From Ligustrum vulgare (Eukaryota; Streptophyta; Magnoliopsida; Lamiales; Oleaceae): a stretch of 64,000 bases of DNA. Numbering within the stretch: the stretch's first letter is position 1; every line of letters begins with the position of its first letter. A model generated the notes under the pieces. It did no database searches. It was not told the DNA's origin and saw only the letters and a list, made by a program, of their open reading frames with translations. The stretch lies in assembly GCA_963555705.1 (NCBI GenBank), contig OY743168.1, positions 96,698,925-96,762,924 of the forward strand, read 5' to 3'. Positions 1 through 64,000 of the stretch are shown piece by piece. A program made the translations under genes and the position numbers.

Positions 1-690
1 AATGGCCATTTCTGCAGCTGTATATAATCCCTTGGATGAAACATTTATGTTTTTCATTTCCAACGCCTGCTCTGAAAATTGTTGTCGTCTTCTTCCGCAT
101 AGACGATCTGGGCTTAGTAATCCAACATTGTGTTGTGTTATTGTTGGAATTGGGAATTGGGTTTGGGTTTTTGAGATTGTTAATGATCGGTCCAAAATCA
201 AAGTCCTTCAGCGCCGCAAGTAGTCTGTCCGAAATGGGATCTGTTCTATCCCTTGTTCCTCTATGTTGCAGTGGAAGCCCGATACTTCCTGTCATCGTTG
301 GAGATGCGCTGACTTGCGCAGCATTTGGGTTTTCCAATGTCAGGTAATGATTCAGTTTTTCAAAAATTTCTCTGAGGCTTACTGTGTTCCTCTCATAAGC
401 TGTAGCCTTCTTGAGTTCTGTCTTCATGAAGTTGTAATTTGTCTTTACAGTACTGACCTCGCCGTCTTTGGGACTCTTCATGCAGAAAGCCAATTTTCCT
501 CTCTTTCCATCTGTATCAGTATTTTGAACTTCTATTGCCCCGTCACACATCAATCTTATGTTCGAATCTGTCACATCATCCTCTTCTACATCTGTTACCG
601 TCGTTACATCTCCAGCACCTGAGGAAGTTACATGCTCTCCTTGTTTCCATAAGGTGTTAAAAGTTCCATGAAATCTGTATCTTCAGTTAT
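1..690 (-). CDS. Unrecognised open reading frame, 3'-truncated by window edge
   Basis: On the minus strand one frame stays open from an in-frame TGA near 688 to the window edge at 1, about 225 codons without a stop. The first in-frame ATG is near 555 (reads MCDGAIEV). The translation is hydrophilic and coding-like, for example KSPKDGEVSTVKTNYNFMKT around 440-500 and LLAALKDFDFGPIINNL around 190-240. An AG just before the GT of GTGCTGGAGATG near 620 could be a splice acceptor, so this may be an exon. I do not recognise the family. It does not match the PPIP5K gene further right on the same strand. It could be a retroelement gag-like exon or a host exon. Confidence 0.4.
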
Positions 691-1094
691 CTCTGTTATA
701 TTTTTGGACAATTCAAGATCTCCAAAAATTAAACGCCCAATCTAGATGATGAATCTTGTTGACAAATTAATATGTGAATGTAGGATCCAAACTAAAAAAA
801 AATATAGAAGAAATTATTGGGATGAACAACGAACAAATATTATTAATCAAGGAATCACGGAGAACTACAAAGCTCCAACAATGGAGTTCTCACCCTCTCA
901 ATCAATAATCTCTCACTAGAAAATATAGAAAACCCACAATTTGATCTCTCTATTTTTCTCTCGTGAAAAATAATTTGTTGAACCCTATTTGATGTGTTTA
1001 CAATGATCCTATATATAGTTTTATCACTCAAGTAACCTAATTAGACTATACAGAGGAAGTCTAATATAACCCAACTTGGAAAACTAGGAGTATA
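691..1094. other. AT-rich stretch without recognised gene
   Basis: No supported gene. On the minus strand the segment about 780-1080 looks like a promoter or leader (a TATATATAGG stretch followed by pyrimidine- and AGAG-rich text), which would fit an LTR R/U5 region, but no TG...CA ends, duplicate copy or primer-binding site were found beside it. Confidence 0.25.
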
Positions 1095-1187
1095 ATATTA
1101 ATATAACCGTATATATCACTTTATATAAGGTTATATCCTGATATATCACTTTATATATGGTTATATGCGGATATATTACTTTATATG
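1095..1187. repeat. Left part of ~30 bp tandem repeat split by a hAT insertion
   Basis: About three imperfect copies of a unit reading roughly ATATATCACTTTATAT then GGTTATATGCGG. The array continues at 2290-2340 on the far side of the hAT element at 1188-2289, so the insertion landed inside this small minisatellite. Confidence 0.6.
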
Positions 1188-2289
1188 CAGGGACGGAGCC
1201 AAGATTTTGCGTGAGTGGGGACCAAAAATTTCGCAATCCGAGATTGTAAAAAAAATCAATAATAAGAATAGATACAAATAAAGTTGCTTACAAATTTTCT
1301 TTACACGTTTTCATACTTTAAAAACGCTTTACAATAACTTCATTATCAATTTTAAAAATATCTCTCATAAACAATACATCAATACATCAATAATCAATTC
1401 AAACTTCCAAAGCAATAGACCAAAATTTTTAACCATTTTTTAATTTCATCCACCTATGTCTAGTACCACTACAAATCTAATTAAAATTTAAGTCAAAACT
1501 AAACAATTAATTTTAACCATATATTTTACGAGATCCACAACTTTTTAATCAAACAATCAACCATCTTTTATCAAAATATACTAAAAATTTAATCCCCAAT
1601 TTGATGTTGTTTAAAAAGAAATTATTTGAATAAATACTGATTTTTAGGAGAATATATGGTTAAAATGTATGAAGTTTTTTTTTGAATTTATGTGTAATAA
1701 TATTTTATGAATAAATGTGTTGTTAAAAAGAAGAGAAAAGAATGTGATAAAAATTTAATGTAGCCAGACTAGTTTTAATCTCATCTAAATCTATAAAAAG
1801 TGCAGTCTAGTAGTTTAAATATTTATATAAAAAAAAATTCAATAAAATGCGCTTATTTTATCTCAATCTATAGAAAGTGTTGTCTAGTAGTTTAAATATT
1901 TTTTTATATAAAAAAATTCAATAAAATGCGCTTATCCATAAAAATCCTCCTCTCCTCCCTTACCTCTCTCATCACCCTTAAAAGCACAGTCCCCTAAGCT
2001 TCTCTACAACATTTGCCGCAGCTGCTGGTTTTAGAGAGAGAGAATCATCAAACCCTTTTTAAAGAGAAAATGACGAAGGAAGTGAGCGAAGAAAGGCGGG
2101 TTCATCACCATGGAAAGGACTATGACCATTGCAAGACATGGGTGAGCTGAAGCTCTGATCCTTCTACAGAGCCCTCATCGCTGAGTTCGTCGCTACCCTT
2201 CATCCACCTAAATGCCTAATCAAATTTTTTTTTTCAAATCTCAGTGGGGTCCTACACCCCCACCTGAGCCTGCATGGGATCCGTCCCTG
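1188..2289. mobile_element. Non-autonomous hAT transposon carrying an aquaporin gene fragment
   Basis: Terminal inverted repeats CAGGGACGGAGCC (left) and the complement of GGATCCGTCCCTG (right) are flanked by a perfect 8 bp target duplication TTTATATG at 1180-1187 and 2290-2297, diagnostic of a hAT insertion. The 1,102 bp element has no transposase. Inside are two tandem copies of a roughly 75 bp AT-rich unit (about 1783-1932) and, near the right end, a stretch of host-gene origin (2070-2200; see separate entry). The TIR resembles that of the element at 35021-35807, which points to one mobilising family. Confidence 0.9.
2070..2200 (+). pseudogene. Captured PIP2-type aquaporin first-exon fragment
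   Basis: An ATG at 2070 opens MTKEVSEE...HHGKDYDH, the hydrophilic N-terminus typical of PIP2 plasma-membrane aquaporins. From 2135, in another frame, the sequence reads DMGELKL, a TGA where the family has Trp, then SFYRALIAEFVATL, the start of the first membrane helix. The proline-rich DPPPAP segment between the two is missing, which explains the frame change, and homology stops at 2200 just before the element's right end. A leader-like stretch with AGAGAGAG precedes the ATG. The fragment lies wholly inside the hAT element, so it is a transduplicated gene piece and not a functional aquaporin. Confidence 0.85.
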
Positions 2290-2340
2290 TTTATATGTGG
2301 TTATATGCACATATATCACCTTATATCCCCATATATCAAT
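2290..2340. repeat. Right part of the ~30 bp tandem repeat
   Basis: Continuation of the repeat at 1095-1187 after the hAT element, with units TTTATATGTGGTTATATGC and ATATATCACCTTATATCC. Confidence 0.55.
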
Positions 2341-3009
2341 AAAGGTGCAGCTTCTTCTACACTTGTATTTGAGCCAAAATTCACAATCTCAACTTATGCA
2401 ATTGACATCTACATTATAGTACCATGATTGTTCCCACAGTACATGATAATCGTCCATCTCTACCATGTTACATATAATCTCTCTTTATGATACTTTCCAA
2501 TAGAAAGTGTAATTTTACATACCTCCATATTTTGAATTTCTTGCTCTCTTTTAACTTGTGAAGCTTGATAGCAAGATGAGTATTTTTTAGTCTTCAAATT
2601 TAAAGCTTTCACCAATGCTTTGCATACCAAGTTTTCACTACTCTTATGGTTTATTATTAATTAACTTGCTGATGATGCGTCGTGTTCTAAAAATATTGTC
2701 ACACTTCAAATTGAGATCTTTTATATCTTCTTGATAAACCTTCGCAGATTCCTTCATAACTTGTGTTTGTTCAAACTTAGCTGGGACTCGAGAAAATTCT
2801 CTAGCTACCTATTACTTTGTTCTTGTTTTAGGCTTGACGAAACAACTAACATTCATAACAGTTAAATTCTGCAAATTTTTCTGCATCTTTAAATATATCA
2901 TCCTTCTTTCCAAATTATGGTACAAGGTTGGTTTTGCAATCCTCATATCATCATCGCGAAGATGCATTTCACTACCAACATAAGTAGCCATCAACCAGGA
3001 GAGGACCTT
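2341..3009 (-). other. Presumed retroelement leader/internal remnant
   Basis: Lies directly downstream (minus strand) of the LTR and primer-binding site at 3010-3405, so it should be the start of that element's internal region. No gag or pol motif is visible and the short open frames here are not convincing. Confidence 0.3.
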
Positions 3010-3021
3010 GCTTTGATACCA
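3010..3021 (-). other. LTR retrotransposon primer-binding site (initiator Met-tRNA type)
   Basis: On the minus strand it reads TGGTATCAAAGC, one base from the common plant PBS TGGTATCAGAGC, three bases after the LTR end at 3025. Confidence 0.75.
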
Positions 3022-3024
3022 ATT

Positions 3025-3405
3025 TGGTGCGGATTGCGGAAGCTATTGTAAAATTCTTGTAATAAGAATTATATAAAAATAAAGAACATTATTGAAAAAA
3101 TCTTGCATTGTATATTGGTTAATGAAGGGATTATCAAAAAAGTGTACAATACATTTGTATCTATATAGGCAAATTTATTTTCTAATCCTACTAATATAAG
3201 GAAACAAACTAAAATCCTAATCTAAAATAAAGAAGATATCATATTCTAATCAATAAAGAAAAGAACTCCTATTCTAAAATCTAAAAGAATAGAATGAGAT
3301 AAAATATATTACAACTAAAATAGATTAAAGCAAATAGACTTAGAATAGGAAACTAATATTTACAAAACAAAAAACTGATCCAATAAAACTTGATTTTGTA
3401 CCACA
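3025..3405 (-). mobile_element. Long terminal repeat (5' LTR of a truncated minus-strand retroelement)
   Basis: On the minus strand the repeat begins TGTGGTAC at 3405 and ends GCACCA at 3025 (381 bp, canonical TG...CA), followed by the primer-binding site at 3010-3021. No partner LTR was found in the window, so the element is either truncated or its other LTR lies left of position 1. It sits beyond exon 7 of the VIH gene, in the same orientation, where the next intron would be. Confidence 0.7.
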
Positions 3406-3759
3406 CCAGTTTATCTAGAATCATAAAAAATAGAAAAGAAAAAAAATTATCATTAGTACGAATGCAACCATTTTTCGATCAAACAAAACTGGGCACCAAT
3501 GGGGAACAGATAAATTGAACATAAAATGAAATGAATTATTAAAAATCTTTGCATTAATACACGTGATATAACCAACAAACTACACACATAACTTTGCAAG
3601 AAATGCTTTTTGTTATTTGCAATCTGCAATCCTTACATGAAACATTAGTAACTGCCCAAAGTGCCTCAAAAATACATAAGAGGGACTGGGAGATGAAAAT
3701 ATACACATGCAATTCAACATAAAATGTACTTACTTAAAAAGATATATTAAAGATCTCAC

Positions 3760-6700
3760 CTTCCGGAACAGTTCCTTCATTCCCCCACCAGCTGAACTGG
3801 GGTAATATATCATTATACTGTGATCATCACCTTCATAGGACGAAAAAATGAGATTTGGCATGCATTTGCACAATATAGTACACAGTAATTGTAAGCCTAT
3901 TAAATAGACACGCTGCCACTAGAGTCAACAACTTTAGGTCGAGAGGAACTTGGGCACTGAAATGAGATGCTTAAGAGATGTTGGTTCAATAGGATTCTTT
4001 AAACTAAAACATTCAAAATTGTGAACAAATAAAATAAATTATACGTGAAGTGGTTTAGAAGGCCAGATCAATTTATATTGGTCCATACATTATAACCAGA
4101 ATCGGAAACGCAGAGAATCAATCTACAGTATTCAGAATGTAGGTTACCATGAATAGGCTTCTCCACAAAAGGCTTCCAGAACCGATTCCCATGGACCTCA
4201 ACATAATCTTCCTCCTCAAGGAAATAATCTAGGTCTTGATAAGGAAATTCCCTGTTAACGAGGGCGTAACTTGGAACAGGAATTCCATACATTTCAAGCC
4301 GCTGAAAGTATAACCAAATAAGAACCACAAAAATAAAAATAAAAAATAAATAGAAAAGTATGGATGCATACCTATCACAATAGGTCAGAGGAAAATACAG
4401 AAACTAATATCATGAACCCTTTGTAATCCACACTTCAATTTTACTGATATATAAATGTTGTTAATCAGGGGTAAGAAGAAAGAATTAATGTCCAGGTTGT
4501 ATATATAAAAAGTGGGTTCCAAGAAACTAAAAGGAGAAATGCACGAAGGAGGAGAGAGCAGGAAAATTGAAAGAAAACAGAAAAATGCTGCTCTTTGGCC
4601 TTTCACTGAATCGAGTACGCCTAAAAGTAAGGTAGGCACTTTCACTTCACTTTTTTAGTTTGACATTCTCTTTCACGTTTTCTTTCAAGTACAGCCTTAG
4701 ATAAATTCCTTCTTGTGTTGGATAAAATTGACTAGAGACAGTTGATACTAAAATACCGTGTGCATATTAGTCCTTCAGACCTTTAGGCTCCATTCGGCGG
4801 CGCCCATTTAAATTAGAATTTAAATATCACAATTTCCCAAACAACTTTTTAACCACACACATTTTCTCTCCAATTTTTAACCAAAAAATTTAACTAGAAA
4901 ACCCAAATAAATCATTTTAAGTTGGATTAATGAGCCACCGAACGGAGGCTTAAAAAATTTTAATAGGGGGTTGGGTAGAGAGAATGTCTCATAATTAGAT
5001 CAGAAGAATCCAAATGAAATTCTCTACGAGACCAAATAATTATGCTCAATGAGACAAATTCCAGAAGATTGGTTGTAGAAGCACAGCAACCCCATATGGT
5101 GCCAATAATAATATAGGGTTCACGCATCAAAAAAGGGTAGGAATAAGAAACTGCTAATAAAATCGTTGAATACTTGCACAGTAGCACCATATAATCTTCT
5201 CTATTTATTAATTCATTCAAAAGTCTCCTCACATCTAATCTAAAAAGTAAAGTATATAGAGTGCATCAAAGTGTAGGCATATCTCTGATCTCCAAAGAAA
5301 ACCAAATGCAAACCTCATAGACTTCTCTTCGATCATGAAGAAGGTGTTGTGACTCCAATTCATTTACAAGGAAAGGCCTAGAACAAAGAAATGAATAGAC
5401 CATCATAAGTGATAACTTCTTTCTTAAAGGACTGAGAAAGTAAATGGATATACTCTATATTATCTGTTTACGAAATAATACTGAAAATAATAACATCAGA
5501 TTCCACTCAACAACTGCATAAATATCAACAAGGACATCAGATTTTTTATCATTTCAGTCGGAATAAATGAACAGTAAGGAATCCATCAACAGGGGACGGA
5601 GTACAAAATCTAGAAAATGATTAAATCCAACTACAATTCCAAGTTTTTGTATTAACGTTGATTTGAATCGTGGTTTTCATTCTTAAACGGAGAACGGCAT
5701 ATAATCATTTTTTATTTTTCCAAATCTATTGATGCCCCCACAGCCTAAACATTTGTTATGCCGCCATAAACAATTTCCTCTAAATTTATTCATTATGGTG
5801 AAGAGCCACAAATATTTTCACACATAAAATTCTTTAGTCTAGCAAATGTACCTACACTACCAATATAACATGACACTGGTAATTTTAATTTGCAGCATTA
5901 AGATGTGCAAAAATTTCAACTGATTAAGTACAATATAAAATAGGAATCAGAGTTCAACCATGCCCTCGATATTAATTTGTTGCACTTGAAAAGAAAAGAA
6001 AAAAGGATCAAAATTTCCAACTCTAGATTATACCATAAACTCCTGTGTAATCAGACTCTAGGCTCTAGCAGTATTAGAATATAGGAATAGATCTGCAATG
6101 GCACAAAACTTGAGAAACGTCTAGATGTGATACATACTTCCTTAATTGAGCATATGCTACCGCCTTCATTAAAGGATATCCACTAGAGTAGAAGCCAATC
6201 AAGCATTCACAAATTGGCCAGCTGCAATATTACACCACATGGAATGAAAAACATTGCAGTATTTATGATACATTAATAGCTCTTAAAAACCAATGAAACA
6301 CTAGAAATATCAAATATATTCGAATTGTGATATTTACCTCTCTATGGGTTCCTCGAGAATAACCTTGTCCCCAAAATGAATAATCTACGCATTATAGAAC
6401 AGATAATTATCAGATTAATTTGAAGAGGCATGCAAATAATATATTCATTTTACAATGGGTGAACTAATTAATCTACTTGAAACCATTTATTCACTTCCCC
6501 TCAGAAGATATTCATGCTAAAGCTCAAAAACAGTACCTCGAACTCTCCAAACGCCTGCAGTCTGTCTAAAATCTGCAACATCGGCGCTGAGAAAACCTAA
6601 AACAATTGAAACCACAAAAATAAAAAATAAAAGAAAACAAATGAATGAGATTCAGAACTGAATAACACTGTGTTACACAACACAACACTACACAAACTGT

Positions 6701-6827
6701 GCATGGTTTTGTGACTCTGAAAATTGAGACAAAAAGGGAGAACCTCGGAGCCGCATTTCACCTTCTTTTCCATTACACACACTCCTACAGTCACTTTCTT
6801 CCCAACATTCCCCTCCTCCCCCTCCAT
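3760..6827 (-). CDS. VIH: Inositol hexakisphosphate/diphosphoinositol-pentakisphosphate kinase (PPIP5K/VIH), exons 1-7 only
   Basis: Seven exons join in frame: 6744-6827, 6537-6596, 6338-6384, 6138-6221, 5314-5377, 4148-4301 and 3760-3830 (564 nt, 188 codons), each with GT donor and AG acceptor. The product starts [20 protein letters not shown], then [105 protein letters not shown] and [20 protein letters not shown]. This is the N-terminal half of the ATP-grasp kinase domain of plant VIH1/VIH2, which make the inositol pyrophosphates InsP7/InsP8 used in phosphate and jasmonate sensing. The expected next exon (rest of the ATP-grasp domain) and the C-terminal phosphatase-like domain are absent down to position 1; the LTR at 3025-3405 lies there. 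The gene may continue beyond a large intron or be a truncated copy. Confidence 0.9.
4786..4949. mobile_element. MITE, PIF/Harbinger-like, in a VIH intron
   Basis: 164 bp with inverted ends GGCTCCATTCGGCGGC and the complement of GCCACCGAACGGAGGC, flanked by TTA on both sides (4783-4785, 4950-4952). The interior is AT-rich, non-coding and palindromic. TSD and TIR style match the PIF/Harbinger superfamily, whose transposase gene is present at 40245-41578. Confidence 0.75.
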
Positions 6828-7724
6828 TCCTTTCTCTATTGCTATAAACGAATTTCGATAATTCTTCCCGATCTCTTCTACGCTGCTCAAAACTTCACAA
6901 AAATAATTATACTCGTTATTATCATTTATGTGAATAATAAATAAATTACCGAAAATAAAGGAAACTGAAAAATAGCTATAATTAGTTACCACATATGCAA
7001 GAATTTCGGGATATTCTAAACGAAAATGGAAATTCAAGACGGCGACGTATTTGAAGTTCCTTTTCAGTTTTCTTTCACGGGAAAGAGAAGAAAGGCTGCG
7101 ACTCGTAACAACCAAGGAAAAAGTTATGAATATTCTGGAGGATTATTTATATATGGAAATTAATGCCGATAAAATTTTGTGGATTACGGAATATCTGGAA
7201 TATACAGGGCCGTTTGGGGCACTGAAAAGGACAAACTTTTAATTAAATGCGAGTCCGATGGACTTTTGCATTTGTGTTGGGAGTGACGTGTCCCTGTCAC
7301 TGTCTATCATAAAAGTTGTGTGTCTTTGGCTTTTGTTCTCACGTGATAAAGTTTAATATTAATATTATTTATCTCAAAATTAAAATTAATCTCAACTTAA
7401 TTGACACATATTTATTGAAGAATTGCGAAGTGTCCATGTGTACATATACAAGTCAAATCTTCAATTTTTAAATAGAGAGTGTCAACTGGATTGAGAATCT
7501 CAACCTTGAGATACGTAGCATTATTCTAAAGTTTAGTATAGATATGGTAAAAGCCCTATTTTTAACATATCATACATTTTTTCAACCTAAAATGTAAAAG
7601 AACGTGTCAAACATAATTCTTGACCAATTTATTAATTAGCTGCCTAAAATTCTCTTATACCTATTTGTTCAGAATATTCCCGAAAATAGACATGTAGTCA
7701 ATTTTGATAAATTTATAGGTCAAT
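6828..7724. other. 5' flank of the VIH gene
   Basis: Upstream (right) of the VIH start codon at 6827. It should hold the 5' untranslated region and promoter, but I cannot place a TATA box or transcription start with confidence. The rest is AT-rich without a supported gene. Confidence 0.4.
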
Positions 7725-9245
7725 TTAGTTGTAAACTATTTGAAATTGTGTGAAGTCACTAAAGATCGAAAATAAACATGTAGTCAATTTTCGTAAGAAT
7801 AGACCCCCATTTGACACAAAAGTCTTTTCAAGTTTATTTGTCTTGATCGATGAAAAGTTGGGGCATAACGATTGACCAAATGATCTAAGAAGCCAATAAA
7901 TAGTTCTCGAATGGCTTAAGTTATCCAATAGGTGCATTCGAGAGTGTTTGAGTCGTGAGAAGATCAAATAGACCCACATTGACCATTTGATCTATTTAAT
8001 ATTTATGGTCAATTTGGCTTAAGCTGTTTGAAATTGTGTAAAGTCACTTAAAATCGAAAAATAGATCTAGAGTTATTTTGATAAGATCTGTAGTCAATTT
8101 TTGGAGAACAGACCCCATCCGACACAAAGTCTTTTCAGGTCTATTTGTCTCGATAAATGATAAATTAGGGGTATAACGACCAGCCAAATTATTTAAGATG
8201 TCTATAAATAGTTCTCAAATGGCTTTAGGCATTCAACAGGTGCATTCAAAAGTGTTTAGATCATGATTCATGACAAGGTCAAATAGACCCACATTGACCC
8301 TACGGTCTATTTGATTAGCTTGGCCTCGAAATGACCCATTTTCTCTTTGTGACGTGTCGTGTGGATAATAATAGGGTATTTCGTCATAAACTTTGATTAT
8401 TTGTAGATTAGATACTCCCCATAATAGTTGTAGAGGCAAAATGAGTTGAATCACAATAACCCTTACTGTAAAGTCAAATTTGAACATGCCTCGAACATCT
8501 CATGTTTCACACTGTGGGGTCTAACGATTAATCAAATGATCTAAAACGTTGATAAATAGTTCCCAAATTGTTTGAGTTTCTGCTTCTGGGTAGTAAAAAT
8601 GTCAGATAGACACATATTGACCATGCGGTCTATTTGATTAGCTTGGCTTTGAACTGTCTCGTTTTTCTCTTTTAAGACATGTCGAGCGGGCATTAATAAG
8701 GTATTTCATACTAAATATTGATTATTTATATATTAGATACTCCTCTGAATAGTTTCAAAGACAAAATTAGTTAAATTGCCTTAACCCCTGCTTACATAAG
8801 TGTAAAGTCAAATTTTGATATACCTTAAAGATCTCAAGTTCCTGACAATGGGGTATTTGAAATCAAAGATAAAAATAGACTACATTGTCAATTTGAACAA
8901 AATAGATCATACTCGAGAAACGATCAAATTTTGCATTTATATGTGATCATAACAAAAGGAGAATTTTATATAGAAAATTACATTTGCTGGGGTCAATTTG
9001 AAAAATAGACTCACGCCACAAAAATAGACCATGGGTTAATTTTGTCAAAAATGGAAATAGACCATAATGTCAATTTGAACAAAGTGATCATACTCGAGAA
9101 ACCGTGAATTTATGCATTTATATGTGGTCATAACAAAAACAAGATTTTATAGAAAGTTACATTTATGGGGGGGTTAATTTGACAAATAGATCGTGCCATA
9201 GAAAATAGACCCAAGCCACAAAAACAGATCATTGATCTATTCGGG
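7725..9245. repeat. Degenerate tandem array with ~290-325 bp period
   Basis: Phrases recur at a roughly constant offset: GAAATTGTGTGAAGTCACT near 7742 and its variant near 8030; GGTCTATTTGATTAGCTTGG near 8308 and 8627; GATTATTTRTAGATTAGATACTC near 8394 and 8719; a second duplication (AATTTGAACAAAATAGATCAT, CATACTCGAGAAAC) near 8897 and 9073 with a shorter, roughly 180 bp offset. Copies are diverged and contain no coding frame. Confidence 0.65.
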
Positions 9246-9716
9246 CTAAACCCAGTTCAAATTAATTTTGATTTTAAGGTTTAGAAAATAGTAAATTAGA
9301 ATTTTTAAAAACAAAGGATATTAAGGACATTTTATAACTTACCAATATAAAATAGGTCGTTTGGATATGAAAAGTAAAAATAGGCCTTAAAAAACATGCA
9401 CGTTTAAAAATAGGTCTTTACACAAAATTTCCCGTAAGATTATTATTGTTTGGTAACTTGTTTATAAAAAAACATATTTTTTTCAAATCACTTTTTAATA
9501 TACATATTTTTTTCAAATCACTTTTTACGCTCTGTTCAGCTCATAGTTGTCATTTTTTTGTTTATTTGTGTTTTTTAGGTAAATGTGAGTGATTAAAAAA
9601 TAGTTTGAGAAATTGTGTATTTTTTTGGTTGTATATGATCTCGAAAATATAACATTCTTTATTATAAAAAAAAAAAAATTTACCAAACAGAAATAATTAC
9701 TTTTGATTTTTATTTA

Positions 9717-10683
9717 GGTCTTGTTCTTTTTATCGTTTTCAGGCTATTTTATATTTTTATTTTTTAAAATACTAAAAAATCGTTCTCTTTACCATTTTAA
9801 AAAATGTGTCTTTTAAAATGAAAAATAAAAAAATTTGCACATAAAATGGCATTTTGGACATTTTCAATGAATTTCAACCAAATTGTTCAAAAGGTGAAAA
9901 ATGTCATTTCGGTTAAATAAATTGAAGTAGCCTAATTTGTAGAAACACATATGATAGGTATAAGGTCACATGTTCGATTCCCCAAAATGTAATTCACTTT
10001 TTTCTCCTTCCTTTCCCTATACAGCTGTCCAAAATTGCAATTCATTTTTTTTCCTTCTCCCTTTCTCTGCACGACTGTCCAAAATTGCAATTCACTTTTT
10101 TTCTTCTCTTCTCCCTGAACCTGCATGGCTACCTACTCTACTAGTTTGTTGCATATCTTGAATTGGTATTTCAAATAATTTCAATTTGTTTAATCCGCCA
10201 AAAATTAAAATATGTATTGATAGAAGTTCGTCTAATATGTATGAGGATAAATTAATAACTTATCTCCTAAATCTGTAATTGTATTATTATTGTTTGATAA
10301 AAGCATTTAACTCGTTGATAGACACATGTCCACGGTGGCACTCATTTCATTACCAACTAATGACTTTATTTATTATTTTAATATTTTTCTATTCGTTATT
10401 AAATTAGTCCAACAGTAGCTAATTTTTTATAACATAGAGTAAATTTTCAAAATACAAGAAATTTTATAATTTAATCAGCAAGCAAGGTAATACAAATTAT
10501 CAAAATAGTATTTTACAAAATTTCAAACTAAACGCATTTTTCAATTTTTCATTTTCAGAAATAATTTATAGAAATGACAGATAAAACACGTTTTCAACAA
10601 ATTTAAAAATAGAAATTTAAAACATAAAACGGAAAACATTTTCAAAAATAAAATAAAAAATGAAATACAAATAGAACGCCACC
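9717..10683. mobile_element. Long-arm Harbinger-type non-autonomous element
   Basis: 967 bp between TTA target duplications (9714-9716 and 10684-10686). The left arm (GGTCTTGTTCTTTTT...) and the complement of the right arm (GGTGGCGTTCTATTTG...) run on for about 150 bp of imperfect inverted repeat rich in GTTTTC/GAAAAC. The same arms recur at 22769-23595 and 61537-62629. There is no transposase; the middle is AT-rich filler with a small duplicated stretch (CTGTCCAAAATTGCAATTC near 10025 and 10075). Confidence 0.65.
9925..9990 (+). repeat. Possible tRNA-derived SINE head
   Basis: GTATAAGGTCACATGTTCGATTCCCC near 9957-9983 resembles a pol III B box (GTTCGATTC) preceded by tRNA-like text; a convincing A box and tail are not visible. 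Confidence 0.3.
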
Positions 10684-10974
10684 TTAAGATCTGGTTGATT
10701 TTTTTAGAAAGTCTCTGTTTGGTAGAGATTAAAATCATATTTTCAGTAAAACATTGATAAAAGTTGATGGAATGTATAGTTGAAAAGTATATATCCTATA
10801 AAATGTGTAATTAAAATTAATTATTGATTTGGATTTAGATTTTAATCAAGTTTTTAGTGTTATAAAACATGGGCTAAATTTTATGAAAAATAATTTTGAG
10901 AATCGAGTTTTTAAGAATTTTTAGGACTTAAATTTTTTTTAAAGTGATGTATTACAGCCATTGCAGTCACCAAA

Positions 10975-11205
10975 GCATAGCTCAGTTGGCAAAAGTTGAA
11001 GTGACCTTAAGTCTGCGTCACTGCAGACATAGGAGTAGGGGGTTCGAATTCTGGCAAATGCTTTGAATTTGACCTCCTTGTGGTGAAAATCAATTGACAA
11101 GTTTCAGACCTTAATTAATTGAGGTACATCTCGTGATTTACCTCCTTGATAAAGTTCTAGGGATTGGACAGTGAGACCATCAAGGTTGCTGTTCAACTTT
11201 TAAGA
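10975..11205 (+). mobile_element. tRNA-derived SINE
   Basis: TAGCTCAGTTGGC (A box, about 10978-10990) and GGTTCGAATTC (B box, 11041-11051) have the spacing of a tRNA-derived pol III promoter. They are followed by a tRNA-unrelated body containing AGGGATTGGACAGTGAGACC and CATCAAGG near 11158-11185. The same 3' body recurs at 61110-61160, supporting a dispersed SINE family. Exact ends and target duplications were not fixed. Confidence 0.7.
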
Positions 11206-11732
11206 AAGGCTCGTCATGACAATGGAATGGGTGACTCTCCCCATGTCATAAATTTTGGAAAGGTTGGGTGGGATTAAAATTTTCATTTATCATCACACTT
11301 ATTTATTTATTAATATTTTAAATATAGTGTAAATCTTAAAATATAAGAAAGGTGCAGGACTGCAGGTATGAGGGGCTATGATAATGTTCTTTATCATTAT
11401 CCTGATTTTTCTCGTGTTCGTCGTTTGTATTTGACAGTCCATATTCTTGATTCATTGTGTAAACATAAGTTGATAGTTGATTGCGCTAAACGAAATCAAC
11501 GATCTAGATCTAAGATTACCATTTTAAAGTTAGCCTATAAACCCGTGAGGCTTTTTTATTGAAAGGATAAGATCAAACACGACGTTCGAACTAAACTTTA
11601 ATGCAAAATGGGTGGTGAAGGAAGTTTTCAATTTCTTTATTTCTTTAGCATAGTATATGATTTGGTAGCTACAATGCTACTTTATGCATCAGCAGCTCGT
11701 CTATAGTAGACGAGTTAAGATGGACCCTTTTG
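11206..11732. other. Intergenic, nothing recognised
   Basis: AT-rich sequence between a SINE and a solo LTR. A 64-codon open frame at 11368-11562 has no recognisable motif and is not supported as a gene. Confidence 0.4.
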
Positions 11733-13137
11733 TGATAAGCGCTTAATAGCACTTATTTAATCCACATATTGTCGTATTTTGATCTTGATTTAATTCTATT
11801 TAAATATTGTTTAATGTATTTTTATGTACCGTGTTGTGTAGGATCATAAAGAACGAAAAGAAAGAAAAAAATGACTAAAAAGGGCTTAAAAACAAAAATT
11901 GGAGGACCACGAATTCAAACAAGTTACCGCCGTAGGTTCCAGACTTACGGTCAAATCTCCATCTGGCTCAAGTATAAAATCTGCAGAACTTCACTTACGG
12001 CCGTAAGGTATAGAGTTATGGTTGTAACTTTCAAGATCTCAAAATATCCAGAAAACAATTTACAGCCGTAATTATGTCAGTTAAGGTTGTCACTTTTCTA
12101 CAGAAAACTTTCCTAACTGGTTTAGGAATCTATCTTTGGTAAATTTTCTTGGGATCTCTAGGGCACGATTTTGGATGTATAAAAAGAGGAAAATTACTAC
12201 AGAAAGGAGGCTGAAAAATTAGAATTTTGAAGAGAATTCTTGGGAGATCTTCAAAGAAGTAAGCACCAACAAGAAAAGGTAAATCATGAATCAACTTGAA
12301 AAGTTCACCATGACCATGTTGGGCCAGAAATCCTTGTCTTGTTCAAGGGGTAGTTGTGTTAAATCAGTTATTGTTGTTTACTTTTCTTACAAAATTATAA
12401 CGTTTGATCTATCCCTTTCCTTTCAATTGTTGAATTATTACGTTTTAAACTTAAAGAGTTCATTTGATTAATATATTTGATTTGGCCAAATGAATGTTTA
12501 GTCTCTAAACTCATGTATATGCTATGTTTAAATCTTTTGATCTGTAATTATCATTAGATCTCGACTCATAATAGCAAATAAATCTCGCGCATATTTAGTA
12601 ATAATTCGACTTGGATTAATTGATTCGAGCTTGTGAAATTGATAGTTCAATTCAATCTATTTCTTCTCACTTTTCATACTGGCCTTGTGTTAAATCATAA
12701 GAGCTTATTTAAGATTACTCATTGGCTAGAATTGAATCAAAGAACTCATTGACTAGAATTGAATCAAAGAGCTTGTTTTGAATTAATTTGCATACGAAAA
12801 AATTGAGATAATCAGAGTTTGTTGGTTATCTAAGGTTGATAAATTGAATAAGGGATAGAAATGCGTTGCATGGAAATGTATAACAATAATTAAGGGAACA
12901 ACAGAACCGGAGAACAAGATCTTCTCTCACATTAGTTCTTTAAACACATTCACTTGTTATTTTTATGTATAGTTCTCATTTAAGTAATTCCAAATAACAA
13001 AACCCCCAGTTCTATTATAATTCATCGAGCAACTAATTAAGTTCATTGTTCCTCGTGAGTTAAACTCTTGCTCCCGCTTACATATTTAACTGATATTTGG
13101 TGAATAAGGAATAAATGGTGCATCGCGACACGTATCA
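11733..13137 (+). mobile_element. Solo LTR, gypsy-type, with paired palindrome array
   Basis: Begins TGATAAGCGC and ends CGTATCA, with 5 bp inverted termini TGATA/TATCA, and is flanked by TTTTG (11728-11732) and CTTTG (13138-13142), a near-match target duplication. No internal region adjoins it. Positions 11924-12092 hold three pairs of 12 bp palindrome-derived sites (best copy TTACGGCCGTAA at 11995-12006); members of each pair start 21 bp apart. A TATA-like TATAAAAAGAGG lies near 12178. Confidence 0.7.
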
Positions 13138-13802
13138 CTTTGAAAACGTTGAGAATATATATTAATTAAATTGATTTGATATATGTTTAGAATGTTTTAA
13201 TTAATCTAATTAATGGACAATGATGTTATGCTGGTAGGTTATAACTTGTATGCATATTTTGAATTTTGGAATTTTGCCAAATCTCTCCACTATGCTCAAG
13301 TCATATGGATATCTAATTGTCATTATCCATAAGTAGTAGTAATTTAGCTATGTTTGATCTAAATTTTTATTCAAATCAAAGTCAACAATTACTTATAATC
13401 ATATGTTTCACGGGTCCACAACTTTTTAATTTTTAATCACACATCACATTAATTTTTATCAAAATCAGTTAAAAATCGATTTTAATCTTCTTCAAATAAG
13501 AGTTTAGTGTATAATGAATGATTAACTCTTCGCATTTTATGAAACCATTATAAAGTTTCAATGATCCTTTCCGTTATATATTTTAGCCCATGATTGAGTC
13601 TCACTTTTTAATAACTTTTGTAGAAGGTATTTTTTTTTAAAAAAAAAACATATAATTAAAAATGAAGAAAGAGTTCACGTACAAAATTAATTTATTAAAT
13701 CATCCATATTTTCTCTCATCACTTTTCAACAACATATTTTACCTAGAAAATATAAAAAATTATGTTTTTAAACAATTTTTTAACAAACAGAGTCATAATT
13801 AC
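13138..13802. other. AT-rich intergenic, MITE-like text
   Basis: No gene. The segment 13620-13795 has the CACACATTTT/TAACAAACAG wording of the window's Harbinger-type MITEs, but I could not define both ends. Confidence 0.35.
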
Positions 13803-14247
13803 TACTGACCACAAAATTTGGTAGGTCCTTAAATCAAAACGTCTCAACTCCTCCCTATTTAATACGTGGACCTCCTGCGCACTGAGACAAACAATCAGTA
13901 TGCAATGGGTGCCGATGTGGCTCCTATTTACACTCTAATGCCTAAGTCAGTACTCATTTCAAGTAGATATAATTTAGGTACGGGAAATATAAGTGTGTAA
14001 AAGAGAGAAAATGAGTGAGATTTATAAGTAAAGTTCAAGTAATGAATTATTAACCTATTACTTGGAGACATAAGTGATCTATTTATAGAAGAAATAATTA
14101 TCTCGGATTGTGACATGTATTATACTTTACACGTGACAAGATCCTAACCCTTCATGAGGTAAACCATTTATTTGGCTATATTCATTACTACATGTCATAG
14201 GGTTAAAGCAAACATCAAATCCCTTTAAAGATGTTGTCACATCTAGC

Positions 14248-17200
14248 TAGATGTGGTAAACGGGTCGAGCCGCTCGTCGGTTCGGCTCGTCAAATGAACG
14301 AGCTCGCGGACGAGCCAAACAACGTCATTACTCAGCTCGTGGTTCAACGAGCGGCTTGTTGGCACGAGCCACGAGCTCAACAAGCCGAGCGGCTTACCGG
14401 CTCGTTGAATAAAAAAAAAATTTAAACGTTGTTCACGTTTTCAAAACAAAAAGAAGTAAAAAAAAAAAACAAAACAAAACAATAAACACCGAAACACCCT
14501 AAAGAAAAAAAAAATATACAATGTGACCGTTCTGGTCTCTTTTGTGATCGTTCTTCTGGTCACTAATATAAATCTTTTTTTCCTTAATTTTATCCTATAA
14601 ATATTACACTAACACAACTTTTTTTCTACAATTCTACTATACTACAACTCTCTACTCTAATTCTTATTCTACAGTACACTCTTCTCTTCATCTACTCTAC
14701 CAACATTTTTACTCTATTTTCTACAATTCTACATTACAAATATACTACAAGTTTGATATTTCAATTTAAATATCTCTTAGTTATATATTTGATATTTCAA
14801 TTTCAATAACTCAATTTATCATTACATCTCTCAATTACACATATTTCATTTTATATTTCAATTTTTCCACACCACATCACATACAAAAGAATGGATCCCA
14901 GCAGCCGAAAATTTATTAATGAATTGTTCGATGGTCCACCTGGATTTGGGGGCATCATGATGACTCAACACCACAATCTCACAATCATTTCGACAATCAA
15001 TTTTCCGGTCTCAACGACATACCAATTTCGCAACGAGAAATTTTTTTGAAAGAGAAGCTAAATTCAAAGCTGTGTGCAAATATTGTGTACAACAATTGGT
15101 ATGGGTAAAGGGGATTGGTACTACACACCTCAACCATCACTATCGTAAGTGTCAGCCCAACCGAATCAAAGTCAACTACAATTTGGTTCATCGATCGCTA
15201 GTGGTTCTGGAGCGGGATTTACAACACTTTTAAATTGGATGTATTCCGAAGCAGATAATCGAATTGGGATGGTTCAATTCGTTGAGGGGCGGAGTTGCCA
15301 TTAAGCATAGTGGACAACGAACACTTTGTTACATACATCAAGTGTTATCTTCAACCCAAGTATCAAGGTATTACTCGAAACACTTTACGTTCTGATACAA
15401 TACAATATTATCTTAAAACTAAGAAACAATTAATAGTCGGTTTAAATAACTATGGTGGTGCTATTTCTTTTACTTCCGATCTTTGGGAATGTATTAACAA
15501 AAAATGTTATATTGCTACAACTGCACACTACATTGATCCACTTTGGGTTATGCAAAAAAAAATTATTGCTTTCAAAATTCTAGAATTTCCTCATAACGCA
15601 ACCAACATATTTAATGTTATACTTGATATTGTTAGAGAATATGAATTTGAAAATAAAATTCGATCATTTATTTTCGATAATGCTAGTGTAAATAAGCCTG
15701 TAGTAGATAAATTATGTAGAATTCTTAATTCAGATTTTGGTGATTTCTTATTCCATGTTAGATGTGTATGTCATATTTTAAATTTAATTGTTCAAGATGG
15801 TTTGAAACATATTAAAGATGAAATAGATAAATTTAGAGATGCTATATTGTACATAACCATATCACCGAGTATAAAACAATATTTTGAAACAATGTGTTCA
15901 CAATACAATTTAGATTCTAAGAAATTTATCACCGACGTAGGCCATAGGTGGAACTCCACATACTTATTACTTAAATCATAAAAAGGTTATGAATACATAA
16001 TAATGGAATATTATAACAGTAGAACACTTAAAAAAGACGATGATCCTCTATGAATAGAATCGGATTGGAAAGCTGCTTTTAAAGTGAAAAATTTTTAACA
16101 AGTTTTTATGATTCAATCAACATATTATCTGGGGTATATTACCCAACTAGTTCAAGAGTTCTTGAACGTCTTTATATTATTGTAAGAACTTTTTATAGAT
16201 ATAGATATAACTTATTTTTTACTGAAATGATAATTGCTATGGAAATAAAATTTAGAAAATATTGAGAAGATTTACATATGTTATTTCCCTTAACATGCAT
16301 AATGGACCCGCGTTTCAATTTAAAGGGTACGAAATTTCTTGTTTCAAAAATCAATAGATCATTGATTTTGGATAAACCAATCACTTATAATAATTTAGAG
16401 AGCACGTTAGTAAACATGTATACTGTATATGCTTCACGATTAGGAACTACTGTTAGTCATACACAATTTGCACCATCACGTGATACTACACTTGGAGACG
16501 ATAAAGTAGAATTATACAATTTAATGGAAGAAATGAGTCAAGTACAAGGAACTTCTTCTTACAGTATGTCTTCTAGTTCTAGTATCAACGAATCAGGTTC
16601 ACTTCAAATACCTGAAGAATTGAAAATTTATTTTGTACAAGAACTTCTTATAAATGTGGAGTCTACTAATTCTTTAGAACTTGATTTACTTCATTATTTG
16701 CTAACAAACGAACGAAAATATCCGATTGTTTCCGCTATTGCGAAAGATCTACTAACACCTCCGGTTAGCACGGTATCTTTGGAGTCTGCTTTTAGTGCAA
16801 GTAAAAGGGTTTTGTCAGAAGTCAGGAGTCGACTCAAAGAATATATTTTGGAAGCGTTGATGTGTGTTAAAGATTGGCAAGACGGTGATTTACGCATACA
16901 ACATAAGTATGCCGAAATTGCATGAAGTCAGGTAAATGATATTTAACTTTACATTTTCAATTTCTTTATTATACATATAAAATAAAATATAATTTTGATT
17001 TCAAAACAAAAATTGTACACGTAACAAATTGTTCGTGTACAATTTTAACTCCGCCTACTAGAATATTCAATTAAGACTATTTAGTAGCTAGTCCCAAGCC
17101 CGGAAAAAAGGAGGAGGGTTTAATTTTACTTTTTAACCTTTTAAATTTTAATTTATTTACTTCATTTTAGTTTTTGTCTTTTCAAATTATAATTGGATAT

Positions 17201-17687
17201 TTGATTATTTTAACAAGTTTTTATTTACGTTATAAACTTATCAATTATAATTAATAATTTCGACTTTCAATTTAATTCTCTAATAATAACTAACAAACAT
17301 TATTTTTTTACTTATTAAGTTATTAATAATTTATTTAATACATAACTTATTACTTATTAGTTATTAATATTATACTTATATTTATAAGTTATAACTTATA
17401 ACTAATTAAGAATTTATATCAATAATATTAAATATATTAGTATTCAAGATTTCAAATATTTTAGCTATTGATTCGATTGTCGACTAAATCAACGTAAGAC
17501 GGTAAGAGGGTTTTTTTTTAAATTTTTTTTTAAAGAAAACGAAGTCAACGAGCCGAGCTTGGCCAGGGTCAAACGAGCCGAGCCTAAGCTCGGCTCGTTT
17601 GACACGAGCTCGTTGCTCGGCTTGTCTGTTTGACGAGCTGAGAAATCCGAGCCATGGGTCGAGCGGCTCGGCCCATTGCCACCTTTA
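14248..17687 (+). mobile_element. hAT transposon with decayed transposase
   Basis: Perfect 8 bp target duplication CATCTAGC at 14240-14247 and 17688-17695. The ends are TAGATGTGGTAAACGGGTCG (left) and the complement of GAGCGGCTCGGCCCATTGCC plus ACCTTTA (right), giving imperfect inverted repeats. Both subterminal regions (14265-14410 and 17540-17665) are unusually GC-rich and crowded with CGAGC/GCTCG, as expected of transposase-binding clusters. It carries the transposase pseudogene at 14891-16925. Confidence 0.9.
14891..16925 (+). pseudogene. hAT (Ac-like) transposase pseudogene
   Basis: The reading starts MDPSSRKFINELFDGPP at 14891. A BED-type zinc finger is visible about 15055-15155 (CKYC ... 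THLNHHYRKC). The main frame 15295-15981 has the family motifs SIVDNEHFVTYI, ITRNTLRSDTI, FTSDLWE, FDNASVN (ribonuclease-H-like core), HVRCVCHILNLIVQDGLK and GHRWNSTYLLL. A stop at 15979 and several further stops and frame changes follow up to about 16270. The frame 16278-16925 restores the C-terminal hAT dimerisation domain: DLLHYLL, PIVSAIAKDLLTPPVSTVSL, ESAFSASKRVL, ALMCVKDW. The gene is dead but all domains are still visible in order. Confidence 0.9.
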
Positions 17688-17739
17688 CATCTAGCTGTCT
17701 TTTGCAGACAAGTTATCTCAAAGCTGTCTTGTCACATTT

Positions 17740-18080
17740 TCAGGTAGTCACCCCGACACAGGGTTACCTCGGCATAGCATCACCCCTGGCATAGGATTAC
17801 CTTGGCACATCATCACCCCGACATAGTATCACCCTAGCATAGGGTTACCTCGGCACAAAATCACCCCGGCATTGGGTTACCTTGGCACAATATCACCCCA
17901 GGCATAGGGTTACCTCGGCACAACATCACCCCGACATAGGGGTCACTTCGGCATAGGGTTATCTCGACATAGAATCACCCCGACATAGGGTTACCTAGGC
18001 ATAGTATCACCTCAACATAGGGTTACCTCGGCACAATATCACCCCGGCATAGTATCACCCCTGGCATAGGGTCACCGGCA
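17740..18080. repeat. Minisatellite of alternating 16 bp modules inside an LTR
   Basis: About twenty contiguous modules near GGCATAGGGTTACCTC and GGCACAATATCACCCC alternate with few interruptions. The sister LTR at 23871-24606 has only about eight modules of the same two kinds on the opposite strand (24005-24135), so the array has expanded here. Confidence 0.8.
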
Positions 18081-18217
18081 CATAAAAAGTCTAGCAAGTT
18101 TGGCATCTACAGTCCGGCTTGTGAGTTCTGATTAGGTGACTGGATATTTTGTGGATCCCCTGGTAGGCCCATATGGATGACATGTCACGTCCAATTAGGC
18201 ATGACCGTAACAATTAC

Positions 18218-18660
18218 AAAATTCAAAAATAAGATCAAACACTTTATTACTCTAAAAATCAGGTGATAATTCAACATTTTATTATTAAAAATAATAATAT
18301 ATTAAATTAAACCCATTTAATCAATCAACCCAATCTCAAACCTTAATTTCATTCTCTCTCTCTCTCTCAAAGGTAGAAGCACTACCACCGGAGGTCGAGC
18401 AACGCTACGACTGCATCACATTGATTATCATAGCCGGCGAAAACCTTTGCTGTTCATAGTTTGACGACGATGAGTGCAACACGTAGGTTGAATATGGGAT
18501 CGCACATGGTAGCGACGACAATGACAGTCACCGATTTAAGACTACGCACATCAGACGATATTCCATGCATTGTGGGTAAAGTAGGTGGGGCTGGGCGCGG
18601 CGAGAGACCGGTTCTGATTAGGTATTATTTGAGTATATTTATTGGTATTATATTAATTTT
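18218..18660. other. Possible Mutator-type terminal arm with captured GC-rich sequence
   Basis: 18218-18330 resembles the left arm of the element at 24690-26095 (AAATAAGATCAAAC..., ATCAGGTGATAAT..., ATATTAAATTAAA). It is followed by a CT repeat and then locally GC-rich, gene-like sequence up to about 18620. No right arm or target duplication was found and no product is recognisable. Confidence 0.3.
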
Positions 18661-19127
18661 TATTTAAAATATAAGAGATAATTATTTATTTATTATATAT
18701 AATATAATATAATATAATATTTATTTATTATTATTTAACACTTGTTTTTTTTTAATATTAAATTTGTTAAGTTTAAAAGTGATAATTTTAATTGTGTAAT
18801 TGTCTACTTTTTCCATAATTAGTTCTCTGTGTAGTTTTATAACGTTGTTGGTCGTTATATAGGTATGAAAACATTAGATAGAGTACAGCAGTAAACAAGT
18901 TTTGTACCATAGGATATTCTTGTTTATAGTCAGAAAAATAGTATTTTATTTTAAAAGTTTAGAGCATGTTTGATAATGTGAAAATTTTTAATTTTTGTAA
19001 TTTTTTTATTTATTTTTGATGAATGTGTGATTTAAAAAGTAAAAAATGGTGAACTTGACTAATAATAAATGATTGAGATCGAGTTTAAAAAGTTGTGATA
19101 AAAATTTTATCTATACCAATCAAGATC
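18661..19127. other. AT-rich, MITE-like fragments
   Basis: Contains a TATAA microsatellite-like run (18695-18722) and, at 18960-19125, TGTTTGATAATGTGAAAATT/GATTTAAAAAG wording typical of the local MITE families, without clear ends. No gene. Confidence 0.35.
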
Positions 19128-19130
19128 TTA

Positions 19131-19653
19131 GGGTGCGTTTGATATACGTCAAGTTCCATGGAAAATCATATTTTCCATATGATTTTTCAACTTTACGCTG
19201 TTTAGTTGCCTAAATTTTCAATGGAATTCATTTTCTCACTTGCCTCGAAATTCGGTATTTTCCTTATTTTGAATGAATTTATTTTTCAAGGGGGGAGGAG
19301 GTTTTATTTTCTATGAAAAATCTTATACCATTTTCATTACATTTGATCATTTCTTTTATTGTTAATTGATTTTTTTTAAAAAAATTAACATTATTATTAT
19401 CAAGTACAAATGTGTGAAAAAATAAAATAAATTTTTTTTTTATTAAAATAGATTAGTTTTACTTTATATTCCATAAAAAATAATGTCAATCAAATAACAA
19501 AAATTGAAAAATTCCTTACTTTTTCCACCTAGAAAATTAAACAAATAAAACACATTAAACTTTCAATTTCTAAGAATTCAATTTCCTAAAATTCAATTCC
19601 CTGTAATTCATTTTCTTTCCACCCAAATTTCACCATCGCTATCAAATGCAGTC
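19131..19653. mobile_element. Harbinger-type MITE
   Basis: Inverted ends GGGTGCGTTTGATA and the complement of TATCAAATGCAGTC, with TTA on both sides (19128-19130, 19654-19656). 523 bp, non-coding; the same family as 26952-27449 judging by the ...TGGAAAAT... subterminal text. Confidence 0.65.
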
Positions 19654-19656
19654 TTA

Positions 19657-22020
19657 GTGTCACTTTTATTAATTAAATGAATAAATTCATTGTCATTATT
19701 TGGCAAGAGTTTTGAATTAAAATTGACGGCGGTCAAACATATACTAGTCGCAAAGAAGTTGACCAATTTGGAGGAATTGACTTTGAACCGGACGTTTCAA
19801 CGAGTCAACTTTTACAAATTCATTGATATAAAATAAAATTCTTATATTAATAGATAGATAGAATAGTACAAGGTCTATTTTGTTTTGCTTCTAGAAGAAA
19901 GTAATCAAATATCACTTCCATTTGTTGAAAGCCGACGTCCAAAGTTATTGCGTAACCTTTTCTTATTGGTGAGTCAAATAAGAGGGTTATGATAGTGCAT
20001 GAATTTAGCCGCTGTATGATTAGAATTAAAATCAAATTTTTTTGTAAATTTTGATAAGAAATATGATTAAAAAGATGTAAATTCTTTTGTGCAATTGAAA
20101 TTAATAATTTATTTTGACTTAAATTAATTTTTTTTTAAAAAAAATCAACACCAAACAGGGAAAGTAAAGATTTTAGTATATACTCAAGTCAAATATTAAT
20201 TTTAGCATATATATAATATGGCGTTCAGTTTAATGCCCTTTTCGGAGGCTTGGATCTTGTTTGATAATGTGAAAAATTTTGATTTTTATAATTTTTTTTT
20301 ATGTATGTGTGATTTAAAAATGTTTGAAAAGTCAAAAATTATGGGCTTGACTAAGAATGGATAGTTGAGATTGAGTTTGAAAAATTGTGGTAAAACTTTT
20401 AGCTTTACCAAATCGGTTAAAAACCAGTTTTTTTACTGTTGCGCTTGGATCTCGAGGTAATGGCAGGTTAAAAATTGAAGAGAGAAAATATGCATGGTTA
20501 AAAAGTTATATTGAAAATTGTAGAATTTATATATATATATAAAAAAAACTATGTATCCGAACACAGGCTTAACATTTCGCTAACTTAGCTTGTGTTCAAT
20601 AACTGCAATCATTGCAGTTTATATTTTATAATTCAACTTATAATTACATAATTTTTCAAATATTTTTTAATCCACGCCTCTTCAATTTTTAACCGGTAAA
20701 ATATATTACCACCACAAATTTTATTAAATACACTACATTATATTACAACCACCAATAAAATATAATTTTTATGAATACACCACAACACATACAAGTATAC
20801 CCCTCATCTAATTGTAAAACAAAAAAAATGATTATTTTGTGCACCACACTTTCTCCTTTAAATCCATGACTTACAGCCGTTTGGATTTAAATTACCTTCA
20901 TCATTAGATAATTGAACTCTTTAGGAATCCGGGACACATGAATTCGAGTGGCTTCATAAAATTTGGTCATTTCTTGTGGCCTGTGGGATTTTCCCGATAT
21001 GCCTCTTCTTCCCAGTCCCACTAGATGCTTCTGCTGCCATTTTCTCGTTTTTATCTTTCTCGATTTATATATTGTTTTCGGTATACTGTCTACTTTTTTC
21101 CTTGGAGAAGAAGATTAAGGAGAAACATCGGAATGCATTAGCAGATAATTTCCTGTTAATCTGCTGTTGGTAGTAGGGAAAAAAAAAAAAAGACTATTTA
21201 TATTAAAATTGTGGTGTGAGAATCAAATAGATATAAGTAAAAATGATATTCATATCTTTCCATCCATGTTTATTTTGTAAATAAAGAAAATATTTAAAAT
21301 TATAGTGTAAAAATTAATTTTTGTGGTGACAGTATAATCACTTATAAGTTAGTCCTATTTTTACGCGGGTAATTACCCCCTCCCCCCTACAGTACAGGTC
21401 CCCCGACTCTTTTTAGCTAGGTTACTCTAAAAAGGCAAGTTACTTTTGCCTCTGTTTGTTAATTTTTTTTTGTTTAAAAACATGTTTTTTTATGTTTTCT
21501 AGGTAAGATATGTGGTTAAAAATTAGAGAGAAAAAATATGTGTGATTAAAAAGTGATTTGAAAAATTGTGTAAAAAAAATATGTTTAAAAATATGTTTCT
21601 CTTGATTTGACAAACCGATACTTTAAAACTCACTTTACTCTAGAAATGAAAAACCCCTTTTTGTCCCCACTACTTTAACCAATAGAAAAAACAGTTAGTC
21701 TGACACCTGTTTGATGAAGAATGAGACCATGTTCTATGTAAGAAAAATTGAAAAAAATTGAACAATGATCGAAAAATTATTGAAAAGTATGTAAAGTGAT
21801 GTGTCAATAGAAATGCATTTTTGAAAATGAATTTGAGGAAAAAAGTCAATCAATTTATCCAAGAACAGACACGATCTAAAATCAGATATTTAGTAAATAT
21901 TCATAAAATGTGTGATTAAAAAATTGAACCCATGAAATATATGATTATAACTAATTGTTGACTTATAATAAAAAATTAGATTAAACAAGGGAACTTTTAT
22001 AAGCAGACTTTTTAAGGTTG
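19657..22020. other. AT-rich intergenic region, no supported gene
   Basis: Several partial MITE-like segments (about 20255-20430, 20590-20760, 21440-21620) share TGATTAAAAAGTGATTTGAAAAATTGTG-like text. Short open frames at 19847-20035 and 20976-21173 have no recognisable domain. No RNA gene or promoter was identified. Confidence 0.4.
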
Positions 22021-22030
22021 TCCAACATTG

Positions 22031-22627
22031 GGTTCGTTTGATTGCAAGGGTGGAAAGAAAACGAATTCTAGAAAATTGAATTCCGATGAACTTATGTTTT
22101 AGGAATTGGAAGTTTAGTTCGTGTTTGATTAAAAAGATTGAAAATGGGTGGAAAGAAAATAATTTTCAAGAATTGATTTGCTTGAAAATTATTTTCCTAA
22201 AAAATATCAGAAATTGCTTGATTGGATTGATTTTCTACATGAAAAAGTTGAGAACTTTTCTAGTTTTATTGTTTGTTTGTCATTATTTTTAATAACAAAT
22301 AAAGCATAATTTAACTATTTTAATAAAAAATATTATTTTTCACTCATTTGTACTTGATAATAGTAATATTATTAATTTTAAAAAAAAGTCAATTAACAAC
22401 AACAAAAATTATCAAACGTGACGAAAAGACTTTTCTACTTAAGGTAAAAAATATTTTTTCACCAAATAGGTAATAAAATATTTTCCTTCAAAAGGTTGAA
22501 AACAACATCACGTGAGCTAAAAGTAGGAAAATATTTGGATGGTAAAATTTTGCTTATCAAATTAGGAAAATATGGAAAAAATGGTTGAAATTTCCTTTTC
22601 CACAAAATAAATGGCTATCAACATAGC
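22031..22627. mobile_element. Probable Harbinger-type MITE
   Basis: Left GGGTTCGTTTGATTGC and right GGCTATCAACATAGC (complement GCTATGTTGATAGCC) resemble the ends of the 19131 and 26952 elements, and the interior shares TGGAAAGAAAA and AATTTTCAAG phrases. Target duplication unclear, so the ends are approximate. Confidence 0.45.
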
Positions 22628-22768
22628 TTTAATGTATTTGATTGAATTAATTTTCAAACCATTTTTTAACAACACGTTTTTTTCTATCCACTTTCAACAA
22701 CATATTTTAACTTGAATATATAAATAAACTAATTTATAATTACTACAGTGTTACAGAACAGAGCCTTA

Positions 22769-23595
22769 GCCCCTATTCTCTTTGCTGTTTTGAGTTCGTT
22801 TTCTGTTTTTATTTTCGAAAACGCTAAAAACGCGTTCTCTTTATCATTTTCGAAAACGCATTTTGAAAAACAAAAAAAAAATTTGTATACAAAACACTCA
22901 AAACCTCGTTTTGGGCGTTTTGTGTGTATTTCGACAAAAAATGTCCAAAACGCGTTTTGAGATTTTTTTATTTTTAAGAATTATCTTAACTTAGAACTAA
23001 GCTTAATATAAATTTTTTATTTTTTTATTACTTTATTTATAATTATCCTAACGTGGAACTAAGCATAATTTTTTTTTTTTTTTTTGAGAATTATCCTAAC
23101 TTGGAACTAAGTTTAAATAAAATTTTATTGAATTCAATATCAACATTACAAAAAAAAATTAAGTGAGAATTCTTGTAATTATATTTCAAAAAATGCACTG
23201 ATAAATGGACTCTGGTGGTTTTGAAAGAATTTGCATTTTCTGAATTTTAATAGAAGTAGAGTTTTTTCAAATCCCGAACCTGACCAAGCTGTGTTAATAT
23301 AGACTCTTAATGCTCACATTAGTGTGTTGCATGTAACCATGTTTTCAGTGTATTGTGAAATGAAATTTGAGTTTGAATTAGTAGTATTCTGCAAGCAAAT
23401 TAATTAAAAATAGTTTAAGTAGTATTCTGCAAAATTTCAAACAGAACGTGTTTTCCAGCTTTTCATTTTCAAAAACAGTTTTCAGAAATGACAAACCAAA
23501 CGCGTTTTCAGCAAATTTGAAAACAAAAATGAAAACAGGAAATACAAAACATTTTCGAAAATGAAAATACAAAATAAAATACAAACAGAACGCTC
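22769..23595. mobile_element. Long-arm Harbinger-type element
   Basis: The left arm (TATTCTCTTTGCTGTTTTGAG then GTTTTC/GAAAACGC runs) and the right arm (…GAAAATACAAAATAAAATACAAACAGAACGC) form the same imperfect long inverted repeat as 9717-10683 and 61537-62629. The ends are less exact here. Confidence 0.55.
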
Positions 23596-23749
23596 TATTT
23601 GATAATTATGTTCTTTAACGCAATCATTACAACTTGTAAACTAATTTATACTCGGTTTGGCAACATTGTAACATTTATAAATTTGTTTATTTATATTTTT
23701 GAGATAAAAATATGTGATTAAAAAATAAAGAGAAAATATATGTAGTTAA

Positions 23750-24660
23750 GCCTTTGTTCGGCGGCCAATTAATTTGGAGAGAGAAGATTTATTTTGGTTT
23801 TCGAGGTAAAATGTGTTTTTAAAAATTAGAGAGAAAATATGTTATTAAAAAGTTATTTGAAAAATTGTGTTGTTACAACCATGACTAATTGGACATGACA
23901 CGTCATCTATATGGGCCCAACAGGGGAGCCATAAAACATCCAGTCACCTAATCATGACCTATAGGCAAAAACTGTAGATACCAAATTTGCTGGATTCTTA
24001 TATGTCGAGGTGACCCTATGTCGGGGTGATGCTGTGCCGAGGTAACCTATGCCGGGGTGATGCTGTGCCGAGGTAACCTATGCCGGGGTGATGTTGTGCC
24101 GAGGTACCCTTATACTGAGGTACTCTTAAGTCGAGGGGTGTACCCTGAAAAGGTGATAAGACAGCTTGATGTGATAACATCTGTAAAGGGATTTGATGGT
24201 TGCTTTAACCCTATGACATGTAGTAATGATTATAACAAAAGAAATGGTTTACCTCATGAAGGGTGATGATCTTACCATATGTAAAGCATAATACATGTCA
24301 CAATCTAAGATAATTACTCCTTCTATAAATAGATCACACTTGCCTCCCGTGAAAAGGTTGGTAATCCAATACTTTAACTCAATATTTTACTCTCTTTCCC
24401 GTTTCTCTCTTTTACACACTTATATTTCTTACACATAATTTATATTTGCTTGAAATGAGTACTAACTTAGGCGTCGGAGTGCAAACGGGAGCCACCTCGG
24501 CCCCCTTTGCAAGCTGATTGTTTGTCCTAGTGCGCAAGAGATCCACGTGTTCAAGGAGGAGTTGAGACGTGTTGGTCCAAGGTCCAGCCGAATTTTGTGG
24601 TCAACATGTGTAATTTAAATTTTGGTTTAAACCACCCATTTAATGGGTCACCGAATAGTC
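23750..24660. mobile_element. Harbinger-type MITE containing a solo LTR
   Basis: Left end GCCTTTGTTCGGCGGCC and right end GGGTCACCGAATAGTC (complement GACTATTCGGTGACCC) are inverted. Flanks are TAA (23747-23749) and TAT. The MITE is split by the LTR at 23871-24606. Confidence 0.6.
23871..24606 (+). mobile_element. Solo LTR
   Basis: Begins TGTTACAACC, ends GGTCAACA (inverted TGTT.../...AACA), and is flanked by a perfect 5 bp duplication TGTGT (23866-23870, 24607-24611). Sister of the interrupted copy at 13803-18212. It carries about eight 16 bp modules (CCGAGGTAACCTATG / CCGGGGTGATGCTGTG type) at 24005-24135 and a TATA-like TCTATAAATAGATC near 24324, the probable LTR promoter. Confidence 0.9.
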
Positions 24661-24689
24661 TATAAAAAGTAGTTTGAAAAAGAGGAAAT

Positions 24690-26095
24690 TACAGCCTACC
24701 CTATTTTTAAGTAATCAAATTCAAATATAAGATGAAACTTGTATAATTTCATATATCAGGTGGTAATATAAACATAATATTAATTATTAAATTAAATTAA
24801 ATTCCCTAAACCTAATTCTGATTCCCTCAAAACTCTCCATCTTTCATGTCCCCAAATCAGCCTACCGAATTCTCTCTACCCTCTTTGCCAAATCCGCGAT
24901 TCCTTCTTCCATGGAGCCACCACCCTCTTTGCTGTCGGAACCATCGCCTTTAACATCGAAAAATCCATCCCCCACCGTCGGTAATCATCCCTCTAACTAT
25001 TACCCATTCAAACTTCCAAAAACCCCAACCATACGCCACAAATTTTGTCCCCAATTGCAAGACAACCCGTATCCTATTTCCTCTTTTTTCGACGTCGGCA
25101 ACGCCCCTTCTAATAGCGCACCATCACCAAACACCTCCCCAATACCTGGAGCAACCTTTGAGCCATCCCACTACCAGCTGATGGATGAACCACCCATGCT
25201 TCTCAGGTCACACTTCTTCTTAGGTCACATTCAATTTCTCATGTCACAGTGCCAGTGCAGATGGTGGTGGTGGTGAATGTGAGGCGGTGATAGCGGTGGT
25301 GCAGAGGAGGTGGCGACGGTAATGGTGCAGAGGAGGAGGTTTGGGGGTTGTGCCAGGTCACACATTTTCAGATTTCAAATCTGACATTGATGCATCTGGT
25401 GCGTGAGAGAAAGGGAGAGATTTGCGAGTTGGTGCTGTGTGTATCATGGGGTGGAACAGGGGTGAACTGGGCCTGGTTTTAAGGTGAGAAGGAGAGGAGG
25501 TGAAGCGATGGTTGAAGGGAGAAAGAAAGAGGTGCGAGTTGTTGTGTGAGAGGCGGTGGTGGTTTCTGGTGGAGAAGATGGAGACGACAATGATGAGTGA
25601 GGTAGAAGAAAGTGGCGATAGTGGCTAAGGTTGCGGCAAGTGGAGGTGAAGGGAGAATAGAGGAGCAAGGTTGTTGGCTGTGCATGAGAAAAAGAGAGAG
25701 AGTTGTGGGCCAATGCCAATGGAGTATGTTCTGGAAGAATTGAGAGAAGCTAGGCTGGTGGTGGTTGAGTTGTGAATTAAAAATGTGATCTACAGCCATA
25801 CTTGTAAGTTGTAACCTTAAAAAACAGCGATTGTGACCTTAAAAATGGTGGCTGACCAGAAAATTGGTAGCTGTGACTAGAAAAAATTGTGGTTGAAGTC
25901 TCCCATTTAACTGTGGCCTAACCCGAGACTTGTGACTTCAAAATTTTGTATTTTGTGACATCAAATTTTGCAATATTGTAATCTTACTCTAAATAATTAA
26001 TAAATATTCTTTAGTAATAAATTTTTATTATAACCTGATTTTTGAAATTAAATAAGTTTCATCTTAAATTAGAAATTTGCATTTATAATTACCTT
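24690..26095. mobile_element. Probable Pack-MULE (Mutator-like) with long terminal inverted repeats
   Basis: The sequence about 24700-24810 (…AAATATAAGATGAAACTTGT…, ATCAGGTGGTAATA) is matched in inverse order at about 25985-26095 (complement …AATTTAAGATGAAACTTAT…, ATCAGGTTATAATA), giving arms of about 100 bp. Between them lies GC-rich, gene-like sequence including a leader and the frame at 24911-25276. No transposase is present. Exact ends and a 9 bp target duplication were not resolved. Confidence 0.5.
24911..25276 (+). CDS. Proline/serine-rich open frame, probable captured gene fragment
   Basis: 121 codons from ATG (MEPPPSLLSEPSPLTSKNPS) through FKLPKTPTIRHKFCPQLQD and NPYPISSFFDVGNAPSN to a tail of Trp codons in a GTGGTGG repeat. 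The first 80 codons have GC-balanced, coding-like composition and follow a CT-rich leader (24780-24910). The frame then runs into TCACAC-rich repeat text near 25195, so the gene piece seems to stop there. I do not recognise the family. Position between two inverted arms suggests transduplication by a Mutator-like element. Confidence 0.4.
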   Translation: MEPPPSLLSEPSPLTSKNPSPTVGNHPSNYYPFKLPKTPTIRHKFCPQLQDNPYPISSFFDVGNAPSNSAPSPNTSPIPGATFEPSHYQLMDEPPMLLRSHFFLGHIQFLMSQCQCRWWWW

Positions 26096-26421
26096 ATTTA
26101 TGTTTTTTTTTTTCCTTTGAAAAAAATGTGTTATTTATAAATTTTGAATCATATATTTATAAACAAAAAATTTCTATGAGAGAGAGAGAGAGTCGATGAT
26201 GATTGATTTACATACAATCTACTTCTTGCAGTAGATTTTCCAGAACCCTACTAATTTTCATACATCTGTAGACAATAAACACTATGGAGAGAAGAGAACA
26301 GAGGAACAAAGAAAAATACAGAACATGATCAAGATTTCAAACCACGTCTCGTGTCTGATTTCTCCTCTCTTTAAACAGGCTCCAAAAGGAACTCGTAAAA
26401 AACCCCGCCTTCTAAAGGCTT
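26096..26421 (-). other. 3' flank / probable 3' UTR of the flavoprotein gene
   Basis: Immediately downstream (minus strand) of the stop codon at 26422. No other gene seen. It includes an AGAGAGAG run near 26180. Confidence 0.45.
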
Positions 26422-29400
26422 CTATAATGCAGCTCCGTCCAGATTACCAGCCATTGCCAGGTTGCCGATAGTTGTTCCTGCAATATATCCACCCGACCAA
26501 GCATTCTGCAGAACCATATATCCAAGCAATAAATGAAACAGTAGAGAACACAATTTCTGCACGAATTATTACGCTGTCCACGTAATCACGTTATATTGAT
26601 GTATATAATACTAAAGAGGTTGAAATTTGAAATCTTTAAATCAAACTTGTAAAGTAAAAAAGACGCAGTTTATATAGCTCATCTGTTAGTTCGATTATAC
26701 TTTCAGAATAAATTGTAAGTAGAATTCTTTTAACAGCCCCGGAATGAAGAACTTTATTACCTGGAAATTGAAGCCTCCAGTTATACCATCAATATTCAGT
26801 ACCTACAGCATTTCAGTTTAACTTTAACAGGTAAAATACACGTGTCTGATTTACGAAAAAAAAAAAAACGAATGTCATATAATAAGTTCCAGCCGGTGTT
26901 GTAGAATTTGAAATCCATGCCAGCCCATTGGTCCAGGAAAAAATATTTTAAGGTTGTGTTTGATAAGGAATTATTTGTCATGGAAAATGCAAATTTCAAG
27001 TAATTTTCCTACTTTTGCTTGTTTGATTGTCATAATTTGACCTGGAAAACATTTTCTACCTTTCCTTGCATGTGACCTGTTTTATAGGAATTGAAGAAAA
27101 ATACTCTCCAAAAGGGAGAGAATATTTTCCATGTAACTTGAAAAAGATTTTTCGTCGCATTTGATCATTTTTGTTGTTATTAATTGACTTATTTTATTTT
27201 TCAGAAATTTATAGTATTATTATTATCAAGTACAAATGTGTGAAAAAAAATCATTTTGATTTATTTTTCATAGAAAATAATGTCAATCAAACAACAAAAT
27301 TTGAAAAATTTCCGACCTTTTTACCAGAAAAATTAATTCAGTCATACACTTTCAATTTAAATTTTCCAAGAAAATAATTTCCAGCCAAATCAATTCCTGA
27401 AAAATATATTCTTTCCACTCATTTTCCATCTTTTCAATCAAACATAGCCTAAATGCACAAGGCATCCAAAGTAGTATTACCTCCCCCGCAAAGAATAGAT
27501 GTGGCTGGATCCTGCTCTGCATTGTGTTCAGAGATATCTGCATGAAAGCAAGATCAGCACAAAAACTCACTCCAATTACACAAAAGCAGGGCCCAATTGC
27601 TTGCATAGATACATATGCAGAGCCAACATGAGATGGGGGAGGGGGGCGTGAGGAAGCAAAGAAAGACACCTCGGACAATGGAACACCGCCCGCAGTGACA
27701 AATTCATCCTTGAATTGTCCCTTCATTTGGTATAATGCAAATTTTTATTACTCAAATATCGAAAAGGAATGTACAAAGTTGGCAAAGGCGCCCTAAAGAA
27801 ACATACCTTCCCTTTCACAGTGAACGAACAATTCTTTAGCTGAAAAGCAATTGACGCTATCACATTGTTGGAAACGGAAGCCCACAAAAGATCTCCTATA
27901 TCCTGTGAAGGAAAATTGACATCAGAGAAGAGAAAAGAAAAGTTCACCAATATAATCCAACATATCATCTTTCAGTGGAATGACTATTCAACCTCACGTC
28001 CTATTATGTATCTCCAAAATCTCTTCACGAGGCTGAATTCTGAAGGAAATGAATTGATAATTTTTTGCTTCTGCAATGGCCAACGGAAAAGTATTCAGGT
28101 AACAGATAATAGCATGTAACAGCTGCTGGAGTGCAAGAGTCCTTGAAGTAAAAACATAAGGATCGTGATTTTACTTTCTAAGAGAATTTAAAATGACAGT
28201 CGGATTTAACACTTCAAAGTTCAATTATCTATTTCTCTATACTTTGTGTACTGTTTAATTCCTTAAATTGAATCCAACATATCATAATTCACGGTTTTGT
28301 GGCATTGCATTACTTGGCTGGTTTGTTTCTTTGTTTTTTATTCTTCCCTTTTTCTTTACTAGATAACATATTAAAAACTGCACTTGACATGGAAGAAAGA
28401 CCTAAACGAGAATATGTTGTAAAGAAATAAGAAAGACTCTATGCGGACTTGATTGAAAATACAATTACCGCAAACTGATTTTTATGTTGGATAAGAACTG
28501 ACTTGACATCTTCTACATGAAGACCGGGAACGAAATCCACAAGAAGTGTCCCTATATGTAGATGGCGTTAAATAAGGAAACGTAATAAGGATATAGAAGA
28601 AGAGGAGGAAAAAGAGTAATAAATTGTTTCTGACCTTTGTAATATGAATCTGCGAGATGACGAGCTCCCCAAGCAGATAACCGAAGAATGATGGGCCCAC
28701 TAAATCCCCAATGTGTTACTAACATTGGCCCAACCTATATTTCCAAAATCACGATTACCCTATATACAAAATCAAAAGTTTGCCATTAAGAGATCTTGCC
28801 TGAGTCAGTTCAGGTATGTTCTTTTGGACATTTTCTAGCTTCAATTTTGCTCCCACTTTAGGAAAAGAAACCTAAGCATAAGATAGAAAAATATTCAATT
28901 AGAATATCAAAGTGAAAACAATAATGTACTAGAAGGGTTTGTAGCCTAATACTATTTATGTCTATGATCCGCCAGAGATTACCAACTATAAAAACTAATC
29001 AAAAGACATCTTGAAATTGTGATAGGACTATTACCCCAGACAATTCTGCTAACTGCAAATCATCAATCTTGAAAGTGAATAAACTTGGAACAGGTGTCAC
29101 AATAGAATGACCAAGTTGGGTAGCAAGATGATAACCCTGTTACAGAAATAATATGACTTGGAGAAGAAAAATAATATGCACAAAGATCAACTATGATCCT
29201 GAACCTTCTGCAGGAAACAACCTGCTCGCTACTCCCACTAGCAATCAATATATAATCAGCTTCTACATATTCCATGTAATCAACCGTGCGCTTTTCAATT
29301 TTGACCAAGAATTTCCCACCAGATATCGACGCACTTGTAACAGTTTTGCAGGTCTGCAGCAAAACTGGTCAAGAAACTCAGAATTAGCATCAACTACAAT

Positions 29401-32400
29401 TGAGATAGAACAAGCTTTACTGAGCACAAAGAAATATAAACATATAAGGTAGCTTTGTACAAATGAATTATTTATTCTCAGCGCGGAAAAGAAAATGACC
29501 CCCCTTTCAGTAGTCCGTAACTTTGTAACTTTTCAATTTTCTACATAGCTTGTAGATGAGTCAGTAGTTCAAGTTTTGTGAAGTTCTAACTACAATTTTT
29601 TATAACAAGCAATTTTATGGGCACAATATATTATTTTACAAATCTTTATATGCTGTGCTTAGTCCATGTATGATGTATGTGCTTGACTGCTTGTAAAGCT
29701 TAATATACTAAGCCTCTGTTTGATGTTGATTTTAAAGAGTTTATTTGAAGAAATAGTTTTTGAATAGTTATTTTAGGAGAATGTGATGCGATCCAGAGTC
29801 CAAACACGAACCCGAGTAAGGACCCATTGATTGTGGAAGAAGGACCGATGACTCGGTTTCGAGCCAAGAAGATCAAAGAAGCAATGAACAATGTTGTGCA
29901 ACCAACTATGGACAAAAACATGTTTTTGGTAAGCAAAGAAGCAAGTTTCATGTTGGACCTGAGTTCGAAAGTCAAGTGGATCAATGTGATTCAAGTAGAA
30001 GAATTTTGGGACCAGCCGGAATCCCTACGTGATCGCGCGGTAGAAACAAGCTGCGATCGTGCAGCTGTGTCAAATTGAAGGCAGGCCTGGATTGGACCCG
30101 TCCACACGATCGCTCCAGACTATACCATGCGATCGCGTGGTTTGTCGTGGCAGCCCTAGTCACGGATTTTGCAAGATTTTTGTTATTTACTTTCCTTTTT
30201 TCAATTAAGTTAGTTTTCTAGTTGAATTCTAATACCAAATTTCGTTCCTTAGGGTTATATAGGGGATCATTATGTTTTGTTTCATTTAAACAACTTTAAG
30301 ATAATATCGAGAAGCTATTTTGCTTTCAAAACTTGTCTTAATTGAATAAAATCCGAACTTGCGAGTTAAATTCTTCCAGTGTTCAAACTTGGGTGAGATT
30401 GTGATTGTTGTGATCAAGAGGTCAACATATCAATTGTTTGTATTGGTCGCTTGATTCAATTAATTATGATTCAATCCCTAAACCGTGATTCCTTTGGCGT
30501 TCTTGGGTCGTGTCAATTTTTTGTGTTTTGCGTAGCTACAATTGCTACGTGGTTTGCATCAGAATGTGTTTTTAAAAAGTAGGGAAACTTATACGGTTTA
30601 TGTGTAATATTATTTTATTGATAAATGTGTGCGGTTGAAAAGAAGAGAGAAAAATGTGTTTTATTTATAATGAGTCTCAAACAGGGGCTAAGTTAGCTAC
30701 TTTTTTATTTATTTAATCAAACTTCTTTTAAGCAAAGGCAAGAACTGGATAAAGAAAAAACTAAATATATGGGGGGGGGGGGGGGGGAGGGAATGGATGT
30801 ATTCTTATTTGCAGTATATATCTAGATCAAAGTCTCTGTGGTAATTTAATCAATTTCTGGATCTTGTATCCAGCTTTTGGTTGTTGGGAGTTGTGGTAAA
30901 ATATGGCAATGCTTTTGGACCTTAAGGACTTGGTTGCATTGCATTGTTCTGAGAGAGAACACTTCCTTTGCATGTGGCGGTTGACTCCATGACAGAGAAA
31001 GTCAGTGGGATTTGGTTTGGGAGGCAGTAGGGATGGCAATAATACCCACAAACCCGCAACCCGTTGGATACCCGACACAAATGGGTAGAAATTACCCAAC
31101 TCAATGGGTTTGTGGATAGGGTGTGGGTGCAGATTTAGAAACTCGACATGCGTATGGGTAGGGTATGGGTATTGTAGAAAAACCCATACCCAACCCATAT
31201 ACCCATTAATTTTTTTTAAAAAAATATATTTTATTTAAATTATAACACTATATAATTATGAACAAGTTGATTTTTTGATATTTGCTTATTTTTGGACAAT
31301 TGGGGTCTATTTATTTTTGGACAATGAATGTTGTTATACTTTTACTTCATTTTGATATTTTTATGTTACGCAGAGATTGTTAATTAGTATATTACATGTG
31401 AAATTCATGAAAAACTTATAATTAAATACTTATATTATTGTTGAACAAGTATTCTGTATACACACACACACAAATTACCAATGCCAAAAAAATAAAAATA
31501 AAAAAATTATTAAAATTAAAATACGTAACAGGTTTTAAATGAGTATAAAAGTGTACCCACACCCACCCGTACCCGACCCGCCACTCTTAAGTGGGTATAT
31601 GGATAGGGTATATGTATTATAAATATCTAGTGAGTAGGGTATGAGTTTTCCAAACTTAACCTATACCCTGCCCATTGCCATCTCTAGGAGGCAGGTACAT
31701 GAAAACTCAACCTATACCCTACGCATTGGAAGCCATCAAGACTGGTGGTTCCAGAAATAGAATTGAAAGGATTAATGTAGACCTACATTCTTTTTCCTCT
31801 ATACTCTAAATTGCAATATCATCCTCATTTGAGTGATGTAGCAGGAGTGTTCTGGTCGTCAACAATACACGTGTGTGCTTGTGTGGCAATCAATAAGCCC
31901 CAGTTTGAACGGTGATTTTTAAAAGAATGTGCAGTTATAAGTAGGGAAATTTTTATAGGTTATGTGTAATATTATTTTTATTAATAATAAATGTGTGGTT
32001 GAAAAGAGAGAGAAAAAAATGTGTTTTGTTTATAACAGGTTTGGTTGTTGGGAGTTGTGGTAAAATATGGCAATGCTTTTGGACCTTAAGGACTTGGTTG
32101 CATTGCATTGTTCTGAGAGAGAACACTTCCTTTGCATGTGGCGGTTGACTCCATGACAGAGAAAGTCAGTGGGATTTGGTTTGGGAGGCAGTAGGGATGG
32201 CAATAATACCCACAAACCCGCAACCCGTTGGATACCCGACACAAATGGGTAGAAATTACCCAACTCAATGGGTTTGTGGATAGGGTGTGGGTGCAGATTT
32301 AGAAACTCGACATGCGTATGGGTAGGGTATGGGTATTGTAGAAAAACCCATACCCAACCCATATACCCATTAATTTTTTTTAAAAAAATATATTTTATTT

Positions 32401-34506
32401 AAATTATAACACTATATAATTATGAACAAGTTGATTTTTTGATATTTGCTTATTTTTGGACAATTGGGGTCTATTTATTTTTGGACAATGAATGTTGTTA
32501 TACTTTTACTTCATTTTGATATTTTTATGTTACGCAGAGATTGTTAATTAGTATATTACATGTGAAATTCATGAAAAACTTATAATTAAATACTTATATT
32601 ATTGTTGAACAAGTATTCTGTATACACACACACACAAATTACCAATGCCAAAAAAATAAAAATAAAAAAATTATTAAAATTAAAATACGTAACAGGTTTT
32701 AAATGAGTATAAAAGTGTACCCACACCCACCCGTACCCGACCCGCCACTCTTAAGTGGGTATATGGATAGGGTATATGTATTATAAATATCTAGTGAGTA
32801 GGGTATGAGTTTTCCAAACTTAACCTATACCCTGCCCATTGCCATCTCTAGGAGGCAGGTACATGAAAACTCAACCTATACCCTACGCATTGGAAGCCAT
32901 CAAGACTGGTGGTTCCAGAAATAGAATTGAAAGGATTAATGTAGACCTACATTCTTTTTCCTCTATACTCTAAATTGCAATATCATCCTCATTTGAGTGA
33001 TGTAGCAGGAGTGTTCTGGTCGTCAACAATACACGTGTGTGCTTGTGTGGCAATCAATAAGCCCCAGTTTGGCCCCCTGTTATAAACAAAACACATTTTT
33101 TTCTCTCTCTTTTCAACCACACATTTATTATTAATAAAAATAATATTACACATAACCTATAAAAATTTCCCTACTTATAACTGCACATTCTTTTAAAAAT
33201 CACCGTTCAAAAAACTATTTCTTCAAATAAACTCTTTAAAATCAACATCAAACAGGGGCTAAATTCTAAAATTATAACATAAAGAGATCTCCAAAAGAAT
33301 TATGAGAAGTTGTTGCAATACCTACCGCCTCTCTTCTTTGCTTCAGACATGAGACAATCTATTACAGTAGATGAACTGTTACTGACAGGAAATACTCTTC
33401 CATCCTCTTCAGTCTGAAGTAAATGGTGAAACTTAAATTATTCATTCTAGTAAGGAAACATACAACACTTAGTCTTCAAGATTACCTTAAGTTCCACTCC
33501 ACGATCGGAAAACCATGACATAGTATCCATTGGGCTGTGCATATTGAAGAATGATCCTCGCAGTTCTTTATTACCTCTTGGGTAGTTTCCTGCCAAAACC
33601 TATGCCTTATATTGCTATTGCCTATTAGCATTTTAAAAAGAATATATATACTAGTTATGTATTACAAAAATCACTTGTATAAAAATAAAGAAATGCTTTA
33701 ATAGTAGGCAATAGTTAAGAAAATTGGCAACACACAGACTAACTACAAATTAGGTTTTCGATTCCACATATGCTATTGCTAGAAAGCCAAATTAAGCAGC
33801 TTAACAGAGTATGACAAAAAGACTTGGAATACCTTTCCAACTCTAAATATCAGAATTGAATCATCATAGTACACAAACCTAAGTCGGGGAAAAATAAATA
33901 AATAAATTATCGTACCCATATCCTGCCAAGTTGAGATTATTAACCCACTGACACGATACTCAATCTATTCGAGGAAAAACAAATACACAATATTTCATAA
34001 AGAACAAAAAAGTCATTACAATCAGAACTCTCACCACATTGTCAGCACAATGCCCATGTGTAACATTGCATCTACCACCTCCAGAAATCTTAACCTGCCG
34101 AAACACCACTATTTCTTCAAGTGAAATGCACCAACATTGAAATTTCATAAACTGAAAAGACGTTCTTAATAAAAACAACCTTTGATAATGGCTTCCCCTT
34201 TTCAATGACGACGACTTTAAGATGAGGTGCAACAGTTTTAGCCCTAATGGCACCGTACGTTCCAGCAGCTCCACCACCAACCACCAATAGTGTTTCTTCA
34301 CCTGACTACTCAAAGAATTCAAGAAAATTTTAGAATCCATTTGCTTATATTTCTTTGTGTTTGGATTTGGAAGAAGTGTTTACCTTTGGAGATGAGGAGA
34401 GTGTAATTGCACAACAATTTCTTCTGTGGGGAGAAAAATGTAAATAACCATTGTTTCGTAAGGTGGTTGAAGTTTGAAGTATGAACCGCGGGAAGGTGAA
34501 GTTCAT
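26422..34506 (-). CDS. HI0933/BaiN-family FAD (NAD(P)-binding) oxidoreductase, organelle-targeted
   Basis: Sixteen exons join without frame error into 472 codons plus TAG: 34384-34506, 34180-34305, 34035-34094, 33486-33599, 33326-33413, 29222-29364, 29035-29136, 28800-28871, 28635-28734, 28469-28551, 27993-28070, 27807-27902, 27670-27720, 27481-27537, 26761-26802, 26422-26505. Residues 1-41 ([10 protein letters not shown]... [11 protein letters not shown]) are Ser/Thr/Arg-rich like a transit peptide. Then come the dinucleotide-binding motif [50 protein letters not shown]-like [82 protein letters not shown]: all hallmarks of the family, at full length. The exact substrate in plants is unknown to me. 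Intron 5 (29365-33325) is expanded by transposons. Intron 8 uses a GC donor at 28799-28798. Confidence 0.93.
26952..27449. mobile_element. Harbinger-type MITE in an intron of the flavoprotein gene
   Basis: Ends GGTTGTGTTTGATAAGG and the complement of CAATCAAACATAGCC, with TAA on both sides (26949-26951, 27450-27452). 498 bp, lying between exons 15 and 14. Confidence 0.7.
29712..30688. mobile_element. Harbinger-type MITE split by a solo LTR
   Basis: Ends GCCTCTGTTTGATG and the complement of GAGTCTCAAACAGGGGC, with TAA on both sides (29709-29711, 30689-30691). About 195 bp once the LTR (29784-30561) and its duplication are removed. Same family as 33061-33259, sharing TTGATTTTAAAGAGTTTATT next to the end. 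Confidence 0.8.
29784..30561 (+). mobile_element. Solo LTR, gypsy-type, with paired CGATCG palindromes
   Basis: Begins TGATGCGATCC, ends GGTTTGCATCA, and is flanked by a perfect GAATG duplication (29779-29783, 30562-30566). Its tail (GAATAAAATCCGAACTTGCGAG, GTAGCTACAATTGCTACGTG) matches the LTRs at 43212 and 59989, so it belongs to the same broad group. Where those carry CGGCCG palindromes, this one has GATCG-centred sites at 30031, 30055, 30108 and 30131, spaced 24, 53 and 23. It lies in intron 5 of the flavoprotein gene. Confidence 0.9.
30771..30787 (+). repeat. Guanine homopolymer (about 17 G)
   Basis: Uninterrupted G run in intron 5 of the flavoprotein gene (C run in the sense of that gene), followed by A then GGGAATGG. 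Potential G-quadruplex and likely length-variable. Confidence 0.85.
30876..31907. repeat. Direct duplication, copy A (1,032 bp)
   Basis: Matches copy B at 32040-33071 at a constant offset of 1,164 bp, with no difference I could see by eye. Both contain the same hAT element with its target duplication. The copies are separated by 31908-32039, a piece of MITE in inverted orientation relative to the MITE that follows copy B. Confidence 0.9.
31028..31686. mobile_element. Non-autonomous hAT element (copy A)
   Basis: Ends TAGGGATGGCAATAAT and the complement of CATTGCCATCTCTA, with perfect 8 bp duplication GGAGGCAG at 31020-31027 and 31687-31694. 659 bp, no transposase. Subterminal regions are full of GGGTA/TACCC (for example TGGGTAGGGTATGGGT), likely transposase-binding repeats. 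Confidence 0.88.
31908..32039. repeat. Inverted MITE segment between the duplicated copies
   Basis: These 132 bp are the reverse complement of 33075-33206 inside the MITE at 33061-33259. The left junction CAGTTTG/AACGGTG shares TTTG with the MITE arm, suggesting a microhomology join. Confidence 0.8.
32040..33071. repeat. Direct duplication, copy B
   Basis: Second copy of 30876-31907. It runs directly into the complete MITE at 33061-33259. Confidence 0.9.
32192..32850. mobile_element. Non-autonomous hAT element (copy B)
   Basis: Same element as 31028-31686 with the same flanking GGAGGCAG duplication (32184-32191, 32851-32858). It was copied as part of the 1.16 kb segment, not by a second transposition. 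Confidence 0.88.
33061..33259. mobile_element. Harbinger-type MITE
   Basis: GCCCCAGTTTGGCCCC at the left and the complement of CATCAAACAGGGGC at the right, with TAA on both sides (33058-33060, 33260-33262). Opposite orientation to the related MITE at 29712-30688. Confidence 0.75.
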
Positions 34507-35012
34507 TGTGTCTGCTCTGAGAATTTTTATATGTGAAAACAGAGATAAAAATGTCGAGTTTAGGAGACGGCTCCTCGGCCTCCTCCGTTTTTATGGCGAA
34601 TATCTAATAGATTTTAGCTCCGCCTCCGCAAAAAATAATAATAAAATAAGGGTCTTCCCACAAATACCCGAACTTTTAAACCATAATTATTGAAATTTAC
34701 TTTATTTTAAAAAATCATCAAAAAATACTTCAATTTTTTTTTTAAATAAAAAATACGTTTTTTTTATCACAATATCATATTATGAAACCTTCAAATTTTT
34801 TTAGTATCATAACTCGAACCTCTATCAAATTTTTATGATATTTTTGACGAAACTTTAGCATCACACATTGATACTTTACAAATTTTTCATAATACTTTTA
34901 TTTTATTCGATTACACATTTTATCAAACACATTACAGAATTGGTGAAAATTCAATTGTGATGTCTTTCAACAACATATCAAGCCTCGTCGAGGAAAAGAT
35001 AGGTGGCACGAC
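34507..35012 (-). other. 5' flank of the flavoprotein gene
   Basis: Upstream of the start codon at 34506; presumed promoter and 5' UTR. AT-rich beyond about 34640. No TATA box can be assigned with confidence. Confidence 0.4.
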
Positions 35013-35020
35013 GATGGTGA

Positions 35021-35807
35021 CAGAGACGGAGATAGGGGACAGGGGGCGACCGCCCCCACCAACATTGTCCGTTGGTCTACTATTTTTAGTTAATTTGTAA
35101 TATATTTTCCAGTTTCGACCCTGCAAAATTTTGAATTTTTTTATTTTTTTCCATTAATAAATATTGACCCAATAACTTACACTTTAAAATTTAACCATAC
35201 AAAAATCTTAGACCTAAACAAAACATTCAATAGTTACTTAAATAAATAAATAGTCCAAATTCAACACAAAAGCAAATGACTCAAATCAATTACCCAGCCC
35301 ACCTGATCTTGTAAAGCCTAATCAGACTACACACCTCAGTCCTTACAACCAAGAACCCTTGGACTCATTCTTCCTCGAATTGACTCCTCTCCGTAGCTCC
35401 GCCACTGCCAACGCCGCGAGTCCGCGGCTCCGCCATTGCCAATGCCGCGAGTCCGGTTGTTCCGCCAACGAAAACTCAACTTCAAAACTATAAAGAAGAT
35501 GGATGTGATAGATTGTTGAACAATATGAAGTCATTTTGTACTTCAAGACACATAGACATTCCTGATATGACTTCTTTATATAGAGCAGGTCGATGGAGGA
35601 TTTCTAAGCAAAAAAAATCATATCACTTAACAACATCATTACAAAGTTAACTTGCCTATTTTGATACTCAAAATTGTCGTTTAGAATCCTCTTAGTTAAA
35701 AAAAAAATTCGGAGACTCTGGCCCCGAACCCCGAGGAGGGGGCCCCGCCCCCCTCTACCCCCTGGTGTTTTCGCCCCCGCAAGATGAAATTTCTGGCTAC
35801 GTCCCTG
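35021..35807. mobile_element. Non-autonomous hAT element
   Basis: Ends CAGAGACGGAG (left) and the complement of CTACGTCCCTG (right), with perfect 8 bp duplication GATGGTGA (35013-35020, 35808-35815). 787 bp without transposase. Both subterminal regions are C/G-rich (GGGGGCGACCGCCCCC left, GGGGCCCCGCCCCCC right). Positions 35390-35465 hold two copies of a roughly 35 bp GCCGCGAGTCCG unit. Related by TIR to 1188-2289. Confidence 0.88.
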
Positions 35808-36299
35808 GATGGTGACACAATGTAGATGACAACATTGTAAGTTTTTTAAGAGGAAAAAAAATAAGTAAAAATAAATTATTAATATAAGTTAAATTTCAAT
35901 AAGGGATAAAATGTAGTATGTAGTGCAATTATAAAAAAAATTTGGCCCGTTTATTTGAGCGATGATTACGGCTCTGTTCGGTTAGTGATTAATACAGAAA
36001 TTTATTTTGCTGCCAACATTTTTGTTGTCCTGACACACGCCTTCAAATCTCGCAGGTGGGTTTGGTGGCAACTGTCCTTTCACAGTAAAAGCACCTACCC
36101 ACACTACCCCTAACCATCCCAACCATAGAAATCTCAGATAATACTCTGGTTCCATCCTCCCACACGACTTCAACCGCATGATACCCATTACCCGCTCTCA
36201 TCTCCGACGGTTGCAGCCCAACAGAACCACCCGTCTCCGTGCCCGAAAAATGGCATCATCGACGCCTCCCCAGGTAAACTGTCGGGCCATTTTTTTTTC

Positions 36300-38833
36300 G
36301 TGTTCTGTCCAACAATCGGATGCTCTATTACGCCCGTAGATTTGAAACCTGTTTCTCTCCAAAACGGTCGTGATTCCCCGTACAACACCCGTTACTCGCC
36401 TGCGAAGAAGGCTGCCGCTGGTAAGGAAAAGGCCAAGGTAAACTTCAGCTGGGATGACCAGAAAAGATCGCTTTTCCTCCAGCTTTGTGCTGAGGAACAC
36501 ATGAATGGCCAACATGCAGGATCCAGCTTGAAAAAGAGGCATTCAAGAATGTTGCGATGGCTATCTCTCATACATTTCATGAAGATTGCACCGTCGCGAA
36601 GTGCCAGAATTTTCAGGCTCAGATGAAGATTTATTGGTCCTGTACATTGACCCTATGCTCTGCAACCGGACTTGGTGTCGACCCAGTAAACGAGTGCATT
36701 GAGGCTGACGACCAGTGGTGGGAGCAAGCGGCTCAGGTACGACTGCAATTTTCCCTACTACTCTTCTATATTTGCAAAACTTTTAATTCCCTTATGCAAT
36801 GTCTTCAATCTCTATGCCATCATTTCCCAATTGGAACTGCGGCACATAGAATTCAGATCCCAAATTGCGGTGTAGAGTTAGTGTAGGAAAGATTAACATT
36901 GGCCAACGTCCGAATTCTGAAGTTCCTGCTTCATTTACTACAGAAATAACAAGAATATACATGTTCTAGAAATAGTGGTATTAGTTAGTACTTTGCCTTG
37001 GGTGGTAGTACATGGTCCTTACATGCGATGTTGCCCTGAGTTTTTTGCTTGAAGGAGTAAAAATGACTATAATTAGTATAGGAACCTGGAAGAGAAATCA
37101 AATATAGATTTACAAAGCAATCACCATCCTCCATTCAGGGTTGGTCTTGTAGAGCACATTTGAACATTGCAACACTTGCAATAGACTACAGTGAACTCCT
37201 GGTAATTTTGGACCATAATTAGCAACTTCGTGCTATAGGTATTATTTGAGCTGTTTGTACATGAATTTGTTAGAGAATTGGAGAGCGTGTGCATTTGTTA
37301 ATTTTTGTCCAGAGAACACTTGGTGGATTAAATTTTTTTTTTCGTTGGCACATTTCGTGGTGGGGAAAATGGAGGCCACTGAGATTCATTGTTGTCGTAA
37401 TTCTGAATCTTCTTCGTGTCCTCTTCAATCCGTGGGAGACGATTGAAGAAATGGTTGATCATGAATTTCTTTTTAAAATCTTTCTCCATACGAAATTGCA
37501 ATATATATATATATATATGGCTAACCTTGTTTAGCTAGTATTGGTTTGAAACATATGTTTACATGGTCGAATTAATTCGACTTCTCAAACACCAAGCATC
37601 AAACACGCAATGCACTGCAAGGTGTAATATTTACACCTTAACAGTACTCATAGATTAATTTCAAGCATTTTGCATTTTTCCATACTTATTTTAGATTTAT
37701 CGAAAATACCAGACCTTGCATTTGTTTTTCTTGCTTGTGGATTTCCAATGAATATTTGTGCATAATAGAAATGCGGACAAAGTGATTAGTAAAGAAATAA
37801 TTAGCAACTTCTTTATAATGATGAATAAAAATAAGTATTCTCTTCAGCACAATAGGAGTCAGATAAGCACGTTATTCTAGCTTGAGTTTTGTAGATGGTG
37901 TCGGTGATGGGCTGCCAAAAAGAATGCGAATTAGACGGTACCTGTGCCTATGCTTACATTTTTTGCTTGTTAGATTTTGTACATATGGAACACGCCTATC
38001 TTCCTACATCCATTAGGTAGACATTGTGTAATTGTTTCATCATGCAACTTCACGTTCTTACCTTATTTATAGAACTGTGTTAATTGATAAAGTCCTGCTT
38101 CATCATGTTCGCTTCACAGTACAAACCTGAAATTGTGAAGCTGAAAGGAAAGAACATACGAGAGATCATCCATTTTGGGGACATTCTGTTCAAGAACGCT
38201 ATAGCAATGGGCGAGCACGTTGTGTACCCCGCTACGGCTGCGGGTTCCCACGTCCTACCAGCTTTGGCTCGCCGCCTAGATTTGAATTACGGTCAAGTGC
38301 CCGCGGACCAGCGGTCATCCGTTCTAGGCACAGAGGACACATTCACTCATTCGTCATTCCAATTAACTCCAGGAAGCAGGACTAGTAGTGGTAGCAAACG
38401 CAAGTCTTTCGAGGTTGAGAAAAGCAATTATAGTGGGAAGAAGTCAATAGGTGGATCACGTGTATTGAGTGCCCTCGAGGAAGCATGTCGCGTGAAGATG
38501 GAAAGGGAGCGGGAGAGGGAGTTGGAGAGGGAGAGGGAAAGGGAGCGAGAGCGGGAAAGGGAGAGGGAGAGAGAGAGAGAGCGGGAGATAGAGCGGGAGA
38601 GGGTGTTCGAGCGGGAGCGGGAGAAGGCAAGGGAGAGGGAGACTGAATGCCCGTCTATGGATTTGTGTTGGCCTCATCTTATAGATCTCTTCGCGGAGAA
38701 CAAGCAACTGTCAACGTATGGTGCAACAATGTTGGGCAACAACGAATGACAGAGGCGTATCTTCCTTGGGTGGCAAACTTTGGAACAAAAGATCGAGTGG
38801 CTCTCTTTCATGGAGAAGAGTGGTTACACGTAG
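36300..38833 (+). pseudogene. Harbinger ORF1: Myb/SANT-like DNA-binding protein, broken
   Basis: The frame from 36300 reads YSPAKKAAAGKEKAK then VNFSWDDQKRSLFLQLCAEE (first helix of the Myb/SANT-like domain). The frame shifts by one near 36530 and continues AFKNVAMAISHTFHEDCTVA, FQAQMKIYW, GLGVDPVNECIEADDQWWE, ending at a donor after 36736. After a 1,383 bp intron the second exon starts at 38120 (YKPEIVKLKGKNIREIIHFG). A long Arg-Glu repeat (38505-38640) follows, then an in-frame TGA at 38747, beyond which the same frame still reads RRIFLGWQTLEQKIEWLSF to TAG at 38833. Known role in the family: nuclear import and TIR binding with the transposase. The frameshift and stop suggest it no longer works. 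Confidence 0.75.
37499..37518. repeat. TA dinucleotide repeat
   Basis: About ten TA units inside the ORF1 intron. Confidence 0.8.
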
Positions 38834-39605
38834 CAATAGTCCCGTCCTTGATTGGTGTGTAAACTTCACACGTTTCTGTACACTAGATGATTGTTTAGTT
38901 CGACTATGGTTAACTCTTTAACTTACCGACAGCGGACGATTATCCATTTCTTGTGTTCTACTGTATTATTAAATTCGTAGCAGTGTTATCCTATTATTGC
39001 GTCGACCAAAATGTTTTGTTGTACGCTATCTTTTACATATCCATTACTGTTAAGATGATGATATTTGGGTCCTACCTATAGATTTAAAATGGAGTAATCA
39101 TGTGAAAGCTGTGCATTTTTCAAAACCCGGAACTCTCTTGTTTTTCGATTTTTTACATTGTCTTTTATTCTTCGAAACCTTTGTAGGTAAATATGGCTAT
39201 GGGTTATTTTTGGACTATGCAATATTTAATTAATAGCATGTTTGGTTGTATGAAAGTAATAGAAAATAAAACAAATAATGATGAGGATAACCCACAAATG
39301 TTGAAGTGAAACGTGAAAACGTGAAGAACATTTGAAGTGCAATTGTGAAGCATAATAAAGCGTGCGCACTTGCGAAATATATTCATCCTGATCAATTAAA
39401 CAAATATTAATACCTTGGCATAGGTTTAAAAAAATGTTATCTCTTTTTGGTATGCACGTTAGCATAACAATGTGGTATAATTCATTCGGTAAGACCAAAT
39501 AATGAAATGAATTCGAGCTTAACTATATGCTGTTAAAATGTGATCCGTGGAAATTTGTTGTTAAAAAGTGGCTTTTCGTTCATTTTTAATCATCCTAGCA
39601 TTTTT

Positions 39606-39769
39606 GCCTTTGTTTGACAAACTAGTTTCTAAACATGTTTTTTATCACATAATTTCCATATTTATTTTTACCACACCTATTTTCTTTCTCAAATTTTCAA
39701 CTACAGATTTTACCTAAAAAACATAAAAAAATCTTGTTTTTGAACAAAACAATTATAACAAACGGAGGC
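39606..39769. mobile_element. MITE nested inside the Harbinger element
   Basis: GCCTTTGTTTGACAAAC at the left and the complement of TTATAACAAACGGAGGC at the right; flanks TTT and TTA. 164 bp, the same length and end style as the MITE at 4786-4949. It lies between ORF1 and the transposase gene. Confidence 0.6.
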
Positions 39770-40244
39770 TTATTGCCTGCCTATGTTTGTATAATGAATA
39801 ATTGCAAATATGAATTGGTTCCACAACAACATGTCTTCCGAGAACGTGTTTATAATGCCACAACAGTTACATAGTACTATTAATTGCACACACATGTATA
39901 GTCCATGTACATGTGACTCCATAGACAAGCATAGTACGCATACAATTTGTCTTCTTCTCTCCCACTAGCTTCTGTATAAATGAAAACTGGTACCACCATG
40001 TTTCTCATGGGAAGTTGTCCACATTAGGGACTTTTTCTAGCATTGGGTAATAATGCATTGAGAATTGTGTATAAATTGAATGGAAGCGTAATAAATTCTG
40101 CTAGGAATATTGCATGTTACATTTTAAATCACTTCAAGCAGTGAGACAAGGTAAGCCACTTTCGCTCTCCGCACATAATGACTTCCTTTATCCCATATTG
40201 TGTAACATGTGCATGTGATATGCTTTCCAAAGATAATGTGAGAA

Positions 40245-41578
40245 ATGGAACGATATTCTCACGATAAATTTTGCGTTGTAGGCTTAATGGACCTCGAACA
40301 CGAGGAAGAAGCGTCGTTCGAAATTGCAAGGCTACATGAGGAGGACGCCTCGTGTATAGAATTTTGTGCGCTTCATTGTCATATCGCGCAATACGATTTC
40401 CACCGCAATGATCAAAACCGGCAAATAAATGACCGTATCTCCTATGGGAAATACCTAGTCGAACGTGTCTTGAACCAGAACAGTGGGGATGATTGCTTGC
40501 AGTTGACAAGAATGCGCCCGCCGGGATTTAGGAATTTGGTTTGGTGTCTACAAAATCACTATGGGTTGGAGGATTCTAGACACATTGATTCTGAAGAAAG
40601 ACTTGCTTTGTCATTATTCATCCTAGGTCATTCGGCTACGATGAGGGTTGCTCACTTACTGTTTTGCCACTCAACATCAACAATTCATGCGCACTTTCAC
40701 TATGTATTAGAAATACTAGAGAGGTTATCTGCTGACATGATAAAGCCGCATCCACAATACTTGCAAGGGCATGGTGATCATGTTCCAACCAATCAACGAC
40801 ATTTTGCGTTTCAGGTGAATAACTATGTTTTAAGAAAAAGCTTCCCCCAAAATTTCCACAGTCATGATATCGTTTAACACCCATCTACACTTGCATGGTG
40901 AATATTTGTGTGTACTAGAATTGCATTGGTGCCATTGATGGTACGCACATACCAGCGGTCCCACTTAAAGGAGAGAGTGAGCGATTTCGAAATCGTCACG
41001 GCGAACTAACGCAGAACGTTCTGGCTGTTGTGGACTTCAATATGTGCTTCACCTTTGCAGCTGCTGGATGGGAAGGTTCTACCCATGACAGCAGAATGTT
41101 GAATGCAGCAATGGAAAATCCAAGTAGCAACTTCCCTGCCCCGGCATTTGGTAAATACTATCTCGTGGATTCTGGATTTGCGAACAGACCAGGATTCCTG
41201 GCTCCCTACAAGGGACAGAATACGAGGTACCATATGCAAGAATTTCAAAGAGCCACATCATCCAGAGCTCGACAACCTAGAAATTCACAGGAACGATTCA
41301 ACTACCTACACTCCTCATGTAGGAATATTGTGGAGCGGTCGTTTGGTGTGTTGAAGAAACGTTTTCTAATACTACAGAGGATGCCTGAGTACAAATTCAG
41401 ATCCCAACAATCAATAGTCCTAGTTACAATGGCAGTGCACAACTATCTTCAAAAAGTTGACACTCTTGACCCAGGCTTTGTTGCGGCTATGAGGGCTGAA
41501 TACACCCCAATGGAACCTAACATTTCACCTGATGAAGACGATGCAAATGGAGGACGTACGGCTAGGCACGAGCGTTGA
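40245..41578 (+). CDS. PIF/Harbinger transposase (DDE_Tnp_4), catalytic triad intact
   Basis: Two exons, 40245-40814 and 40919-41578, with a 104 bp GT-AG intron, give an uninterrupted 409-residue protein, a normal size for the family. The N-terminal half (GFRNLVWCLQNHYGLEDSRH, LALSLFILGHSA) is the helix-turn-helix region. Exon 2 opens NCIGAIDGTHIPAVPLKG with the first catalytic Asp (residue 197). GWEGSTHDSR follows, then YYLVDSGFANRPGFLAPYKG (Asp 274) and NIVERSFGVLKKRF (Glu 329), completing DDE. It would cut and paste elements with TWA target sites and GGCTNNGTT-type ends, the kind of MITE scattered through this window. An upstream start is possible. ORF1, its usual partner, is broken. Confidence 0.9.
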
Positions 41579-41700
41579 GAATGGGAAATATTTCGTGAAA
41601 CTATTACACGTCGCATTTGCGAATCTTGATTGTTCATTTGAGGGAAAATGGCTTTGCACGTATTTCTCGGTGCGAGTAATGATTAATCACACTATATGGG

Positions 41701-42259
41701 ATTGTTTTTGCGTCGTCCATGAATCTCTGTCTTGTAGACGTCGAGCCAAAATCCTCGAGCCCTACTAACTCTTCTCTACCAACTCATCCAGTCCAGCAAG
41801 GGTTTCTTAGCTCCCAACCCCAGCCCTCATTAAAATAATAATTATAATTATCATACATGTAGTAATGAGAGTTTCAACTTCCACTTTATGAATAGATACT
41901 TCAATTGGTTCATCTATTCCTACTTAATATCATTCTTCGAGTGGATTGATAATTTTTTATTCTTTTAACTTCTGAATTGACCAGGTTTGCAATCATTTTG
42001 TTATTGAATTTCCCTTATTATTGGGAAGAATCCAATAGCCTATCTTTTGATGAATAACCAACCAACTTTTATTTTTAAAAGAGATTTCTACTTCTAATGG
42101 AAATAAATCTTCATCGCTTGATAGTTCAAAGGGCTCATTACCTGTGGCCTTATATGATCTTCCAGTTATAGTAATACATACTGGCACAGGTTGGTGGTGG
42201 AAATGGAGGTTGTGGTTATTGGTTGGTGGTTGTGCTGTAATTTGGTAGGCATTTCTCAC
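41701..42259. other. No supported gene
   Basis: Mixed-composition sequence right of the transposase gene, AT-rich from about 41830. No motif recognised. Confidence 0.4.
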
Positions 42260-42910
42260 AAGTTACACTTCAAATCTTGATCACATTTGTTGTATTAGGT
42301 CACATGTCATATTTGATGCATTAGGTCTCGGGTCACACTTCAAATGTTAAGGTCACATGTCACATTTGATGCATAAGTTCCAAGTCACATTTCTCACATG
42401 CTCAAGTCACATTTGATGCATTAAGTTCCAAGTCACATTTCACATGCTCAAGTCACATTTGATGCATTAAGTCACAAGTCACATTTGATGTAATAGGTCA
42501 CGAGTAGCACTAAAAATGTTAAGGTCACATGTTACATTTAATGCATTAAGTTACAAGTCACACTTCACATGCTCATGTCACATTTGATGCATTAAGTCAC
42601 GAGTCACATTTGATTCATTAGGTCACAGGCCACACTTCAAATATTCAGGTGACGACATGTTTGATGCATTATATCACAGGTCACACTTCAAATATTCAGG
42701 TCACACCCTGTTTGATGCATTATGTTACAGTTCACACTTCAAATGTTCAGGTCACATATCACATTTGATGTATTAAGTTAGAGGTCACACTTAAAAAATC
42801 TTCATGTCACAACCTTTTTAATACATTATGTCACAGGTCACATTTCAAATGTCCGGGTCATAGATCACATTTGATACATTAAGTTACACTTCAGACTTAA
42901 AAAATGTTTC
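42260..42910. repeat. Minisatellite built on TCACATTTGATGCATTA
   Basis: About a dozen imperfect units of 45-65 bp. Most contain (T)TTGATGCATTA followed by AGTCACAAGTCACA or AGGTCACACTTCAAAT. No coding frame. A shorter stretch of similar TCACA text occurs at 25195-25250 inside the Pack-MULE candidate, and both are followed by GGTGGTGG-rich sequence. Confidence 0.8.
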
Positions 42911-43206
42911 AGATCTTCTTATTCTTCTTCTGATTCTTAATTCTAAAAATAGACAACAATTTTTTTATGGCATAATTGGTGAAGTGACGATTATTACTGT
43001 GGTGGTGGTGTGGTGCGTCGAAAATAGTTGTAGTGGTGCATCGAAAATCTGGTGGTTCTGATGGTGGTGGCTATTACGACGATGGTGGTTGGTTGTGGCG
43101 GTGGTGACAACGACTACGGTGGTAGTGAGGTAGGGGCGGTGAGGGTGATGGTGGTGAGGAGGAGGAGGAGGAGGAGGCACAGACAATCAACGAAGATTTG
43201 AATTGG
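42911..43206. repeat. GGTGGTG/GAGGAGG low-complexity segment
   Basis: Purine-rich, GC-rich tract (42995-43180) dominated by GTGGTGGT and GAGGAGGAG. The long open frames here are composition artefacts. Confidence 0.6.
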
Positions 43207-43211
43207 GGGCG

Positions 43212-44032
43212 TGATGTGATCCGGGATAGGAGATGTGATCCGGGATAGGAGCTCAAAGGAGAAGTCAAGTCACGGACGACGCAACAACATTCGACATAGG
43301 AAAATGAACAATTTTCATGTTGGAAGCTAGTCGAGACGACGAGTGGATCAACCTCATTCAAGCCGACGAAGAAAATTGTGAAATTTCAAGAATTACGGCC
43401 GTAACATATGGGAGCTCACGGCCGTAACCAACCCACTGTTGAAAAGTATGATTTTGAAGAAAATTGGACTTACAGCCGTAACGCAGATTTGTCACGACCG
43501 TAACGCAGCCTCGGATCAAAAACAAGAATTTCAGAATTAAGACTTACGGCCGTAAATAAAGTCTCACGGCCATAATGGTGAAACAGAAAGAGTCTTACGG
43601 CCGTAAGAGGAATTGTCACGGCCGTAAATAACAATACGCGTGAATTTAGGGTTTTAAATTATTTCCTTATTTTTGGTTATTTCTTTCCTAGTTTAATTAG
43701 AACTCTTAACCTAGATTTTGACTCTATTTATAGGGATGTAATTTTCATTATTCATAGACAACTTTGATAATATTAATTGAGAGGCTATTTGTTTTCACAA
43801 CCTTTATTCTTTATTGAATAAAATCCGAACTTGCGAGTTAATCTTGTTTGTTCAAATCTCGGTGAGAATTATTATTGTTTGTGATCGAGAGGTCAATATA
43901 TCCCAGTGATTGTATTGGTTGCTTGGTTCAATTAATTTTAATTGGATCCATAAATCGAGGTTCTTGGCTTTCTTGGGTCGATTCCAATAATTTGTGGGTT
44001 GCGTAGCTACAATTGCTACGTGGTTTGCATCA
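43212..44032 (+). repeat. 5' LTR of the 43212 gypsy element
   Basis: TGATGTGATCC...GGTTTGCATCA (5 bp inverted termini TGATG/CATCA), 821 bp. It is 19 bp longer than the 3' LTR because ATGTGATCCGGGATAGGAG is duplicated at the start. Eight palindrome sites at 43393, 43416, 43470, 43492, 43544, 43564, 43595 and 43616; three of them carry one G-to-A change. Confidence 0.92.
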
Positions 44033-44034
44033 TC

Positions 44035-44046
44035 TGGTATCAGAGC
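44035..44046 (+). other. Primer-binding site (initiator Met-tRNA)
   Basis: TGGTATCAGAGC two bases after the 5' LTR. Confidence 0.9.
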
Positions 44047-44660
44047 TTAGGCTCCAAAAATCAAGGTTATATCTTTATTTTGTTTTCTTGGTTTTTTCTA
44101 TCCAGTTTGATTTTTATGTTTATCATCGAGTCCCATAAAAATCATCCATATCTTGTTGTTGAGTCTTTCTTTTCTTGATTTTTGTGTTCTCCGCGCCAGT
44201 AAATGTTTTCTTTGTTTGATCCATATAAAAATCCAACAAAATTCAAAAGTGTTTGTCTTGCTTAATTCTTATCCGAATTAAGTTCCGTTTGTTTTGTCGT
44301 GTTCGTTGTCGAATTTTCGGATTTATAAAAATAATAATAATAATAATATTTTTTTTATTATTTTATTTATTCCGAAAATTCAAAAATAAAAAAATAAAAA
44401 AATATTTCCATTCAAGAACCACTTTCTTGAATTTCCTTAAATTTTTGATAAATCCTTGACTTCCAAGTCAAATTAAAATTCTTGATATTCTTTCCTTTCT
44501 AGTCAAAATTCAAGAATCACTTTCTTGAGATTTCTTTAATTCTTGACATTCTCTAAATTTCTTTCTTCCGTTTATTTTTCAAGCAAGAAAATAAATTCCT
44601 TCTTACTAATTGGTGTCTAGATCATCTATTCTTAAATTTTCTTTAATTACCACATAAGAG

Positions 44661-45794
44661 ATGGATTATGATCCGGATTCGTTGTTCCAAACTAGATGTT
44701 ATGTGGGACAGAAGGTATGCAGTTTGACAATTGATAGATAGTGCTTCACTAATTTTGCTAATATCACCATGGTTGAAAGATTGGGATTATCTCTAATACC
44801 GCACAATAGACCTTATTGTGTGACATGGATGAGGGAATTTGGAGAATTCCATGTAACCAAGCAAGTTCTAGTGACTATCACCCGTGGAAAATATATTGAT
44901 GACGTATTTTGTGATGTAGTGCCTTTAAGGTCTTGTCATATTTTATTGGGAAAATCATGGAGTCGTATGAGGGAAGCAATTTATTATAAAAGTATGCACA
45001 TATACAGGATTCTTACGAGAGGGAAAACATTCACATTGTATGGATTGACACTCGAGGAAGCACTAGACGATTCGAGGAAGGTAAAAAAAGAGAGTGAGAG
45101 GAAAGTTGTAGTGAGATTGCAAGAGGAACCTCGAGATAGGGATGTTGAGAAGGAGGGAAAGCTGAAACTAGAAACGGTTGATCAAATTCCAAAATTTGAA
45201 GTAGAAGATGAAGAATTGGGTAGTAAGGAGGTGAATGAACAAGGAAATAAAATTGTGGAAGAGGTGATTGAGGATGAATGTGTGGTTGAAAATAAAAATG
45301 TGGAAAAGGTAGTTGAGACTAAAAATGTAGAGGAAGTTGAAACTAAAAATTTAGAAGAGATAGTTGAGCTTGAAAATGTGGAGTTAGAAGAGGTGGATGA
45401 GTATGAGAGAAAAGAAATAGAAGAGATTGAGCAAGAAGTTACAACAAAAGAAGGAAGTGAAGAGAAGGACCTCGTTGTTAGGGAAGAGGATTTGGAGATG
45501 ATATACCATGAGTACAAGGATCCATATCTTGTACTTTGTGAAACTAACATTTCCCACCCTATTTTGCTTAAATCTTTCTTGCAGGTTGAATATACTTGGA
45601 GGTTTGAGTCACACCACATTTGGCCAAGGAAGTTCTTATTTCGACTCGTCCTTCCAATCCAAGTATTTGACTATTGGTTGATACTATGTAATGGAGGCAA
45701 AAATTTTCCTTTTGATCTAGGCGGTGCGCTGAAACACCATGAAACAAGCTATGATTCGGGACGAATCATCTTGAAGAAGGGGAGAATGATGTGA
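44661..45794 (+). CDS. Gypsy remnant: protease-derived domain plus acidic region, no polymerase
   Basis: From ATG 44661 the sequence reads MDYDPDSLFQTRCYVGQKV then SLTID-R-stop, where the family has the protease active site (D-S/T/G-G). The stop is near 44737. The frame reopens and from 44769 gives 341 residues: MVERLGLSLIPHNRPYC, VTKQVLVTITRGKY, DVVPLRSCHILLGKSW (the retropepsin-like fold of gypsy pol), then about 170 residues dominated by Glu, Lys and Val with repeats like NVEKVVETKNVEEVETKNLE. It ends in LGGALKHHETSYDSGR, the usual C-terminus of gypsy integrase polyproteins. Reverse transcriptase, RNase H and integrase core are deleted. The stop codon lies within the first bases of the 3' LTR. 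No enzymatic activity is expected. Confidence 0.7.
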
Positions 45795-46588
45795 TCCGGG
45801 ATAGGAGCTCAAAGGAGAAGTCAAGTCACGGACAACGCAACAACATTCGACATAGGAAAATGAACAATTTCCATGTTGGAAGCTAGTCGAGACGACGAGT
45901 GGATCAACCTCATTCAAGCCGACGAAGAAAATTGTGAAATTTCAAAAATTACGGCCGTAACATATGGGAGCTCACGGCCGTAACCAACCCACTGTTGAAA
46001 ACTATGATTTTGAAGAAAATTGGACTTACGGCCGTAACGCAGATTTGTCACGGCCGTAACGCAGCCTCGGATCAAAAACAAGAATTTCAGAATTAAGACT
46101 TACGGCCGTAAATAAAGTCTCACGGCCGTAATGGTGAAACAGAAAGAGTCTTACGGCCGTAAGAGGAATTGTCACGGCCGTAAATAACAATACGCGTGAA
46201 TTTAGGGTTTTTAATTATTTCCTTATTTTTGGTTATTTCTTTCCTAGTTTAATTAGAACTCTTAACCTAGATTTTGACCATATTTATAGGGATGTAATTT
46301 TCATTATTCATAGACAACTTTGATAATATTAATTGAGAGACTATTTGTTTTCACAACCTTTATTCTTTATTGAATAAAATCCGAATTTGCGAATTAATCT
46401 TGTTTGTTCAAATCTCGGTGAGAATTATTATTGTTCGTAATCGAGAGGTCAATATATCCCAGTGATTGTATTGGTTGCTTGGTTCAATTAATTTTAATTG
46501 GATCCATAAATCGAGGTTCTTGGCGTTTTTGGGTCGATTCCAATAATTTGTGGGTTGCGTAGCTACAATTGCTACGTGGTTTGCATCA
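45787..46588 (+). repeat. 3' LTR of the 43212 gypsy element
   Basis: 802 bp, TGATGTGATCC...GTTTGCATCA. All eight palindrome sites are perfect: TTACGGCCGTAA at 45949, 46026, 46100, 46151 and TCACGGCCGTAA at 45972, 46048, 46120, 46172. Roughly 15-20 base differences from the 5' LTR by eye, suggesting a moderately recent insertion. Confidence 0.92.
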
Positions 46589-46616
46589 TCAACGCAACCT
46601 CGGATCAAAAACAAGA

Positions 46617-47248
46617 ATTAAACTTGCAAATTCGAATTTTATTCAATGAAGAATAAGGATTGTGAAAGCAAATAGCCTCTCAATTAATATTATCAAAGTT
46701 GTCTATGAATAATGAAAATTACATCCCTATAAATATGGTCAAAATCTAGGTTAAGAGTTCTAATTAAACTAGGAAAGAAATAACCAAAAATAAGGAAATA
46801 ATTAAAAACCCTAAATTCACGCGTATTGTTATTTACGGCCGTGACAATTCCTCTGACGGCCGTAAGACTCTTTCTGTTTCACCATTACAGCCGTGAGACT
46901 TTATTTACGGCCGTAAGTCTTAATTCTGAAATTCTTGTTTTTGATCCGAGGCTGCGTTACGGCCGTGACAAATCTGCGTTACGGCCGTAAGTCCAATTTT
47001 CTTCAAAATCATACTTTTCAACAGTGGGTTGGTTACGGCCGTGAGCTCCCATATGTTACGGCCGTAATTCTTGAAATTTCACAATTTTCTTCGTCGGCTT
47101 GAATGAGGTTGATCCACTCGTCGTCTCGACTAGCTTCCAACATGGAAATTGTTTATTTTCATATGTCGAATGTTGTTGCGTCGTCCGTGACTTGACTTCT
47201 CCTTTGAGCTTCTATCCCGGATCACATCTCCTATCCCGGATCACATTA
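46617..47248 (-). repeat. Partial LTR in inverse orientation
   Basis: Reverse complement of the LTR, lacking about the last 190 bp. Its outer end carries the same 19 bp duplication as the 5' LTR, so it derives from that LTR version and not from the neighbouring 3' LTR. Palindrome sites at 46833-47067. Followed by GGGCGGGCGGGCGGG. Confidence 0.88.
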
Positions 47249-47940
47249 GGGCGGGCGGGCGGGTGAATTTTAATAATATATTAATTATATTAATTACAAC
47301 CTGATGTATGTAATTTTAATCTTATTTCTTTATATTTGAAATTGTGTATTATAAACTTCTTATTTATGTATTTTTCATATTTACTACATTGACCAATACT
47401 AAATTGACTTAAATAACCATATCATTATATTAATTTACCTTATTGTCATTCTTACGCACACCATAAATATCAAAAATCCTAAATTTTATATAATGATGTG
47501 CTAATTAAAATTGGAATATGTCTCCCCTGCATCATACTGCTCCAATTTTCCATTTTGGTTTACAGTTATTAGTGGATATATGGTCTCTACAATTTATTTA
47601 AACACAACCCAACTGTTGAAAACTTAATTTCTATCAAACCAATTTGAATGGTATGTATATCGAATTTTGTGTTGAAAAGTAGCAAATGAATTCCTTTTCC
47701 ATGGCAAAGGATGGCTTTGAAACACTACCTTACTATTTGTATTTTCGATTTTACACTTCCAAAACTATGAAAGAATCTCTTCTTGACTTAGAATTTCGTT
47801 TCTTCCTCTCAATCGGCTACTCATTTCCTCTCTAAACCAAAGATAAAATCTACAAAATCAAAGAAAAGAACTTCCAAGTACGACAATTTGCTCCTCAAAT
47901 CACAAAATGAACAGTGATATTCAAAATTGGGAAGAATAAA
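47249..47940. other. Intergenic, AT-rich
   Basis: Starts with a GGGC repeat (47250-47264), then AT-rich sequence without a recognisable gene or element end. Confidence 0.4.
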
Positions 47941-48599
47941 TGATGTGATCCGAAGTAGGAGACCAAAGGAGAAGTTGAGCTATCGGCAATGCGACAGTGA
48001 TCTATGTGAGAAACAGCACAAGGTTCATGTTGGAGTCGAGCCGAGACTAGACGACGGACGGAGCAAGCCGAGTCGAAGGGTCGAAGTTCGAGTTCCAGAG
48101 GCAAATTCACGACCGTAAGTCCCGGACGTCACGGTCGTAACTAGCCTACAGGTTTGAACAAAGAATTCCACGATATTCATACTTACAGTCGTAAGTTCCA
48201 TGGATACGGCTGTAAATAGCAATCAGAATGCCACTTACGGCCGTAAGTTAGTAAATTACAGCCGTAACTTTTTTTCCGAATTTTCGCAAATTTAGACTTA
48301 GTTCCCTTTTTGTTTTATTATTTTTATGTTTTAGGGCCCATTAGCGGCTAAACCTAGTTTTAGGTCAATTTTACTTTATATTATCAGTTTTTCCCATTGT
48401 AAACATTAACTTTGATATTATTCAATGAAATTGAGAGTATTCTCTTTGAAAGATTGAGGATTCCCTTTTGTATTCTTCAAGAACAACCAATTGAACTTAT
48501 CAAATATTGTGAGATATTTGTGAATTCCCATCAGAAACTTATCAAAGAAATTGACAAATCCTTGTGGTGCTTCGAAAACTTAGGATCTTCAATCCGCAT
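47941..48599 (+). mobile_element. LTR of a further gypsy-type element
   Basis: Begins TGATGTGATCCGAAG like the other LTRs and carries six palindrome-type sites at 48107, 48129, 48183, 48204, 48235 and 48256 (pair spacings 22, 21, 21). The probable end is AATCCGCATC near 48599. The following 400 bp (TGTTGCTGAGTCTAGATC...) resembles the leader after the 43212 LTR (TTGTTGTTGAGTCTTTC). No primer-binding site or partner LTR found; the right end is tentative. Confidence 0.6.
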
Positions 48600-49478
48600 C
48601 GTCAAATCTTTGTAATTTTCGGGTCAAGGTTCTATCGTCAATTTTATATTTTCCAGTTAATTTATTTTCTTATTTCTTGTGTTTGTTGCTGAGTCTAGAT
48701 CTTTCCTACGTTTTTCAATTCATTATTCCGCGTTTTCGTCGAGATTCCCGAGTGGAATTGCGTCAAGAAATCCAAAATCTCTTTATTGCTTTTATTTCAC
48801 TTTGAGCTAAATTATATCGTCTTTGTTCAATTTCAATAAGCTATTGTGTGTTTCTAATATTTATTTCTTGGAATTGTAAGCAGTTCTATTTTTCTAGTGT
48901 TTAAGTATCTTTTGCATTTTAGTGTAATGTTCTTCTTCAGAACCGAAATATATTATTTGGATTCCAACAATCTTTTAAAGCTAAAATTCTGTTGAATAGT
49001 TGTTGTGTATGCTCTTGTTATGTACAAAAATATAATTTCATCTAAAGTTGAAGTGCACTCAATTGAGTTGTTGGCTCCCCATCACAAGTAGCATGCATTT
49101 GATAACTTCTAACATAGGTCTTTTTGTTGTTTCTTGAATTTTATTAATATTTCTTTCTCTTGACAAGTTGTATGTATAAGTAAGAAAAGGAAAAAAAAAT
49201 CATGGAGAATATGGAATAGATGGCACATTACTTAAATCTCAATTCGTCTGGGGGTTGTGAGTAATACACAATGAAACTGACGAAATTAATGATGTTATTT
49301 CGCGATAGTACTTCCAAAAACATTCAAGGGAGAAGCAAATGTTGTGAAGTAATGGGAACTGGAGTAATAGGTAGTGGGCCTTCTGTTAATGAAGATTGTC
49401 TCAAACAATACCCGCACAGAAACTAATAAGCTCTCCAATTCTCCATGAATTTTTGTGTTGAAGATGGCCTTGAAAGCT
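48600..49478. other. Retroelement leader remnant and flank
   Basis: 48600-48790 looks like a gypsy leader (see previous entry). The rest is AT-rich. 49295-49470 may belong to the Mutator transposase remains that the next gypsy element has split (minus-strand frame FKAIFNTKIHGELESLL), but this is weak. Confidence 0.35.
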
Positions 49479-50133
49479 TGATGCGAACCCCTTCGGTATA
49501 TTGACCGAAAATTCACACAACAATTTAATACAAAATCCAAGAAAGCTAAAGTGGTAAAATAAAGGATAAACACCTTAACCCAAGTTTAAATCTAACCCAA
49601 AATTCAAGGTTAAACTAACCCTAGCCCAATGGGTATCAACCAAACAAATTTCAAGGTAGCGGAAAATAAACAACAACACAAGAATAATAATACTCATGCA
49701 AAGTTGATTACATTCCTAAAAGATACAAGATCAAGAAATGAGATTTACCTCACCTACAAGAGGAACTCTCTCAAGAGCATCACAATGAACAACCAAGTTA
49801 ATAGGTTTGAAATGAAAAATGTGTATATAATGTACATAATGGGTAAAAAATGTAAATTCGAAAATTGCAAAAAAACTCTGTTTTTCTGAAACAGGGTGTT
49901 TCGGTCAATCACCAACCCTCAGCTGAACGTGACTGAAGGTGCCTTCAAAATTCTCTGCAGACTTTCGGTCGACCGATCTTGGCTGAAACTCCATTTCTTC
50001 AACCTTTGGCTTCAACTTGATTCTTGACTTTAATTACTTGTTTAGCCTCGAATATTGAACATCTTCGGCATGGAATCTTGCCATGGGTCCCACAGGCTCG
50101 AGCATCGAGGTTTGACTTTCTCGGTTCTCATCA
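49479..50133 (-). repeat. 3' LTR of the 49479 gypsy element
   Basis: On the plus strand TGATGCGAACCCC...GGTTCTCATCA, 655 bp. One clear CGGTCGACCG palindrome (49966-49975). About 150 bp shorter than its partner because the palindrome-containing block is not duplicated here. Confidence 0.88.
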
Positions 50134-50185
50134 TCCCCTCCCTCTTGAAAATGATTCGACCTCGAATCTTGCTTGGATGCACTGT

Positions 50186-51259
50186 CTAGGACTCCTTGAA
50201 CTTTGATCTTGCAACATTGTGGATCACAAGTTCGTGCAATGAAGTTGGCTTATCATCCCCTCCATCTCGAAAGCGATTCGACCACGAATCGACACCTACA
50301 ATAAAAAGAGAAAATTCAGGCACAATAAATGTAACTGAAATTTCACACTCACCGTGTAAAATCAATTTGTAGGTGTTGCCAAAAGCTTGAATTGAGCCAA
50401 CACCGCAGAGTAGCAATTTGGATTTTATTTGATCGGAGGTTCGCTCCTTCCACGAATGGGAACATAACCGGTTGCCCTGATCAAATGAATGATGATTCCC
50501 ACCATGGTTGGCATTGGAAGCACATTGCTCAACAATTCCCCCAAATGGAAGCTCGAGCCTCCTGCAAATGGGCTTAACCAAAGGTATATTCTCGTGACCA
50601 CCTAAACCAACTCTTTCTTCAATAAACATATGCATAAAGTTCAGAAGAGTTAATAGGTTTAAGTCACAAGCAACTTTAAGTGGAGAAAACTTGCTAATAT
50701 GATGAGCAATTAAATTGCAAACAAATTTAACAACCACAAAATTAGCACCAACTGCGTGCAAATACACGAATTCCCGAAAGAAAAGATTAGCTATGTTGAT
50801 GACCTTGTTGGTTTCATGGCATGCAATCAAATGTGACATTTTAATACTCCTACCAACAATCACAAAAATAGCATCATTTTCTTTCTTTGTTCCAAGTAAA
50901 CCCACTATAAAATTCATAGAAGTAGTAGTCCAAGGTTTACTCACGATGGACAAATATGCATGGAATTCTTGGGGCAAAAACTTGAGTTTAGCCATTTTGC
51001 AAGTTTGGAATTTACTAAAAGGGAAAACATGTTCAACACCAAGCTTCAAATTAGACCAATAAAATTGATTACATAATACTCCTAAGACCCCGTTGATTTT
51101 AAATCGCCACATCAAACAACCATCATGTGCCTCTTCGATTAGCAATTCGCATATGGCACTTTTAAAAACAAACAAACTAATTTCCCAAAATAAATAATCA
51201 TCATGTTTATAGAATCTAGCAAAAACTCGCTTACCACAAGATTCATAGAAGTTAAACAA
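50186..51259 (-). pseudogene. Gypsy integrase remnant
   Basis: Open over 357 codons. It keeps CELLIEEAHDGCLM and NQFYWSNLKLGVEHV (zinc-binding region, with His and Cys ligands altered) and WTTTSMNFIVGLLGTKK, where the first catalytic Asp is Asn (family: MDF). IFVIVGRSIKMSHLIACH and NIANLFFREFVYLH follow. The segment with the second Asp and Glu is deleted. The C-terminal part GNTYKLILHGECEISVTFIV ... RFRDGGDDKP matches the integrase tail. Catalytically dead. Confidence 0.75.
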
Positions 51260-51687
51260 TTTTTGGGGTTTTTAACATGCACGCTCTTGACACGTTCAAG
51301 ATAAGATGAGTTGGTTAAGGAGGTTAGAAGGAAAATCGTTTCCATGCCAAAATATTTGATTAGATCTCCCTTATATATTTCCCAAACTAGCAATTCTCCT
51401 ATAGGACAAGTAGGCACATTGAGCTTGTTTTCACAAAATACGAAGTCTTGCTTGTTTTCGCAAAACAGGAAGCCACCATGCACATTAAGGTTATCAAGTA
51501 TAACATTTTCACACTCCAACAAAATATTTGCCAAGCCTCCATCGATGTCATACAATCCTTTAATGTATTCAAAACATAATAACCTTGTATTTAAAGAGTT
51601 GCTAGGAGCATACCTCCTTGATGTGACGTCGGTTATTTCATTTTGTTTACCTTGGTTGTACTTGTCGTTGTAGAAAAATGTTTCCAT
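51260..51687 (-). pseudogene. Gypsy RNase H C-terminal remnant
   Basis: DKYNQGKQNEITDVTSRR then LNTRLLCFEYIKGLYDIDGG corresponds to the end of gypsy RNase H and the connection to integrase (family: YKxGKxNxVADALSRR). The key ADALSR Asp/Ala positions are altered (TDVTSR). It overlaps the integrase frame, showing a further frame change. Confidence 0.7.
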
Positions 51688-51696
51688 GAATTTCTT

Positions 51697-52688
51697 TCAT
51701 AAGGCATGCTTTTGGAGTTCTTTGTTGCCTTGATAAGTTGGTCTCACAATTTCCTGTAACAAAGAAATAACCAAGCTAGGGAGGGAATCGTTAGAATATT
51801 CAAGAGTAAAGAACATTTTTGTGGGATCTCTTTCCTCAATTTTCTTTGTGGTACTCATCACTCCCTCACCTTTTTCCGAGGTAGGAACCTCAACTCCCAA
51901 TTCTTCTCTCGCTACTCCTTTTTCTGGAGTTGTGGCTCCAAATCTCAATTCTTCACCTTTTTCTAGGGTCGTGGCCCCAACTCTCTCTTTTTCATTTGGC
52001 CTCACTTTTGTGTGACATCAATTTTCTCAAGTGATTTTTCTTTTGATTTCCTATTTTCCCTTTCTTTTCTTTCTTCCTTAAATTCCTTCTTGAGCTTCAT
52101 TCGGTCCTTGCATACTTCTTCCGGGCTTAAAGATAGGATCACAACCTTTTTTCCATTCATTTGGAATCTACACCGGTTTCTCCTCCTATCATGATTCACA
52201 TTTCGCTCATATTGCCAAGGTCTCCCCAAAATTATGTGAGTAGTGTGTATGGGAACCACATCACATAATATTTGATCACTATAAGTACCAATGTGAAAAG
52301 TAAGAAGAACTTGTTCACTTACCCTCACCTCCCCATAGTCATTCAACCTTTGCAATATATAAGGACTATGATGCTTCATTACCGGTAACCCCAATTTCTC
52401 AACTCTACTAGCACTCATCAAATTAGTGTCAATCTCCCCATCTATCATGAGACTACATGGTTTATCATTCATTAAGCATCTAGTATAGGAATTATCCTTC
52501 CCATGTTTTTCCATCTTATTAGTATGGGCCAAAGATTGTGGTGGCCTAACATTTATCTCCTTCACTACTTCTTTATTTTCACTACCATCCCTCCTATGGA
52601 ATAATGAAGTCTTCATTTGCTCAATATCAACTTTCTCATCCATCTCATCTCCACTCCTATCTACCCATTCTCTTCTTTTTCTACCCAT
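51697..52688 (-). pseudogene. Gypsy protease-like domain and linker
   Basis: 52002-52688 reads MNDKPCSLMIDGEIDTNLMS (active site D-G with the following Gly changed to Glu), VEKLGLPVMKHHSPYILQRL, VRVSEQVLLTFHIGTY, CDVVPIHTTHIILGRPWQYE, then a Lys/Glu-rich stretch. 51697-52005 continues, in another frame, with repeats of GATT-EKG type and NDSLPSLVISLLQE, the segment that normally precedes reverse transcriptase. The next domain (reverse transcriptase) is missing. Confidence 0.7.
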
Positions 52689-53008
52689 TCTCCCATCTCT
52701 TCAACTTCCCCTTCATTATCCCAAACATCTCTTCTAATTTTCCTATTCAAACTCCCATTTCGATCCCTACTCCTATCTCTATACATAATGTTTCCAAAAT
52801 TATTCATCACTCTTCTTTGATTATCCCTTCTTTCTTCATCTCTACTAGTTGATGTACTTCCCTCTCTTGTTTCTAATCTTTCCAACCCTCCCCCACTCTT
52901 CTCCATTTGTCTAGCCATGGTGGTTGAAAGATTTTCTAACAAGTATTTCAAATCTTGAGTTTGAGAATTGGAAATGGACATGGTGTGTAAGTGTGAAAGT
53001 GTTCTCAC
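52661..53008 (-). pseudogene. Gypsy gag-like remnant
   Basis: Frame with MSISNSQTQDLKYLLENLST and an Arg/Glu/Asn-rich tail (RDEERRDNQRRVMNNFGN). It lies between the primer-binding site and the protease region, the place of gag. No CCHC knuckle is visible, so gag is shortened or diverged. Confidence 0.45.
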
Positions 53009-53849
53009 AAGAAAATATTTCTCTCATGTTTCACTCAAATTTGGATTTTACCCTTTATCGAGCTCACCCTCTTGCCTTTTTCCACTCAAAATCTCCTTTC
53101 TCAAGTTCTCTAAGGAAGGTAATCAACTAAAACCACAAAGTATAATTCTTGTGGATTCAAAGAAATAACATACAAGGAAGAAGAAATTTATAACAAGTAG
53201 ATACAATAGCAAGTGGAATTTATGTACTTGCTATAATCAAAAGGAACAATATTTATGTGGGATAAGATGCTAGGAACACATTTTCAACAATGAGATTGAA
53301 TAACCACAAGTATTAGACAAGCCACAGATGTAGAGTAATAAGCACAAGAGTGTAAATTTTCAATGAAGCAATTTAGCAAACACTTTGTACTCAATATTGA
53401 AGTGGCCTTGAATGTGGATAATGTGGATGTATGAAAACCCCCAACAACTCAATTTGGACAATGAAGGAATTATCAACAATACCCAATGTAAGGAACAAAT
53501 GATATGTGGGATAAGATGTTGATAACACAATCTCAATAATGAGAATTGGATAGCCCCAAGTAATTAGCAATATATGTGCATTGAACAAAGTATTAATGGA
53601 GTATTTTTCATTGGGACAATTTATCAAACATTTTATGTGTACACTTTGGATAATGTAAGAAAGTAAGTGTTTGGCTAATAGAAACCCTCAACTAATGCAA
53701 CAATCAAAATACCCAATATATAGAATCAACAAATACTCATGAGCATATGAAATTTTCCAAATTTTTTTTTTTTCAATTTTCGTTTTTTTTTTGAATAACA
53801 AGAACAACAACAAGAAATGTAAAGGATAGGTTTACCAAATAAGAGCCAA

Positions 53850-53861
53850 GCTCTGATACCA
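53850..53861 (-). other. Primer-binding site (initiator Met-tRNA)
   Basis: Minus strand TGGTATCAGAGC, two bases from the 5' LTR at 53864. Confidence 0.9.
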
Positions 53862-53863
53862 AA

Positions 53864-54671
53864 TGATGCGAACCCCTTCGGTATATTGACCGAATATTTT
53901 CACAACAATTTAATACAAAACTCAAGAAAGCTAAAGTGGTAAATTAAAGGATAAACACCTTAACCCAAGTTTAAATCTAACCCAAAATTCAAGGATTAAA
54001 CTAACCCTAACCCAATGGGTATCAACCAAACAAATTTCAAGGTGGGCGAAAAATAAACAACAACACAAGAATAATAATACTCAAGCAAAATTGATTACAT
54101 TCCTAAAAGATACAAGATCAAGAAATGGGATTTACCTCACCCACAAGAGGAACTCTCTCAAGAGCATTTCAATGAACAACCAAGTTAATAAGTTTGAAAT
54201 GAAAAATGTGTATATAATGTACAAAATGGGTAAAAAATGTAAATTCAGAAATTGCAAGAAAAATCCCGTTTTTCTGAAACGGGGTGTTTCGGTCAATCAC
54301 ATGGTCAACCGAAATGGGACTTTCGGTCGACCAACCCTCAGCCGAACGCGACTAAGGCTGCCTTCAAAATTCTCTGCAGACTTTCGGTCGACCGGAGTGA
54401 CTTTCGATCGACCGATCTTGGCTGAAACTCCATTTCTTCATGGGACTTTCGGTCGACCAACCCTCAGCCGAACGCGACTAAGGATGCCTTCAAAATTCTC
54501 TGCAGACTTTCGATCGACCGATCTTGGCTGAAACTCCATTTCTTCAATCTTTGGCTCCAACTTGACTTTAATTACTTGTTTAACCTCGAATCTTGAACCT
54601 CTTGGACATCGAATCTCGCCATGGGTCCCACAGGCTCGCGCATCGAGGTTTAACTTTCTCGGTTCTCATCA
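53864..54671 (-). repeat. 5' LTR of the 49479 gypsy element
   Basis: 808 bp. CGGTCGACC-type palindromes at 54324, 54385, 54405, 54450 and 54511 (two read CGATCGACCG). The 3' LTR has one. A roughly 125 bp block (CTTTCGGTCGACCAACCCTC...) is duplicated, which accounts for most of the length difference. Confidence 0.88.
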
Positions 54672-54689
54672 AAGCTGTTAAGAAAGACA

Positions 54690-55970
54690 ATCTTAGCAGG
54701 CAAGAGGATAAATCTGAAAATTCGCATCTTGACGAGTAGCAACAATCATCGTACCTTTATATATCTCTATTAGAAACGTTCCATCTACGACATTAACATC
54801 CCACATCAAAGAATGAAATCCATGAATACAAGGTCCGAAGGCCATAAAAAAACTAATTGAAGTAGTTGCTATTGTCAATCTCTGAAGATAATGCCGTTCC
54901 AGGATTCGTTTCTGACAAGTTATAAGAATATAAGGCCAACTTAGCATAACCATCCTTCGGGGAACCTCTTAAACTTCCAAAGCACATTCTCATGATATCC
55001 GTGCCCTATGATAACTCGTCTATCCCGAAATATCGACAAATGTCATTGATGGCGTTTGCGAGTCTATATGTAGTGTTGGGATTTTGAAACTTGAGCATTA
55101 TGTGTCTTCCAACAACCTACAATCTTGCCTGACTATGGTCATTTTTGTGATGGAGCAAGTATGTTCATAATCATGTGCATATTTGCAAACTTGAAAGTAA
55201 TCACATTCTTTGAATTTGTTGCTCGCAAATGCCATTTACAATTTTCATCTATGCAAACAATTGCATATATCTCCTTATTTAATTTCTTCACTCTGAATTC
55301 AAAGTTGTATTTTAGTGCAAGCATGTGTACCTTCAATATAAGATCATTTTTTGAGTTGAAAATTTGACAATCTAGTAAATCTGCTTCTTTTGAATTATAT
55401 GCGACATAAGAGTTGAAGTGACAAAATCCTCATTTGTTAAAAAAGATTTTCGTCTCTGTTTTGAAGCACCTCAAGTATGTGTGTAGAGAAAACAACATTG
55501 TTACAATTTTCAAGGAGAATATCAACATTATCAATCTGATCCACTTCATTATCATTACACACATGCATTTTATAATGAAGATTACCACTTTGACTTTGTG
55601 AATTCTACTTCATCATCTTCCATTTCATGAAGTGAATCATTATCTTCTTCTTCTTGTACATGCTCAACTGGACCTTTGCTCAAAAGGATTATACAAATGG
55701 GACAAAAAGAACCGTTTTTGTTAATAGATAGTAATCATATCAGTTGCAAGTATTTTGATTGGAACTGAAAACTGTCCATCTCCAGAGAAGAAATATCATC
55801 TCAATTTCATGCAAAGATGGATCAACATTACAAGGACCTAGCACTTCACAATATAGATCATGATATGAAGCATTTGATGATACTAGAACTCCTTCTACCA
55901 CCCTTACTTCTTTTCCATGTCCATTTGTCTTGATCATCACTGAAAAAGTCACCAAAATAAAATATAGCAA
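54690..55970 (-). pseudogene. Mutator-like (MULE) transposase pseudogene
   Basis: In N- to C-terminal order on the minus strand: 55970-55740 LYFILVTFSVMIKTNGHGKE ... SYHDLYCEVLGPCNVDPS (N-terminal PB1-like domain); 55336-55139 MLALKYNFEFRVKKLNKEIY, IVCIDENCKWHLRATNSKN (MuDR DNA-binding domain); 54953-54693 FMAFGPCIHGFHSLM, VNVVDGTFLIEIYKGTMIVA, DANFQIYPLA, containing the first catalytic Asp of the MULE DDE domain (VVDGTFL). Several frameshifts separate the blocks. The gypsy element at 49479-54671 interrupts the 3' side. Confidence 0.75.
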
Positions 55971-57544
55971 TCCATGTTGTTGAATCTATATCTATAGTTA
56001 GAAGAACCATAAGATGTTTAAATGTCAACAATCATAGTATTTTAAAAGACTGCAATCATTTAAAATCCCAAATAAATTGTTTTAAAGGATTTAAAACGAC
56101 ATTTGAGTCATTTTAACAATAGTGAAAAGGATGTTTTAGACATTTTAACCTTAAAGAGGCCTTAAAAACTTATTTAGAGTAAATTATGTTATAAAGAGTC
56201 TTGGATGACTTGGCTAGTCTTTTTAAAAAAAATACCCCACAGGTCCCTCCTCCCCAATCTTCATTTCCTTCCAATTTCTTTTCGCTTTGATCAAATCTCC
56301 CAATCCCCAAACAAATCCAAATTTAAACAAAAGAATCTGCTAAAAATGAGGATTTGAGTCTACTCAAACAGGTAATACTTTCAAGTCTTCAACGACATAC
56401 CCATGGATGGAATTTGCACCGCCTTCGTCGTTTCTCTCCCCTCAGATTGCTCTAGCACGTCCACCACCGTACTCCAAAAGTGTTTCATTTTGATTCAAAA
56501 ATTTTAGAATATGATTTCAAATCCGTGTTTTGAAATGACACGAACTGAAGAGATGCATTCATTTGAATGTACTGATGAAGCAAAAATAAGCTAAAAATCT
56601 TGTTAATGGTATATTTTTTGTTGTTAGTGGGATGAGTGTATTTTATTTTATTTTTTAATAAAAAAAAAATCTTTCAAATATGTATTTATGCGTGTTGAGT
56701 ATAGCATTTGCACAACTCTTCGTCCAACTTTATAAATTTTATACATGTGGAAGGTACGACTATTGCTTAGTCTTTCTGATTCTTGAATTCATTAAACATA
56801 TATTAGGCAGATAAAACGCCCCCTTAACATTTGAAATATTAGTTTTCTATTCGAACTTTTCCAATACCATATAGAGAAGAAAAGAAGAAACATATAATTT
56901 GGACAGAGATGAAAAGAATGAAGGTTTCGTAAAACTTAAAGACTGATGATTTGGTAAACGTCTTTTATTTATAAACAATGTTTTCTAGATAACATATGTG
57001 ATTGAAAAGTGATTTTAAAAAATGTGTTTGAAAAATAATTTACAAAATGTGCTCGATTGAAAAGTGATTTATAAACAAGTATACCAAACAGACGCCTAGT
57101 CTCAGTTAAAACGATTATTTATAAATAACGACATGTCAACATTTCGTTAATCCATATTTTTAAAAAAGTAAAAACTAACTATTAGGAATCTTTGACAAGC
57201 CGAAATTGTCTTTAAAAAAAATTGTTCAATGAAATGAAAGTTCAGTCACCTTTGTGCCTTCTATTAGACTGTATAAAATATGTGGTTAAGATTAAATGTT
57301 GATTTTAACTTAGATTAAAATCTAATTTTGAAATGATACAATTTAAACAGAGGCTAAAAAGGCACAAAGGGGATTGAACTTTCATTTCATAGACTTTCGT
57401 CAATGAGAAACTAACTTTGAACCACCATCGTAAAAGACTAATTCCTAAGATCATAGCATGTATAAATTATAAAGGAAGTATATGGAACAAATCAAATTCT
57501 AAACTATATATACAGACTATTTACTATTCAATGCAATATATATT

Positions 57545-57554
<10 letters not shown>
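55971..57554. other. AT-rich intergenic, MITE-like fragments
   Basis: No supported gene. 56940-57090 and 57240-57360 contain MITE-like text (…AACAGACGC…, …AAACAGAGGC…) without resolvable pairs of ends. Confidence 0.35.

Positions 57555-57574
<20 letters not shown>
57555..57574 (+). repeat. Guanine homopolymer (about 20 G) after a T run
   Basis: T-run followed by an uninterrupted run of about 20 G; potential G-quadruplex, and prone to length error in sequencing. Confidence 0.85.
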
Positions 57575-57575
<1 letters not shown>

Positions 57576-57779
57576 ATTTAGCATATGTTCAATAAAAGTT
57601 TTTTGTTCATAAACAAATAATGTGATGTATTCGAAATAAAATACGTAATTGAAAACTGATTTGGAGAAATATGTATGGTAAAAAAATGGTTTGAAGAAAT
57701 GTTTTATTGTTAAACACTTGTTTATAAACAAATTTACTGAACAAAATCACGCTGCAACTCAATTGTTTCTTATTTCCCA

Positions 57780-58501
57780 TATAATTGTGGCACAATCAAC
57801 ATATTGGGAGACATAGTACTGGTTCATAATATTGGATATTGGTTAATAAGTCGATAAATCAAGAAATTGATTTAGTATCGAAAAACTGACTAAAGCGACT
57901 TCGTGTCGACTTCGGCTAAATACTCAAAAGCTTGGCTCAATCCGTTTAGGCAAAATTGTTTGCCGCTTCGAGGGGCACAAACGGATTATAACCGTGCGGC
58001 CGCACGGTTGTTCGGTGAAAAGACACATTTTCATAAAGGGTGTATGGTTTGACCTCAACAATTTCGTCCACATCCTTTCATGGTCTATAAATAGGACCCT
58101 TTGGGTGTCCTATTCCTCACAATTTGATATGCAAAACATATATCATCCTCTCTTCTCTCTAAAATCAATATTATAGCATTTGTTGTTTTTTGATTTTCTT
58201 TCATTTCATCTTTAGAGTACATATACCAAATTTTGGTTCATTGTACTTGTATTTTGGAGTGCTACAAACACAAGTGAAGCCGTTGTATCTTGGGAGTCGA
58301 TTGCTGGAATCCGTAGGCACCATTGCGGGGCAAATTCGACTTAAGGACAAAGAGTCCAACTCTTGTCTTGGTTTTGTCCCTACTTTTCTTCTTCTTCTTC
58401 TTGTTTGTAATTTCCTTACCGTTACTATGTCTAATTTTCGGCACGAATTTACAAACTATCATTCTACTTATTTTGGCGTAGATTCACAAATTTCTCCAAC
58501 A
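57780..58501 (+). mobile_element. Probable 5' LTR of a copia element
   Basis: Ends TTTCTCCAACA at 58501. The last 180 bp recur at 59549-59727. It contains a TATA-like TCTATAAATAGG near 58084. The left boundary is not fixed, and no clear primer-binding site follows. Confidence 0.5.
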
Positions 58502-58625
58502 ATCTTAAGTCGAATTCTCTATATTTTGTGAAAGTGACATTCTTGTTTGGTTAAACTTGTTAAGTTTAACTTCTTCTACACTTCTATTTTTGTTTTGGTT
58601 GATCTTTTATTTTACGTAAACAGAA

Positions 58626-59440
58626 ATGAATACGGTTCTTAATACTGATACTACTTTGAATAATACTTCGAACATGGCAACTTCTGAAGGAAGTGTTTCT
58701 ACCGGTGTCATTCCTCCCGTTGTGAATACAACTACTACTAATGTGATTTCTCCGGTTGTGGATGCCCCTACTATCGTACATTCAAGCTCTGTTTCACACG
58801 GGGAAAAGTTGGAGAAATTTGTAGGGGTTGATTTCAAAAGGTGGCAACGGAAATGTTGTTTTATCTAACAACCCTCAACTTGGCGAAATTCTTGAATGAA
58901 GATCCTTCCGCCATACAAGAAGGGGAAAACAATAGGGTATCATTGATTGCTTTGGATGCTTGGAAACATTCAGACTTCTTATACAAGAATTACATTCTTA
59001 ATGACTTGGACAACGCCTTATACAATGTATATTGCTCCAAGAAATCTGCAAAGGAACTATGAGAATCCTTGAAAAAGAAGTACAAGACCGAAGATGTCGG
59101 AACAAAGAAGTTCATTGTGGGAAAGTTCTTGAACTACAAAATGGTAGACTCGAAGACCGTCATCAGTCAAGTGCAAGAATTGCAAGTCATACTCCATGAC
59201 ATTCATGCGGAAAATATGTCCGTGAGCGAATCATTTCAAGCGGCTGCAATTATCGAGAAACTTCCACCCATGTGGAGGGACTTCAAAAACTATCTCAAGT
59301 ACAAGCGTGAGGAGATGAACATTGAAGAACTTGTGGTCCGATTAAGGATTGAAGAAGACAACCGAAGTTCGGAAAAACGAGTTGGGAATAGCATACAACA
59401 AGCAAAGGCAAATGTGGTGGAATCTAGCAACAACAAATGA
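58626..59440 (+). pseudogene. Ty1/copia gag, frameshifted
   Basis: Starts MNTVLNTDTTLNNTSNMATS, then FVGVDFKRWQRK. A one-base shift near 58845 passes to the frame reading MLFYLTTLNLAKFLNEDPSA, LDAWKHSDFLYKNYILNDLD and LYNVYCSKKSAKEL. A TGA at 59060-59062 stands where the family has Trp. The frame then goes on ESLKKKYKTEDVGTKKFIVG, VISQVQELQVILHDIHAENM, IIEKLPPMWRDFKNYLKYK, VVRLRIEEDNRSSEKR, AKANVVESS. Just beyond, about 59490-59535, a CCHC-like knuckle NCYNSGKAGHRYKC has lost one Cys. Protease, integrase and reverse transcriptase are absent. Confidence 0.85.
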
Positions 59441-59548
59441 AAGAAAAGAAAGCATTCCGTTGAACCAACAAAGAAGAATGCAAAGAAGTTTAAGGGAAAT
59501 TGTTATAATAGTGGAAAGGCTGGACATCGCTATAAATGTTGGCTTGGG

Positions 59549-59727
59549 ATTGCGGGGCAAATTCGACTTAAGGACAAAGAGTCCAACTCTTACCTCGGCT
59601 TTGTCCCTACTTTTCTTCTTCTTCTTGTTTGTAATTTCCTTACCGTTACTCTGTCCAATTTTCAGCACGGATTTACAAACTATCATTCTACTTATTTTGG
59701 CGTCACTATTCACAAATTCTTCCAACA
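59549..59727 (+). repeat. Truncated 3' LTR fragment of the copia element
   Basis: Near-copy of 58322-58501 (ATTGCGGGGCAAATTCGAC...CTTCCAACA), joined directly to the end of gag. The whole pol region and the first part of the 3' LTR have been deleted. Confidence 0.8.
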
Positions 59728-59988
59728 CATAACAAGTGTACTGCAACTATAACAAAATTTTAGAGATCTAAATATAATCCATGGTGTGACACAAATTTCT
59801 ATTTCTTTTAGTCATTAAAGAAAAAAGAGGGATAATAATAAATTATCAACATGAAAATATTGCAAGGCGATGCATCAGTTCAGGTTAAGGGGTTGCAGTT
59901 ACCTAGGCTTCTCAAGCAAAAAACAAAAAGCTTTTCCTGTGTTTAGCCATGCATCTTAACAAATTACAAATCATACCAAAACATAAAG

Positions 59989-60823
59989 TGATGTGATCCA
60001 GACCACGAATACAAGTCCGCACAAAGAGACGTTGACGATCAAAGGAGGACCGATGACTCGATTGTAAACGAAGAGGGCCAATGAAGCAATGGACAAGCTA
60101 GTACAAGAAACAATGGTCAAAACAATGTTCGTGTCATCAAAAGAAACAAGTTCCATGTTGGGACCGAGTCAAAACGGCGAGTGGATCAACCTCATTCAAG
60201 CCGTCGAAGAAAATTTGGAAATTTCAAGTTACGGCCGTAACATATATTTCTTACGGCCATAACGAGTTCACTGCTGAAATTGATATTGCGAGAAATAAGG
60301 GATTATGGCCTTAAGTGCTGAGGGTCACGGCCGTAAAGGAGTCACTGCTCAAAAACTGAGTTTTGGAAATTTTGGACTTACGGTCGTAAGTGTGAATCAA
60401 TAATCAAGTTATGGCCATAAAGGAAGTAGTCACGGCCGTAAATGTCAATACGTGTAATTTTAGGATTTTTATTTCTTTCCTAATATAATTAAAACTCTTA
60501 AGCCAGGTTTTGACCCTATTTATAGGGAAGTAATTTTTATTATTATTCAGACAACTTTGATATTATTATTGTGAGGCTATATTACTTTCAACAACCTTAT
60601 TCTTCATTGAATAAAATTCGAACTTGCGAGTTATTCTTGTTTGTTCAAACTTGGGTGAGATTTATTTTTATTGTGATCAAGAGGTTAACATATCAATCGA
60701 TTGTGTTGGTTGCTTGGTTCAATTAATTTGAATCAATCTCTAAATCGTGGTTCTTTGACGTTCTTGAGTCGATTCTAATATTTTGTGGGTTGCGTAACTA
60801 TAATTGCTACGTGGTTTGCATCA
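59989..60823 (+). mobile_element. Solo LTR, gypsy-type, with CGGCCG palindrome array
   Basis: TGATGTGATCC...GGTTTGCATCA, 835 bp, with perfect target duplication TAAAG (59984-59988, 60824-60828). Palindrome-type sites at 60229, 60251, 60303, 60325, 60378, 60409 and 60430. No internal region. Confidence 0.92.
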
Positions 60824-61536
60824 TAAAGTCAGCTCCATGAATCAATCATATATTATGAACAAGAATCTAGCTTGAACGCATACATGCATGTTTAATCGTG
60901 AACCTTAAGAGCATGAACAATTATTCACGAAGAAATATAGCATATAATTTTATTTTATTTTTTTTTCATTTTTTAAATATTAAATACACATTAGTTACTA
61001 TTCTTGAGCAATCAATCAAACTTAAAAATAAGAACAAAAACAAAAACAAAAACTATATATCATTACCATCACATGCCTTTTTGGAACAATCCTTGAGAAC
61101 TATAGATACAAGGCTCTAGGGACGGGGCAGTGGAGACCGTCAAGGTCGCGGTTCAACTAATATGATTTACTTTGGTTAACCATGTATTCAACTAATATGA
61201 TTTATGTATAAAGTAGCCTATTTGAAACAATGATACTCATTTCCCTCTTCATCGTTGTTACTATTTTATTAGTAACTGTGATCCAAACAAAACCATAATA
61301 ATAAATAAAAAGTAAGATAAAAAAATATAAGTAAAATAATTAAAAAAAAAAAAAAGATTGAAGGAATAAACACACGAGAAAAGGAGAAAAACAAAAACAA
61401 AACCTCTTTAAAAAAATAAAAATATATAAATAAATCGAGGGTTGAGAGTTGAGTTCCGGGAGCTGAGAGTCGATAGTCAAGAGTTGAGCTTTGAAAGATG
61501 AAATTTAAGAAACAAGAAATGAGAGTTGAGATTTAA
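60824..61536. other. Intergenic with SINE remnant
   Basis: AT-rich; apart from the SINE 3' piece at 61110-61160 nothing is recognised. Confidence 0.4.
61110..61160 (+). repeat. SINE 3' fragment
   Basis: GGCTCTAGGGACGGGGCAGT, GGAGACCGTCAAGGTCGCGG and TTCAACTAA parallel the body of the SINE at 10975-11205 (GTTCTAGGGATTGGACAGTG, AGACCATCAAGGTTGCTG). The pol III promoter part is missing. Confidence 0.6.
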
Positions 61537-62225
61537 GGCTGCGTTCTCTTTGGCTTTTTTCAGTCGTTTTCCGTTTTCCTTTTTCCGAAAATGTGGAAAA
61601 CGCTTTCTCTTGCACCGTTTTCGAGAAAAAATTTCGAAAACGTTTTCCAAATTTTGTAAAGGAAATGGAAAACGGAGAATTCACGTTTTCCACATTTTCC
61701 ATTCATTTGAACTAAAAAAAAGGAAAACGCACATTTTCCCATTTTTCGCGTTTTCGTTTAAAAAAAAAATCCTAAAAAATTTGAAATTTGTCAAAATTTG
61801 TCATTTTAATTACATTATTGGTCCCCGATTTTCAAAATTTGCCATTTTAATCCTCAAATTTTAAAATTTCTTTCGAAAATACCCTAATTTATTTGCAACT
61901 TAGGTCTTTCAACTTTAGATTTTCTTGCACATTAGTCCGAAAATTGTACTTTTTTTTCAATTTAGTCCGTCCCGTATTTGCTTTATAGGTCATTGTCTTC
62001 AAACATATATAACTTTTGATTTACAACTTCGAATTGTACTCCGTTTTTTGCGTCGAACTCCAAATTCAACAATCTTTCTTATGATGTATCATGTGCTCAA
62101 TTATTAAACATTTCTTTTTTACTTTTGTATTATAGAAAATTAGGGCATCATTGATGAACGTATAAATTTTTGAACTTTTTTGACATAACCAAATATGACA
62201 TCTCTATTTCATTTATATTGTGTAT

Positions 62226-62288
<63 letters not shown>

Positions 62289-62629
62289 TGTAATATAATT
62301 ACAAGTGCACAAAGTGTGTGTTTGGTATTATTTAAAAAGAATTTTTTTCAAGTGAATAGTAATATTTAGGGGAATGGATGATTGATATTTAGTTGAAAAG
62401 TCAAATATTATGGACCTCATTTTTAATGAGACTCAAACAAGGGAAAAATAATTTTCTGGAAAAAAATCTAAACAGAACTTTTTTCCAGCATTTCATTTTC
62501 GAGAACAGTTTTCAGAAATAACAAATCAAACGCGTTTTCAGCAATTTTAAAAACATTCAGAGAAAACGAAAATCAGAAAACATTTTCGAAAATAAAAACA
62601 GAAAACCGAAATATAAAGAGAACGCAGCC
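61537..62629. mobile_element. Long-arm Harbinger-type element
   Basis: Perfect 15 bp inverted ends GGCTGCGTTCTCTTT with TAA on both sides (61534-61536, 62630-62632). Arms of 150-200 bp rich in GTTTTCCG/CGGAAAAC continue the inverted repeat imperfectly. 1,093 bp, no transposase; the clearest member of the family also seen at 9717 and 22769. Confidence 0.85.
62226..62286. repeat. AT dinucleotide microsatellite
   Basis: About 30 uninterrupted AT units inside the Harbinger-type element. Confidence 0.9.
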
Positions 62630-62863
62630 TAAGTTTTGGTTTTTACAAAGGAGAATGAGAACTAGGGCCTGAGAAATGAATCGTGAATTGAGAATCCGGT
62701 GTTAGGGAGTAGAGAGTGAAGAGTGGATATGAGTGTCGAGAGTCGAAAAATAAAATCAAATGAATGAGAAATTGGAGTTGAATTGAGAATTGGAAAAAAA
62801 AATGGAAACATGAAGAGGGGGAAAAAAACGCAAGATAACCAAAATATTAGAGGAAAAAAATTA

Positions 62864-63081
62864 TGGATGTGTTTGATTAGGAAGTGGAAAATAGGGATGG
62901 AATTTCAATTCCCATACCCCATAAGGAATTCTAATTCCTCGAATTCAACGAAAATTTAGTCAAATTGTGAGCGAGTGAAATTCAAAGTACATGGAAAATA
63001 TAAATGTGTTTGATTGGAAGATGAAAATTTTGAGTGGAAAATACATTTTCCATGAAATTTCAATGACTATCAAACACACTC
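62864..63081. mobile_element. Probable Harbinger-type MITE
   Basis: Left TGGATGTGTTTGATTAGG and right GACTATCAAACACACTC are inverted; the flanks are TTA on the left and CTA-like on the right. The interior has the TGGAAAAT text of the 19131/26952 family. Confidence 0.5.
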
Positions 63082-63266
63082 TAAAATGCAATCAACATTA
63101 TAAGATCCCGTTTGGTATCGACCATTTTTTCAAGTTTTGGGGAATTTTGGTTGCGTACACTTAAAAAGTTATTGAAAATAGGCCATGGCCCAATAATCGC
63201 AACCCACTAAACCGGCCCAACCCAAATAGGTCAGGGTTGGATCAGTTTAAAAAAAAATTCGATTTA

Positions 63267-63627
63267 GAGCATCTATAATGATTTATGAATTGTGAAAAAA
63301 ACCATTGCTACATAGGAAAAACAAATAATAATTTAAACATTTCATCTTCAATAGTTAGTTTTCATGCCTATATGATGTTGATGTAGCATGAATTAATTCT
63401 TGTGCTATGTCTAAATATAGATAATGTGCTAGACAAAGTGGATAGACAAATGTTAATTTTTCATTTATTTAAGCTAAGAAAATGATGTTAATTTGATGAC
63501 ATGTGTACATATAAAAAATTGTAGACAAAGATCATTAGAGATAAGTTTTAAATTTCATTATTTATTTTATGGACATGAGTGAAATATCCACATAGATCAA
63601 AATATACATAAATCATTAGAAATGCTC
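63267..63627. mobile_element. MITE with GAGCAT ends
   Basis: GAGCATCTATAATGATTTATG at the left pairs with the complement of the right end (CATAAATCATTAGAAATGCTC, three mismatches); TTA on both sides (63264-63266, 63628-63630). The right arm is partly duplicated again at about 63645-63722. Confidence 0.7.
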
Positions 63628-64000
63628 TTAGTCAGTTTGCATTTTAAATTCCATTATCTATTTTATGGACATGAGTGACATAGATCAAAATATACATAAA
63701 TCATTAGAAATTCTCTTAGTCAGTTTACATTTTAAAACACTCCTAAACCGATAGAAAGCAAACCTACTTTCATCTCAGAAGCAGAGCAGTCCTCTCACCT
63801 CTATTGTTGCCTTGTCCCACCAAACCATCGTAGCTCGTTCAAAAAAGGAAGACGAGGCTAGTAGAGGTAGAGACAATAGAAAAAGAACCATATCCCACAA
63901 ATAATCTCCATTAAAAAGTCAAAAAATTTGGGTCCGATGCAAATCGAAATCAAAGAAGATAATTCAATTCACCTTTGGATTTTTTATTTTAAACTTCTAT
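63628..64000. other. Window end, no supported gene
   Basis: The duplicated MITE arm occupies the first about 95 bases; the rest is mixed-composition sequence without recognisable features. Confidence 0.4.

Follow-up and report, generated by a model that had tools for sequence, protein, structure and literature searches.

Why would a plant retrotransposon carry, in each of its long terminal repeats (LTRs), an ordered row of copies of one 12-bp palindrome? The question is raised by an element at positions 43234-46588 of the window, the 64,000-nucleotide stretch of Ligustrum vulgare DNA that was analysed here. Activators have been identified for few of the elements that are most abundant in plant genomes, and one 12-bp word that recurs in over 36,000 phased pairs and in unrelated lineages offers a direct handle on a presumed binding protein and on helical cooperation.

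The element is a Ty3/gypsy LTR retrotransposon, identified by its TG..CA LTR ends, primer binding site, purine tract and gypsy protease. Its two LTRs, each of 799 bp and on the forward strand, occupy 43234-44032 (5' LTR, TGTGAT...TTGCATCA) and 45790-46588 (3' LTR), and a 19-bp tandem duplication of the first bases of the 5' LTR (43213-43251) lies just ahead of that 5' LTR. The primer binding site TGGTATCAGAGC (44035-44046, forward strand) is presumably of the initiator-Met type, and a purine-rich tract, read from the sequence at 45773-45789 (forward strand), abuts the start of the 3' LTR. The internal region of about 1.76 kb lacks a reverse transcriptase, which marks the element as a non-autonomous deletion derivative. 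Its longest open reading frame (44769-45794, forward strand, 341 amino acids) gave no match to Pfam domains; residues 1-113 share 40% identity (6e-28) with the protease of an autonomous relative, L061 (C1, 63-69 kb). This relative has gag, protease, reverse transcriptase, RNase H and integrase domains in the gypsy-type order gag-PR-RT-RH-INT, and its LTRs belong to the LTR family of the window (86% over 351 bp). Judging by the type of its gag and primer binding site, the gypsy lineage of the element may belong to the chromovirus clade. The 5' and 3' LTRs differ by 17 substitutions (K 0.0217), which would correspond to some 0.8 million years if 1.3e-8 substitutions per site and year are assumed.

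A first-pass annotation of this locus had assigned eight palindromic sites, in four pairs, to each LTR. All 16 are located there, three of those in the 5' LTR being one G/A change off. The 5' LTR array (43393-43627, forward strand) has sites starting at 43393, 43416, 43470, 43492, 43544, 43564, 43595 and 43616, and the 3' LTR array (45949-46183, forward strand) at 45949, 45972, 46026, 46048, 46100, 46120, 46151 and 46172. Exact copies of TTACGGCCGTAA or TCACGGCCGTAA make up all eight sites of the 3' LTR, which form four TT..TC pairs, and five of the eight sites of the 5' LTR. The remaining three carry single changes (43470, TTACAGCCGTAA; 43492, TCACGACCGTAA; 43564, TCACGGCCATAA); at all three places, a G of the 3' LTR corresponds to an A in the 5' LTR. 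Consecutive starts lie 23, 54, 22, 52, 20, 31 and 21 bp apart, and the spacings reported earlier within pairs (23, 22, 20 and 21 bp in both LTRs) are confirmed. Downstream of the 5' LTR array, at a distance of about 97 bp, a TATA-like box, TATTTATAGGG, is read from the sequence at 43725-43735 (forward strand); the eight-site array of the 3' LTR likewise ends about 97 bp upstream of TATTTATA.

The sites are not confined to this element. With up to two mismatches, the window contains 41 matches, against a mean of 1.00 and a maximum of 5 in 100 shuffles; chance or low complexity as the origin of the arrays is ruled out by these shuffles together with reversed-pattern controls of zero. Beyond the two LTRs of the element, arrays are found in an inverted partial LTR of its own family (46609-47228, reverse strand, 97% identity; array 46833-47067), in the LTR start of a second family (47944-48420, forward strand; array 48107-48267, distances 22, 54, 21, 31 and 21), in a diverged LTR of the element's gypsy lineage (59992-60823, forward strand, 75% to the 3' LTR; array 60229-60441) and, decayed, at 11924-12071 (forward strand) within DNA akin to the Athila-like group II LTRs described below. 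The only rows that Tandem Repeats Finder reports are two-copy 20-bp ones, at 43535, 46091 and 46885. From 5,747 candidates, the family of the element has at least 43 matches, and the array is recognisable at the same places in 29 other family copies, with some sites decayed or missed in a two-mismatch search. The few two-copy rows and the same spacings in other close copies exclude a recent tandem duplication in the window copy, as had been argued at the outset from the differing linkers.

Genome-wide, 36,543 distinct exact pairs with starts 19-23 bp apart occur in the 1.385-Gb host genome, 25,661 in the TT..TC form and 10,882 in the TT..TT form. The pattern TTACGGCCGTAA-N7-11-TYACGGCCGTAA yields 23,562 forward and 23,863 reverse matches, and its reversed control none. 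TT..TC alone accounts for 12,680 and 12,981 strand-hits, and because TT..TT is symmetric, the same difference of 10,882 is left on either strand. By start spacing, strand-hits number 47,425 for 19-23 bp, 430 for 24-29 bp (gaps of 12-17; 223 + 207) and 2,367 for 30-33 bp (gaps of 18-21; 1,167 + 1,200), with controls of 0 in each range; per bp of spacing, these amount to 9,485, 72 and 592. All gaps of 0-30 together give 25,625 + 26,277 strand-hits, so that 1,680 are left for starts at 12-18 and 34-42 bp combined, where overlapping ranges sharing one start may count once. Among the matches listed for gaps of 0-30, one place has starts 40 bp apart, and all others have distances of 19-23 or 30-31 bp. 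The spacing of nearly two helical turns, proposed earlier for a single element, is real and genome-wide.

Two further observations belong to these searches. The 430 strand-hits at 24-29 bp come, among the matches listed, from a limited set of recurring linkers. An origin in phages, plasmids or prokaryotes was set aside, since the window LTR has no match among plasmid sequences, the exact pair is absent from a viral contig collection, and in a genome contig collection it occurs on one contig, from a Spirochaetales MAG (L087).

The carriers of the arrays were compared at 36 loci drawn from the matches listed for gaps of 0-30 and 18-21, 20 of them in the initial 1.5 Mb of contig 1 without near neighbours and 16 chosen for differing linkers. 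With the palindromes masked, single linkage at E 1e-4 resolves them into three groups, a similarity-search grouping that is blind to very old homology: group I (24 loci) with the LTRs of the window, group II (nine) with Athila-like LTRs and group III (three) with internal arrays. At this threshold and with this masking, no similarity is detected among the three groups; some of the matches that hold group I together are weak, at 39-45 bits. Elements of group II contain Retrotrans_gag and protease domains and the primer site TGGCGCCGTTGCC; their gag/protease type and a primer binding site of the TGGCGCC... kind would mark them as Athila-like. The gags of groups I and II share 23% identity over 91 amino acids, and two group II gags 91%. 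Three Athila-like stretches, L082 (array 3064-3225), L079/L084 and L081/L085, have internal arrays behind gag-pro, and no long open reading frame is seen behind that of L082. The LTRs of two distantly related gypsy lineages share the palindrome, which one of the two also carries internally, and their linkers, LTRs and primer sites are unrelated; this combination suggests a single factor common to both. A further-reaching proposal, that the two long-parted lineages gained the same phased arrays independently because one trans-acting protein, host-encoded or supplied by some element as a public good, decides which retrotransposons of this plant are transcribed or stay unmethylated, is tentative; from the sequences compared it could be true but is on balance doubtful.

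The distances between sites follow the helical repeat of DNA. In one representative array per group (three chosen, 19 distances), 19 of 19 distances are within 2.0 bp of multiples of 10.5, and their resultant of 0.79 is reached by none of 200,000 random sets; the array of the window alone gives a phasing p of 0.0065. For 18 chosen arrays, the best period is 10.6 when every site-to-site distance of 120 bp or less is used and 10.9, not 10.5, for adjacent distances alone. In group I (27 arrays, including A, B and D), adjacent sites lie 20-23, 29-31, 42-45 or 51-55 bp apart, except for three distances of 75 and a single one of 37; in group II (nine arrays), they lie 19-22, 24, 43-45 or 51 bp apart, except for one distance of 64. 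These values are non-independent because spacings are inherited among the families of a group. Linker lengths differ by 1-3 bp, almost never by half a turn.

The form of the sites and their place in the LTR are equally regular. Across 106 non-ascertained sites from 25 oriented arrays (73 ascertained sites left out; up to three mismatches allowed, which favours constancy), palindrome positions 1, 3, 10 and 12 are constant at 98-100%, and position 2 is T in 62 and C in 43. Each site has two CG, plus CHG cytosines at its centre, and the six C/G positions account for 56 changes, of which 46 are C-to-T or G-to-A, the central GC being hit most. Read in LTR sense, 62 of 120 pairs (98 from group I, 22 from group II) run T-then-C and two run C-then-T. 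The array ends 84 bp upstream of CTATAAA in all six oriented LTRs of group II (three of nine were not oriented), and in the 25 of 27 oriented arrays of group I the distance from array end to TATA is 95-97 bp in 11, 122-135 bp in 11 and 74, 88 and 107 bp once each; as LTR orientation was taken from a TATA-like word on either strand, this result on place is partly circular. A test at 70-140 bp finds no TATA-like word for 15 of 40 arrays, and none near the internal group III array; a looser test, with internal arrays left out, leaves 5 of 36 without one. Locus L065 is ambiguous, having TATA-like words at both sides.

Conservation of the sites depends on the distance at which copies are compared. 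Thirty copies of the window family (A) have, at non-CpG columns, mean pairwise differences of 0.0305 for sites, 0.0303 for linkers and 0.0562 for the LTR remainder, and at CpG columns of 0.0363, 0.0755 and 0.0489, respectively. The corresponding values in 30 copies of the second family (B) are 0.129, 0.116 and 0.107 (non-CpG) and 0.265, 0.225 and 0.300 (CpG). These close copies (two families, 30 copies each) show no excess of site conservation over linkers; single insertions therefore decay regardless of their sites, with no sign of selection per copy. Between families, sites agree at 4,722 of 5,650 non-CpG and 2,112 of 2,518 CpG positions (84% in both cases), linkers at 9,609 of 15,082 (64%) and 303 of 518 (58%), and 60-bp flanks at 13,434 of 19,085 and 1,262 of 1,844, counts whose direction is readable but not their exact figures, because the rows are non-independent and the aligner can place any site on any other. 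They cover all ordered pairs inside five sets, and exclude gaps (704 site and 1,652 linker cells) and sites in pattern-selected pairs. In the most divergent comparison within group I, sites, CpG included, agree at 82-84% and linkers at 44-50%. Sites outlast linkers between families, not among close copies, so selection would seem to have acted on the source elements. The outcome that the first-pass annotation had set against its own reading, palindromes kept no better than linkers, is thus what close copies display, whereas families compared with each other display the opposite.

The sites themselves, their number, phasing, place ahead of the TATA-like box, sharing by lineages and conservation between families can be read directly from the DNA, and from these features we infer binding by a protein, activation and the kind of factor concerned. 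Whole turns, avoidance of half turns, symmetry, a place before the promoter and retention despite linker drift argue for an array that a dimeric protein would read from one face. The arrays are probably promoter-proximal enhancers in U3, with such a candidate protein bound along one side of the helix. Each 12-bp palindrome would be bound by a single symmetric protein, probably as a homodimer, and sites 20-23 bp apart would place two dimers on a common helix face. Pairs would be stacked at further whole turns (about 31, 43-45 and 52-54 bp), and the stacked complex would have a single orientation, facing the core promoter that lies about 74-135 bp downstream. Several results weigh against this reading: the absence of extra site conservation in close copies, the best period of 10.9 for adjacent distances, the 430 strand-hits at 24-29 bp, the arrays lacking a TATA-like word and the two-sided case of L065. 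As one protein would serve two lineages and an internal array, a host factor or a shared trans-acting protein is likelier than a family-encoded one. LOB-domain (LBD) proteins prefer CGG/CCG and are hence guessed candidates; no link between them and this palindrome was found in the literature surveyed. Nor was a known factor for this palindrome found: the literal palindrome and three 10-mers match papers that, by title and start of abstract, deal with primers and cloning. If the factor also acts on genes, the LTRs would be ready-made enhancers scattered through the genome. The earlier statement that the standard LTR layout explains nothing of the arrays was too strong, as an upstream enhancer array in U3 would explain them, and the palindromic arrays of copia Sireviruses, as far as the accessible text describes them, offer a precedent (PMC2829016).

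Other functions can be imagined for dense motif arrays. An unlikely one is anti-silencing, in which the sites would be landing pads for a trans-acting, VANC-like protein that removes or blocks DNA methylation, with a promoter role only secondary. According to the available portion of the report, the VANC targets of VANDAL DNA transposons are non-palindromic, family-specific arrays of tandem repeats with an element-encoded binder (Hosaka et al., 2017, PMC5735166). Like them, the arrays described here consist of one short motif, densely repeated in non-coding parts of mobile elements, both in LTRs and inside the elements, and the two CG and central CHG per site, together with the predominance of C-to-T and G-to-A changes (46/56), fit methylated copies. 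Unlike them, the motif is palindromic, is shared by several families and, judging by Tandem Repeats Finder and by the unrelated linkers, has not spread by the tandem repetition through which VANC arrays expand. The near-constant distance of the arrays to the TATA-like box also speaks against anti-silencing. Within the sampled parts of L061, the four frames searched hold standard domains only.

Action at the level of RNA, through hairpins of the pairs, intermolecular pairing in dimerisation or packaging, or the feeding of small RNAs, is improbable to a marked degree, although the first-pass annotation had raised hairpins or RNA pairing as options and the four pairs of the 3' LTR do fold, at -14.4 to -17.5 kcal/mol. 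Palindromic clusters in the cis-region of maize Sirevirus LTRs are cited, in the part of the source available, as attracting small RNAs (PMC10760457); both systems have palindrome clusters in an LTR, but the maize case concerns CACCGGACNNNGTCCGGTG, copia elements and small-RNA data. The TT..TC form weakens four of four hairpins relative to TT..TT, yet it numbers 25,661 against 114 genome-wide for the form that restores the base pair, a scarcity that is no independent test because the TT..TC polarity is inherited. RNA pairing, moreover, needs neither a 10.5-bp, whole-turn phasing nor a depletion at 24-29 bp, and the RNA reading is disfavoured here. Similarly remote is neutral ancestry, by which the arrays would descend from one old array, or have been copied between LTRs by recombination, without function. 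Inherited spacings within groups and close copies without site-specific conservation agree with it, and similarity-based groups cannot reveal very old homology. Set against this are the survival of the sites, CpG included, beyond their linkers between families (82-84% vs 44-50%, subject to the aligner caveat) and the variation of linkers by 1-3 bp with half-turn shifts almost absent. Phased enhancers remain the preferred reading.

Repeated boxes that bind a host factor are known from the ONSEN (ATCOPIA78) LTR, where, in the text available, HSF binds repeated heat response elements and drives transcription (PMC3907296). Host-factor binding is known for ONSEN and only proposed here, and ONSEN differs in having few HSF boxes and an LTR without CG sites, as opposed to two CG per site. 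For the present palindrome, a literature search thin on subscription journals found no report from a retrotransposon. The closest known system, on the accessible part of its description, is the set of RM boxes of copia Sireviruses, palindromes with a CGG-CCG core that number eight or more in each element and sit in the upstream LTR half, shortly before TATA, with divergent linkers and, in many elements, extra internal copies upstream of env (Bousios et al., 2010, PMC2829016). In the same text, the RM motif varies per element and is described as specific to Sireviruses and missing from classic copia elements, and its authors found no common binding factor. TTACGGCCGTAA resembles these boxes in its palindromic CGG-CCG core and in its eight sites per LTR upstream of a TATA-like box. 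In contrast to them, the carriers are Ty3/gypsy elements of two lineages rather than Ty1/copia, one identical palindrome is used by all carriers, and spacing follows strict whole turns, a helical phasing that the accessible text of PMC2829016 does not describe. New are the gypsy hosts, the one palindrome common to unrelated lineages and the strict helical phasing, which extend the repeat-motif observation made on Sireviruses beyond copia elements to gypsy ones and suggest a common factor that reads CGG-CCG in plants.

Across the genome, the palindrome pairs are polar: read in the sense of the LTR, position 2 is T in the first site and C in the second, and the form in which both inner positions are C is rare, with 114 pairs. 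This polarity may reflect either ancestry or a rule of a putative bound complex.

In Athila-like elements, the second gypsy lineage with palindrome arrays, internal arrays are found in three fetched DNA stretches (L082, 3064-3225; L079, 360-476; L081, 312-410; each in its own coordinates), where gag-pro precedes them and a G run (GTGTGGGGGGG) follows. Their placement behind gag-pro is reminiscent of Sireviruses, Ty1/copia elements that carry motif copies upstream of env. Additional arrays with different linkers adjoin fetched copies in the flanks of L022 (174-337 and 3197-3381) and in L052 (301-615); two of these are nested near family members.

The exact pair pattern, that is, two exact palindrome sites at set spacing, was carried in the genome_contigs search solely by one Spirochaetales MAG contig (L087), with four strand-matches at two places (2079-2181).

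An inverted partial LTR of the gypsy element's own family (46589-47228) directly adjoins its 3' LTR in the window, and two LTRs are likewise arranged head-to-head at C6:46915780-46917414 of the host assembly. Elsewhere in the window, a tandem repeat (TCACCCCGGCATAGG...) at 17748-18086 is related to another at 24001-24110, which shows the complement of TCACCCCGGCATAGG... DNA transposon remnants (16278-16925; 41030-41578) contain a hAT dimerisation domain and a DDE_Tnp_4 domain, the latter presumably Harbinger-like.
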